The notes under the pieces are model-generated. The model was not told where the DNA came from. It did not search any database and worked only from the letters and a program-made list of their open reading frames with translations. From a virus: 43,319 bases of DNA. Both the position numbers and the translations under genes were made by a program. Every line of letters starts with the position of its first letter. The stretch's first letter is position 1. The DNA is taken from positions 1-43,319 of the IMG/VR virus record IMGVR_UViG_3300030104_002853. The stretch is one strand, 5' to 3'. Shown here piece by piece: positions 1-43,319 of this stretch.

Positions 1-61
1 CTAGATTAGGATTCTTTTTAAATTCTTTGTTATTAAATTTAATCCAGTATTCTTTAGCCAT
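1..61 (-). CDS. Partial small protein, left-end copy
   Basis: This is the N-terminal 20 codons of the 38-aa gene that is complete at 42786-42902, and it runs off the left edge of the window. It starts at the ATG complementary to 59-61 (M-A-K-E-Y-W). The bases are identical to the right-end copy, but the upstream context differs. Here the next gene upstream is the 63-aa gene at 65-256, whereas at the right end two extra small genes lie in between. Function is unknown. It is listed because it shows that the contig ends overlap. Confidence 0.7.
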   Translation of the reverse strand, partial: MAKEYWIKFNNKEFKKNPNL

Positions 62-64
62 TAT
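1..64. repeat. Terminal overlap repeat A (equals 42842-42905)
   Basis: Bases 1-64 are identical to 42842-42905, and the match breaks just after the shared CCATTAT. Together with repeat B this shows that the contig ends come from one circular or permuted molecule. If the ends are joined through this repeat, the genome is 42841 bp and lacks the two-gene cassette. Confidence 0.9.
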
Positions 65-133
65 TTATTCCTCTCTTTCTAAAATATCTATTGCGTATTG
101 CAATCCTTCATAGAAACCTATCTCCCAACTCTG
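57..133. repeat. Terminal overlap repeat B (equals 43243-43319)
   Basis: Bases 57-133 are identical to 43243-43319, the last 77 bases of the window. Joining through this repeat gives a 43186-bp circle that keeps the two-gene cassette. Repeats A and B share only GCCATTAT (57-64), which includes an ATG start with its upstream bases. The difference between the two joins is 345 bp. A 77-bp overlap could also be an assembler k-mer overlap, so it need not be a physical terminal repeat. Confidence 0.9.
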
Positions 134-256
134 ATTATCCATTGGCTCTGCTCCACTAATTTTTTTAATATGATTTTTGTCAGGATATTTTTCTTCCCAA
201 AACTCTTCACTCTTTTTTTGTCTGTCGTATAAGATTTTTAATAATTTATCTTTCAT
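65..256 (-). CDS. Small hypothetical protein, 63 aa
   Basis: This charged soluble protein is not recognised. It is basic at the N-terminus and rich in W, E and Y in the middle, and it ends in E-R-E-E. No signal peptide or membrane segment is visible. The start is the ATG complementary to 254-256, preceded on the minus strand by a GAGAGGAATAA element shared with neighbouring genes. The codons for its last residues (GAG-GAA-TAA) form the same element, which serves the next gene downstream. A partial second copy lies at 43251-43319. It is probably a leftward early accessory gene. Confidence 0.75.
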   Translation of the reverse strand: MKDKLLKILYDRQKKSEEFWEEKYPDKNHIKKISGAEPMDNQSWEIGFYEGLQYAIDILEREE

Positions 257-259
257 TAT

Positions 260-388
260 TTATTCCTCTCTTGTATCTTCTACATTAAATTTAATTGTTA
301 TATGTGTGTCTTTGTCCTCTACATATTCCCAATCGCTATGTCCAAACATTTCATTACACGCATAATCTAAATGCTCTGTTTCCTCCAT
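260..388 (-). CDS. Small acidic hypothetical protein, 42 aa
   Basis: A short reading frame of about 42 residues with many acidic residues, ending D-T-R-E-E. The start is the ATG complementary to 386-388, and the upstream element GAGAGGAATAA is the Shine-Dalgarno cassette used repeatedly in this arm. Its stop is 3 nt from the start of the 63-aa gene (65-256), whose ribosome-binding site lies inside its final codons. It has no recognised family. Support is the chain of regularly spaced frames and the shared ribosome-binding cassette. Confidence 0.65.
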   Translation of the reverse strand: MEETEHLDYACNEMFGHSDWEYVEDKDTHITIKFNVEDTREE

Positions 389-522
389 TATTTATTCCTC
401 TCTTTCTTCTTTGGTTCTTGCCTTAATCCAATCCAGTAAGCTATGTCAGTAGTGCTATGCAGTAACCAACATATAACTAAAGTTGTTAATCCTATGCTTA
501 ACGTTTGTAATTCAGCACTCAT
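388..522 (-). CDS. Small single-pass membrane protein, 44 aa
   Basis: A short frame with a hydrophobic N-terminal half (roughly residues 8-34, with L-V-I-C-W-L-L) and a basic C-terminus (K-K-K-E-R-N-K), typical of a one-pass membrane peptide with a cytoplasmic tail. The TAATG at its end makes the stop overlap the start of the 42-aa gene by one base. The ATG is complementary to 520-522 and follows an AAAGGAATAA ribosome site. Function is unknown. A membrane peptide in an early arm could modify the host envelope or exclude other phages, but that is conjecture. Confidence 0.65.
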   Translation of the reverse strand: MSAELQTLSIGLTTLVICWLLHSTTDIAYWIGLRQEPKKKERNK

Positions 523-525
523 TAT

Positions 526-786
526 TTATTCCTTTCTTTCTGTGTCAATACCGAGTTTTACCCACTCATCAATATTTAAAGTAAGTTCAACCATAGCTTT
601 ACTTTTTGGCTCATTAATACTTTCAAAGTAGTTAAGTTCATCTGGGCTGTGGCCACCATATTCTGCCCAATCACTTCCAACTTCAAAGTAACCAATATTA
701 TTCATATCTTTATCTCTAACTTCTAACATAACTTCGCTATCTAAATCTGCTTTACTTAGCATATTTATCATATCTTTTACTTTCAT
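526..786 (-). CDS. Small hypothetical protein, 86 aa
   Basis: The N-terminus (M-K-V-K-D-M-I-N-M-L) followed by D-L-D-S-E-V resembles a common small phage and plasmid protein type that starts with K-V-x-D-L-I-x-x-L and a following D-A-E-V strand. The role of that type is not known. The protein is acidic overall and ends T-E-R-K-E. The start overlaps the stop of the 154-aa gene (TAATG at 786), and the ribosome site GGAGAAGAA lies in the last codons of that gene. Confidence 0.75.
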   Translation of the reverse strand: MKVKDMINMLSKADLDSEVMLEVRDKDMNNIGYFEVGSDWAEYGGHSPDELNYFESINEPKSKAMVELTLNIDEWVKLGIDTERKE

Positions 787-1250
787 TATTCTTCTCCTAT
801 TGGTGCAGAATCCTTGAACCTATCTAAGACCACAAGTATCTTGGACTCACTAGACCAATTCCAATCAGCATATATACCATGCTCATTAAGAATCTCAATC
901 AATTTTAGGTAATCCTTATGAGTTGGTGCATAGTGTTGGAGGTATAAGTATTCTCCTCTATGCTCCTCAATTCCTAAGTAAGACCAAACCTCATCTTCTC
1001 GGTTCTCTTTGTATGCTTGTCTATAATTGTCTTTGTCTTGTATGTTATAGGTAACTCTCGGCTTAGTCTCATCATTGAATTGACTACTTCCGAAGATACA
1101 ACTACCACAACAATCGTAATCTACTTCTTTAGGATTCTTAGCAATCCAGGCAGTAGTTGCATCAAGATAATCTAATGCTTTATCAAGTGCAGGTAGTAGG
1201 TTCTTTTTTCTTGTATGCTTAGATGAATCTATTTTGTTTCTATCTCTCAT
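786..1250 (-). CDS. DUF6891-like hypothetical protein, 154 aa
   Basis: A soluble protein of 154 residues with a Cys cluster C-C-G-S-C near residues 47-51 and a C-terminal half that reads like D-Y-L-K-L-I-E-I-L followed by A-D-W-N-W and S-K-I-L-V-V. This arrangement recalls the DUF6891 type of uncharacterised protein, recognised from memory of its overall pattern only. The close cysteines could bind metal. It overlaps its neighbours by one base at each end (TAATG at 1250 and 786) and ends I-G-E-E, which encodes the ribosome site for the next gene. Confidence 0.75.
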   Translation of the reverse strand: MRDRNKIDSSKHTRKKNLLPALDKALDYLDATTAWIAKNPKEVDYDCCGSCIFGSSQFNDETKPRVTYNIQDKDNYRQAYKENREDEVWSYLGIEEHRGEYLYLQHYAPTHKDYLKLIEILNEHGIYADWNWSSESKILVVLDRFKDSAPIGEE

Positions 1251-1474
1251 TAATCCACCAACTCATTAAATTTATTCCAATTTATTTTGCCCTCTTTATC
1301 TAATAGTTCTGCATCTATTAATGCTTTAGCAGTCCTACCATAATGACCCTGCAATGACCATGCTTGACCATTACCTACTAAATGGCTGAACAATTCTAAA
1401 GTCTTTTTATGGTCTAGCTCTCCACTCTCATAGGCAATTATATAATCTACGTAATCTATTTTTGTTTTAGCCAT
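1250..1474 (-). CDS. Small conserved phage protein (DUF7417-like), 74 aa
   Basis: The sequence contains Y-I-I-A-Y-E-S-G-E-L near the N-terminus, then A-W-S-L-Q-G-H-Y-G-R-T-A and a helix A-L-I-D-A-E-L-L. This pattern is familiar from small proteins in many unrelated phages (DUF7417-like), which have no known function. The frame is open to a GTG at 1486, but the ATG at 1474 is preferred because it forms a TAATG overlap with the upstream gene and has GGTGG upstream. Confidence 0.8.
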   Translation of the reverse strand: MAKTKIDYVDYIIAYESGELDHKKTLELFSHLVGNGQAWSLQGHYGRTAKALIDAELLDKEGKINWNKFNELVD

Positions 1475-1749
1475 TAGAATATCCACCCACCTATTACGTT
1501 CACGTTATCCAGTTCAGCTCTCTTTTTAAAAGCATCTACTTCAAACGTATCTTCTTTATCTAGTCCGTGCTTATCTCTTAATATGCTTAGGTGTCTCGCA
1601 GTTGTATTGCTGAAGTATTCTCCAATCAATACGACTCTTCCACTTAAGCTGATATATCCTATGCAGGTTGCATATGAATAATATTTAGTTATTCCTTTTT
1701 CTATTCTGCTGGATAATGAACCAGTAGAATTTAATTTAGTCTTAGGCAT
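1474..1749 (-). CDS. Hypothetical protein, 91 aa
   Basis: A soluble protein of unknown function with N-terminal P-K-T-K-L-N-S-T-G-S-L-S-S-R, a beta-rich middle (I-S-L-S-G-R-V-V-L-I-G-E-Y) and a helix T-T-A-R-H-L-S-I-L. The pattern suggests a compact alpha-beta fold. The start chosen is the ATG at 1749 because AAGGAGG lies about 9 nt upstream. The frame is open to an ATG at 1779 that overlaps the upstream stop (TAATG), adding 10 residues, and this alternative cannot be excluded. Confidence 0.75.
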   Translation of the reverse strand: MPKTKLNSTGSLSSRIEKGITKYYSYATCIGYISLSGRVVLIGEYFSNTTARHLSILRDKHGLDKEDTFEVDAFKKRAELDNVNVIGGWIF

Positions 1750-1778
1750 CTCAGCCACCTCCTTAGTTTGTTTATACA

Positions 1779-1934
1779 TTATTCTTTTATTAATTTAGCT
1801 GACTCTAAAAGTTCTTCTAAATTTCTTTCTTCTATTTTACAATGTGCTTTGAATTGTCTTATTCTTCGCTCATTATCTCTCTTAGTCATATTCAATTTAA
1901 ACTGAATACTTTCTATTAATGTTTGTTTATCCAT
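1779..1934 (-). CDS. Small helical protein, 51 aa
   Basis: A short frame that translates to a highly charged, probably all-helical peptide (K-R-D-N-E-R-R-I-R, then E-E-R-N-L-E-E-L-L). The ATG is complementary to 1932-1934. It is the first gene of this leftward run after the control region at 1935-2160. Its stop overlaps a possible start of the next gene (TAATG at 1779). No family is recognised. A coiled-coil or nucleic-acid contact is possible from composition only. Confidence 0.6.
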   Translation of the reverse strand: MDKQTLIESIQFKLNMTKRDNERRIRQFKAHCKIEERNLEELLESAKLIKE

Positions 1935-2160
1935 GTAAATAACAATATACATATAATATTTTTATCTCAACTTCTATTTATTATTTTATTTATTTTTGTA
2001 TACATAACTTTACAAATGTGCTATATAATACTTCTTTTATACCTACTATATATTGTATGGCTTTAAATCGTTTCTAAGCGTTTTCTATGTCATCATATGT
2101 ATACATATCCATATGGGTCTTACTTCTCTCTATGGTTCTCTATCGTGGGCTTAAGGGCAT
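1935..2160. promoter_or_regulatory. Leftward operon upstream region with palindrome at 2095-2108
   Basis: There is no credible reading frame here. The stretch is very AT-rich and contains a perfect 14-bp palindrome ATATGTATACATAT (2095-2108), a typical shape for a dimeric repressor site. A further GTATAC lies near 1997 and a CATATG just downstream of the palindrome. Several TATAAT- and TATATT-like hexamers occur on both strands, so no single promoter can be chosen. The position upstream of the leftward operon suggests that this operon's promoter and operator are here. Confidence 0.45.
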
Positions 2161-2196
2161 AAAAAAAATCCCCTGAATTAACAAGGGATTTTTTAT
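2161..2196 (-). terminator. Bidirectional rho-independent terminator
   Basis: A perfect 10-bp inverted repeat (AAAAAATCCC at 2163-2172, GGGATTTTTT at 2185-2194) has A and T runs on both flanks, so it can act in both directions. It lies downstream of the leftward gene 2256-2606 and should stop that transcript before the next leftward operon. A second AT-rich hairpin (TAACTTAA at 2225-2232, TTAAGTTA at 2241-2248) sits between it and the gene. Confidence 0.85.
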
Positions 2197-2255
2197 TATT
2201 GTTATGGTTTTTTCATAACTCTCCTAACTTAAAGTCATAATTAAGTTAAGAAATC

Positions 2256-2606
2256 TTAGCCCATAAGTTCTTCTATGTTGTTTGCTTTCTTAAAGTTTTC
2301 TAAAGTCTTTAAGTTACCTTCCCAATCTTCAATGAGAATGTTTGCACCTTTCTCAACAAGTTCTTCAATGTCTATAATATTGTCTGTGTAATTACTACCT
2401 CGTTGTTTAATAATTACAACATCATTTATGACTTGAGCTTTAGAACTTCCTCCAACTACATCTCCTTGAGCCATGCTCTCTGTCGCTAGAAAACTTAAGT
2501 TCATGTAGTCATAGTTGTAGGAATTATTTATTGCCTCTTCTTTATTCTTGCCGAAAGAAATAAATTCTTGCGTTATTGTCCTAGTTACTTTATATGCTTT
2601 AGTCAT
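2256..2606 (-). CDS. Hypothetical protein, 116 aa
   Basis: A soluble protein that begins with a beta strand (K-V-T-R-T-I-T-Q-E-F) and a helix (N-K-E-E-A-I-N-N-S), the layout of small early phage proteins. The C-terminal part is acidic and helical. No family is recognised. The start ATG at 2606 has TAAGGAG upstream. It is a single-gene transcription unit between the 1-kb control region and the terminator at 2161-2196, so it is probably expressed apart from the neighbouring leftward operon, and an early regulator is one possibility. Confidence 0.75.
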   Translation of the reverse strand: MTKAYKVTRTITQEFISFGKNKEEAINNSYNYDYMNLSFLATESMAQGDVVGGSSKAQVINDVVIIKQRGSNYTDNIIDIEELVEKGANILIEDWEGNLKTLENFKKANNIEELMG

Positions 2607-2751
2607 TTTAATTTCTCCTTAATTGTTTATTACTGTCATCCAGTATATACATATTATAAAGTTAGTGCAGTTTATTTTATATTATTTAAAGCACCTATCC
2701 CCCTGTTGTTTCAGTTTAAAAATAGTACCAGATTCACTTAGAACAAATACA

Positions 2752-2932
2752 TACTAGATATAGTATGACTATATATGGTGTAGTTTTGTACACATACAAG
2801 ATGTAGATAAGGCAATAATGCAGGGATAATTCTAAAGGGGGGGTTTAATGCGACCTCCCTCTTTCAAACTGTTGTAGCCTCTAAAGATATGCTGTTAAAG
2901 GGGTACTATATATTGTGGTACTAGATATAGTA
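2752..2932. repeat. Two copies of a 14-bp near-palindrome
   Basis: TACTAGATATAGTA occurs exactly at 2752-2765 and again at 2919-2932, 167 bp apart. Each copy is an inverted repeat (TACTA and TAGTA arms, 4-bp centre). Exact duplication of an imperfect palindrome in non-coding DNA is a usual sign of a regulator binding site. Confidence 0.55.
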
Positions 2933-2970
2933 GGGTACTTAATTAAAGGTATATATTAGTATAGGGTACT
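2901..2970. repeat. Three GGGTACT direct repeats at 31-32 bp spacing
   Basis: GGGTACT begins at 2901, 2933 and 2964, about three helical turns apart. It interleaves with the second near-palindrome at 2919-2932. The spacing keeps the copies on the same face of the helix, like iterons or operator arrays. The unit is short, so chance cannot be ruled out. Confidence 0.45.
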
Positions 2971-3107
2971 TTACAAGTAAGTGATTAACAATAACTAAAC
3001 AAGAGGAACACAACTAACCCTGTGCCACTCCCAACCCAACCGAGTGCTTCTGTTTAGTAGCTTATTATCATATGTGGAGTAATAGCCTTTAACGCTAGTT
3101 ATGATGG

Positions 3108-3166
3108 TCCTGCTAATCCACTTTAAGATTAAATGTTTAATCAAGAATCCTTTTCTAAAAGCAGGA
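3108..3166. other. Nested hairpin in the control region
   Basis: TCCTGCT (3108-3114) pairs with AGCAGGA (3160-3166). Inside this lies the near-perfect palindrome GATTAAATGTTTAATC (3127-3142). GGAGT (3076-3080) and ACTCC (3170-3174) could extend the structure. It may act as RNA or as a DNA cruciform. Confidence 0.4.
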
Positions 3167-3227
3167 AGGACTCCTTACTTGATTTCTACTATAGCATAAC
3201 TTTTATTTTTAGTGGTAATATTTTATT

Positions 3228-3294
3228 AGGGAGTGTTGATTAGTAAGAGTTTCCTCCTTTCGCTTACGCCCTATCTCAGCACTCCCTATTTTTT
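3228..3294 (+). terminator. Terminator-like hairpin with T6 tail
   Basis: AGGGAGTGTTGA (3228-3239) pairs with TCAGCACTCCCT (3276-3287), 12 pairs including one G-U, followed by six T at 3289-3294. The large loop contains a second stem (GTAAG at 3243-3247 and CTTAC at 3263-3267). It could terminate a rightward transcript or be a structured RNA. Confidence 0.55.
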
Positions 3295-3295
3295 A

Positions 3296-3324
3296 TTACA
3301 CATAATTTTTTACTATGATATAAT
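3296..3324 (+). promoter_or_regulatory. Extended -10 promoter for candidate small RNA
   Basis: TGA-TATAAT at 3316-3324 is an extended -10 element, with TTACAC (3296-3301) at 17-nt spacing as a weak -35. The 11-mer TATGATATAAT is repeated before the scaffold gene and before the ferredoxin gene, so it looks like a phage promoter class. Confidence 0.55.
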
Positions 3325-3330
3325 TTATAT

Positions 3331-3469
3331 TAAAGAAGAAACAAAAATGAAGCATTTGTGATTTCATTTTGATTCCTTTTTTTGTTTATGTTAGTACGTT
3401 CATCTCAGCGTATGAGTCAAGCCCTCTAGCAATAGAGGGTAAGGCTTCTTAAAGAAAAAATTTTTTTTT
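3331..3469 (+). ncRNA. Candidate small RNA of about 140 nt
   Basis: The stretch runs from the predicted start of the 3316-3324 promoter to a hairpin with CCCTCTA and TAGAGGG arms (3422-3439) closed by a GCAA tetraloop, and then to nine T (3461-3469). Inside are possible stems AAATGAA with TTCATTT and CTCA with TGAG. No reading frame of note is seen. Promoter, folded body and U tract together suggest an independent RNA. The T run lies 21 nt after the stem, so termination may depend on the A6-T9 segment instead. Confidence 0.4.
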
Positions 3470-3510
3470 ACACCCCATAAGAATTTAATGATTATACTAT
3501 AGAGGTACAA

Positions 3511-3568
3511 TATAATAACAGTACTGGACATACTGTACGTTAACAGAACCTCACGCAAGTGAGGTTTT
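3511..3568 (+). promoter_or_regulatory. Possible promoter and GCAA-loop hairpin upstream of terminase operon
   Basis: TATAAT (3511-3516) lies upstream of the terminase gene group but has no clear -35. A stable 8-bp stem follows (AACCTCAC at 3547-3554, GTGAGGTT at 3559-3566, GCAA tetraloop, then TTG). The T tract is short, so this may be an attenuator or a 5-prime stabilising hairpin, not a full terminator. Confidence 0.4.
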
Positions 3569-3584
3569 GTGTTAGGGTAAAAAC

Positions 3585-3740
3585 ATGAACAAGAAAATAG
3601 TGAATTGCTCTACGTGCAATCAACCTCTTAAATTTTTACAAACCTTTAAAAAATGTGTTAATCTAGGTTGTGTAGATTACAATAAAAAATATAGGAGACG
3701 TGATGCCGTACACAAAAACAGGAATGAAAAAGAGATATAG
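3585..3740 (+). CDS. Zinc-finger microprotein, 51 aa
   Basis: A short frame beginning M-N-K-K-I-V-N-C with C-x2-C (C-S-T-C) and, 13 residues on, a second pair C-x4-C (C-V-N-L-G-C), followed by a very basic tail (K-K-Y-R-R-R). The four cysteines suggest a zinc-binding domain and the tail suggests nucleic-acid contact. It lies directly before the terminase and overlaps the 21-aa peptide gene. By position it could be a small-terminase substitute or a packaging accessory. That is inference from place only, since no small terminase was recognised elsewhere. Confidence 0.6.
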   Translation: MNKKIVNCSTCNQPLKFLQTFKKCVNLGCVDYNKKYRRRDAVHKNRNEKEI

Positions 3741-3768
3741 TTCCAAACGTAAAAAATCTAAAAAATAG
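3703..3768 (+). CDS. Basic 21-aa peptide coupled to terminase
   Basis: A 21-codon frame starting at ATG 3703 with a good AGGAG ribosome site, giving M-P-Y-T-K-T-G-M-K-K followed by an almost pure Lys/Arg/Ser tail. Its TAG overlaps the GTG of the terminase gene by one base (TAGTG), so it may act as a translational lead-in. It resembles the tiny P-Y-T-K-x-G basic peptides seen near packaging and capsid genes in other phages, whose roles are unclear. A DNA-binding or capsid-interior role would suit the composition. Confidence 0.5.
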   Translation: MPYTKTGMKKRYSSKRKKSKK

Positions 3769-5687
3769 TGCCAAAACAACTATGTTACGCAGCAGGGTGC
3801 CATAGACCACTACCTCCAAAAGCTAGGAAGTTTTGTAGTGTCCGTTGTAGAAATAGAATAAGTCAACAGATTAAACGAGCAAAGAAAAAAGGTGTTGAGT
3901 GGTCTCAAGAAGAAGATACTTTAAGCATACCTAGTCAGAAAAAAACAGTACAAACAAGACGAGGCAAGGTCTATGAGGACTTAAAAGAATCAGGATTAGC
4001 TAAAGAGATACTAGAAAAGAAACTAACTATGTCTGAAGCTGCAAAAGTATTAGAGACATCAGTTGCCTCTGTGTCCATGGGTTACAATGCCTATGTAGAA
4101 GATTTAGAAAACGAAGAAGAGAAGAAGGACTGGGAAGTACCACAGGTTGCTGAAAAAACATTAGAAGATTTTAAAGATTTTAGAGAGAGATATTTTCAAA
4201 CCGAACAAGGTGTTCCGTATGAGACACCAGATTTTCATATTAAGTGGATTAAATCAATTTTAGAATCTATAGATGCAGGTGAACAACAAATGATTCTTTC
4301 ACCACCACGACATGGTAAAACAGATTTGCTTATACACTTTGTTGTATGGCTTATTTGTAAAAACCCTAACATGAGAATTTTATGGGTAGGTGGTAATGAA
4401 GACATAGCTAAAAACTCTGTTAGCTCTGTTATGGACCAACTAGAAAATAATGAATTATTAATAGAAGAAATATGTGGACCTGGACCAAAATTTAAACCAC
4501 AAAACAGAAGTGGTAAGGCTTGGTCATCTACAGAGTTTACTGTAGGTACAAGAACAGTTACTGGTATTAAAAGTCCTACAATGATTGGTATTGGTAGAGG
4601 TGGTAAGATTTTATCAAGAGACTGTGATGTAATTATTGCAGATGACATTGAAGACCACAGTTCTACTATGCAACCAGCATCAAGAGACAATACAAGAAAC
4701 TGGTGGACTACTACACTATCAAGTCGTAAAGAGGAACATACAGCTATGATTGTTATTGGTTCAAGACAACACTATGACGATTTATATTCACACTTACTAG
4801 ACAACGAATCTTGGAAAACAATTGTAGAAGAAGCACATGATACAGGATGTGTTAAAACAGATTGGAATGAAAAAGACCATGTAGATTGTATGTTATGGAG
4901 TTCAAAAAGAACATACAAATGGTTAATGGATAGAAAACGTGCTGCAGAAACTACAGGTGGTAGAGCTATTTATGAAATGGTTTATCTTAATGTAGCTATG
5001 CCAGATGGACTAGCTTTATTTGATAGAGTTGAAATAGAAGAGTGTAGAGACCAGAAAAGGGATATAGGGCAGATACCTAGAGGCACACGCCTTATTGCAG
5101 GACTTGACCCTGCCTCAACTGGTTATCAAGCAGCATTTCTTTGGGCTTATGACCAAGAAGCAAATAAATTACACATGGTAGATATGAACAACTCTTTAGG
5201 TGGTGGTATTCCACAAGCACTTCATATTATAAAAGAATGGTGGCAGAAATATAATTTATCTCATTGGGTAATAGAAGAAAATGGATTTCAAAAAGCAATT
5301 AGACAAGATACTTCTATTAGAGAGTTTGCATCAGGTCATGGAATATTTTTAGAAGGACATGAAACATATAAAAATAAATTTGACCCTATCTTTGGTGTAA
5401 CAGCTATGAGACCTATGTTTCAAGAAAAAATAATTTCTTTGCCATATTTAGGATTTGAAGCCCAAGAAAAGGTAAACTTATATACAAGTCAGTTAGTATA
5501 TTTCAGCTCTGCTAAAAATAAGAGTAAGACTGTAGGAACAAAAACCGACATAGTTATGGCTAGTTGGTTTCCTATGAGGTCAATTAGAAGAATGCAGAAA
5601 GAAAGATTTGCAGAACTAGGACATGATTATAGTCCTAGCTTTAGTGGGTATGAGACTACTAATATAGATATAGATACATGGAGATAA
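3768..5687 (+). CDS. terL: Terminase large subunit
   Basis: The ATP-driven motor that cuts and packages phage DNA through the portal. The ATPase part shows Walker A S-P-P-R-H-G-K-T-D (about residues 178-186), Walker B D-V-I-I-A-D-D-I-E-D (about 287-295) and a coupling motif I-G-S-R-Q near 329. The nuclease part begins with the acidic strand I-A-G-L-D-P-A (D near 447) and ends near K-T-D-I-V-M-A. At 639 aa it is long for the family because of an N-terminal extension with a C-x4-C and C-x3-C zinc-ribbon pattern (Cys 6, 11, 23, 27), basic residues and a helix-turn-helix-like stretch (about 88-110). This extension may do the DNA recognition of a small terminase. The GTG start overlaps the preceding peptide gene. 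Confidence 0.95.
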   Translation: MPKQLCYAAGCHRPLPPKARKFCSVRCRNRISQQIKRAKKKGVEWSQEEDTLSIPSQKKTVQTRRGKVYEDLKESGLAKEILEKKLTMSEAAKVLETSVASVSMGYNAYVEDLENEEEKKDWEVPQVAEKTLEDFKDFRERYFQTEQGVPYETPDFHIKWIKSILESIDAGEQQMILSPPRHGKTDLLIHFVVWLICKNPNMRILWVGGNEDIAKNSVSSVMDQLENNELLIEEICGPGPKFKPQNRSGKAWSSTEFTVGTRTVTGIKSPTMIGIGRGGKILSRDCDVIIADDIEDHSSTMQPASRDNTRNWWTTTLSSRKEEHTAMIVIGSRQHYDDLYSHLLDNESWKTIVEEAHDTGCVKTDWNEKDHVDCMLWSSKRTYKWLMDRKRAAETTGGRAIYEMVYLNVAMPDGLALFDRVEIEECRDQKRDIGQIPRGTRLIAGLDPASTGYQAAFLWAYDQEANKLHMVDMNNSLGGGIPQALHIIKEWWQKYNLSHWVIEENGFQKAIRQDTSIREFASGHGIFLEGHETYKNKFDPIFGVTAMRPMFQEKIISLPYLGFEAQEKVNLYTSQLVYFSSAKNKSKTVGTKTDIVMASWFPMRSIRRMQKERFAELGHDYSPSFSGYETTNIDIDTWR

Positions 5688-5688
5688 A

Positions 5689-7494
5689 GTGCCTTTAAGT
5701 AATGATGAAATATACGATAGAATAGATTACTTACGTACTGTTAATAATGAAGCTGTTATTGATAGAGCAAGAATAAGAGATATTATGAATGGTGGCGAAG
5801 CTGCTGTTCGTGCATTGTTAGGTAAATCTATTGACGTAGAATACCATGAGCTACCTGCACCTAACTTATTTTTAACTGCTTTAGAAAGACTTGCTCAAAA
5901 ACTAGGAAGAACTCCAGATTTAAAAATAGATATTGTTAACGAAAAAGATTCTGAAAGAGCTAAAAGAAAATCTGAAAAGCTAGAACGTATTGTTATGGCT
6001 TATGATAAAACTCAAAAACTTACTAAACAGTTACCACAAGTAGGTAGATGGCTACCTGGTTATGGTTTTGTTGTTTGGGTTATTGGTCATAAGAAAGATA
6101 GAGATGGAAACCCATATCCTCATGCTGAACTAAGAGACCCTTTTAATTGTTATCCTGGTTATTTTGGTAACGACCAACAACCAGATGAACTTGCAATTAT
6201 TAATAGAGTTCCACATAAAATATTGGCACAACAATATCCAAATGCTAAAAAATATATTTACGAACAAGATAAAGATGCACAGGTAGATGCTTACTCTGTT
6301 CTTATATCTTCTAATGATTACAAAGGTAGTTGGGCAAATTCAACAGGTCATGGAAAAGTTGTAGTTGAATATATGAATGAAGATGGAACATATGTTTATC
6401 TTCCAGAAAATAGAAAAATTATAGACTTTATGCCTAACCCTTTAAAATCAGGTCCTTGTTTTGTAGTTGCTAAGAGATATGCTTTTGACCAACTGCAAAG
6501 TCAGTTTCAACATATAACAGGACTAATGTCTAACATGGCAAAGATTAATATTCTTGGAACTATTGCTATGGAAGATGCTGTGTTTACAGAAACAAATATT
6601 GTTGGTGAAATAGAATCAGGTAAATATAGAAAAGGTAGATTTGCTGTAAACTATTTAGCTCCAGGTTCTTCTGTTAATAAACCTGTAAACAATCTCCCAT
6701 ATCAATTATTTCAACAAGTAGATAGATTAGAACGACATTTAAGACTTGGTGCTGCTTATCCTGTATCAGATGATGGACAATCTCCAAACGCATTTGTTAC
6801 TGGTAGAGGATTAGAAGAACTAGGACAATCTGCATCACTTCATGTCAGAGAGTATCAAACTGTATTAGCAGATGCTATTGAAGAGTTAGATGCTAAAAGA
6901 CTTGAATATGATGAATCAATGTATTCTGGAAAAAGAAAACCTATTGCAGGTTATCATAAAGGAACAGCTTACAAAGAAACGTATCAACCTTCGGCTGACA
7001 TAAAAGAATTTTACACAACAAGACGTGTATATGGTGTTATGGCAGGGTTTGACGAGCCACAGAAAATAATAACAGGATTGCAACTTAAACAACAAGGAAT
7101 TATTGATACACAAACTTTACAAGAAAATATGGATGGGTTAGATAACATAACTAAGATTCAACAAAGAATACATTCTGAAAAAGCAGAAACAGTTTTGTTT
7201 GAATCACTTATGGCTCAAGCTGCACAAGGAGAACCAAAAGCAACTATGGCAGCTATAGAAATAAGAAAAAATCCTTCACAGATGTCTGAAATATTAGATA
7301 AGTTTTTTACTCCTGAAGAACCAGAAATGTCTCCAGAGGAAATGGCTTTAGCAGGTCAGCCTGAACAAATGGCTGGTCTTCCTGGAGCTGAACCAGATAT
7401 ACAATCTGTATTAGCAGGTCTTGCAGGTGGAATACCTCCAGAAGGTCCACTACCTCCTCAAGGTCCAATGCCACCAGGAGGTCCTCTTGGGTGA
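5689..7494 (+). CDS. Portal protein
   Basis: The 601-aa protein directly after the large terminase is identified as the dodecameric portal by place, size and pattern. It has an N-terminal helical region with R-I-R-D-I-M-N-G-G, a conserved L-P-A-P-N-L-F near residues 58-64 and a long helical C-terminal part (D-A-I-E-E-L-D-A-K-R). The last 50 residues are Pro/Gly/Glu-rich low complexity (G-G-I-P-P-E-G-P), typical of a disordered tail. The start is GTG with GGAG upstream. The related part is expected to form the packaging channel and the docking site for the tail. Confidence 0.85.
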   Translation: MPLSNDEIYDRIDYLRTVNNEAVIDRARIRDIMNGGEAAVRALLGKSIDVEYHELPAPNLFLTALERLAQKLGRTPDLKIDIVNEKDSERAKRKSEKLERIVMAYDKTQKLTKQLPQVGRWLPGYGFVVWVIGHKKDRDGNPYPHAELRDPFNCYPGYFGNDQQPDELAIINRVPHKILAQQYPNAKKYIYEQDKDAQVDAYSVLISSNDYKGSWANSTGHGKVVVEYMNEDGTYVYLPENRKIIDFMPNPLKSGPCFVVAKRYAFDQLQSQFQHITGLMSNMAKINILGTIAMEDAVFTETNIVGEIESGKYRKGRFAVNYLAPGSSVNKPVNNLPYQLFQQVDRLERHLRLGAAYPVSDDGQSPNAFVTGRGLEELGQSASLHVREYQTVLADAIEELDAKRLEYDESMYSGKRKPIAGYHKGTAYKETYQPSADIKEFYTTRRVYGVMAGFDEPQKIITGLQLKQQGIIDTQTLQENMDGLDNITKIQQRIHSEKAETVLFESLMAQAAQGEPKATMAAIEIRKNPSQMSEILDKFFTPEEPEMSPEEMALAGQPEQMAGLPGAEPDIQSVLAGLAGGIPPEGPLPPQGPMPPGGPLG

Positions 7495-7690
7495 GCAAGA
7501 ATTAAAAAAACAATTTTACGATATTATAAACGCAGAAAATTGGGATTTTGATGCAAATTATACTCCAGAAATGGATGACATTAACTTTGGACAAGTTATT
7601 TCTTCAGCCTTATACCCTACACCTATACCAGGATTGTTTATAACTTTTATTGTTGATTTGAATATAGATGAAGGAGGATTTCGTGGTTAG
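7487..7690 (+). CDS. Small acidic protein, 67 aa
   Basis: A frame overlapping the portal end. An ATG at 7421 lies deep in portal coding sequence and would add an unusual hydrophobic stretch. The TTG at 7487 is preferred because AGGAGG lies 5 nt upstream, giving M-G-E-Q-E-L-K-K-Q-F. The rest is acidic, with a hydrophobic end section (P-G-L-F-I-T-F-I-V-D-L). Function is unknown. It lies between portal and the giant proteins and could be a minor virion or assembly protein. Confidence 0.6.
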   Translation: MGEQELKKQFYDIINAENWDFDANYTPEMDDINFGQVISSALYPTPIPGLFITFIVDLNIDEGGFRG

Positions 7691-8027
7691 AAAACCAAGT
7701 ATATTAAAACAAGCTACTGATACTAAATTAGATGGTGCGTATGCAGACTTACAAGCAATACCAAATGACCCAGAGTTTGGTGGAGGTGTAAAGCAACAAC
7801 AAATGATAGATGCTGTTCAATCTACAGGTGGTATGCCACCTGCTGCATTAGCTCAACCTGCTTTTAAACCACAAGATTTATTTGCTTTACCTACGGAAAG
7901 AGAAGCTGAATCTGGATTGGCTGACAGTAATCCAATGCAAGAAGTAGGACTTAATCCTGGTTCTGATACACAAATATTAATAGATATAATTAAAGAGGAA
8001 TCTCCTACTGCCAGACTGAGGTTCTAA
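7683..8027 (+). CDS. Hypothetical virion-region protein, 114 aa
   Basis: The frame is open from ATG 7668, but GTG 7683 is preferred because AAGGAGG is correctly spaced before it (M-V-R-K-P-S-I-L-K-Q). The protein is rich in Gln, Pro, Ala and Asp and looks partly disordered (Q-Q-Q-M-I-D-A-V-Q, then M-P-P-A-A-L-A-Q-P). It overlaps the 67-aa gene by 8 bases, and its stop overlaps the giant gene (TAATG at 8027), so expression of the three is coupled. Family is not recognised. Confidence 0.65.
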   Translation: MVRKPSILKQATDTKLDGAYADLQAIPNDPEFGGGVKQQQMIDAVQSTGGMPPAALAQPAFKPQDLFALPTEREAESGLADSNPMQEVGLNPGSDTQILIDIIKEESPTARLRF

Positions 8028-11000
8028 TGTCTTTTTGGAACAAAGACTGGGAAACCAATCATTTTAAATATCTTCAATATGAAAAAACAAAAGACGCTAA
8101 AAAAGCATCTTTAGGTGGAGATGCTACAGAGTTAACGAATAAATATAATCACTTTAAAGATTTAAACCCTAATGAAATAGATGAAGTTATTGCACCTGCT
8201 GCAAGTTTAAATATTACTAACAAACAATATTACGATATTTATAGAAACACAAAGTCTGCTCCAATAACAACAAATAATAGTAAACCTGTAAAAGTTAATG
8301 ATGAATTAAAAAAAGTTGGAATGACTGAAGGATTATATGATGCTGAATTTGTATCTAAATCATTTGATGAATATAACGAATCAGCTTTATTTGGAGGACG
8401 TGTATTAATACAGACTCTTCTTTTTGGTTTAAATTATGTAGGTGAAGGTTTTAACAGGTGGTTACAAAATAATATTTCAACACCTTTTTCTAGGCATCAA
8501 GAAGATGTAGTTAGAGAGTATGGTCCAAAAATAGGAATGACTCAAGAAGATATGTTTGAGTTTGAACAAAAGGGAGACAATGTTGACCAACAAGATATAA
8601 AGGCTTTTGGTTTAAGAGCAATTACTGCTTTTAAGGTTTTAAATGACATTGGTGTTACAGGTCCATTACCAAGAGGTATAGCTAAAATAGCACCTGAATC
8701 TGATTTAGCAAAATTTATAAATGCAGAAATTAATAACATAGAAGCAAAAAATGAAAATTATTTAGTAGCTAAAGGTGTTACAGATGAAAATGGAAACCCT
8801 TATACAACAAGAAGTCAAATGGATGTTTTATCAGAAATTGTAGGAGAAGAATATCAAAGTCTTATAAGACTAAAAGAAAGAGGTCAGCAAAGAGATTTAA
8901 CAGAATTAGAAAAAATAGGTATTGGTTTAGAAGCCTATGGAAATATTGTTGGAGAAGAAGTTAATGCTAATGATTTTTTAAATTTAATTATGGAACCAGA
9001 AGCGTTACAAGCAAATAGAGAAGATAGAGAAGGTTACACACGAGCAGGTATTCCTGCTAATCCAGGAGACTTTATTATGTATTTTGGTACAGGTAATCTT
9101 CATGGTAGATATAGTCCACAAAATGTAATTTATGAAGATATTAAAAATACTTATGATGACAAAATACTAGAAGCAGAAGAAGCATTTAGAAATAATTTAA
9201 TAAATATAGATGAAAAAAATAATATAGTTTTTAATTTAGAAAACGAAAAAGATGCAGCATTATCTGAACGTGGATTTGAAGCTAATAATGGAGTAGCAGG
9301 ATTATTTGGTGGACTTATAAATGCTTATATATGGTTACAAACAGACCCTTTTTATGCACTTTCTAAAGGTGTAGGGGTAGCAGGAAAAGCTGCTAATAAT
9401 GATGTCTTAGCAGGTATAGGCAAAAAAATGAAAGAGTTTATTGATGATGGTGGTAGCTTAGATGATTTTTGGAATCAACATGATGATGTTTTAAGAGGGC
9501 TATCTAACGAGTTAGATTCTATGAATAAAGTAGAAGAGTTACCAGTTTTTAAAAGGCTTATTGATAGTGGGTTTAATCATAAATTTGCTAGGCAAGTAGT
9601 AGATGCAGCAGACTCAGATTCAATATATCAGTTGTTAAAAGATGCACCTGCTCAAGGTTATGTATCAGATATGGTTTATGGTAAACAATCAATAGGTAAG
9701 TTAGGACAATACAGAATACAATCTAAAGTTCTTAGTTCAAAATTATTAACAGCTATAAGAAATAAAACTATTGATGGTAGAAGAGGTGGAACTTTTAAAG
9801 AAATAATAGAAGGTACAGATATAAGATTACCTAATGATGGTGCAGGTGTAGAAATAGATTTAAGAGATACACAAAATGCAGTAGTTATTTTTTCAAGAGT
9901 ATCTACATTATTTAAAGTTCCAGAAGCTAGAGCTAATAAATTATTATTAGATTTTCAAAAAGCAATAGATGATGGATTATATACTAAAGCACAAGAGATA
10001 TATTATGATGGTCTTCTTATAACAGAAGGTTCTTTACAACTTAGACATTTATTTGGAATGACAGATGATGAAATAAGATTGTTTTGGCATGGTGATAAAA
10101 AAACAAAAGGTGCTTTAAAAAGAGTTAAAAGAGGATTTGATGATACTGAGGGTTTTAAAAAACCTAGTAGAAATGAAATGTATTTTGATGGTGATGAAGT
10201 AGATATATTAACTCAAAGACAATTTGGTCATCAAGTAAATGATTTAGCAGGATTAAAAGATTTTGAAGACCAATCTATTGAACTTCTTAGTCAATTTACA
10301 GGATATGGTATAGAAGTTCCTGATGTTATAAAAGCAATAAAAGCTACCAGTCAAAGAAGAAGACTTAGGGCAAAAGTAGTAATAGAAAAAGAAGGCATTG
10401 ATGAAGTTACTGCTGCTGCAAGAAAAGCATTTGATGAAGGTAAATCAGGAACTATTTATGACCCTGATACACCAATAGGAAAAATAATAAATGAAATAGC
10501 TCCTGGAGTAGATGACCCTTCACTTTTATTTAAAGGACAAGAAGCAGGATTATCTGCTATAGAAAAAGGTACTTTTGGTTATGTAAGAAGTCTTTGGTAC
10601 CCACTTGCTTTGTTAGGAAGATTTTCATATCCATCTAAATTAATTATTGATGGTAATTTAAGAATGTCTTTACTAGGCGTAAGGTCAATGTTTAGAGGAA
10701 ACCCTCTTAATTATATAAAACTTATGATGAATGACGAAGCAGGTTTGTTGTCTAAAATATTTGGTAAACCATCTACATCTTTAAAAGGTCCATGGAAAAA
10801 ACATTCAGAAGATTTTAAAAAATTTAAAAAATTAGAAGAAAAAATACCTGCATGGGTAAGAAAAAAATTAAATATCTTTGTTGACTCTGCAGAACGTGGT
10901 ATTCCAGAATTAGATGGTGTTATGTCTGCAAGTCCTACTTTTACATTTCGTAAAGGAAATGGTGATACAGGATATTATTTAGTTAATAAAATAGGACAAA

Positions 11001-14000
11001 AGAATGTTCCTACACCTGAAGGAGAAATGCTTGATTTTGTATTAGATGATTCTTATATAGAAGCCTATGCAGAATATTTATTTCAATATATAGATGATGA
11101 CCTTGGTATGGTTGTTGCTACATTAATGAGAGATGGACATGATGCAACATCAATATCTAAAATTATTCAAGAGACACCATCTTTGCGTGGGATAGTTGAA
11201 GAATCAAATAAAATGATGTTGTCAAGAAGTAAATACCATCCTGGAACTATACCAATAGCTACTGGTTCAGATAGTTATGATAAATTAGCTAGACATTATG
11301 TAAACACTTTAAATAATTACACAGGTGGACATGACGAAATATTAGAAATAATAGCTAATGGTAGAGTAGGTAAAATTGGTGGTAGAACAACAGTAGATTT
11401 AAGGTCAGTAGATTCTATGTCTCCAAACCAATATTCAAGATATTATCAAAGACTTAAAAAATTAGTAGGAAGGTATCAAGATGATTTGCCTTCACAAATT
11501 CCAAAACAAAAAGAAGTTGTTGAGGATGTAAAAAGTTATCAAAAATTTATGAACGCTTTATTTTATGCTACTGCACAATTTGAATTTAACCTTGCAAGAC
11601 TACCTTTAATTAGACAAGCGTATGAATGGTATTTGCAATCAACAATAGGTTTTGCTAGTAAAGGTGCTTTAAATGATTTGTTAAATGCACATTTAGATGA
11701 TGCTTCAAATATAAATTTAAGTGATGAAATGTTTGAATTGGTTCAAAAAGAATATGATAAAGTTAAAGATTTAGTTTCAGATGTTTCTATTGTAGATAGA
11801 AAAGTACCTATTAAAGTATTTGATAATGGTGATTCATTGTCTATTATTGGTTATTCTGAAAATGGTCAACAGTCTTTAACTGTATTAAAAAGATTTAATG
11901 CAAATAAAGATTCTTTAGATTTAGATTTAGATTTATATAATACTGAATTAAAAACTTTTAAAACTCAAAGAAAAGTTGCTGACTATAGAGTAGGAGAAGA
12001 CTCAGATGCAATAGGTGTTTATAACTTTTCTATTAATAAATCAGAAGCAATTATTGATGGTGCTTTACCAAACAAAGAATTATTAATCAATACTATTGCA
12101 GATTCTTTTAATACTACTACAGATACTGCAACTAAATTAGTAGATGAAGCTATTGAATATCTTGCTAAAACAAAAGGCAAATTTGATTTACCGACTAATC
12201 AAAGAGAATTGTTTGAATTACTGGGTATTACTGGTAATGATGCTAATTTAATAAAACTTGAAAGAGTATTGCAATCAGGAAAAATGGCAGGAAAAAAAGA
12301 AACAGGTAAAAAACAAGATGTAGGTATTTCAACAATAGAAAGAGTGTTAGGTACAAAACTATCATCAAGAAATCTTTTTCGTAAAAAAGGTTCTGTTGAT
12401 GAAAAAACAGAACAAGTATTTAATGACCTAGGAGCAAAATCTATGTCAGGAGAAACAGGAGGTAGTTATGATTTAGGTTTAGATACGTTTGTAGAAAAGC
12501 CTGGATTATACGTATCTCCTTATGGAGCAAGAGAAGTTATTGTTAAAAACGATTTAACTAAAGCAATAATTAAAAAATATATAGAAAAAAATAAATCTAT
12601 ATTAAGTAAAGAAAATCATTATTTAGGTGTATGGGTTGATGAAAAAGGTGCAACTCATTTAGATATAACTGTAAGAATAGATAGAGGTGTAGGTGCAAAT
12701 GTTGTTAATGCTAGTGATGAAGCATTAGCTAAAGCACAATATTTAGGAATAATGTCTAAACAAAAAGCTATAGGAAATGTATCTGAAACAGGTTATGAAG
12801 ATATACTTACTATGAATAATCCAGATGCTTTTGATGTAATAAGAAGAGCAGGTCAAGATTTATTAAATACATCTGCTCAAAGAAAAGCATTTAATCCTAA
12901 TAAAGCTATAACAGTATCTGCAGTAGGTAAAGTTAGACCTTATGATATTCTTGATAAAGCAGGTATTAGAGCTATTGTAAATCAAAAAGCAGGTAACGTA
13001 TCAATACTTAAACCAAATAATAATCCAATTATGGAACGTGTATTTAGTGGTGATTATCAATCAATGCTAGATATGAATGATATTAAAACAGGATTGCCAA
13101 GGAACATGACTATGGATGATTTGCATGACAGAGCTTGGGAGTATGCTTTTGAATTGCACTCAAGGTTACTTTATAACTTAACAGAGAGAGGTTATTTTTC
13201 TCAAGCATACAGAATAGGATTTGCTTTCTTTGAAGCATGGAGAGAAGTAATAGGTAGATATGCAAACTTAGCTCTGGCTAACCCTAAAGCTGTTGCTCAA
13301 ATAGGATTTGGAGTTAGAAAAGGAATTGAACACAATTATATATACGAAGATAAATATGGTGATAAACATTTAATAATACCAGTAGGTGGAACTCCGTTTG
13401 AAGATTTAATTAAAAGTGAAGGTAGAGGTATGTGGACAGATGATACAGAAGTAGATGATTCAAGTATTATTGCAAAAAGAAGTTTTCCTTTAACTGGAAT
13501 GTTAGTAGGTGGTGGTGGATTGTTTCCACCAGTAGGACCTGCACTTATGATTCCAACTGGTTTGTTAGTATCAGAAAATCCTGGAGGTAAACGTTTATTA
13601 GAAAAATGGATATTTGGTGGTTTTGAATTACAGTTTGCAAATGTAAATTCTTTAGAAGATTTACCTGCAGCAATAGTAAATAGCACTATGCCATCCGTAG
13701 CTAAAAATACATTAAATGCTGCTGCTTTAAATTTTGGTAAAAAAGGTTTAGATGAAGATATGTGGTTTTCATCAGTTAATCAAGGCTATCAAATTGCAGG
13801 GTTATTACGTCCTGATTTATCTACAGACGTTGAGGCTTTAGAAGAAGTTGCTTTACAACTAGCAACAAACTATATGCAAATAAAAGCATGGGATAGATTT
13901 ATAAATCCTATGGCTCCAAGATTACACGTTATGTATGAGGTAGAAGGAAACGAAGCTGTATTTAAAAAATGGTATGACGAAAGTGGAGCAGACCATGGTC

Positions 14001-14932
14001 TTATGTATAACAACTTTGTAGAGATAGCAGCAATTATGGGATTTTATAATGATATAAAAGATGAATATGTTATGAAGTTAGGACAACAAGGAGAGTTTTA
14101 CGCATTATTAGAAATATCAAAATTATTAGGTCTTGATAGACATAACTTAGCTGAAGCATTTACTTCTACTGCTTTACAAATAAAGGGTAAGAATATTTCT
14201 GAAGGTGGAAGATTACCTAGAACAACAAAAGAATATGATTTTGTATTAGACAATCCAGAATTAGCAGCAGATTATGGACCAGTTATTACTTATTTTGCTT
14301 CAGGATTAGATGAAGGTAAAGTAGATTATTCAGGATTTGGTTCTATTAAAAACTTAGGTCTCATGAGACCTAAAACTAATGATGAGTTTTATTTTTCTGT
14401 TCAAACTTATCTTGCATCTATTGTTGAAAAAGGACAAAAAGATTATTGGTCTCAAGTTATTGACAACAGTACAACAGACCCAGGAGAAAGAGCAGCTAAG
14501 AAAAAAGCTAAATTTGCTTTAATAGAAAATGAAACAAAAAAAATGTTTCCAATGGCTTATGGTAGTTCTGCAGAATTAAATAAAGTATTAGGTATGGATT
14601 ATGAATTTGGAGTACCAAATGATGTAATGATTGATTACTTTAACAGAGCTGTAAAAGATTCTAGGTTTAAAGATTTTGAAATGACTGATGAATTAACAGA
14701 GTATTTAGGTTATAGACAAACAGTAATAGACAAAATACAAGTAGAAAAATTAATGCCTATGGAAGAAGATGCTGTAAATTGGCTTATGAGGAATGAATCT
14801 CCAGCAGCTCAAGCAATTAGGGAAGAGCTGTTTACAAAAGCTCAGATAATAGGCAGAAAAAACCCAAAGTTTCTGATAGTATTTGAAGAGGTATTCAGTT
14901 ACGAACTTACAAAATTTGGATTAGGAGATTAA
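8027..14932 (+). CDS. Giant 2301-aa virion or polyvalent-type protein
   Basis: The largest gene here, a single uninterrupted frame. Most of it is helical and charged and not recognised. Two features stand out. Around residues 1525-1590 there is Y-L-G-V-W-V-D-E-K-G then H-L-D-I-T-V-R-I, followed by a helix ending in K-Q-K-A-I-G, a pattern resembling a small domain found in phage polyvalent proteins. Around residue 1830 a glycine/proline-rich hydrophobic stretch (V-G-G-G-G-L-F-P-P-V-G-P) could insert in or cross a membrane. Its place between portal and capsid genes suits an internal or ejected protein, like the large internal proteins of T7-like phages. No catalytic motif was found. Confidence 0.8.
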   Translation: MSFWNKDWETNHFKYLQYEKTKDAKKASLGGDATELTNKYNHFKDLNPNEIDEVIAPAASLNITNKQYYDIYRNTKSAPITTNNSKPVKVNDELKKVGMTEGLYDAEFVSKSFDEYNESALFGGRVLIQTLLFGLNYVGEGFNRWLQNNISTPFSRHQEDVVREYGPKIGMTQEDMFEFEQKGDNVDQQDIKAFGLRAITAFKVLNDIGVTGPLPRGIAKIAPESDLAKFINAEINNIEAKNENYLVAKGVTDENGNPYTTRSQMDVLSEIVGEEYQSLIRLKERGQQRDLTELEKIGIGLEAYGNIVGEEVNANDFLNLIMEPEALQANREDREGYTRAGIPANPGDFIMYFGTGNLHGRYSPQNVIYEDIKNTYDDKILEAEEAFRNNLINIDEKNNIVFNLENEKDAALSERGFEANNGVAGLFGGLINAYIWLQTDPFYALSKGVGVAGKAANNDVLAGIGKKMKEFIDDGGSLDDFWNQHDDVLRGLSNELDSMNKVEELPVFKRLIDSGFNHKFARQVVDAADSDSIYQLLKDAPAQGYVSDMVYGKQSIGKLGQYRIQSKVLSSKLLTAIRNKTIDGRRGGTFKEIIEGTDIRLPNDGAGVEIDLRDTQNAVVIFSRVSTLFKVPEARANKLLLDFQKAIDDGLYTKAQEIYYDGLLITEGSLQLRHLFGMTDDEIRLFWHGDKKTKGALKRVKRGFDDTEGFKKPSRNEMYFDGDEVDILTQRQFGHQVNDLAGLKDFEDQSIELLSQFTGYGIEVPDVIKAIKATSQRRRLRAKVVIEKEGIDEVTAAARKAFDEGKSGTIYDPDTPIGKIINEIAPGVDDPSLLFKGQEAGLSAIEKGTFGYVRSLWYPLALLGRFSYPSKLIIDGNLRMSLLGVRSMFRGNPLNYIKLMMNDEAGLLSKIFGKPSTSLKGPWKKHSEDFKKFKKLEEKIPAWVRKKLNIFVDSAERGIPELDGVMSASPTFTFRKGNGDTGYYLVNKIGQKNVPTPEGEMLDFVLDDSYIEAYAEYLFQYIDDDLGMVVATLMRDGHDATSISKIIQETPSLRGIVEESNKMMLSRSKYHPGTIPIATGSDSYDKLARHYVNTLNNYTGGHDEILEIIANGRVGKIGGRTTVDLRSVDSMSPNQYSRYYQRLKKLVGRYQDDLPSQIPKQKEVVEDVKSYQKFMNALFYATAQFEFNLARLPLIRQAYEWYLQSTIGFASKGALNDLLNAHLDDASNINLSDEMFELVQKEYDKVKDLVSDVSIVDRKVPIKVFDNGDSLSIIGYSENGQQSLTVLKRFNANKDSLDLDLDLYNTELKTFKTQRKVADYRVGEDSDAIGVYNFSINKSEAIIDGALPNKELLINTIADSFNTTTDTATKLVDEAIEYLAKTKGKFDLPTNQRELFELLGITGNDANLIKLERVLQSGKMAGKKETGKKQDVGISTIERVLGTKLSSRNLFRKKGSVDEKTEQVFNDLGAKSMSGETGGSYDLGLDTFVEKPGLYVSPYGAREVIVKNDLTKAIIKKYIEKNKSILSKENHYLGVWVDEKGATHLDITVRIDRGVGANVVNASDEALAKAQYLGIMSKQKAIGNVSETGYEDILTMNNPDAFDVIRRAGQDLLNTSAQRKAFNPNKAITVSAVGKVRPYDILDKAGIRAIVNQKAGNVSILKPNNNPIMERVFSGDYQSMLDMNDIKTGLPRNMTMDDLHDRAWEYAFELHSRLLYNLTERGYFSQAYRIGFAFFEAWREVIGRYANLALANPKAVAQIGFGVRKGIEHNYIYEDKYGDKHLIIPVGGTPFEDLIKSEGRGMWTDDTEVDDSSIIAKRSFPLTGMLVGGGGLFPPVGPALMIPTGLLVSENPGGKRLLEKWIFGGFELQFANVNSLEDLPAAIVNSTMPSVAKNTLNAAALNFGKKGLDEDMWFSSVNQGYQIAGLLRPDLSTDVEALEEVALQLATNYMQIKAWDRFINPMAPRLHVMYEVEGNEAVFKKWYDESGADHGLMYNNFVEIAAIMGFYNDIKDEYVMKLGQQGEFYALLEISKLLGLDRHNLAEAFTSTALQIKGKNISEGGRLPRTTKEYDFVLDNPELAADYGPVITYFASGLDEGKVDYSGFGSIKNLGLMRPKTNDEFYFSVQTYLASIVEKGQKDYWSQVIDNSTTDPGERAAKKKAKFALIENETKKMFPMAYGSSAELNKVLGMDYEFGVPNDVMIDYFNRAVKDSRFKDFEMTDELTEYLGYRQTVIDKIQVEKLMPMEEDAVNWLMRNESPAAQAIREELFTKAQIIGRKNPKFLIVFEEVFSYELTKFGLGD

Positions 14933-14935
14933 TAA

Positions 14936-15982
14936 ATGCCACACGAAGAAGGACACGGACCATGGGGAGTAGGAGATAATACAGGTACTACACCAGGAAA
15001 TACTACACCTGGAGGTAGAGAAGCGTTTCCAGGAACTGAAACAGGCACTACTAATATTCCACCTTCAGCTACAGGAGATAATGAATTTGAATATGTTATT
15101 GACCAGATATTAACAGGTATTGTAGGTTCTCCAAATACACCATTAGGTAATGGGTTTCTTGACGAATACGAAATAGATACAGGTAGAACAGGTAGAGAAG
15201 GGGAATCAGTAATGTCTGTTGTAAATGCAGAAGAATTTTTAACAAGTGATGAATACCAACAATATAGAAGAGATATGTTAGGTGTTTCTGCAGCTTATAA
15301 GTATGTTTATTTTAAAAGAAACGTTGGTGAACAAGCAAGAGCTATGACTCCAGCTATGAGAATACAAATTAAAAACTTATTAGCAAATGCTGGATTAATA
15401 GATTTAAGTAAAACTATTGGTTCAGGAATTGATGAGGAGTTATTAAAAGGAATAAAACTAGCTATGGAGTTTTCAATGAACAATGGTGGACAGATGTCAT
15501 GGGTAAATGCAGTTAAAGTTTTAGAAGCTAATGCGTTTTCAATAAACGCTTTTACGCAATCAGCAGATTACACATTATCAGAAGAAGCTATATCTGAATT
15601 AGGTGATGAGTTATTAAAAACAGCAGAAATTAGAAAAGGTTCTCCTTTAAGCGATTATGAAAAATCTTTTATTAGAAATAAATTTACAGAAGGACCAATA
15701 GTAGAGTATCAAGATTACTTAGAAGGATTAGACCCTGGTAGTAAAGAACAACTTGTTTCTATTCAAGGTACAGGAGCAGGTCAATATATACCAGGTACAC
15801 CAGCAGAAGAACCTAATGTAGAATTATTACAACAAGGAAGTGATGATTTACTAGATGAGGTGTTTAAACCAAGAGAAGAATTAGAAAGACAAGCAGACCT
15901 TGAAGATGATACTTTCTCAAGAATGTCTGCAAATCTTAGAGGCTTAGATGCAGCAGAATCAACACCAGTAAAGAGGATATAA
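14936..15982 (+). CDS. Hypothetical virion-region protein, 348 aa
   Basis: The N-terminal 55 residues are Gly/Thr/Pro-rich and disordered (G-D-N-T-G-T-T-P-G-N). The middle is helical, with M-R-I-Q-I-K-N-L-L-A-N-A-G-L-I-D and two acidic hand-like stretches. The C-terminus is strongly acidic, with R-E-E-L-E-R-Q-A-D-L-E-D-D. No family is recognised. It sits 3 bases after the giant gene and 1 base before the transglycosylase-like gene, in one operon. A helper or internal head protein carried with them is likely. Confidence 0.7.
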   Translation: MPHEEGHGPWGVGDNTGTTPGNTTPGGREAFPGTETGTTNIPPSATGDNEFEYVIDQILTGIVGSPNTPLGNGFLDEYEIDTGRTGREGESVMSVVNAEEFLTSDEYQQYRRDMLGVSAAYKYVYFKRNVGEQARAMTPAMRIQIKNLLANAGLIDLSKTIGSGIDEELLKGIKLAMEFSMNNGGQMSWVNAVKVLEANAFSINAFTQSADYTLSEEAISELGDELLKTAEIRKGSPLSDYEKSFIRNKFTEGPIVEYQDYLEGLDPGSKEQLVSIQGTGAGQYIPGTPAEEPNVELLQQGSDDLLDEVFKPREELERQADLEDDTFSRMSANLRGLDAAESTPVKRI

Positions 15983-15983
15983 T

Positions 15984-16832
15984 ATGGAACCAGATTCATA
16001 TCCAACACAGGCAGTTATTGTAGCATTACAGAATGTTGGTGTATCAGCAGAAGTAATAGAATATGTTGTACCTATAGCAGGTTACGAATCCAGAGTTGAT
16101 GGAGTCTATTTTACAAGAAATGCCTTAGATGAGTTCTCTCCATCATGGGGTATATTCCAAGCTAATTTAAATTCAATGGCACCTGGAATATATAAAGCTA
16201 TGAAAGAATTAGGAGAAATAGTTCCTAATGTTAGTAAAGAACAAGATAAAGTTTTATCAGAAAACAACGCACAACCAGGACAAGAATCATTATTAAATTT
16301 TACAGATGAACAAAAACAATTTGCTGCTACTTGGTTTAAAGAAAGAGCTAACTTAAACGACAACGCTTTAGTTTTTAAATACATATTTGAACAAAAAACT
16401 AAAGATGTTACAGCTAAAAATTTTAAAGAAGCTATTGATAAACTTTATCCATTAACTGTAGCTAAATTTAATGACCCTAAAAATATTGATGCACAAGAAG
16501 TTAAACAAAAAATAATAAATGAAATGAATCAAGAACCTGATAGAGGTATTCCAGAACCAGAAGAAGGTTTTGTTCCTGGTCCACGTCCACCTAAAGAAGT
16601 AAATTTAGGAATGGATTATTTACAACAAGTTCCAATACAAGCACAACCTTTACCACCAAATATGAATACACAATCTTATAGTAGAGTTAAACAAATGTTG
16701 GAAGCTAAAGTTAAACAACAAAGAAAAGAATCTGGTCTTCCTGACATGAGAGTTTCAGCATCAGAAAATGAACATAAAGATAGCTGGACTGATGTTCTAT
16801 CCAGAGGTATTAATATATTAAAGGGGAAGTAA
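15984..16832 (+). CDS. Lytic transglycosylase-like protein, 282 aa
   Basis: The N-terminal 70 residues match the lysozyme-like transglycosylase pattern. There is a helix, then A-G-Y-E-S-R with the presumed catalytic Glu near residue 35, then S-W-G-I-F-Q-A-N-L-N-S (54-64), corresponding to the usual S-x-G-x-F-Q-x-N motif. The family cleaves peptidoglycan glycan strands. In a virion operon the role is local wall digestion during DNA entry. The C-terminal part is Pro/Gln-rich and basic, probably a linker. Bounded by structural genes, it is more likely an entry enzyme than the lysis endolysin. Confidence 0.7.
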   Translation: MEPDSYPTQAVIVALQNVGVSAEVIEYVVPIAGYESRVDGVYFTRNALDEFSPSWGIFQANLNSMAPGIYKAMKELGEIVPNVSKEQDKVLSENNAQPGQESLLNFTDEQKQFAATWFKERANLNDNALVFKYIFEQKTKDVTAKNFKEAIDKLYPLTVAKFNDPKNIDAQEVKQKIINEMNQEPDRGIPEPEEGFVPGPRPPKEVNLGMDYLQQVPIQAQPLPPNMNTQSYSRVKQMLEAKVKQQRKESGLPDMRVSASENEHKDSWTDVLSRGINILKGK

Positions 16833-16838
16833 TTTAAT

Positions 16839-19800
16839 ATGGACCCAGATGATTTAACTCCTAATCAATTAGCTGATAATTTTTTTAATAGTTTAAATAG
16901 AGATACTAAAGGAAATGTTGAGCTTTATGTTAAACACGCAGGTGGTAATGTTCCTGCAAATGAAATAAAATTTAGTCATACAATGGGTGGTGCTAATCAT
17001 ATCCCTGGTTTTTACACAGAACCAATAGGTAATAAAACTTTAAATCAAATAAGAGGTCCTGGAAATTATAGAGAAGCTGTTGATAATTTTTACAAAGTAC
17101 AAGTTAATACAGATAATTTATTAATAAATATTCAAGAAGGAGAATTTAGAGGTAGAGATATATTTTATCCTAAATCTAATGTTGGAGGTTCTGCACCATT
17201 AGGGGACCAAATAGAAAAAATAGATTGGGATATATTTGCTCAAGAAACTGGAGTATCTTTTGATGATTTAGTTGAATCTTCTAAAAATAGCACAATTTCA
17301 TTTAGATATGATGATACAGGAAAGCGTGTTTATGATGGTGGTTCAGAAGTATTTACAAAAGTATTAGCAAGAGAAGTTGGAGATACAGAACTTACTTTTA
17401 CTGCACTTAGAAAAGCAGGTATAGAAGGATTTGTTTCAGGACCAACTAATGCACAGTATGAAGTTGTTTTACTAGACCCTAATGATGAATTAGGGATTGG
17501 TAAAAAAATTAATATAGAAGATACAACTGTAGAACAATTCAAAACTTCTCAAGCTACAGCAAATCAAATAGATGAAATAATAATAGACACACCTCCAACT
17601 GACAGACCTACATTAAGAGTAGGAGATGATGAAGTTCCTACAATAAAACTATCAGGAACTGTGGGAGGTAGTGGAACACCTGATGGTCCTAACGTAGTTT
17701 ACATGAAAACAGAAGATGCTATAAAAATGGTAGAGTATGACAGAATGATAACTCCAGGTATTATTGGAGTGGGTGTAACTCCTGACAAGTATATATCAGC
17801 TATGGTAGAAAATATTAAAAAGAATGGCTTTTTCTTAGATAGATATGATATTGAAGAAGGAAAAATATATGCACCATCATTTGAAGTAACTGTAGATAAA
17901 AATGGATATTTACAATTTGGAGATGGTAATCATAGATTAAGAGCCTATCTTGATTCAGGTGTAGAATATATTCCTGTTCATGTAAGTCCGAATGTTTCAT
18001 CTTTTGGTAGTGATAGAAATCGTCTTGCAATATTACCTAATAAAGCTGGGTACCCTACAGCCGAATCAAGAAAAGCTGTATATGAAGCTATGATTGAATT
18101 GTTTGAAGATTTAGGTGCAAGTGAATACACCATAGAGCAAAAACTAGGAGACCCAATAGGTGATGAAACGTTAATAAAATTAGTGGAGGATTTTGAAAAT
18201 TTAGATGAAGCCACTAAAAACTCAATTAGAATTAGAAATAGAACTTGGAGTGGTTCTAACTATACACAAGTGGGTGGACAAGGTGGTAATACAACAAGTC
18301 AAGAAAACATTAAAAAATTTTTTAAAGCTATAGGAATAGAAACTGTAACGTTTGATGAATTACCTGAAACTGATATTCATAAAGTAATGGTAAACAATCC
18401 AGAAAGTATAGTGAATAATGTTAACCCAAACAGAAATACATTAAGAGTAGGAGATGATTCAGTTCCTACTGTACATAAAACTATAGAGTATATTGAAGAT
18501 TCTCCTGTAGTAAAGAATCCAGATAATTTTTGGAAAGAATCTTGGGAAACACTTTTTGGTGATGCCATGACTCAAGAAGAATACAGTAGAATGTTAATAG
18601 AAACAAATACACCATTTGAGGTTCCTGAATTTATCACAGATTCAAGGGGAATTACACCTAATGATGATGGAACTATTGTATATACAGATTTGTCTGGTGA
18701 AGGACCTGGTGCTTATAAAGTTTTTAAAGATAAAATAGGTGAATATGCTTATCTGCCTTGGTCTGAAAAGGCTTATTGGGAAAATCCTATTAATTTAGAA
18801 TATATAAACAAAACACTTATCCCTGCTTTAAAGTCAGGTTCTATTAATAAACTTGATGATGTAGAAAAATCCAGATTAGCTCAATTTATTTATCGTCTTC
18901 AAGCATATGAATCAACAGGCAAATATAGTGCAACAGATGCAAAAGCAGATATTATTAAAAAAGTATTTATGGGTGATGTTCCTATTTTAGAAACTGGTTT
19001 AAACCTAGATGCAGATAATATTACACATAGTAAAGAATTTGTAAAAAAAGCAGGAATAAATAAAGAAGTTGCTGACTTGATTGTAGATAATCAAGTAGAA
19101 ATTAAAAACATAATACAAGATGTAATTAAAAAAAGTCAAAAATCATTTTTACCTGATACAGAATATATGCTTGTATTTAGATTGGGTGATTTAGGGTACC
19201 ATGATGGAAGTCCTAACGGAATAAGTAGTTTTACAAAATCTTATGATGTAGCTACAGGAATGGGTTTTTACCAACAAGGTGATAAAGGTGGAGAGATACG
19301 TGCATACTTAGTTCCTACAGAACACGTAATAGATACAGAAGCGTTAGGTATTCGTGGAGGTCTTGGTTATGGAAATGAAAAAGAGGTACTTGTTGTAGAT
19401 GAATATGTTATTCCATTAGATGCAGAAGCCAATAAAAACATTAAACAATCTAATAGAAATTCAATGGATATTATTAATGGAGAAGTTGTAGATAGATTAT
19501 TAGCAGGTGAAGAATTAACAGACAATGAAATAGTAGAAGCTATTGCAAGACAAAGAAAAAATATTCTAAGAACAGGAGATGATTTAGTTGAACTAGGAGG
19601 AGCTAACTATAGTCAAAGAGTTAGAAATGTAGCTGCACAATATGCAGAAATGTTTGGTTTACCAGAACCTAGTTTTACTCCAATAACTGTATTTGCTGAT
19701 GAAATTGGTGCAATAGGTGCAGATATATTTGATGCACTTCCTGCTTTTGACCCTGCAGCAATACCTTATTACAAAAAATTTATTAATGAAACAAATATGC

Positions 19801-20924
19801 AATATGAAGCATTATTAAATTCAGGATTACAAATTGAATTAGTAGATGTTGACCCATACACACCTAATCAAATTGGACATCAAGCTATGATGCAAGACAT
19901 GGAAAGAGGTGTATTTAAAATATTATCTACTGAAGGTAGCTTTGGTTCAAATGTATCAGTTGACCAAAACCCAATGTTAGAGACATCTAAATATGTTGAC
20001 CTTAATGGAAGAACTATGACGAACAATGATGTATTTAGAGCAGTTCACGATACTTTTGGTCATGGTATGAGAGGAAATACTTTTGGTCCAAGAGGAGAAT
20101 ATAATGCTTGGTTAGCTCATAAAGAGTTATACTCTCCTGATGCACAAAGAGTTATGACAACAGAGACATTAGGTCAAAATACATTTACTAATTATGGACA
20201 ACATATGAGAGATGACACAGGGAGAATTATTGGTAAGGGAGAAGCAGGACATATTAAACCTTTAGATAGACCATTTGCTGACCAGAAGGTGGCTTTAATG
20301 CCAGAAAATTATATTCAAGCAGCAGGTTCAGTTGTTACTGATATAAATAATTTAGATACAGTTAACCCAGAAAAGTTAGCACAAGTTATGGAACTAGCAG
20401 CCAAAGAACCTGGATTGTCTTCCCAAATATGGAATCAATCTAAAAAAATGGTTGGTAATTTATTTAAAACAACTCAAGTGTTAGACCCAGGAGACATAGT
20501 AATTGAACAATCATTAATGAGAATGTTACCTAGATTAGGATTAGGTGCTGTAGCAGTTCCTGTATTGTATGCTTATGTAGCTTACGAGTTAACTTTACTA
20601 GCTTTAGATGTAGGTAATGCTTGGAATAAAGCACAAGCTAATCAAGGTGGTCCATCAGACCAGTATGTACCATCTTTTATGGGTGGTAAAACAATAGAAG
20701 GTGAAGAGCCTAAGTATATTGATTATGACTGGAAGAGGATGGGTAAAGATATGTGGCAAGAAATGGGTTCAGTTAGTGATACTTGGTCATTATCTTGGAA
20801 GATAAGTGAACCTATTATAAATAAAGCATTTGAAGAAATAGGTGAACACGTTGTTGAATTATCAGATGAAGAGAAACGTGGATATGCCTTGTCAGATAAC
20901 AATATAGGTTATACTGGATATTAA
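16839..20924 (+). CDS. Polyvalent-type protein with ParB-like and ART-like segments, 1361 aa
   Basis: A multi-domain protein. Residues about 285-385 contain G-D-G-N-H-R-L-R-A-Y, the signature of ParB/sulfiredoxin-like folds. Residues about 778-860 contain F-R-L-G-D-L-G, S-S-F-T-K-S and E-K-E-V-L-V, spaced like the R, S-T-S and E-x-E motifs of ADP-ribosyltransferases. Residues about 1060-1110 contain F-R-A-V-H-D-T-F-G-H-G and M-T-T-E-T-L-G-Q-N, a domain known from phage polyvalent proteins. L-R-V-G-D-D, or close to it, recurs at about 259, 535 and 910, apparently marking boundaries. A hydrophobic segment lies near 1235-1260. Such proteins are thought to enter the cell with the DNA and act against host targets. 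Activity here is inferred, not shown. Confidence 0.75.
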   Translation: MDPDDLTPNQLADNFFNSLNRDTKGNVELYVKHAGGNVPANEIKFSHTMGGANHIPGFYTEPIGNKTLNQIRGPGNYREAVDNFYKVQVNTDNLLINIQEGEFRGRDIFYPKSNVGGSAPLGDQIEKIDWDIFAQETGVSFDDLVESSKNSTISFRYDDTGKRVYDGGSEVFTKVLAREVGDTELTFTALRKAGIEGFVSGPTNAQYEVVLLDPNDELGIGKKINIEDTTVEQFKTSQATANQIDEIIIDTPPTDRPTLRVGDDEVPTIKLSGTVGGSGTPDGPNVVYMKTEDAIKMVEYDRMITPGIIGVGVTPDKYISAMVENIKKNGFFLDRYDIEEGKIYAPSFEVTVDKNGYLQFGDGNHRLRAYLDSGVEYIPVHVSPNVSSFGSDRNRLAILPNKAGYPTAESRKAVYEAMIELFEDLGASEYTIEQKLGDPIGDETLIKLVEDFENLDEATKNSIRIRNRTWSGSNYTQVGGQGGNTTSQENIKKFFKAIGIETVTFDELPETDIHKVMVNNPESIVNNVNPNRNTLRVGDDSVPTVHKTIEYIEDSPVVKNPDNFWKESWETLFGDAMTQEEYSRMLIETNTPFEVPEFITDSRGITPNDDGTIVYTDLSGEGPGAYKVFKDKIGEYAYLPWSEKAYWENPINLEYINKTLIPALKSGSINKLDDVEKSRLAQFIYRLQAYESTGKYSATDAKADIIKKVFMGDVPILETGLNLDADNITHSKEFVKKAGINKEVADLIVDNQVEIKNIIQDVIKKSQKSFLPDTEYMLVFRLGDLGYHDGSPNGISSFTKSYDVATGMGFYQQGDKGGEIRAYLVPTEHVIDTEALGIRGGLGYGNEKEVLVVDEYVIPLDAEANKNIKQSNRNSMDIINGEVVDRLLAGEELTDNEIVEAIARQRKNILRTGDDLVELGGANYSQRVRNVAAQYAEMFGLPEPSFTPITVFADEIGAIGADIFDALPAFDPAAIPYYKKFINETNMQYEALLNSGLQIELVDVDPYTPNQIGHQAMMQDMERGVFKILSTEGSFGSNVSVDQNPMLETSKYVDLNGRTMTNNDVFRAVHDTFGHGMRGNTFGPRGEYNAWLAHKELYSPDAQRVMTTETLGQNTFTNYGQHMRDDTGRIIGKGEAGHIKPLDRPFADQKVALMPENYIQAAGSVVTDINNLDTVNPEKLAQVMELAAKEPGLSSQIWNQSKKMVGNLFKTTQVLDPGDIVIEQSLMRMLPRLGLGAVAVPVLYAYVAYELTLLALDVGNAWNKAQANQGGPSDQYVPSFMGGKTIEGEEPKYIDYDWKRMGKDMWQEMGSVSDTWSLSWKISEPIINKAFEEIGEHVVELSDEEKRGYALSDNNIGYTGY

Positions 20925-20925
20925 T

Positions 20926-22710
20926 ATGACACCTGAAGAAGAACGAAAATTATTAATGCAGCTTGTTTCTGGACAGATAAGTAAACAACAATATGAATCA
21001 ACAAGATATAATAAAAGAATTGATGCACTTAGAGCTGGTTTACCACCTAAAACTGCAAACGAACCAGACCCTCTATTAAAAAGAAGTGCAGGTATAACTA
21101 ATATATTTGGCACTCCACCTCAAGATATTAAAGACCCTTCAGATTCAAGACTTTATAGTGCTGCAAGTGATTACGAATCACAAGTACCATCAGAAGCAGG
21201 TTCCTATGAAGAAGCAGTAGAAACAGCACAATTAAATAGAGAAAAATCAAATGCTGAAACAGGTGGTCCAGGTGGTGGTCCAGGTGGTAGTCCAGGTGGT
21301 AGTCCAGGTGGTGGTTCAAGTAATCAAAAAGATGAATTTGGTTTTACTGCAGATGATTATAAAAATGGAATAAGAGTTTATAGAAAAGATAGTAAAGATG
21401 GAGAACTTGTTTATAGTTACGAAGATTTATTAGATGTTTTAAATAATGGTTACAGTTTAAGTAATGAAGGTATCTATGTTTATGACCCAGAAGCAGCAGG
21501 TCAACCTGTAGATAGTGCAGTAACACAAGGTGGTCAAGCAGTAACATCCTTTACAAATTCACAGATATGGGAAAAGGATGGAAACAAATATGTAGTATGG
21601 CAGATACCTAATACATTAATGTTTATGCGTTACGTTGCAACTGAATCAGAATTAAATATGTTATATAGTGGAAGGCAAAGACCTTCTGTTGTATCTCCAT
21701 CAGATGATGTATGGACAAATTCAGTATATTTTGGTAGTGCTAGAGAGCTTGATGACAAAGTAATTAAAGAAGGCGAAAGTCCTTTTCTAGGATTTGTAGA
21801 TACATTTGATAAAGCAACCTTGGGAAGACCTTGGTTAAAAACAGATGATGGTATGTTCAAATTATGGACAGAAGGATTTGTAGAAAATAGACAAATATTA
21901 CCTGAAGAGTGGGCTAATACTGAATGGTGGAATAACAGTACAAAAGAACAAAGAGAATGGCTTACACTATCAAAAGGTAGAGGTATTGCAGACCCTAACT
22001 TACCTGCTGATGCTAAAACATATTTAGAAGAAAACAGATTTAAATATAGAGAATTATTAAAACAATCAGGTATAAGTAACGTAGATTTAATTAAAGATGC
22101 TAATGGTAATACTCTTTCAGAATTTTTTGGAGACCAAATTACTTTTGGAAATTTTTCAGAAGGTCTTGCATTAGAACAAATTAAAGCTCTATCAGATAGA
22201 ACTTCAGGAATACAAGTAGATGAAAGAATTACAAATTGGTTAGAGGGTAAAGGAACTGTAGAACAAACTAAAGCAGGATATGCTGCTGTTCAAGAAATAG
22301 CTGATAGATGGTTAGGTCCAGCTTATGGAAAACTAGATGAAACAACTATGGCTAGTTATGCAAGTATATATAGAAACGCTGAGTCAGAAGCAGTAGGAAG
22401 ATTTGAAATAAACGAAAAGTTAAAAGCTGCAAGAAGAGCTTTATTTAATCCAGAGATTTATGATGAAACATTAACATATGAAGATATAGCAACACCTTGG
22501 AGAAACTGGGCATTTAGTTATTTAGGTGAAAGAATGAATGAAACATCAGATAGCTTTATGAAGATATTACAATCTAATGACCAGAACGTAGCACAACAAG
22601 AAGCAACTGTATATGGATTAAATACTGATAATGAAACTGTTTATGATAAAGTAACAAGTGATTTAATAGAAGCAATAGGAGCTGATGTTCAGAGAGGATT
22701 CAGTACATAA
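20926..22710 (+). CDS. Hypothetical virion-region protein, 594 aa
   Basis: The first 95 residues are charged and helical, followed by a collagen-like Gly-Pro linker (repeats of G-G-P-G-G and G-S-P-G-G, around residues 104-130) and a mostly helical domain with many Trp and Tyr residues (W-L-T-L-S-K-G-R-G, then P-W-R-N-W-A-F). No enzymatic motif was recognised. Its gene starts one base after the polyvalent gene and ends in a TAATG overlap with the next gene, so it belongs to the same assembly operon. A structural or internal virion protein is likely. Confidence 0.7.
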   Translation: MTPEEERKLLMQLVSGQISKQQYESTRYNKRIDALRAGLPPKTANEPDPLLKRSAGITNIFGTPPQDIKDPSDSRLYSAASDYESQVPSEAGSYEEAVETAQLNREKSNAETGGPGGGPGGSPGGSPGGGSSNQKDEFGFTADDYKNGIRVYRKDSKDGELVYSYEDLLDVLNNGYSLSNEGIYVYDPEAAGQPVDSAVTQGGQAVTSFTNSQIWEKDGNKYVVWQIPNTLMFMRYVATESELNMLYSGRQRPSVVSPSDDVWTNSVYFGSARELDDKVIKEGESPFLGFVDTFDKATLGRPWLKTDDGMFKLWTEGFVENRQILPEEWANTEWWNNSTKEQREWLTLSKGRGIADPNLPADAKTYLEENRFKYRELLKQSGISNVDLIKDANGNTLSEFFGDQITFGNFSEGLALEQIKALSDRTSGIQVDERITNWLEGKGTVEQTKAGYAAVQEIADRWLGPAYGKLDETTMASYASIYRNAESEAVGRFEINEKLKAARRALFNPEIYDETLTYEDIATPWRNWAFSYLGERMNETSDSFMKILQSNDQNVAQQEATVYGLNTDNETVYDKVTSDLIEAIGADVQRGFST

Positions 22711-23576
22711 TGGCTACACTATCACAAGACGCATTAACAAAACTTAAACAGAAAACTGCAAATTTATTTGGAACTTTGTTATCAGATACATTGTTAAATA
22801 TTTATATACAAAAATATATAGAGACAGGTAACGATAGTGCAGAAGCTATAAAAGCTATGAGACAGACAGATGAATATAAATCTGTATTTGCAGGTAATCT
22901 TAATCCAGATGGAGTAACAGTTAAATATTCAGAGAGAGAATACTCACAACTTATTGATGGGTATAAAAGAAAAATAGATGCTATAGGTATTAACTCTGAT
23001 TTAATTATGACATCAGAAAGAAAACAACAACTTGTAGAAAATGTAGTTTCTCCAGATGAGTTAGGAACAAGAATTAATACAGTTTATTCTCAAGTCTTAC
23101 AAGCAATCCCTCAAGTAAAAGAATTTTATAAAAGAAATTTTAATAGAGATTTGACTGATGAAGAAATAATTGCTAGTGCTATAGACCCTAAGATAGGAGA
23201 AAGTATTATATCAGGAACTATTTCAGCTAGAGATGTTTTGGGTCAAAGAGTTCTTAGGTCTCAAATAGGTGCAGAAGCATTACTTGCAGGTACTGATATA
23301 ACAGTTGAAGCAGCAGAAGCACTAAGAGCAAAAGGATTAAATGTTGAGACAGCTAGAAGAGGATTTCAAAAAGTTAGAAACATTCAACAACAAGCATTAT
23401 CTCAAGGTAGAGGTGTTCCAACAGCACAAGATATTGTTGCAGGTTTAGAGATTGGTGAACAAGAAGAGCTAGATGAAATAATAAATATTATAAGACAAAC
23501 AGAATCTCAATCATCTGTAATATCAGGTGCAACTAAATCAAAGACTGGTGCAGTTACAGGTTTAACCGAATATTAG
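22710..23576 (+). CDS. Hypothetical helical virion-region protein, 288 aa
   Basis: All-helical in appearance, with many Gln, Glu and Ala residues (K-L-K-Q-K-T-A-N-L-F-G-T-L-L near the N-terminus, Q-Q-A-L-S-Q-G-R-G-V-P later). No known domain is recognised. It ends the large operon that began at the terminase, just before the new promoter at 23604. Its place between the giant proteins and the capsid genes suggests a minor internal or connector-associated protein. Confidence 0.7.
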   Translation: MATLSQDALTKLKQKTANLFGTLLSDTLLNIYIQKYIETGNDSAEAIKAMRQTDEYKSVFAGNLNPDGVTVKYSEREYSQLIDGYKRKIDAIGINSDLIMTSERKQQLVENVVSPDELGTRINTVYSQVLQAIPQVKEFYKRNFNRDLTDEEIIASAIDPKIGESIISGTISARDVLGQRVLRSQIGAEALLAGTDITVEAAEALRAKGLNVETARRGFQKVRNIQQQALSQGRGVPTAQDIVAGLEIGEQEELDEIINIIRQTESQSSVISGATKSKTGAVTGLTEY

Positions 23577-23603
23577 GATAAAGCCTTCCCCTTTAAAAAT
23601 ATA

Positions 23604-23612
23604 TGATATAAT
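23604..23612 (+). promoter_or_regulatory. Extended -10 promoter of the capsid gene set
   Basis: TGA-TATAAT in the 11-mer TATGATATAAT, the same as at 3314-3324 and 34346-34355. No convincing -35 is seen at 17 nt. It starts a leader of about 160 nt before the scaffold and capsid genes, which need the highest expression. Confidence 0.55.
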
Positions 23613-23630
23613 AACTATGACCCTGTACTA

Positions 23631-23746
23631 AGGTCTGGGGGTTAAACTTGACCTAGAATTGTATTCGGTCTTGATGCCTACTAACAAGACCTGTCAAATA
23701 AAAAAAGTAGCGTAAAAAAATAGGCAGAGGTAACTCATACACCTCT
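23631..23746 (+). other. Structured leader of scaffold and capsid genes
   Basis: Three hairpins in series: AGGTC (23631-23635) with GACCT (23650-23654); GGTCTTG (23667-23673) with CAAGACC (23685-23691); and AGAGGT (23726-23731) with ACCTCT (23741-23746). They are separated by A-rich linkers. The first two could swap partners through their shared GGTC and GACC cores. It may be a stability element or a riboregulator. None has a clear T tract. Confidence 0.5.
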
Positions 23747-23781
23747 TGTAAAAATATCGTATGAAGTAAGGACAAGTAAAT

Positions 23782-24237
23782 ATGACAGATGGAGAACAAA
23801 ACTCAGCAGCTAACACAGGCGAGAAGAATTGGAAGGAACTTAGAGAAAAAAATGAGTTCTTAGAAGGAAGACTCGCAGAGTTTGAAGCAAAAGAAAAAGT
23901 GCAGATTTTTAAAGATGCAGGTCTTGATACTTCAACAGGTGTTGGTAAAGCAGTAGAAAAATTATACGAAGGTGAAATGAATGTAGAAAGCATTCAGAAG
24001 TATGCTTCGGAAGAATTTGGAGTAGAGTTTGGGCAACAAGACGGAATACAATCAGAAGTAACAGAGGTTGAAGAAAGTCAAACCAGACTAGACAACATCC
24101 AAAAAAGTTCTGTAGTAGATGTTTATAGTGATGATATAGTTTCACAAATTAAAGAAGTTGAAGCTAAAGGCACAACCAAACAATCTATATCTGCTAAATT
24201 ATTTGCGATAGAAGAAGCTAAAAAGAACTCTAAATAG
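23782..24237 (+). CDS. Scaffolding-like protein, 151 aa
   Basis: The protein is acidic, helical and coiled-coil-like (E-L-R-E-K-N-E-F-L-E-G-R-L-A-E-F-E near residues 18-35), followed by F-K-D-A-G-L-D and V-G-K-A-V-E-K-L-Y-E-G-E. This pattern is typical of the small scaffold proteins found immediately before the major capsid gene, which guide shell assembly and then leave. The start ATG 23782 has AAGGA upstream. Identification rests on place, size and composition. Confidence 0.75.
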   Translation: MTDGEQNSAANTGEKNWKELREKNEFLEGRLAEFEAKEKVQIFKDAGLDTSTGVGKAVEKLYEGEMNVESIQKYASEEFGVEFGQQDGIQSEVTEVEESQTRLDNIQKSSVVDVYSDDIVSQIKEVEAKGTTKQSISAKLFAIEEAKKNSK

Positions 24238-24296
24238 TAACTTTTAAGTCTTCTTCAAAAAAGTAATAGAAACAATTTATATAGGAGAAGATTATT

Positions 24297-25415
24297 ATGG
24301 CAGACATATCGTTAACTAATAGTACGATTTATGCACAAAATATTAATAACTTTACTGGTGAGTTGTTTAAAGTTGGTGGTCAAAGAACACCTTTACTTTC
24401 CTCAGTTGGTGGTTTGAATGGTGGTAAAGTATTAAATTCTACATTTTGGCAAGTCCAAGTAGAAGATAATGCAATCATTTCTTCAGAACCTACTAAAGGA
24501 CAAGAAGGTGCTGCACCTACAGAATATCTTGGAAGAGACAGAGCTGCATATACTCATGTAACTCAAATTTTCCATAAAGGTGTACAAATGACCTATACAG
24601 CTTTAGCATCCACAGGTAACCAAAATCCTTTTGCGTTGTCAGCTAACATTGCTAATCAATCAGATGGTGATGGTACAACAACAGCAGCAAACGAATTAGG
24701 TTTATTCGGTGGAAATCCAGTAACAGACGAATTTGCATTACAGCTTGAAAAAGCTATGGAAAAAGTAGCAAGAGAAGTAGAATGGTTCGCATTTAATGGT
24801 TCTTTCTCAGATGGTGCTAACACCACACCTGGGTCAGGAACTAGAGAAATGTACGGAATTGATGTATGGATTACATTAAACAAGAACGCTAACAACTCTG
24901 CAGCAGTAAACCCATTAGGTGGTAACTGCTACTACAATGACGCTTCAGGTGATGGAACTGGTTCAGCTCAAGTCATCTCTTTCGCAACTATATCAGGTGC
25001 GTTAAAGAGAATGTATGACAACCATGCTCCAATGAAACAACCTGTACTTTGTGTTAGTCCACAACAACTACTAGACCTTAACAATGAACTTGTTAAAGGT
25101 ACAGTAGATATAGCAGGAGCAATCATTCCTAGAGATAGAAATGTTGCTGGTGTTGACATTGATACAATCGTAACCCCATTCGGTTCAATCGGATTGATGG
25201 TTATTGACCCTGATATCATGCCAACAGGCTCTGCTTTCATCTTGGACCTAGCTTACATACAACCAGTATTCACAAATATCCCAGGATATGGTACTGTGTT
25301 CGTTCGTGATTTAGACCAAGATGCTAATGCAAGAATTGGTAAAGCAGTTTATATGGAGATGGGATTTGAATTTGGTCCTCCTTCATATCATTGCAAAATC
25401 CAAGCAGTAGCGTAA
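24297..25415 (+). CDS. Major capsid protein (SU10/DUF5309-like)
   Basis: The 372-aa product, directly after the scaffold-like gene, has the features of an HK97-fold shell protein of the SU10/DUF5309 type. These are a flexible N-terminus, a long loop rich in Gly and Asn, V-T-Q-I-F-H-K-G-V-Q-M near residues 94-104, and a beta-rich C-terminal half with I-M-P-T-G-S-A-F-I-L-D-L-A. It should form the icosahedral head. The ATG follows a GGAG element, and its codon use seems richer in C-ending codons than its neighbours, fitting very high expression. It is followed by a stable hairpin that may limit read-through. Confidence 0.85.
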   Translation: MADISLTNSTIYAQNINNFTGELFKVGGQRTPLLSSVGGLNGGKVLNSTFWQVQVEDNAIISSEPTKGQEGAAPTEYLGRDRAAYTHVTQIFHKGVQMTYTALASTGNQNPFALSANIANQSDGDGTTTAANELGLFGGNPVTDEFALQLEKAMEKVAREVEWFAFNGSFSDGANTTPGSGTREMYGIDVWITLNKNANNSAAVNPLGGNCYYNDASGDGTGSAQVISFATISGALKRMYDNHAPMKQPVLCVSPQQLLDLNNELVKGTVDIAGAIIPRDRNVAGVDIDTIVTPFGSIGLMVIDPDIMPTGSAFILDLAYIQPVFTNIPGYGTVFVRDLDQDANARIGKAVYMEMGFEFGPPSYHCKIQAVA

Positions 25416-25428
25416 AGTTATAATTAAA

Positions 25429-25464
25429 GAACTTTGGGAGTAGCTCCACCTGCTCCCATTGTTC
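25429..25464 (+). terminator. Hairpin after the capsid gene
   Basis: GAAC and TGGGAG (25429-25440) pair with CTCCCA and GTTC (25453-25464), leaving a 2-by-2 internal loop. No T run follows, so it is more likely an attenuator or 3-prime RNA stabiliser than a full terminator. An extended -10-like TGC-TATAGT follows at 25465-25473. Confidence 0.45.
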
Positions 25465-25482
25465 TGCTATAGTAAGGAAGAT

Positions 25483-25815
25483 ATGATTAGTAAAACAGCT
25501 TTAATAGATGTATCAGAAGATAACAATGATAGCCTCGCTGTAAGAACAGACGGAATGTTACTTGCTGGTGTTGAGTTTCCTGCAGCAATGACAGGTACTG
25601 CAATCACATTTGATTTTTCTATGAACGGAAGCACAGGATGGATTGATGTTCACGAAACAGATGGCACAGAAGTAAGCTACACAGTTTCAGCAGGAAATAT
25701 GGTAAGAGTTGACCCTTCAGGTTGGGCTTTTGCAAGTAATGGTTATATCAGAGTATCATCTAACGGAACAGAAGCAGCAGACAGAAGCATAGTATTACAC
25801 TTTAGACATAGTTAG
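25483..25815 (+). CDS. Head-decoration-like or minor structural protein, 110 aa
   Basis: A small beta-rich protein (A-L-I-D-V-S, then A-I-T-F-D-F-S-M-N-G-S-T-G-W, ending S-I-V-L-H-F-R). A longer frame opens at TTG 25459, but the ATG at 25483 has AAGGAAG upstream and is preferred. Its place immediately after the major capsid gene and its size suit a decoration or head-stabilising protein, although a beta-sandwich tail component is equally possible. No known family was identified. Confidence 0.6.
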   Translation: MISKTALIDVSEDNNDSLAVRTDGMLLAGVEFPAAMTGTAITFDFSMNGSTGWIDVHETDGTEVSYTVSAGNMVRVDPSGWAFASNGYIRVSSNGTEAADRSIVLHFRHS

Positions 25816-25823
25816 GAGTTACA

Positions 25824-25997
25824 ATGAGTATGCTCTTAATGCTTAAAGAAGGTAGAGTTTTAGAAATTGATTCTAAGACTGATGTTGAACCATCATTTCC
25901 AAGCCCTATAGATGACCAATTACCTGCTAGTGGTGGATTTGCTATAGCAGCATTCGGTATATCACCTTACGCAGAAGAAATAGATAGGTCAGCATAA
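25824..25997 (+). CDS. Small hypothetical protein, 57 aa
   Basis: A short frame M-S-M-L-L-M-L-K-E-G-R-V-L-E-I, then proline-rich (P-S-F-P-S-P-I-D-D). GGAG lies upstream of ATG 25824, and the stop overlaps the next start (TAATG at 25997). It has no recognised family. It belongs to the head and connector operon and may be a short assembly factor. Confidence 0.6.
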   Translation: MSMLLMLKEGRVLEIDSKTDVEPSFPSPIDDQLPASGGFAIAAFGISPYAEEIDRSA

Positions 25998-27007
25998 TGA
26001 GTTCAACAATAGGAGATTTAGTAAATAGAGTTTTTAGAGAATACTTAGAACCTATGGATGACTTAAATTCATATACTGCAGTTGCTACAGATTTTAATGC
26101 TTCAGCAACTTCTATATCTTTTGATGCAGATTTATTAACACAAGAAGAAGAAGATATGATGGATGCAGGAACAATCATTGAGTGTGAACAAGAACTTATG
26201 TATTGTACTGATATTGATACTGTTAATAACACTATCACAGTAGTTAGAGGAGCTTTAGGAACTGAACCAACAGGACATACAACAGGAAAAATAATTAAGA
26301 TAGCTCCTGTGTTTACAAGAAAAGCAGTATTTGATGCAGTAGTTGACCAAATAAATAATTTATTCCCTACATTATTTGCAGTAGATACACAATCAATAAC
26401 TACAGGTACTGGATATACATTACTTGGAAGTTATGATGATGTTGGAACACACAACTATGTTGTATCTATACTAAGTGCTATATCACAATATACAGATTTT
26501 AGTTCAGGTTCAGATACTACTGGTGTTAATTTTACTCCTGTAACTTGTTCTTTAGTAGAACTTCCTAATCCATTTACTTATACAGATAGTGATGGAGTAT
26601 CAAGAACATTTACCTATTCAACAGGTCCTAGTGTTGTACACGCAATTCAGTTTTCAGGAATATCATCAGGTCATACTGCTTATGTAACCTTTAAAAAGAA
26701 ATTTATAGAACCTACTGGAGAATCGTCTTCATTATCTACTGTTGGTTTAGAACCAGAATACGAGCCTATTATTATGGCAGGTGTTTCTGCTCAGATGATG
26801 TCTGGTAGAGATATTCCTGCTGCTACAACAGATTATATTACAGACCAAATGGCTGTCCAAGGTTATCCAGTTGGCTCAAGTAACTCTGTAAGAAATTCAT
26901 TACTTCAATATCAACAACTTTTAATTAATCAAGCTAGAAAATATTTAAGAGCTAAATATCCTGAAGCAGTATCAGTTGATGGAATGGTATTTGGAATACA
27001 GGCATAA
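25997..27007 (+). CDS. Head-tail connector or adaptor-like protein, 336 aa
   Basis: The N-terminus (I-G-D-L-V-N-R-V-F-R-E-Y-L) and a beta domain with Y-C-T-D-I-D and V-V-R-G-A-L-G-T recall the adaptor-like proteins found after the capsid gene in marine phages. The C-terminal 90 residues are helical (L-E-P-E-Y-E-P-I-I-M-A-G-V). The repeated aspartate- and serine-rich turns are typical of beta-sandwich virion parts. Function is inferred from place: it may link the portal to the tail. Confidence 0.65.
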   Translation: MSSTIGDLVNRVFREYLEPMDDLNSYTAVATDFNASATSISFDADLLTQEEEDMMDAGTIIECEQELMYCTDIDTVNNTITVVRGALGTEPTGHTTGKIIKIAPVFTRKAVFDAVVDQINNLFPTLFAVDTQSITTGTGYTLLGSYDDVGTHNYVVSILSAISQYTDFSSGSDTTGVNFTPVTCSLVELPNPFTYTDSDGVSRTFTYSTGPSVVHAIQFSGISSGHTAYVTFKKKFIEPTGESSSLSTVGLEPEYEPIIMAGVSAQMMSGRDIPAATTDYITDQMAVQGYPVGSSNSVRNSLLQYQQLLINQARKYLRAKYPEAVSVDGMVFGIQA

Positions 27008-28956
27008 TGCCTAGAATACCTACATCTGGAGACGTAATAAATCCTAAAAGAAAAGGGTACGATTTTCGTATTGATAACTATTTGCTTAGAGCAGCAGTAG
27101 GTCCTGATAGACAGATGACTATACAGTCATCAGATGTTCAAGGTCAAGACATAGATGTTAGACAAAACGCAGAAGATTTTACTACTAATATTGGTCGTAT
27201 ATATTCAAGAAATGATTTTTCAGGAGGTAGCAACTTAGACTTAGCTCATCAAAGGGCAGGTAAACCCTCAGACATTACAAGGTTTTGGGATAGCAAAGGT
27301 ATTGACGTATTTGATAAAGACAGAGGAACTGCTTATAACATAAGATTACTTCATACAACAGCATTTGATTCTGATGTAACATTTTCTTCATCAGATGATG
27401 ATAACTATATGGCAGTTGTTGGAACAAGTATTTATGTTTGTGATGATGCAACATTAAAAAAATCAACAGATGGAGGAGATACTTGGTCAACAATAACTCA
27501 TGGTCTTACGGCTGGTTATAACATTAAAGGCATGGCATCACATGGAGATATGCTTTATATGGCTGCTAATAATGGTTCAGCAGGTGAGATAGAAACTTGG
27601 GATGGAAGTAGTTCAGCTCAAAAAGTTTCAGCAGCTATCTATGATGGAATCTGGTCAGTCAAGGGAAGATTGTTAGTAAGTGTTGGAACTACCATACACC
27701 AATATGATGGTAATACAACTGTAGGTTCAGCAATTATTACATTACCTTCTGGTCAGACGTGGACAGATGTTGCTGATGTGGGTGCAGTTATACTAGCGAC
27801 AGCATCAGATGGAAGGATTTATTCTATTAAAGATAATGCAGGTACATTTACAGCTAAAGGACAAACAGAATTATCAGGAGGAGAGATACCAACTTGTGTA
27901 GCTGAAGCACAGGGAGAAATATTTTATGGAGTAAAAGAAGTACAAACAGGAAGTAAAGTTATTGGAAGATTATACAGAGCATCACTTACTGTAGCTGATG
28001 ATTTATATGTATTAGCTAATCAGCAATTAATTAAAGAGTGGAATATAAGTTCTATTTCTGCTCAACCTATGTTCTTATATGCAACTAGGGATTCTGTCTA
28101 TACAGGTATTAAGGAATCTGCATCAGAAACATTTCTGTGGAGATATTACTTACCTACTGCAGGTATAGCCAGAGACCTCAAGTGTGGTGCTGGTGGATTA
28201 ATGAAAGGTATTTCAAAAGTAGATGAAAAAATAATAGCAATAGTTGGTGGTAGTGGTTTTTATAAACAAACATCTATATATGAATCAGAAGGTTATCTAA
28301 TATCAGCAGCAGCAGATTTTTTTACTGCTGAAAAAAAACAATTTGTAGAAGCACAAGTAGAAACAGGAACTATAAATTCAGGGGATGCTGTTGAATTACA
28401 CGTTGCAGATGAATTAGATACTATTAATGATTCTGATGGTTCTAATTGGCATTTAGCAGTTAATGTTATATCAGGTAGTGGTACAGCTACTTCACAAATA
28501 AATAATGTTTCTAGGTATGGTGCTATGAAAGTAGTTTTAAAGGCTGCTGCAGGTGTTTCTGGAACAGACACTACACCTACAGTTCAATCAATTCAAATAC
28601 GTGCATTAGCAAGACCTGAACTTGTAGTTGTACAGATACCAGTTAACTTAAGTGATAGAGTTGAAAGACCAATGAGAAAACCTATAACTGTAAAAAATTT
28701 AGGTGAGACTATATACCAAACATTAAAAGATAAAGAAGGAGATGCTGTTACTTTAGAAGTGTATGACCCTGCTGAAGTAATTAGAGGTGTTGTTGAGTCA
28801 ATACAATATCCTATCACAGGACAATATGCTAATGTTGGAAGTGTTACTCAGTATGCTATTATTACAATTAGAGGTACAAGACAAGAAATTTATGGTAGTG
28901 TTACATCAGGAAACATTTTTGCCGTAAATGGATATGGAGTAATGAGATTTGGATAA
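27007..28956 (+). CDS. Beta-propeller-type tail protein, 649 aa
   Basis: Repeated beta-blades with V-G-T-S-I-Y-V-C-D-D and an Asp-box-like S-T-D-G-G-D-T-W near residues 155-162 (S-x-D-x-G-x-T-W), with further repeats such as D-G-R-I-Y-S-I. Asp boxes occur in beta-propellers such as sialidases and tail-tip proteins. The protein may form a tail hub or nozzle, or bind surface sugars. The first 60 residues lack the repeat and may anchor it. The start overlaps the preceding stop. Confidence 0.7.
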   Translation: MPRIPTSGDVINPKRKGYDFRIDNYLLRAAVGPDRQMTIQSSDVQGQDIDVRQNAEDFTTNIGRIYSRNDFSGGSNLDLAHQRAGKPSDITRFWDSKGIDVFDKDRGTAYNIRLLHTTAFDSDVTFSSSDDDNYMAVVGTSIYVCDDATLKKSTDGGDTWSTITHGLTAGYNIKGMASHGDMLYMAANNGSAGEIETWDGSSSAQKVSAAIYDGIWSVKGRLLVSVGTTIHQYDGNTTVGSAIITLPSGQTWTDVADVGAVILATASDGRIYSIKDNAGTFTAKGQTELSGGEIPTCVAEAQGEIFYGVKEVQTGSKVIGRLYRASLTVADDLYVLANQQLIKEWNISSISAQPMFLYATRDSVYTGIKESASETFLWRYYLPTAGIARDLKCGAGGLMKGISKVDEKIIAIVGGSGFYKQTSIYESEGYLISAAADFFTAEKKQFVEAQVETGTINSGDAVELHVADELDTINDSDGSNWHLAVNVISGSGTATSQINNVSRYGAMKVVLKAAAGVSGTDTTPTVQSIQIRALARPELVVVQIPVNLSDRVERPMRKPITVKNLGETIYQTLKDKEGDAVTLEVYDPAEVIRGVVESIQYPITGQYANVGSVTQYAIITIRGTRQEIYGSVTSGNIFAVNGYGVMRFG

Positions 28957-28986
28957 TAAAGATAGAAAAATTTTAAACAAGATGTG

Positions 28987-28992
28987 TATAAT
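28987..28992 (+). promoter_or_regulatory. -10 element 8 nt before the fibre gene
   Basis: TATAAT (28987-28992) lies only 8 nt upstream of ATG 29001, so transcription would start at or next to the start codon. There is no clear -35. No strong Shine-Dalgarno fits between, consistent with a leaderless transcript. Confidence 0.5.
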
Positions 28993-29000
28993 AGATAGAT

Positions 29001-30707
29001 ATGACAGCTAGAGAAACCAATTTAGTAAACGCTTTTGAAACCACGTTAGCTGCACAGTTAGCTAGTGGTGGTACATCAATGAATTTAACAGATGACCCAG
29101 GAGTAGATTCTCCTGCGTATTTTGTTATTGACCCTGATAACGACAGCAATAGAGAAGTAATTTTATGGGCATCAGGAACAAATCACGCAGCAGCTACAGT
29201 TACAAGAGATATAGATTCAAAACATGGAACAGACCCTACACACGCATCAGGTACAAAAGTAAGATTAGCTGTAGTTAAACAACACATAGAAGAAGCACAT
29301 GATGCTATTCAACAAGGTTTTATATTAGAAGATGATGATGGAACAGAAGTAACTATTAATCCTGCTGTTGCATCAGGAGTTTATACAGCAAGAGAAGTTA
29401 AGTTTATTGGTGATGGTGTTGATATTGATTGGACCGATACAGATAATGGTACTGACGGAGACCCATTTGATATGACCTTTACTTTAGATATAAATGATTT
29501 ATCTGCAGGTACAGTTGCAGTAGCTAATGACTCTATAGCAATTTTAGACTCAGATGATAATGCAACTAAAAAAGAATCTATTGCTGATTTAATTGCAGCT
29601 ATTGATGGAACAGGTTTAACAGCTAGTTCAGGTGTACTTGCCGTTGATTCTTCACAAGCTATAACAGCTTTAACAGGTGGCGACCTTACAATTTATGATG
29701 ACCAAAACAACGCAGATGTTTCTATAAAACTAGGAACAAGTTCAACAGAATCATTAAGCATAGAAGTTTTAAATGGTAGTGGTAATAAAACTGCTGAAGA
29801 AATAAAGTTTAGTACAGCGACTGCATCTTCAACAGCAAACCACGGAAAGATTGTTTTCAATGTAGATGGAACAGACATATTAACAATAGATGATGGAGGT
29901 ATAGATATAGCTTCAGGTTTATCTGTTGCTATTAATGGTTCTGATTTACCTACCTCAGATACTAATACAACATATAGTGCAGGAACGTTATTAGATTTAT
30001 CTACTACAACATTTAATGTAGATTTATCTGAAGCAGCCGAAGCAGCTATTGCTGATGGAGATTATGTAATGTTCTTAGATGGTGGTGCTTCAGGTACTGC
30101 TGCTAAAGAAGCAATAGGTGATATAGCTACTTTATTTGCAGGTAGTGGATTAACAGCAGCTAGTTCAGTAATTTCAAATGATGTAATAGGTAAACAATCA
30201 ATGTGGGTACCAGCAGTAGCTATGTACCCTACAAATACAGGTGGCTGTGCTGCAATAGCATTAACAGAAACTACAGCAGGAAGACCTGATATGTACACTT
30301 TAGATTTTGATGCTTCATCAGATGAGAACGCACAGTTTTCAATAGCAATGCCTTCATATTGGAATGAAGGTACTCTTACATATAAAGTATATTGGACAAC
30401 AGCAGCAACAGATACAGATGGTGTTGCATGGTCAGTTGCAGGTGTAGCAGTATCAGATAACGATACAATAGATGTTGCTTTTGGAACAGCAGTAGTTGTA
30501 ACAGATGATGCACTAGGTGCAGCAGAAGACTTAATGGTAACAGCAGAATCAGGTGCAGTTACTATAGCAGGAAGTCCTGCAGCAGGAGATTTATGTTACT
30601 TCAATATAGAAAGAGATGTATCAGATGCTAATGATGACATGGCAGAAGATGCAAAACTTATAGGAATTAAATTATTTTACACAATAGCTGACGTTCACGA
30701 GGCTTAA
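29001..30707 (+). CDS. Tail fibre-like protein, 568 aa
   Basis: The N-terminal 95 residues carry an early domain with L-T-D-D-P-G, followed by long beta-rich repeat segments (D-S-I-A-I-L-D-S-D-D, then I-D-D-G-G-I-D-I-A) as in fibre shafts, and a C-terminal beta domain with V-A-M-Y-P-T-N-T-G-G. Such proteins bind host surface receptors. Low Cys content and Ala/Thr/Asp richness support a fibrous trimer. The transcript may be leaderless. Host recognition is inferred from place and repeats. Confidence 0.65.
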   Translation: MTARETNLVNAFETTLAAQLASGGTSMNLTDDPGVDSPAYFVIDPDNDSNREVILWASGTNHAAATVTRDIDSKHGTDPTHASGTKVRLAVVKQHIEEAHDAIQQGFILEDDDGTEVTINPAVASGVYTAREVKFIGDGVDIDWTDTDNGTDGDPFDMTFTLDINDLSAGTVAVANDSIAILDSDDNATKKESIADLIAAIDGTGLTASSGVLAVDSSQAITALTGGDLTIYDDQNNADVSIKLGTSSTESLSIEVLNGSGNKTAEEIKFSTATASSTANHGKIVFNVDGTDILTIDDGGIDIASGLSVAINGSDLPTSDTNTTYSAGTLLDLSTTTFNVDLSEAAEAAIADGDYVMFLDGGASGTAAKEAIGDIATLFAGSGLTAASSVISNDVIGKQSMWVPAVAMYPTNTGGCAAIALTETTAGRPDMYTLDFDASSDENAQFSIAMPSYWNEGTLTYKVYWTTAATDTDGVAWSVAGVAVSDNDTIDVAFGTAVVVTDDALGAAEDLMVTAESGAVTIAGSPAAGDLCYFNIERDVSDANDDMAEDAKLIGIKLFYTIADVHEA

Positions 30708-30710
30708 GCC

Positions 30711-31532
30711 ATGGCTGGACCAACATCATTCGGTTATCAAAACGTAGGTTTCGGAGGAGGCGTAGCAGCAGCTTCTGCTTTTGATATACAATATGTAATT
30801 ATATCAGGTGGTGGTGGTGCTGAAATAGGTGGTGGTGGTGCTGGTGGTGCTTCAGATAATATTTCAAGTCCTACAACTATATCTGCTGGAGAAACTTTAA
30901 CTGTAACTGTTGGTGGAGGTGGTTCAAGACAAAACCCAGGAGGTACTTCATCTATCGTATCTACAACTATTGGAACAGTAAGTGTTGTAGGTGGTGGTGG
31001 AGGTTCAGGCTCTAACGATAATGCTGATGCAGGTGCGTGTGGTGGTGCAGGTGCAAGAGGTAACAACGGTAAATCTGGAAACATCGGTGGTAACGGTGGT
31101 AACGGAGGAGGCGTTAATGGTGGTGGAGGTGGTGGAGGCATGACTGGCAATGGTGGTAACGCTGTTGGTGGTGGTGGTGCAGGAACTGCTAACGCAACTT
31201 ATGGAACATGGGCTACAGATACATCTTCAGGCTCTGGTGGCAGATATGCTGGTGGAGGTGGAGGTGGAGGACAAAACGGTGGTGCTGGTGGAGGTGCTGG
31301 TGGTGGTGCTTCAGGTTCTCAAAATAATGGTGGTGCAGGAACTGCTAACACAGGTGGTGGTGGTGGTGGAGGCTGGAACTCTGCAGGAGGTGTTGGAGGT
31401 TCAGGCATAGTTTTAATTAGATATCCTGAAACTGCAGGTGAAGTTGCAAGTTCAAATGGTTCTCCTGATACTTCAACAGGTAATGATTTTAGATATTATA
31501 AATTTACAGGCTCTGGAGCATTGACATTATAA
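30711..31532 (+). CDS. Glycine-rich tail tip protein, 273 aa
   Basis: More than half of the middle is glycine blocks (G-G-G-G-A-G-G-A, G-G-N-G-G-N-G-G-G). The blocks resemble the polyglycine-helix bundles seen at the tips of some phage fibres, which present variable recognition loops. The ends are more ordered: F-D-I-Q-Y-V-I-I-S at the start and I-V-L-I-R-Y-P then F-R-Y-Y-K-F-T at the end. Placed after the fibre gene, it is probably an adhesin attached to it. Long GGT runs make this region easy for replication slippage to vary. Confidence 0.7.
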   Translation: MAGPTSFGYQNVGFGGGVAAASAFDIQYVIISGGGGAEIGGGGAGGASDNISSPTTISAGETLTVTVGGGGSRQNPGGTSSIVSTTIGTVSVVGGGGGSGSNDNADAGACGGAGARGNNGKSGNIGGNGGNGGGVNGGGGGGGMTGNGGNAVGGGGAGTANATYGTWATDTSSGSGGRYAGGGGGGGQNGGAGGGAGGGASGSQNNGGAGTANTGGGGGGGWNSAGGVGGSGIVLIRYPETAGEVASSNGSPDTSTGNDFRYYKFTGSGALTL

Positions 31533-31909
31533 TGGCTCATTTTGCACAACTTGATGGAGATAATAAAGTAATTAATGTTATTGTTGTAGCTGATGCAATT
31601 ATAACAAATTCAGAAGATGAACAAGTAGAACAACTAGGAATAGATTTTTGTAAAGCTACATATGGAAATGATACTAATTGGAAACAAACATCTATTACAG
31701 ATAGTATGAGAAAAGAATATGCAGGTATTGGTGGTGTTTATAATGCAACTAAAAATATATTTATTGCACCTCAACCTTATGAAAGCTGGTCTTTAAATTC
31801 TGATGACGATTGGGTTGCACCTATTACAAAACCTGATGATGGAAATGTATATATTTGGGATGAAGATGCTTACCAAGCAGATAATTCTGAGGGTTGGGTA
31901 CAATTATAA
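31532..31909 (+). CDS. Fibre-associated conserved protein, 125 aa
   Basis: It begins M-A-H-F-A-Q-L-D-G-D-N-K-V and later has R-K-E-Y-A-G-I-G-G-V-Y-N, P-Q-P-Y-E-S-W and a Trp-ending tail. Small proteins of this pattern are widespread in marine cyanophages and other marine phages next to tail fibre genes. They are probable small structural parts, but the role is not settled. The start overlaps the preceding stop (TAATG). It closes the virion region before the metabolic cassette. Confidence 0.65.
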   Translation: MAHFAQLDGDNKVINVIVVADAIITNSEDEQVEQLGIDFCKATYGNDTNWKQTSITDSMRKEYAGIGGVYNATKNIFIAPQPYESWSLNSDDDWVAPITKPDDGNVYIWDEDAYQADNSEGWVQL

Positions 31910-31914
31910 TATAG

Positions 31915-31923
31915 TGTTATAAT
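31915..31923 (+). promoter_or_regulatory. Extended -10 promoter of metabolic cassette
   Basis: TGT-TATAAT ends at 31923, 7 nt before ATG 31931. A second TATAAT lies upstream at 31905-31910. A promoter so close to the start codon implies a leaderless transcript for the first cassette gene, unless the second in-frame ATG (31946, with AGGTGGAG upstream) is used. Confidence 0.5.
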
Positions 31924-31930
31924 ATACTAT

Positions 31931-32515
31931 ATGAAAGGTGGAGAAATGTTAACAGAAATAAAAGTAATAAAAGATTTTTTAACTCCTACATATCATAAAG
32001 AATTATTAAACAGTTTAGATAGTTTTAATATGCCATGGTTTTTACAAAAAAATATATCTTTAGAAGAAGATGACGAATCATCACATAAAAATTTTGGATT
32101 TAATAGAACATATTATGATGAAAATGGATGGCGTGGAGATTACACAGTAGAGATTATGAAACCTGTAGTATATCAAATTATGGACACAGTTGGTGGAATA
32201 CAACCTTTAAGAGTAAGAGCAGATATGACTATGCAAAGTGATGAAGAACATAAACATGGAATACATATTGATTATCCAACTGCTAATATAACTACAATTT
32301 TATATATAAATGATAGTGATGGAGATACAATATTTTATAAAGAAAGAACTTCCGATACAACTAAAAGATATAAGCCTAGTGATTTAAACGAAATGAAAAG
32401 AATAACACCTGTAGCAAATTCACTTGTAATCTTTGATGGATTTCAATTACACACAGGATGTTCTCCTATGAAAAATAGTAATAGGATTCTTATCAACTCT
32501 AATTATTTAGTATGA
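31931..32515 (+). CDS. 2OG-Fe(II) oxygenase-like protein, 194 aa
   Basis: Fe(II)/2-oxoglutarate enzymes use O2 to hydroxylate or otherwise oxidise a substrate. The iron motif appears as H-x-D in H-G-I-H-I-D-Y (about residues 111-117) and a distal H in Q-L-H-T-G-C (about 176), and an R about 12 residues later (N-R-I-L-I-N-S) fits the 2OG-binding Arg. Before the second H comes the usual D-G-F-Q strand. The frame can start at ATG 31931 or ATG 31946. It overlaps the next gene by ATGA. The substrate is unknown. Other marine phages carry small 2OG oxygenases near tail genes. Confidence 0.75.
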   Translation: MKGGEMLTEIKVIKDFLTPTYHKELLNSLDSFNMPWFLQKNISLEEDDESSHKNFGFNRTYYDENGWRGDYTVEIMKPVVYQIMDTVGGIQPLRVRADMTMQSDEEHKHGIHIDYPTANITTILYINDSDGDTIFYKERTSDTTKRYKPSDLNEMKRITPVANSLVIFDGFQLHTGCSPMKNSNRILINSNYLV

Positions 32516-33255
32516 AAGTAGAATTTATACCTTCAAGAAAAGATTACGAATTATTTCTTGAACTTTTTCCACCTCAATTAAGTAATAAATTTTTACCTGA
32601 ATGGTATAAAAAAGGAACAAAACTTAAAGGAAGTGAAAGACATGGTAATTTTAAACATCAAATAAATCCTGTAGCTAACCCACCAATAACAATAAAAAGT
32701 TGCCCAGCAATAGTTGATGCTGTTACTGAAGGAATAATAATTCCTTTATGGGGTTCATTAGATTTTGCTACAGAAAAACATCCTGATGATGTAGTTACTA
32801 ATCATTGGGATTTTACAGGAAGACATATTAACCAATCAGATATATCAGAACATATTCAATATCATAAAAAAAACCAATTAGAAGGTATGCCTGTAAATAC
32901 ACTTGCAGATGAAAGTATATTAAAACTTACTATGCCTTACAAAGTTATAGTACCTGAAGGATATAATATATATTATACTGACCCATTTTATCATTTTAGA
33001 AAATCTATTCGTTTGCTTAGTGGTGTAGTTGAAGCTGATAAATGGGGTTATGTTACATTTGTATTTGAGGTATTAGAAGAAAATTTTAGAATTGAAGCAG
33101 GAGAACCTTTAGTACAATTATTTATTTATAAAAGAGAAGAAGAAAAAATTAATCTTACTTGTCGTAATGGTACCTTAGACGAGTATGACCAGGTTGTTAA
33201 AGAACATAGAGAATTATTTGTAACAGAAAAAAATTATAAAACAAAAGATAAATGA
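32512..33255 (+). CDS. Uncharacterised cassette protein, 247 aa
   Basis: The protein has F-L-P-E-W-Y-K near residues 29-35, then S-C-P-A-I-V-D-A, G-I-I-I-P-L-W-G, and V-P-E-G-Y-N-I-Y-Y-T-D-P. The final part is beta-rich, F-R-I-E-A-G-E-P-L-V-Q-L. This pattern looks familiar from marine phage genomes, where it accompanies oxygenase genes. I cannot assign it to a named family, and no catalytic motif is evident. It overlaps both neighbours by ATGA, so it is made together with the oxygenase and halogenase, suggesting a shared job. Confidence 0.65.
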   Translation: MKVEFIPSRKDYELFLELFPPQLSNKFLPEWYKKGTKLKGSERHGNFKHQINPVANPPITIKSCPAIVDAVTEGIIIPLWGSLDFATEKHPDDVVTNHWDFTGRHINQSDISEHIQYHKKNQLEGMPVNTLADESILKLTMPYKVIVPEGYNIYYTDPFYHFRKSIRLLSGVVEADKWGYVTFVFEVLEENFRIEAGEPLVQLFIYKREEEKINLTCRNGTLDEYDQVVKEHRELFVTEKNYKTKDK

Positions 33256-34349
33256 AACTTGCTATATTAGGTAAAGGTACTGCAGGTGCGTTAGCTTTAA
33301 ATCATTTTAATTCTTACACTAATTACGAAATAGATGTTTACTACGACAGTAACATTAAAGAACAAACTGTTGGCGAAGGCACTACATTACACATACCTAC
33401 AAGATTAAATTACACACTAGGAATGAACTGGGAAGATGTTAGAAATCTTAATGGAACAGTAAAAACAGGTATTTATTATGATGGTTGGTCATCTAATAAT
33501 TACTTTCATAGTTTTTATTTACCTGCAGCATCCATACATATAGATGCTGTAAAGTTACAAAATTATTTATTAGAAAAAAATATACTTGAAAGAAACAAAT
33601 GTAACCTAATAGATAAAAATGTAGATGCAAATGAAGTTGATGCTGATTATGTAATTGATTGTACTGGTAAACCTAATGATTATTCTAATTATGTTTTAAC
33701 TAACAATATAAATGTTAATGCTGTATGTGTATCTCAATACAAACCAATTAAATCTTTAGACCATACTTTGTGTACTGCAATGAAAAATGGTTGGATGTTT
33801 GGAATACCTTTGCAAGATAGAATATCTTTTGGTTATTTATACAATGCAGATATATCTACTGAAGATGAAATAAAAAAAGAAATGAAAACACATTTAAGAA
33901 AAAGAGAGTATGTAAATGAATTGTATACAAACAGTTTTAATTTTAAAAATTATTACCATCAACACAACTTTGTAGAAGATGTTGCACATAATGGTAACGC
34001 ATCATTCTTTCTTGAACCTTTAGAAGCAACAAGTTTAGCTTTAGTAGATAAAATAAATAGATGGACCTATGAAATATTAAACAATACGATTACACAAGAA
34101 CAAGCTAACTATTTTTACAAACAATATGTTAAACAAATAGAAATTGTTATTGGATTGCATTACTTAAATCCTATAATAAAAAGTAAATTTTGGGAATATG
34201 CAAAAAACAATAGCCAATATATAACTAAAGATTCTTCTTTTATAGATATTGTAAATAATTTAGCAAATGATAATTTTATTTTTGAAGATTATGGCACTTG
34301 GAACAAAGATAGTTTTAAACAAAATCTAAGAGGTTTGAATATATTATGA
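33252..34349 (+). CDS. Flavin-dependent halogenase-like protein, 365 aa
   Basis: These enzymes use reduced FAD and O2 to make hypohalous acid for halogenation of indoles or similar rings. Visible motifs are G-K-G-T-A-G (7-12) of the FAD site, V-G-E-G-T (40-44), K71 in V-K-T-G-I-Y, which fits the catalytic Lys, W-M-F-G-I-P (181-186) in place of the usual W-x-W-x-I-P, and E-P-L-E-A-T (255-260) with the Glu (E258) that fits the second active-site residue. It is shorter than cellular enzymes (about 500 aa). With Phe for the second Trp, another activity such as monooxygenation is possible. A FADH2 partner is needed. Confidence 0.75.
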   Translation: MKLAILGKGTAGALALNHFNSYTNYEIDVYYDSNIKEQTVGEGTTLHIPTRLNYTLGMNWEDVRNLNGTVKTGIYYDGWSSNNYFHSFYLPAASIHIDAVKLQNYLLEKNILERNKCNLIDKNVDANEVDADYVIDCTGKPNDYSNYVLTNNINVNAVCVSQYKPIKSLDHTLCTAMKNGWMFGIPLQDRISFGYLYNADISTEDEIKKEMKTHLRKREYVNELYTNSFNFKNYYHQHNFVEDVAHNGNASFFLEPLEATSLALVDKINRWTYEILNNTITQEQANYFYKQYVKQIEIVIGLHYLNPIIKSKFWEYAKNNSQYITKDSSFIDIVNNLANDNFIFEDYGTWNKDSFKQNLRGLNIL

Positions 34350-34355
34350 TATAAT
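34347..34355 (+). promoter_or_regulatory. Extended -10 promoter of the ferredoxin gene
   Basis: TGA-TATAAT (34347-34355) in the shared 11-mer TATGATATAAT ends 8 nt before ATG 34364. It gives the ferredoxin its own probably leaderless mRNA, and it overlaps the stop codon of the halogenase gene. Confidence 0.6.
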
Positions 34356-34363
34356 CTTTCAAC

Positions 34364-34612
34364 ATGAAAGTATGGATTGACCAAGACCTTTGTACTGGTG
34401 ATGGACTATGCGAAGAAATAGCACCTGATGTTTTTGTTGGATTAGATGATGGTCTATTTTATGTCAAAGAAGGCGACAAAGTTTACGCTGAAGCAGAAGG
34501 TAATGTAGAAGGAGCAAAAGGTTTAGCTTTAGTTCCAAAAGGTTTAGAAGAAGCAGTAATAGAATCAGCAGAGGAATGTCCTGGCGAATGTATAATGATA
34601 GAACCTAATTAA
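34364..34612 (+). CDS. Single-cluster ferredoxin, 82 aa
   Basis: An iron-sulphur electron carrier. The first motif is C10-x2-D13-x2-C16 (C-T-G-D-G-L-C), followed by E-E-I-A-P-D-V-F. The last cysteine pair is at C72-P and C76. An Asp at the position of the second Cys suits a [3Fe-4S] or labile [4Fe-4S] cluster. The sequence style is that of small actinobacterial ferredoxins which feed oxygenases and P450s. It may supply electrons to the neighbouring halogenase and oxygenase, although a flavin reductase is not present. The possible leaderless promoter suggests tight control. Confidence 0.8.
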   Translation: MKVWIDQDLCTGDGLCEEIAPDVFVGLDDGLFYVKEGDKVYAEAEGNVEGAKGLALVPKGLEEAVIESAEECPGECIMIEPN

Positions 34613-34617
34613 ATCTA

Positions 34618-34626
34618 TGCTATAAT
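34618..34626 (+). promoter_or_regulatory. Extended -10 promoter of the small membrane protein genes
   Basis: TGC-TATAAT (34618-34626) ends 8 nt before ATG 34635. It is a fourth case in this window of a -10 element immediately before a start codon, again without a plausible -35. Confidence 0.5.
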
Positions 34627-34634
34627 GTCTCATC

Positions 34635-34772
34635 ATGGATTATTTAGTAGGATTTTTATTAGGTTATTACGCACCTAGATTTTTTAGTTGGCTAAAAAAA
34701 TTAGCTGAAGTTAAGTTACCTGATAATTTTATAGAAGAAGATTGGAATTGGCAATCTGATGACATCCAGTAA
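34635..34772 (+). CDS. Small membrane protein, 45 aa
   Basis: M-D-Y-L-V-G-F-L-L-G-Y-Y forms a short N-terminal hydrophobic stretch, followed by a Lys/Trp-rich amphipathic region and an acidic end. It is one of several small membrane proteins before the hyperacidic protein gene. It overlaps the next frame by 14 bp. A holin-related or lysis-timing role is possible, but this rests on composition and place only. Confidence 0.6.
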   Translation: MDYLVGFLLGYYAPRFFSWLKKLAEVKLPDNFIEEDWNWQSDDIQ

Positions 34773-34944
34773 TGGTTACACAAACAAAGAAATGCTCCAC
34801 TTTATTAGAGTAGAGGTACAAGATTTGCATAAAAGAATAGATTACTTACACGAAAAAATAAACAAAAGTCCTTCAAGAGGAGAAATTGTTGGTTGGTTAG
34901 TTGCATTAAGTAGCACAGCAGCGTTCTTAAATACTATAATGTAA
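34759..34944 (+). CDS. Small membrane protein, 61 aa, holin or spanin-like
   Basis: The N-terminal part is a charged helix (V-Q-D-L-H-K-R-I-D-Y-L-H-E-K-I) and the C-terminal end is one hydrophobic segment (I-V-G-W-L-V-A-L-S-S-T-A-A-F-L). One soluble coil and one membrane anchor is a common layout of small phage holin-associated proteins. The start is not well marked, because no clear Shine-Dalgarno precedes ATG 34759. Confidence 0.55.
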   Translation: MTSSNGYTNKEMLHFIRVEVQDLHKRIDYLHEKINKSPSRGEIVGWLVALSSTAAFLNTIM

Positions 34945-34947
34945 CTT

Positions 34948-35160
34948 ATGGAAATGAAAGTAAACCCTAGTCAGATTATACAAGGTGGTTTAGCTGCTTT
35001 AGTAGCTTGGTTATTTAGAACTGTACAACAATTAACTAATGAAGTTGCAGTATTAAAAGCTGAAGTTGTAAATGCTAATGATAGATTAGGTGAAGTATTA
35101 ACAATAGTGAGTGGATTATCAGGAGAAATTACAGAAATTATATGGAAGATAGGTGGCTAA
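34948..35160 (+). CDS. Small membrane-anchored coiled-coil protein, 70 aa
   Basis: Here the hydrophobic segment is near the N-terminus (G-G-L-A-A-L-V-A-W-L-F) and a long helix follows (E-V-A-V-L-K-A-E-V-V-N-A-N-D-R-L). This is the mirror image of the preceding gene, so the two might pair. Its stop overlaps a 12-codon frame (TAATG at 35160). Exact function is unknown. Confidence 0.6.
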   Translation: MEMKVNPSQIIQGGLAALVAWLFRTVQQLTNEVAVLKAEVVNANDRLGEVLTIVSGLSGEITEIIWKIGG

Positions 35161-35198
35161 TGGATTGCTGTGGTAGTTGCAACTGTGGTGGTAGATAA
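35160..35198 (+). CDS. Possible Cys-rich 12-residue microprotein
   Basis: TAATG at 35158-35162 opens M-D-C-C-G-S-C-N-C-G-G-R and then stops. Four cysteines in 12 residues, overlapping the preceding stop like the other coupled genes here, is unusual. No ribosome site other than coupling is seen. Such a short frame may be noise. Confidence 0.25.
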   Translation: MDCCGSCNCGGR

Positions 35199-35223
35199 AT
35201 GTGGAGGAAAATAGTAACTAATA

Positions 35224-37203
35224 GTGCTATTTAGATTAGTATTAGCATTCTTTCTTGCTTTACCAATACCACCAATATACGCAGAAGAAGTAGAAGAAGT
35301 AGAAACCTTTGATGATGGAGAACAAACTACTGATATTGGAGTACCTCCAACTGAAAACAATAACTTAGTAAAGATAGACAATACTTGGTCAGGTTCTTAT
35401 GGTATGGATGGTCATCATATAGAACTAGAGTATATGAAACATGGTGGTACATCTAATGATTATGAATTTACATTACCTACAGAACATGATGTGTATGAAG
35501 TAGGTTTTACTATAGGTGCTGTTAATAATCAAGGTAGTGTTGAGTACACACACAATGATGAAACTACACAATCAAATACTATTGATGCACAGAGTGGTTT
35601 AAATAATGCGACTATGTATGAAGATATAGTTTATTCTGTTAAAGAAACAGCTAATAAATTTATAGATAGTTTTGTTATTACTATTAATGATTGGTCATTG
35701 GTAGATGATATATCAATTAAATATGATACTACTACTACTACTACTACTTTAAATCCTTTAGATGTACAACGCCAGGCTAACTTTGCTTCTTATGGTATAT
35801 CAGAAACTAATGATGAACGAGGTATAAGAGAAGAACAAGAGGAAGAACAAAAACAAATTGAGATAGCTATTGTTCAAGAAGCTGAAGAAATGTCAGACAA
35901 CATGGCAGAGACTGGTTACAACGAAACTGACCAAGAGAGAGAAGAAAGAGAAGCATTAACTAATGTTGTTATTGTTGTTGGAGATGAAGAAGTTACTTAC
36001 ACAGAGAAGGAACAGAATGATGGTACTATTAATAGAGATAAGGAACGTGCTAACAATGAAAATTTATATGGTTGTTATATTACTGATGCTGCTTTGGAAC
36101 GTGGCGATTGTGATTTTACTGAAGAAGTTATAGATGAAGAAGAAATCGGAGAAGAGTTTTTTGAAGATGATGATATGGTACTCATTGTGGCAGATGAATA
36201 TGAAGATGAAGAGTTTATTGAGCTTACTGAAGAAGAGTTGGAGATATTTGAGTTTGACACTAAAGAGGAAGCTGAAGAATTTGTTGAGACCTATCTTGAG
36301 ATTGAAGAATACATTGAAGAACTTGAAGTCTTTGAAGAAGAAGTTATTGTTATAGAAGAGGAGATAGATTTAATAGATATATTTATATCTAATGATTTAT
36401 TTCCACCAACAGAAGAAGAAATTAAAGAAGATTTAAAAAAGGTACAGGATGAGTTGGACCAAAAGATACTACGAAATGACATTATTACAGAAGATATTAT
36501 ACAAGATAAAGAAGAAGTTCTTTCTGAAGAGATGGTTGAGGAAGAAGTTGCAGAGCTAGAAGAAGTTATAGAAGAGATTATTGTTATTGATATACCTGAA
36601 GTTACTGAAGAAGAGTTAGAAGAATATACAGAAGAGGAGTTAGTTGAGTATGAAGAAGCTAAAGAAGAAGCAATACAAGAGTTTGTACAAGAGCTTGAAA
36701 CCGAAGAAGTTATAGAAGTTATAGAAGAAGTTAATGATATTGGTGTACAAAATCTATCCGAAGCAACAGAGGAAGTACAAGAGATAGTACAGGCTGTAGT
36801 TGAAGAAGCTATTGAAGAGATAGAAGAGTTAACTGAAGAACAGGTTGAAGTCGTTGCTGAAGTATTACAAGTAGAAACAGAAGATGTTGAGATTATTGCT
36901 GAAGCTGTTAAAGAAGATGAATCAGTTGCTACTGCTGTTGAAGAATATGTTGAGAGAGCTGTAGAAAATAAAGATGTAGAAAACTATACACTTGCTGATG
37001 TTGTAACAGAGGTACAGTATGAGGAGTTCCTAGAGAATCCAATAGAAGTTTTTGTGGACTTTGATAACTTAGAAAAAATAAACCTTGAAAATATAGGAGA
37101 TGATATGACATCAGACCAGAGAGAAAAAGCTCAAGAAGTTGTAGTGCCTGTAATTTTGACTAGAATAGCTAGTATGGCAGCGTTTATATTAAGGAAGTCA
37201 TAA
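35224..37203 (+). CDS. Secreted hyperacidic repeat protein, 659 aa
   Basis: The first 20 residues form a signal peptide (L-F-R-L-V-L-A-F-F-L-A-L, then P-P-I-Y-A before E-E-V-E-E). The next 180 residues are more beta-like, with a T-T-T-T-T-T-T run at about residues 164-171. Then comes a long Glu-dominated part (E-E-L-E-I-F-E, V-E-V-I-E-E-V-N). Related segments S-E-T-N-D-E-R-G-I-R-E-E and N-E-T-D-Q-E-R-E-E-R-E suggest an internal duplication. The C-terminal 20 residues are hydrophobic (V-I-L-T-R-I-A-S-M-A-A-F), ending R-K-S. A secreted, membrane-anchored polyanion could bind calcium or modify the envelope. The start is a GTG with no well-placed ribosome site. Confidence 0.7.
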   Translation: MLFRLVLAFFLALPIPPIYAEEVEEVETFDDGEQTTDIGVPPTENNNLVKIDNTWSGSYGMDGHHIELEYMKHGGTSNDYEFTLPTEHDVYEVGFTIGAVNNQGSVEYTHNDETTQSNTIDAQSGLNNATMYEDIVYSVKETANKFIDSFVITINDWSLVDDISIKYDTTTTTTTLNPLDVQRQANFASYGISETNDERGIREEQEEEQKQIEIAIVQEAEEMSDNMAETGYNETDQEREEREALTNVVIVVGDEEVTYTEKEQNDGTINRDKERANNENLYGCYITDAALERGDCDFTEEVIDEEEIGEEFFEDDDMVLIVADEYEDEEFIELTEEELEIFEFDTKEEAEEFVETYLEIEEYIEELEVFEEEVIVIEEEIDLIDIFISNDLFPPTEEEIKEDLKKVQDELDQKILRNDIITEDIIQDKEEVLSEEMVEEEVAELEEVIEEIIVIDIPEVTEEELEEYTEEELVEYEEAKEEAIQEFVQELETEEVIEVIEEVNDIGVQNLSEATEEVQEIVQAVVEEAIEEIEELTEEQVEVVAEVLQVETEDVEIIAEAVKEDESVATAVEEYVERAVENKDVENYTLADVVTEVQYEEFLENPIEVFVDFDNLEKINLENIGDDMTSDQREKAQEVVVPVILTRIASMAAFILRKS

Positions 37204-37418
37204 TGTTTAAAAAGATATGGGCTTGGCTCATTGAAATAATTAAAGAAACTTTAAATCTTAGTTGGACTTTAGTAGGTTTAGTTATCGCTACACTTACATT
37301 GACAGGTTCAGCTCAACAGGTTACAGGTCTTGCAACTTTAATTACATTAGCAGTATGGTTACTTACCATAGGATTTAGAAAAGATAAAACTAAAGTAAAC
37401 AAGTCAGCAAGTAGATAA
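37203..37418 (+). CDS. Two-helix membrane protein, holin-like, 71 aa
   Basis: Two hydrophobic helices (T-L-V-G-L-V-I-A-T-L and A-T-L-I-T-L-A-V-W-L-L) with a basic tail (R-K-D-K-T-K-V-N-K). The layout matches small holins, which make membrane holes at lysis. Its start overlaps the hyperacidic protein stop by one base (TAATG). A second holin-like gene lies at 38191-38469, so one may be an antiholin. Confidence 0.6.
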   Translation: MFKKIWAWLIEIIKETLNLSWTLVGLVIATLTLTGSAQQVTGLATLITLAVWLLTIGFRKDKTKVNKSASR

Positions 37419-37427
37419 GGAGATAAA

Positions 37428-37607
37428 GTGGACAAACTACAAAAAATAATAAAAGAATTATTGTCTGTAAAAGTAGACGATAAACCTTTGTTTGGTATTT
37501 CAGTTTTAGAAAATAATGATACTGTATATTTAACAGGAATCCATGCAAACAGAGGAATAGCTATTAATATGCCAACAGAAAATAAAGAAGGAGAGGAAGA
37601 AGAATGA
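37428..37607 (+). CDS. Small acidic protein, 59 aa
   Basis: A GTG-start frame (M-D-K-L-Q-K-I-I-K-E-L-L) with AAGGAG upstream, ending in a Glu-only tail (G-E-E-E-E). The GAGGAAGAAGA coding this tail is also the ribosome site of the next gene, whose ATG overlaps the stop (ATGA). No family is recognised. It sits between a holin-like and a DUF5675-like gene. Confidence 0.6.
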   Translation: MDKLQKIIKELLSVKVDDKPLFGISVLENNDTVYLTGIHANRGIAINMPTENKEGEEEE

Positions 37608-38191
37608 AACTGCAAGTAGTAAGAACACAGTTTGGTAAAGATGCAACTAATGGTTTGTTATTTATTGATGGTGTGTTTGAGTGTTATACATTAGAGGACC
37701 AGTACCAAGTAGAGAAAGTAATGCACGAAACCTGCATACCTGAAGGTACATATGATATAGAGTTTAGAAAGACTGGTGGATTTCACGCTAAGTATTCAGA
37801 TAGATATAAGAATGCACATTATGGTATGTTACATTTACAAGATGTACCAGGATTTACATATATCCTAATCCATACAGGTAATACTGATGAACATACATCA
37901 GGTTGTTTAATTGTAGGAGAAACACAACAAGACCTAGATATAAACTTTAATGGTATGGTCGGAAGTTCAGCCGTAGCGTACAAAAAAATGTATGCGAAGG
38001 TAGCAAATCAATTACTACAAGGTAAGAAAGTTACCATAGAATACAGCAAGATAGACTTAGATAATAAAGAATTAAGTAACGCTGCTAGTCCAGATTTAAT
38101 TAAACCAGATAGTGTTTATGAAAAACTACAAGAGATAAGTGGGGAGATTCAAGTTCTCTCTGCTAAACTTGATGGAAAGGACATTGTATAA
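37604..38191 (+). CDS. DUF5675-like lysis or cell-wall protein, 195 aa
   Basis: The N-terminal 140 residues match the DUF5675 pattern: C-Y-T-L-E-D-Q near 28-34, P-E-G-T-Y near 47-51, then I-H-T-G-N near 90-94 and T-S-G-C near 99-102. His and Cys in this spacing suggest an L,D-transpeptidase-like active site, so peptidoglycan remodelling or cleavage is likely but not proven. The C-terminal 50 residues are a short coiled coil (V-Y-E-K-L-Q-E-I-S-G-E-I). It lies between two holin-like genes, as an endolysin would. Confidence 0.7.
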   Translation: MKLQVVRTQFGKDATNGLLFIDGVFECYTLEDQYQVEKVMHETCIPEGTYDIEFRKTGGFHAKYSDRYKNAHYGMLHLQDVPGFTYILIHTGNTDEHTSGCLIVGETQQDLDINFNGMVGSSAVAYKKMYAKVANQLLQGKKVTIEYSKIDLDNKELSNAASPDLIKPDSVYEKLQEISGEIQVLSAKLDGKDIV

Positions 38192-38469
38192 TGTTGGAAA
38201 AAATAAAAGCAAGAACATCTAAAGGTACATTCAAGAAGGATGTGGCGTGGACCCCTTGGAACGAAGCATGGAGTTATAAAATGAGTGAAGACTTAAAAGA
38301 TATGATTGAGCGAACAGCTTGGACATTTATTGAAGCCTTTATTGGTGCCTTAACAGTTGCTCCGTTAGTTGGTGTAGACGCTGAAGTACTTCAGTTAGCT
38401 GCGTTAGCTGGTGGTGGTGCTGCATTAGCAGTAGTTAAGACATATGCAAAGAAACAAATTTCTAAATAG
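38191..38469 (+). CDS. Holin, r1t-like, 92 aa
   Basis: The N-terminus is charged (S-K-G-T-F-K-K-D-V-A-W). Then T-A-W-T-F-I-E-A-F-I-G-A-L-T-V and L-Q-L-A-A-L-A-G-G-G-A-A-L-A form two membrane helices, with a Lys-rich end. A sequence with T-A-x-T-F-x-x-A-F in helix 1 and G-G-G-A-A in helix 2 resembles actinophage holins of the r1t type. It times the opening of the inner membrane. It starts one base before the end of the DUF5675-like gene (TAATG). Confidence 0.75.
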   Translation: MLEKIKARTSKGTFKKDVAWTPWNEAWSYKMSEDLKDMIERTAWTFIEAFIGALTVAPLVGVDAEVLQLAALAGGGAALAVVKTYAKKQISK

Positions 38470-38491
38470 CTAAATAGTCTTACCTAATCTG

Positions 38492-38509
38492 TATAATGTT
38501 GTTAACAAC
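38492..38509 (+). promoter_or_regulatory. -10 element with an adjoining palindromic operator
   Basis: TATAAT (38492-38497) is followed at once by the perfect 12-bp palindrome GTTGTTAACAAC (38498-38509), which covers the expected transcription start. A repressor binding there would block the metallophosphoesterase gene. That gene has its own strong AGGAGG site at 38516-38521. Confidence 0.55.
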
Positions 38510-38523
38510 AGAATAGGAGGAAC

Positions 38524-39708
38524 ATGGCTGCGAATAAAAAGAAAAAAATTCCTGAAGAGTGGGGTAATAACTTCTACAAATCAGGATGGCAACCTGGATT
38601 AGAGCTTAATGAAGCGACAGGAACAGGTGAAATAACGCACGTTGGAACAGACCCTAACTATCGTAATAAGTTTGATGATATATTACGTGGGTGGGGATTT
38701 GACCCAGAGTTATATGAGATAGTAGATACTGTACGTGCATCTAGTTGGAACACACAACTTAAAGGTGGTACAGTTGAAACCTTTTATGCCTTTAAAGGTG
38801 TAGTAAAGAAGAAGAAACCTGGTCAAGATAAATACTTTAAAGAACTATTCAAACAAGCTAAGAAGAAACCACCAGCTAAACCTAAATATAATGGAGGAGA
38901 TACAGCATTCCTTTGGTTATGTAGTGATTGGCAATTAGGTAAGCAAGACCTGGGAGTTGAGAACACAATCAAAAGATATGACATTGCTTTACAAGATGGA
39001 GTAAATAGAATACATGAACTACGTAAAGCTGGTGTATTAATAGATGAGATATATATATTAGGACTCGGTGATTTAACAGAGAATTGTTATGGCTTCTATG
39101 ATAGCCAAGCATTTAATATTGAACTCACATTGAAAGAACAGTACGCACTAGCAAGAGCTATGCTAATGAAAACAATAGATACCTTCTTACCTTTAGCTGA
39201 TAAGCTAATACTTGCAGGTGTTCCAGGGAATCATGGTGAAATGTCAAGGTCAGCCAAAGGTTCCGTTACTACGAACCGACTTGATAACTCAGACACAATG
39301 CACCTAGATATATGTGGTGAAATAATGTCTGCTAATCCTAATAGATATAAGAAGGTTAAGGTAGATGTTGCAGATGATTTCCATCAAGTCCTAGACATAA
39401 AAGGAATTAAGACTGGGTTAAGTCATGGTCATATGCAAGGTGGACCTGGAGGTAATCCAGAAAATAAGATAGAGAACTGGTGGAAGGGTCAGATGTATGG
39501 GTTCTTACCTATGAATGACGTAAAAGTTTTAATCACAGCTCACTACCATCACTTTAGAAGTAAGCAGCAAGGAGATAGAACTTGGTTTCAATGTCCTAGC
39601 TTAGATAAGTCTATAGATTTTACTGCACGTTCAGGATTGTGGAGTCATCCAGGAGTATTAACTTTTACTATAAATAAAAAAGGTTGGGATAACTTAAAGA
39701 TTCTTTAG
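38524..39708 (+). CDS. Calcineurin-like metallophosphoesterase, 394 aa
   Basis: Metal-binding motifs in order: S-D-W-Q near residue 135 (normally D-x-H), G-L-G-D near 180, G-N-H-G-E near 235, S-H-G-H near 299 and A-H-Y-H-H near 338. The Gln in place of the first His is a deviation from the D-x-H motif. Phage members with this layout are often annotated as Mre11-like nucleases, but cyclic nucleotide or phosphoprotein substrates are also known in the family. The last codons overlap the leftward nuclease gene, so the two are convergent. Confidence 0.8.
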   Translation: MAANKKKKIPEEWGNNFYKSGWQPGLELNEATGTGEITHVGTDPNYRNKFDDILRGWGFDPELYEIVDTVRASSWNTQLKGGTVETFYAFKGVVKKKKPGQDKYFKELFKQAKKKPPAKPKYNGGDTAFLWLCSDWQLGKQDLGVENTIKRYDIALQDGVNRIHELRKAGVLIDEIYILGLGDLTENCYGFYDSQAFNIELTLKEQYALARAMLMKTIDTFLPLADKLILAGVPGNHGEMSRSAKGSVTTNRLDNSDTMHLDICGEIMSANPNRYKKVKVDVADDFHQVLDIKGIKTGLSHGHMQGGPGGNPENKIENWWKGQMYGFLPMNDVKVLITAHYHHFRSKQQGDRTWFQCPSLDKSIDFTARSGLWSHPGVLTFTINKKGWDNLKIL

Positions 39709-40203
39709 GTTAAAATATTCTGGTCCATCATGGAACTTATCTAATTTAGATTGAGGTAATGCTTTGAGTATCATATCTACTGTAAGGAACTTTGGTTCCT
39801 CTCCTCTTATACATACCACAATGCAGTAGTTGGTTGCATAATCTTCACACATTAAGGAATCAAATAAGATGTAGTGTTTTAAATCCTTGAGTTTTATTTT
39901 GTAACTTGATTTAATCTCACAAAAGAAATGTTGTTTGTCATCATACACAAAATAATCAGGGAAGGATTTTATTAAAGGATTCATATTAAACCATTGAGGT
40001 ATAGGACTAGATTTAAAATCAGGTGTATCATTTAGATGAAGCCTCCGATACTTCATGCCTTTAAGTTTGCAATAGTCTTCAAATATTTCTTCAGCAAAAT
40101 CTATATAGTTACCTGCTCTCTCATCATAATCTAATTCATTATGTTTACCTGTTTCACTAATAGGTTTAGCTGAATCTATTTTAGGGTCGTACCAGAATCC
40201 CAC
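39694..40203 (-). CDS. PD-(D/E)XK nuclease-like protein, 169 aa
   Basis: The core reads S-F-P-D-Y-F-V-Y (P82-D83), 12 residues, then C-E-I-K-S-S (E96-x-K98), typical of restriction-like and Holliday junction nucleases. Upstream E-E-I-F-E-D-Y-C may supply an acidic residue. The GTG start at 40203 overlaps the upstream TAG (TAGTG). It cleaves DNA by analogy. A recombination or junction-resolution role is suggested by the Erf-like gene in the same operon. It overlaps the end of the convergent phosphoesterase gene by 15 bp. Confidence 0.75.
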   Translation of the reverse strand: MGFWYDPKIDSAKPISETGKHNELDYDERAGNYIDFAEEIFEDYCKLKGMKYRRLHLNDTPDFKSSPIPQWFNMNPLIKSFPDYFVYDDKQHFFCEIKSSYKIKLKDLKHYILFDSLMCEDYATNYCIVVCIRGEEPKFLTVDMILKALPQSKLDKFHDGPEYFNLKNL

Positions 40204-40373
40204 TATTCAGCCAATGTTTTTAAGCAGGGATTACAACACATATAATCTTTACTTGTAAATGGGAATGTATGATTATCTCCACACATAAAACAAATAAACT
40301 TTCTTATCTCTTTAGGTGTATATCTATTCTTAAATATAAAGTTCTTTAAATAAAATAATATATTAAGTATCAT
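40203..40373 (-). CDS. Small zinc-finger protein, 56 aa
   Basis: The frame opens at 40391, but the ATG at 40373 is preferred because it overlaps the upstream stop (ATGA), and its ribosome site is the run of Glu codons at the end of the upstream gene. C-F-M-C-G-D and C-C-N-P-C near the C-terminus give a C-x2-C pair and a C-C-x2-C cluster, a likely zinc-binding domain. The basic N-terminal half (K-N-F-I-F-K-N-R) may contact nucleic acid. Confidence 0.6.
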   Translation of the reverse strand: MILNILFYLKNFIFKNRYTPKEIRKFICFMCGDNHTFPFTSKDYMCCNPCLKTLAE

Positions 40374-40525
40374 TCTTCTTCTTCCTCCCAATCATTTATA
40401 TTTATCATATCTCCTGGTTTTGGTTCATCCCATGTATCAACTAAAATCTCAGGTGGTATTGGTATTCCTTTTCCTTTTCTTCTATTACCTCTTTTATAAG
40501 CATCAGAAGGGTAGCTCTTGGGCAT
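40370..40525 (-). CDS. Small protein with basic start and acidic end, 51 aa
   Basis: Basic at the start (K-R-G-N-R-R-K-G-K-G), then I-P-I-P-P-E, then Trp-Asp-Glu residues and a five-Glu tail. GAGGAAGA is found before the ATG at 40525. It overlaps the upstream gene by 23 bp. Function is unknown. The five-Glu tail encodes the ribosome site for the next gene. Confidence 0.55.
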   Translation of the reverse strand: MPKSYPSDAYKRGNRRKGKGIPIPPEILVDTWDEPKPGDMININDWEEEEE

Positions 40526-40799
40526 TATCTTCCTCCTTTTTTTTCTCTACTAAAGCATGACAAGTTGACCACTCCCAACTGTGTGAAATCTTTGGGTGTT
40601 GTAGTTTAAATTTTTGACCACAATATTTATTTCCTTCACTATCAGTATAGAATATTTTATTATTCTTACACATACTCGGTGCTTTACATCTTGTATCAGG
40701 TTCGGAAGGTATATCAAAATTATGATTAGGGAATCTTTTTTTTAGTTTCTCTTTTAATTTTTCTATACCTACTGAATTACCTATTGGTTCTAGAGCCAT
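40503..40799 (-). CDS. Hypothetical zinc-binding protein, 98 aa
   Basis: N-terminal helix L-K-E-K-L-K-K-R-F, then C-K-A-P-S-M-C (about 38-44), a later C-G-Q and a C near residue 80, so four cysteines may hold one zinc. It ends with an acidic stretch and L-P-F. It overlaps the Erf-like gene end by 10 bp and the next small gene by 23 bp. The C-terminal pattern L-P-F is shared by single-stranded DNA-binding protein tails, so it may interact with replication proteins. That link is speculative. Confidence 0.6.
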   Translation of the reverse strand: MALEPIGNSVGIEKLKEKLKKRFPNHNFDIPSEPDTRCKAPSMCKNNKIFYTDSEGNKYCGQKFKLQHPKISHSWEWSTCHALVEKKKEEDNAQELPF

Positions 40800-41692
40800 T
40801 CTGTTGGTGCATTATTCATCCACCATCCCTGACCACAACCATCTTTATCTTGATAATTACTACAAGCAAAGTCTGGAATCTTACCAAACTTACCTGGGTC
40901 AGCATCTTTCTTCTCTCTGTTGTCCTCAATATTTCCAGACTTGTTACATACTGGGCATACCTTTTCAGACTTATCAACAACTTCTCCAAATACATCTCCA
41001 ACTATATCTTCAGTTGTTTCAGGTTCGGAAGTATCTTCTTTCAAGTAATCCTCTACTCGTGTAAGGAATGTACTCATGTTATCATTAGTCCATTTAGTTA
41101 TGTCCTTATCAGCAACATTCATATTGACTAGCTCGTTGTATGCTCTTGTTTTTAAAGAATTTCTTTTATCCTCATCAGGTATCATAACTTCAAGACTATG
41201 GTTTAACTGGTCGGCAACTGGTGATTTCTTTACATCATCAGATACCATCTCACTAGCTATATCTTCCATCTTCTTTACTTCCTCTTTAGATAATTTAGGT
41301 GGTGTTTTCTTTTCAACCTTAACCTCATTAGCTACCGATACCTTTTTCATTTCTTCTTTACTGGGTCTAGGTTTTGTATTGCCTTGATACTTCCAATTAG
41401 CCAATGCTCTACCAATAGCTGATGTTTCACAATTTTCCATCCAAGCATCTGCGTTAGCAAATCCACCTTGTCCTTTGGTTTCTTGTGCTATACCTGTTGT
41501 TTTAAGAATTAAAGTATGGTCGCCAACATCTGTCATAGCGTGTATGTAAACACTTGCTTTAATTGTTACACAATTTCCATCATCAGTAATATGCACAACA
41601 TCCGTTTCTATTTTTCCATGTGGGTTTTCTTCCCAATATTTTTTTAATCTATCTTCTACTGTTTCATAATTATCTAAGTTAAACTTAGCCAT
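40790..41692 (-). CDS. Erf-like single-strand annealing protein, 300 aa
   Basis: The N-terminal domain begins F-N-L-D-N-Y-E-T-V and contains the conserved C-E-T-S-A-I-G-R-A-L-A-N-W near residues 88-101, characteristic of a recombination or ssDNA-binding family common in actinophages. Members are thought to bind single-stranded DNA and promote annealing, like Erf and RecT. The C-terminal part carries C-P-V-C and C-S-N-Y-Q with further Cys, a zinc-ribbon pattern, and a Trp-rich end. It is the probable main recombination protein of the phage. Confidence 0.65.
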   Translation of the reverse strand: MAKFNLDNYETVEDRLKKYWEENPHGKIETDVVHITDDGNCVTIKASVYIHAMTDVGDHTLILKTTGIAQETKGQGGFANADAWMENCETSAIGRALANWKYQGNTKPRPSKEEMKKVSVANEVKVEKKTPPKLSKEEVKKMEDIASEMVSDDVKKSPVADQLNHSLEVMIPDEDKRNSLKTRAYNELVNMNVADKDITKWTNDNMSTFLTRVEDYLKEDTSEPETTEDIVGDVFGEVVDKSEKVCPVCNKSGNIEDNREKKDADPGKFGKIPDFACSNYQDKDGCGQGWWMNNAPTEWL

Positions 41693-41991
41693 TATTCCTC
41701 CTCATTTTTGTTTGCTTTAAATCGTGTCTTATGTCCAAAGACAATATTATATATGCGTTGTCTAGTAAGACCTACGATACTTCCTAATCTGATAGCACTA
41801 AATCCATTAGCAAAAGCATAAGAAATAAGTTCATCTCTCTGTTCATGTAGCTTATTTATTATTTGTTGTGCTTGTTGGACTTGCTTTTGTGTATCTATTA
41901 ATCTTTCTTCTATCTTATCTTCAGGCATATCTTCAATGGGAGATTCAATACCATTAATATATGTCTTGTCATCTATTATTTGAAGTATCAT
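41692..41991 (-). CDS. Helix-turn-helix protein with coiled coil, 99 aa
   Basis: The first half is charged and helical (E-R-L-I-D-T-Q-K-Q-V-Q-Q-A-Q-Q). Residues about 56-85 (L-G-S-I-V-G-L-T-R-Q-R-I-Y-N-I-V) fit a DNA-binding helix-turn-helix with the recognition helix T-R-Q-R-I-Y-N. It is a likely regulator of this operon or its own promoter. The end N-E-E-E encodes the Shine-Dalgarno GAGGAGGAA of the Erf-like gene, whose start overlaps the stop (TAATG). Confidence 0.7.
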   Translation of the reverse strand: MILQIIDDKTYINGIESPIEDMPEDKIEERLIDTQKQVQQAQQIINKLHEQRDELISYAFANGFSAIRLGSIVGLTRQRIYNIVFGHKTRFKANKNEEE

Positions 41992-42203
41992 TACTTCGCT
42001 CCTTTATTTATTTTTTCATTGTGTTTTTTAATAGTAGCTTTTCTTTTTTCACTTAAGTCCTCTAAGTCTTTTAAAAACTCAGGGCTTAGTTTTCCTATTG
42101 GTTCATAGTATTCTTTCTTACTATATAAATAGATTCTATATTCTCTAGTAAATATTCTGAACTTCAATAAAGTTCTTGTGTTTCTGTCTGTTGTCCACGG
42201 CAT
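41991..42203 (-). CDS. Small basic protein, 70 aa
   Basis: Basic with many Arg, Lys and Tyr residues (R-N-T-R-T-L-L-K-F-R-I-F-T-R-E-Y-R), ending in a Lys-rich helix. The start overlaps the upstream stop (TAATG). It has no recognised family. The charge suggests nucleic-acid binding. Confidence 0.6.
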   Translation of the reverse strand: MPWTTDRNTRTLLKFRIFTREYRIYLYSKKEYYEPIGKLSPEFLKDLEDLSEKRKATIKKHNEKINKGAK

Positions 42204-42427
42204 TATTTCTTTTCCTCTTCTTTCTTTTCTTGTTCGTTAATTTCGTTTGCTATTTTAATAGTGTTCTCATTATGGTCATTGACAAACTCATCTAATAATT
42301 CTCTGAGTCTTTGAGGATTAGTCTTTGTTAGTGTAATAGACTTCTCCACCTTTTGACCACCACAAGCGTTAGCTAATTTAATTGCCCAAGTCTTTAGTGA
42401 TTTGGGGTCATCAAACATATTAGCCAT
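42203..42427 (-). CDS. Small protein with acidic-basic tail, 74 aa
   Basis: N-terminal M-F-D-D-P-K-S-L, helix L-A-N-A-C-G-G-Q, then E-L-L-D-E-F-V-N-D and a final K-K-E-E-E-K-K tail that supplies the next gene's ribosome site. GGAGGAAG before ATG 42427 is a strong Shine-Dalgarno. Unknown function. Confidence 0.6.
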   Translation of the reverse strand: MANMFDDPKSLKTWAIKLANACGGQKVEKSITLTKTNPQRLRELLDEFVNDHNENTIKIANEINEQEKKEEEKK

Positions 42428-42456
42428 AGCTACTTCCTCCTTTTATTCTCTGTTCT

Positions 42457-42615
42457 TTAAACTGTTTCTAGCTTAGGTATCTCCACCAACTTAACCAAAA
42501 ACATATCTCCAAAGTCTTTAAGTTCTCTGACCTTAACAAGTGCATCTTGTTTTGAATCAAAGCTCCATGTTTGTATTCCACCATACACACTCAGACTTCT
42601 TACTTGATATATCAT
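42457..42615 (-). CDS. Small hypothetical protein, 52 aa
   Basis: A frame starting at ATG 42615 with GGAGAA upstream, giving M-I-Y-Q-V-R-S-L-S-V-Y-G-G and a later A-L-V-K-V-R-E-L-K-D-F-G. It looks like a compact alpha-beta protein of unknown function. It is the first gene of the leftward recombination operon after the hairpin region. Confidence 0.6.
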   Translation of the reverse strand: MIYQVRSLSVYGGIQTWSFDSKQDALVKVRELKDFGDMFLVKLVEIPKLETV

Positions 42616-42691
42616 AGTTCTCCTATGTAATCCTTAGTTTAATTATATACCACATTGAAAGTTAATGTAAACAATACTAAACATTTTTTAA

Positions 42692-42779
42692 TTAGTTGCT
42701 CCTATTCTTCTTCTTAATATATAAACACGTAGCTGGAGGTAAGGGCTGATACCTCCAGTTTGAATCTACGTGCAACTAA
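42692..42779. other. Nested triple hairpin upstream of recombination operon
   Basis: TTAGTTGC (42692-42699) pairs with GCAACTAA (42772-42779), CACGTAG (42726-42732) with CTACGTG (42766-42772) and CTGGAGGTA (42733-42741) with TACCTCCAG (42750-42758), leaving an 8-nt loop and a 7-nt bulge. The outer stem and the middle stem share only base 42772. There is no T run on either strand, so it is not a simple terminator. It could be a structured 5-prime UTR, a processing site or a replication/packaging signal. Confidence 0.6.
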
Positions 42780-42785
42780 GGGGGG

Positions 42786-42902
42786 TTAGTTTAAATCCTT
42801 TTCTATATCTTTAAATCTTAAATCTGTTAGCTTATCTCTTACTAGATTAGGATTCTTTTTAAATTCTTTGTTATTAAATTTAATCCAGTATTCTTTAGCC
42901 AT
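42786..42902 (-). CDS. Small hypothetical protein, 38 aa
   Basis: Complete copy of the gene truncated at 1-61. Basic and helical (F-N-N-K-E-F-K-K-N-P-N-L-V-R-D-K-L). It starts at ATG 42902 inside the 59-aa gene end (overlap of 8 bases), using the GAGGAGGAAG in that gene as its ribosome site. In the left-end version the same ATG is served by GAGAGGAATAA instead. It is the last gene before the structured region at 42692-42779. Unknown function. Confidence 0.6.
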   Translation of the reverse strand: MAKEYWIKFNNKEFKKNPNLVRDKLTDLRFKDIEKDLN

Positions 42903-43074
42903 TATCTTCCTCCTCTAATCCCTCGTACCAAATAACAATAGTGTTATTTAATTCAAGTTCATATTTAGATTTGTCTTCTAGTTCTTTTTTAGAGTATGTG
43001 CTTGTGTATCCCCAGTTAGTATGTCCAACTTGTTGTTCACACCACTCGTCTATTGCCTCTGTTATATCTGCCAT
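42895..43074 (-). CDS. Small acidic protein, 59 aa, cassette gene 2
   Basis: The frame starts at ATG 43074 and is coupled by a one-base overlap with the upstream stop (TAATG). Sequence features are E-A-I-D-E-W-C-E-Q-Q-V-G-H near the start and an acidic end L-E-E-E-D. Acidity, Trp and Cys content resemble the other short leftward genes. It is absent from the left-end version of the contig. Function is unknown. Confidence 0.6.
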   Translation of the reverse strand: MADITEAIDEWCEQQVGHTNWGYTSTYSKKELEDKSKYELELNNTIVIWYEGLEEEDNG

Positions 43075-43250
43075 TATTTATATTTTTCTTCTTCATAAAT
43101 CTTTGATAAACCTAAATGTTTTTTAAAAATATTTCCTACTCTTTTATAAAGGTCATCATATTTTTTTTGTAGTTCATCTTCAGTATGTTCATCACATCTA
43201 AAAACACTTTCTAATTCTTCTATAATTATGTCGTGAATATTTGCCATTAT
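42906..43250. other. Two-gene cassette missing from the left-end form
   Basis: This 345-bp segment lies between matching copies of GCCATTAT (42898-42905 and 43243-43250). The left-end form has only one copy, so the segment is an exact insertion or deletion between those copies. It holds most of the 59-aa gene, the entire 57-aa gene and the second junction. Confidence 0.7.
43074..43247 (-). CDS. Small charged protein, 57 aa, cassette gene 1
   Basis: It starts at ATG 43247, preceded by the GAGAGGAATAA cassette. Sequence N-I-H-D-I-I-I-E-E-L-E-S-V-F then a Lys-rich helix (Y-D-D-L-Y-K-R-V-G-N-I-F-K-K). It is also missing from the left-end version. Function is unknown. A short coiled or helical partner protein is possible. 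Confidence 0.6.
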   Translation of the reverse strand: MANIHDIIIEELESVFRCDEHTEDELQKKYDDLYKRVGNIFKKHLGLSKIYEEEKYK

Positions 43251-43319
43251 TTATTCCTCTCTTTCTAAAATATCTATTGCGTATTGCAATCCTTCATAGA
43301 AACCTATCTCCCAACTCTG
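43251..43319 (-). CDS. Partial copy of the 63-aa protein gene
   Basis: C-terminal 22 codons plus the stop, identical to 65-133. It runs off the right edge of the window and continues at 134 on the circular molecule. Its end holds the GAGAGGAATAA element that serves the 57-aa gene. Confidence 0.7.
   Translation of the reverse strand, partial: QSWEIGFYEGLQYAIDILEREE

Follow-up and report, generated by a model that had tools for sequence, protein, structure and literature searches.

What does a phage use a halogenase for, and do the genes that lie beside it belong to the same system? Phage halogenases are already known, and one viral halogenase, VirX1, has been studied in vitro as a biocatalyst; no natural substrate is given for it in the literature searched. 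A 43.3 kb IMG/VR virus record (IMGVR_UViG_3300030104_002853, positions 1-43,319, the whole of which is called the window here) raises both questions, as it carries an oxygenase gene, a gene that had been left unnamed, a gene for a halogenase-like enzyme and a ferredoxin gene in a row. An earlier note had suggested that the four gene products form one redox pathway. The best explanation that we can offer, which is held tentatively, is that the first three genes form a tail-region cassette that modifies a tail or surface macromolecule, with the unnamed protein acting as a partner, and that the ferredoxin is an unrelated gene derived from the host.

Gene content and layout of the cassette

The features discussed in the text are as follows.

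31532..31909, plus strand: small tail-region protein with a conserved P-[YF]-x-S-W motif (phrog_7759, 2.5e-38), upstream neighbour of OXY
31946..32515, plus strand: OXY, Fe(II)/2-oxoglutarate dioxygenase (PF13640, 2OG-FeII_Oxy_3, 4.9e-6); start in the earlier note 31931 (194 aa)
32512..33255, plus strand: DUF6065 protein, predicted dUTPase/dCTP-deaminase-like fold (PF19541, 1.4e-6; phrog_7084, 1.7e-43; 247 aa)
33252..34349, plus strand: HAL, short flavin-dependent halogenase (PF04820, Trp_halogenase, 1.5e-33; phrog_2928, 7.7e-73; 365 aa)
33270..33287, plus strand: GxGxxG flavin-binding signature, HAL residues 7-12 (alignment of 39 relatives)
33462..33464, plus strand: HAL K71, aligned with the catalytic Lys of flavin-dependent halogenases (FDHs; PrnA K79; alignment to FDHs in the PDB)
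34023..34025, plus strand: HAL E258, aligned with the catalytic Glu of FDHs (PrnA E346, EPLEST; alignment)
34350..34355, plus strand: TATAAT box, 8 nt 5' of the FDX ATG
34364..34612, plus strand: FDX, single [4Fe-4S]/[3Fe-4S]-type ferredoxin, CxxDxxC...C (PF13459, Fer4_15, 4.5e-15; 82 aa)

The four open reading frames were found where they had been placed (31931-32515, 32512-33255, 33252-34349 and 34364-34612), and the first three are joined by ATGA overlaps at 32512-32515 and 33252-33255, so that in the tail region the oxygenase, DUF6065 and halogenase genes make up a single overlapping unit. The oxygenase, halogenase and ferredoxin keep the names that the earlier note gave them, as each is named by Pfam, and the unnamed protein is a DUF6065 protein; the first three products have matches in both Pfam and PHROGs, the ferredoxin in Pfam alone. 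The earlier note placed the cassette between tail and lysis genes. Phrog matches to tail proteins bear out the tail neighbours, but lysis genes on the other side are only suggested, by hydrophobic stretches at 37203-37418 with no Pfam match and by a DUF5675 protein (Pfam) at 37604-38191. In agreement with the earlier note, a Pfam scan of the larger ORFs of the window gave no flavin reductase domain. Rfam and tRNA searches of the regions examined gave no match.

The halogenase

The AlphaFold2 model of HAL, built on 39 sequences, has a pLDDT of 95.0, and all of the best PDB matches listed are FDHs, VirX1 included, with a TMq of ~0.8. In 39 phage relatives G7, G9 and K71 are invariant (K71 in 39/39), and G12 and E258 are each kept in at least 90%, E258 being replaced by Asp in three relatives (L095, L099 and L107). 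The flavin-binding signature, the predicted fold and the catalytic residues are thus all present, which agrees with the naming of HAL as a flavin-dependent halogenase-like enzyme. PrnA, RebH, PyrH and MibH, the last of which acts on a peptide, have the predicted fold, the flavin signature and the catalytic Lys and Glu in common with HAL, but the classical flavin-dependent tryptophan halogenases are ~150 residues longer, and identity in the structural matches is 15-19%. Classical FDHs also carry the motif WxWxIP, whereas HAL has W-x-F-x-I-P (GWMFGIP), in which the first Trp and the IP are kept and the second Trp is replaced by Phe. Because of this replacement, the reaction of HAL could be halogenation or plain oxygenation. 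Known FDHs take free FADH2 from flavin reductases. A scan of viral contigs with the single HAL protein gave no match.

The DUF6065 protein

The AlphaFold2 model of the DUF6065 protein has a pLDDT of 87.7. The 50 PDB structures in the Foldseek listing all belong to the dUTPases or the dCTP deaminases, with TM-scores of ~0.35-0.6 depending on target length, a high rmsd in many rows and E <0.001 in 2 of the 50. HMM searches of the PDB gave nine matches, all weak and all to dUTPases, with the similarity at the motif III-IV region. In an alignment of 31 sequences W31, C64, H118, G150, D176 and K207 are invariant; three cyanophage copies keep W31, C64, H118 and R208 and not G150, D176 or K207. When the same alignment was inspected for the catalytic motifs of dUTPases, motif II and the motif III Tyr were not recognisable, and the first motif III Asp is often Glu. 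For this reason DUF6065 is classed as a relative by fold only and not as a dUTPase. The predicted fold is shared with the dUTPase/dCTP deaminase family, but DUF6065 has conserved residues of its own (W31, C64, H118 and R208) as well as added N-terminal and inserted segments.

No mention of DUF6065 was found in the literature searched, and a scan of genome contigs with a DUF6065 alignment gave no relatives. An assignment as SapC was rejected, as Pfam scans gave no PF07277 match; in the control genome of Caulobacter vibrioides both PF07277 and PF19541 match. A 275-aa protein encoded between DUF6065 genes (L070/L051) was also considered as a relative and set aside, with an hhalign probability of 0.2%.

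DUF6065 is found without HAL in haloviruses, in cyanophage S-RIM4 and on rhizobial plasmids, and it therefore cannot be solely a halogenase partner. In halovirus HF2 (L110) and S-RIM4 (L109) the gene lies near ribonucleotide reductase genes, which may hint at a nucleotide ligand. The rhizobial plasmid genes (L111-L114) lie near genes for an S8 serine peptidase and an ECF-type sigma factor. In another phage lineage that lacks HAL, the DUF6065 gene overlaps a ferredoxin gene (L051:5261-6264, L054:5265-6249, L063:534-1543).

DUF6065 and HAL as a pair

The pairing of DUF6065 with HAL is conserved in phages. Of 32 DUF6065 clusters, 15 have HAL within 2.5 kb, whereas of 80 tail-region loci that were picked by another gene without regard to HAL only 2 have it within 3 kb (p=3e-8), the two distance windows differing slightly and the cluster counts coming from pattern-limited searches on contig fragments in which at most 80 loci were kept. 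The pair occurs in three arrangements (DUF6065 then HAL, HAL then DUF6065, and divergent), the two genes overlap or are separated by gaps that are mostly <300 bp, and DUF6065 genes often stand two or three in a row, next to HAL. The two proteins also diverge together across 13 lineages (Mantel r=0.61, p=2e-4), although genome phylogeny alone may explain this correlation wholly or in part.

The order OXY-DUF6065-HAL is kept in the closest relative of the window (L087). DUF6065 and HAL are each ~72-73% identical between the two, as against ~89-94% for the three preceding genes, which is consistent with an exchange of DUF6065 and HAL as one unit. The dN/dS values for this comparison are ~0.17 for DUF6065, 0.32 for HAL and ~0.11 for OXY and the small tail protein; all four are therefore under purifying selection.

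A HAL gene that adjoins a DUF6065 gene in the tail region was found in the window and in the cyanophages Syn10, P-TIM40 and S-RIM44. The VirX1 gene product of Syn10 is identical to PDB entry 6qgm over 530 residues, the start residue excepted. Its gene overlaps a DUF6065 gene (phrog_7084, E 1.8e-71). A tail-fibre assembly gene precedes the two and a long series of 2OG-Fe(II)/JmjC genes follows them, and the gene order in P-TIM40 and S-RIM44 matches that of Syn10. The cyanophage clusters and the window share a phrog_2928 halogenase, an overlapping or adjoining DUF6065 gene, 2OG-Fe(II) oxygenases in the same run and a position directly behind tail-fibre (assembly) genes. They differ in that the cyanophages have two full-length halogenases (~507-530 aa in Syn10), many oxygenases and another gene order, whereas the window has one halogenase of 365 aa and one oxygenase. 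The window is a compact version of the cyanophage VirX1 cluster. Cellular relatives of the halogenase on two plasmids adjoin genes for TonB-dependent receptors, which are surface proteins, so that here too a halogenase gene lies next to a surface-protein gene; the other neighbours are glycoside hydrolases, and no DUF6065 or 2OG oxygenase is annotated in the two regions.

The oxygenase and the small tail protein

Numbered from 31931, the iron ligands of OXY are H112-x-D114 (32264-32272) and H174 (32450-32452), followed by R185; H112 and H174 are invariant in 13 relatives. OXY matches phrog_274 (1.2e-41), which is labelled 'DNA endonuclease V', a label that looks wrong because the PF13640 match and the HxD...H ligands indicate a 2OG-Fe(II) oxygenase. 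Many cyanophage records also label the family 'DNA endonuclease V/DenV'. Relatives of OXY lie near 27/57 HAL clusters compared with 16/80 tail loci (p=7e-4). OXY was also considered as a specific partner of DUF6065, and this was rejected (10/32 compared with 16/80 tail loci, p=0.15).

The small protein encoded upstream of OXY has an invariant Trp (W86) in the alignment, and its family (L277-L356) is found in at least 599 IMG/VR stretches and has no Pfam family match. It is, speculatively, one of several candidate substrates. A role as the specific substrate was rejected, as OXY adjoins it in 9/80 cases compared with 5.6 expected from random placement (p ~0.06).

The ferredoxin and the host

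The cluster residues of FDX are C10, D13, C16, C72 and C76, with the ligands arranged as CxxDxxC...C as in the ferredoxin of P. furiosus, and the phmmer matches include the solved ferredoxins 1siz and 1rof. FDX is 84-89% identical to a gene of Ca. Actinomarina (L115-L130), which has a WYL regulator, a tRNA methyltransferase and TatC as neighbours. Of the matched IMG/VR stretches, 351 hold close relatives; none were found in the INPHARED phages. Phage and host copies interleave in the FDX tree, where supported branches require the label to change at least four times, and by this tree the gene appears to have moved repeatedly between host and phage. In the Nitrospirota phages of Lake Baikal (PMC7678222) the phage ferredoxin is likewise close to the host copy, but the host group of FDX is a different one, the Acidimicrobiia (Ca. 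Actinomarinales), and its tree holds repeated transfers.

FDX ties this phage group to Ca. Actinomarinales, and the host is probably a member of these marine Actinobacteria. The assignment is based on the ferredoxin together with a genome size and G+C content similar to those of published Actinomarina phages (PMC5628999). The first bona fide phages of Ca. Actinomarinales were obtained from single-cell genomes (PMC7771536). The phage terminase was not found in 21 Actinomarina and related genomes, a result that is uninformative on the host.

The four-gene order proposed in the earlier note holds in relatives for its first part, as OXY-DUF6065-HAL is present in L087 and DUF6065-HAL in many phages, but it does not extend to the ferredoxin. 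None of the 22 DUF6065/HAL records searched, among them a close relative of 40.6 kb, has a ferredoxin gene, and HAL is present in only 1/39 ferredoxin-bearing records of at least 20 kb. L087 has the cassette, but there HAL is followed by an empty site in place of the ferredoxin gene, ahead of the next gene. Because it is absent from the 22 records, rare beside HAL and missing from this site, the ferredoxin is best regarded as a host gene that is gained and lost independently; it scatters in relatives and so drops out of the proposed pathway. The distribution and the empty site led us to reject it as the electron donor of the cassette.

Proposed function of the cassette

In the mechanism that we favor, HAL would use FADH2 from the host cell, O2 and halide, which is abundant in sea water, to form hypohalous acid, and K71 and E258 would direct the acid onto an aromatic ring. 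DUF6065 would be a dedicated partner of HAL with a dUTPase fold, probably oligomeric, whose role is most likely to bind or present the substrate and not to hydrolyse dUTP, and OXY would add a second oxidation. Since the genes of the window and those of the cyanophages follow immediately after tail-fibre genes, in unrelated phages, the most likely target would be a tail-fibre or other surface macromolecule (the side chain of a Tyr or Trp, or a group attached to it); the two bacterial cousins that adjoin surface-protein genes also point to a surface or virion target. The gene identities, the predicted folds, the conservation of residues, the pairing of DUF6065 with HAL and the independence of the ferredoxin come from the analysis itself, and the reaction, the partner role of DUF6065, the host and the target are what we infer. 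It is conceivable, if unlikely, that DUF6065 and HAL are a two-component protein-modification system in which DUF6065 selects the tail-fibre or receptor-binding protein and HAL halogenates or hydroxylates its aromatic residues, and that this is the native role of VirX1. If true, such a modification of tail fibres would change host recognition or stability. The pairing of DUF6065 with HAL and its tail-fibre setting are a concrete lead to what viral halogenases do.

The main rival to a surface target is a soluble one, on account of the dUTPase-like predicted fold of DUF6065 and of the ribonucleotide reductase genes close to it in S-RIM4 and HF2. DUF6065 would then keep nucleotide binding, and HAL and OXY would modify a nucleotide or small aromatic compound, altering host metabolism or DNA bases; a review has proposed host metabolites as the targets of cyanophage halogenases (PMC10452541). 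However, the unrecognisable dUTPase motifs speak against this, as does the location of the HAL-linked DUF6065 copies in the late tail region and not with replication genes, and we regard a soluble target as rather improbable, though less so than the alternatives that follow. It is doubtful that the locus is only an accessory hotspot, in which unrelated genes are parked behind the tail genes and each acts alone. Such an arrangement suits the ferredoxin and also the relatives of OXY, often found near tail loci (16/80), but not DUF6065 and HAL, which occur together in three arrangements, in podovirus-like as well as T4-like phages, and far more often than the tail loci would lead one to expect.

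A redox chain of all four products, in which the ferredoxin and a host reductase pass electrons to the halogenase or the oxygenase, is by far the least probable of these readings. The ferredoxin gene does adjoin the cassette in the window, and in L011 it adjoins a version that lacks OXY; DUF6065 overlaps a ferredoxin gene in the separate lineage that lacks HAL (L051, L061, L063). Against these stand its absence from all 22 DUF6065/HAL records, the empty site in L087, the single HAL among 39 ferredoxin records and the supply of known FDHs with free FADH2 by flavin reductases. The preferred reading remains a cassette of OXY, DUF6065 and HAL that acts at the tail or surface.

Gene starts and promoters

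The OXY gene probably starts at 31946 and not at 31931, because L087 has no ATG at the position of 31931 and keeps AAGGTGGAGAA-ATG at 31946. A separate ORF of 2301 aa at 8027-14932 of the window has no Pfam match and probably encodes a virion protein.

The ferredoxin gene had been credited with a promoter of its own. The TATAAT box is there, but a promoter is plausible only. Most relatives lack TATAAT at the ferredoxin start, which 3/60 have. Over the whole window TATAAT is not more frequent than expected by chance; it lies no more than 22 bp upstream of 5/30 gene starts compared with 1.06% of background positions, OXY being among the five only if the earlier start (31931) is used. TATAAT also precedes the next gene (34621-34626) and the ferredoxin gene of L011. 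In the tail region, boxes occur shortly before an ATG at 28987, 31918, 34350, 34621 and 34935, and these are possible leaderless promoters of the kind known from Actinobacteria.
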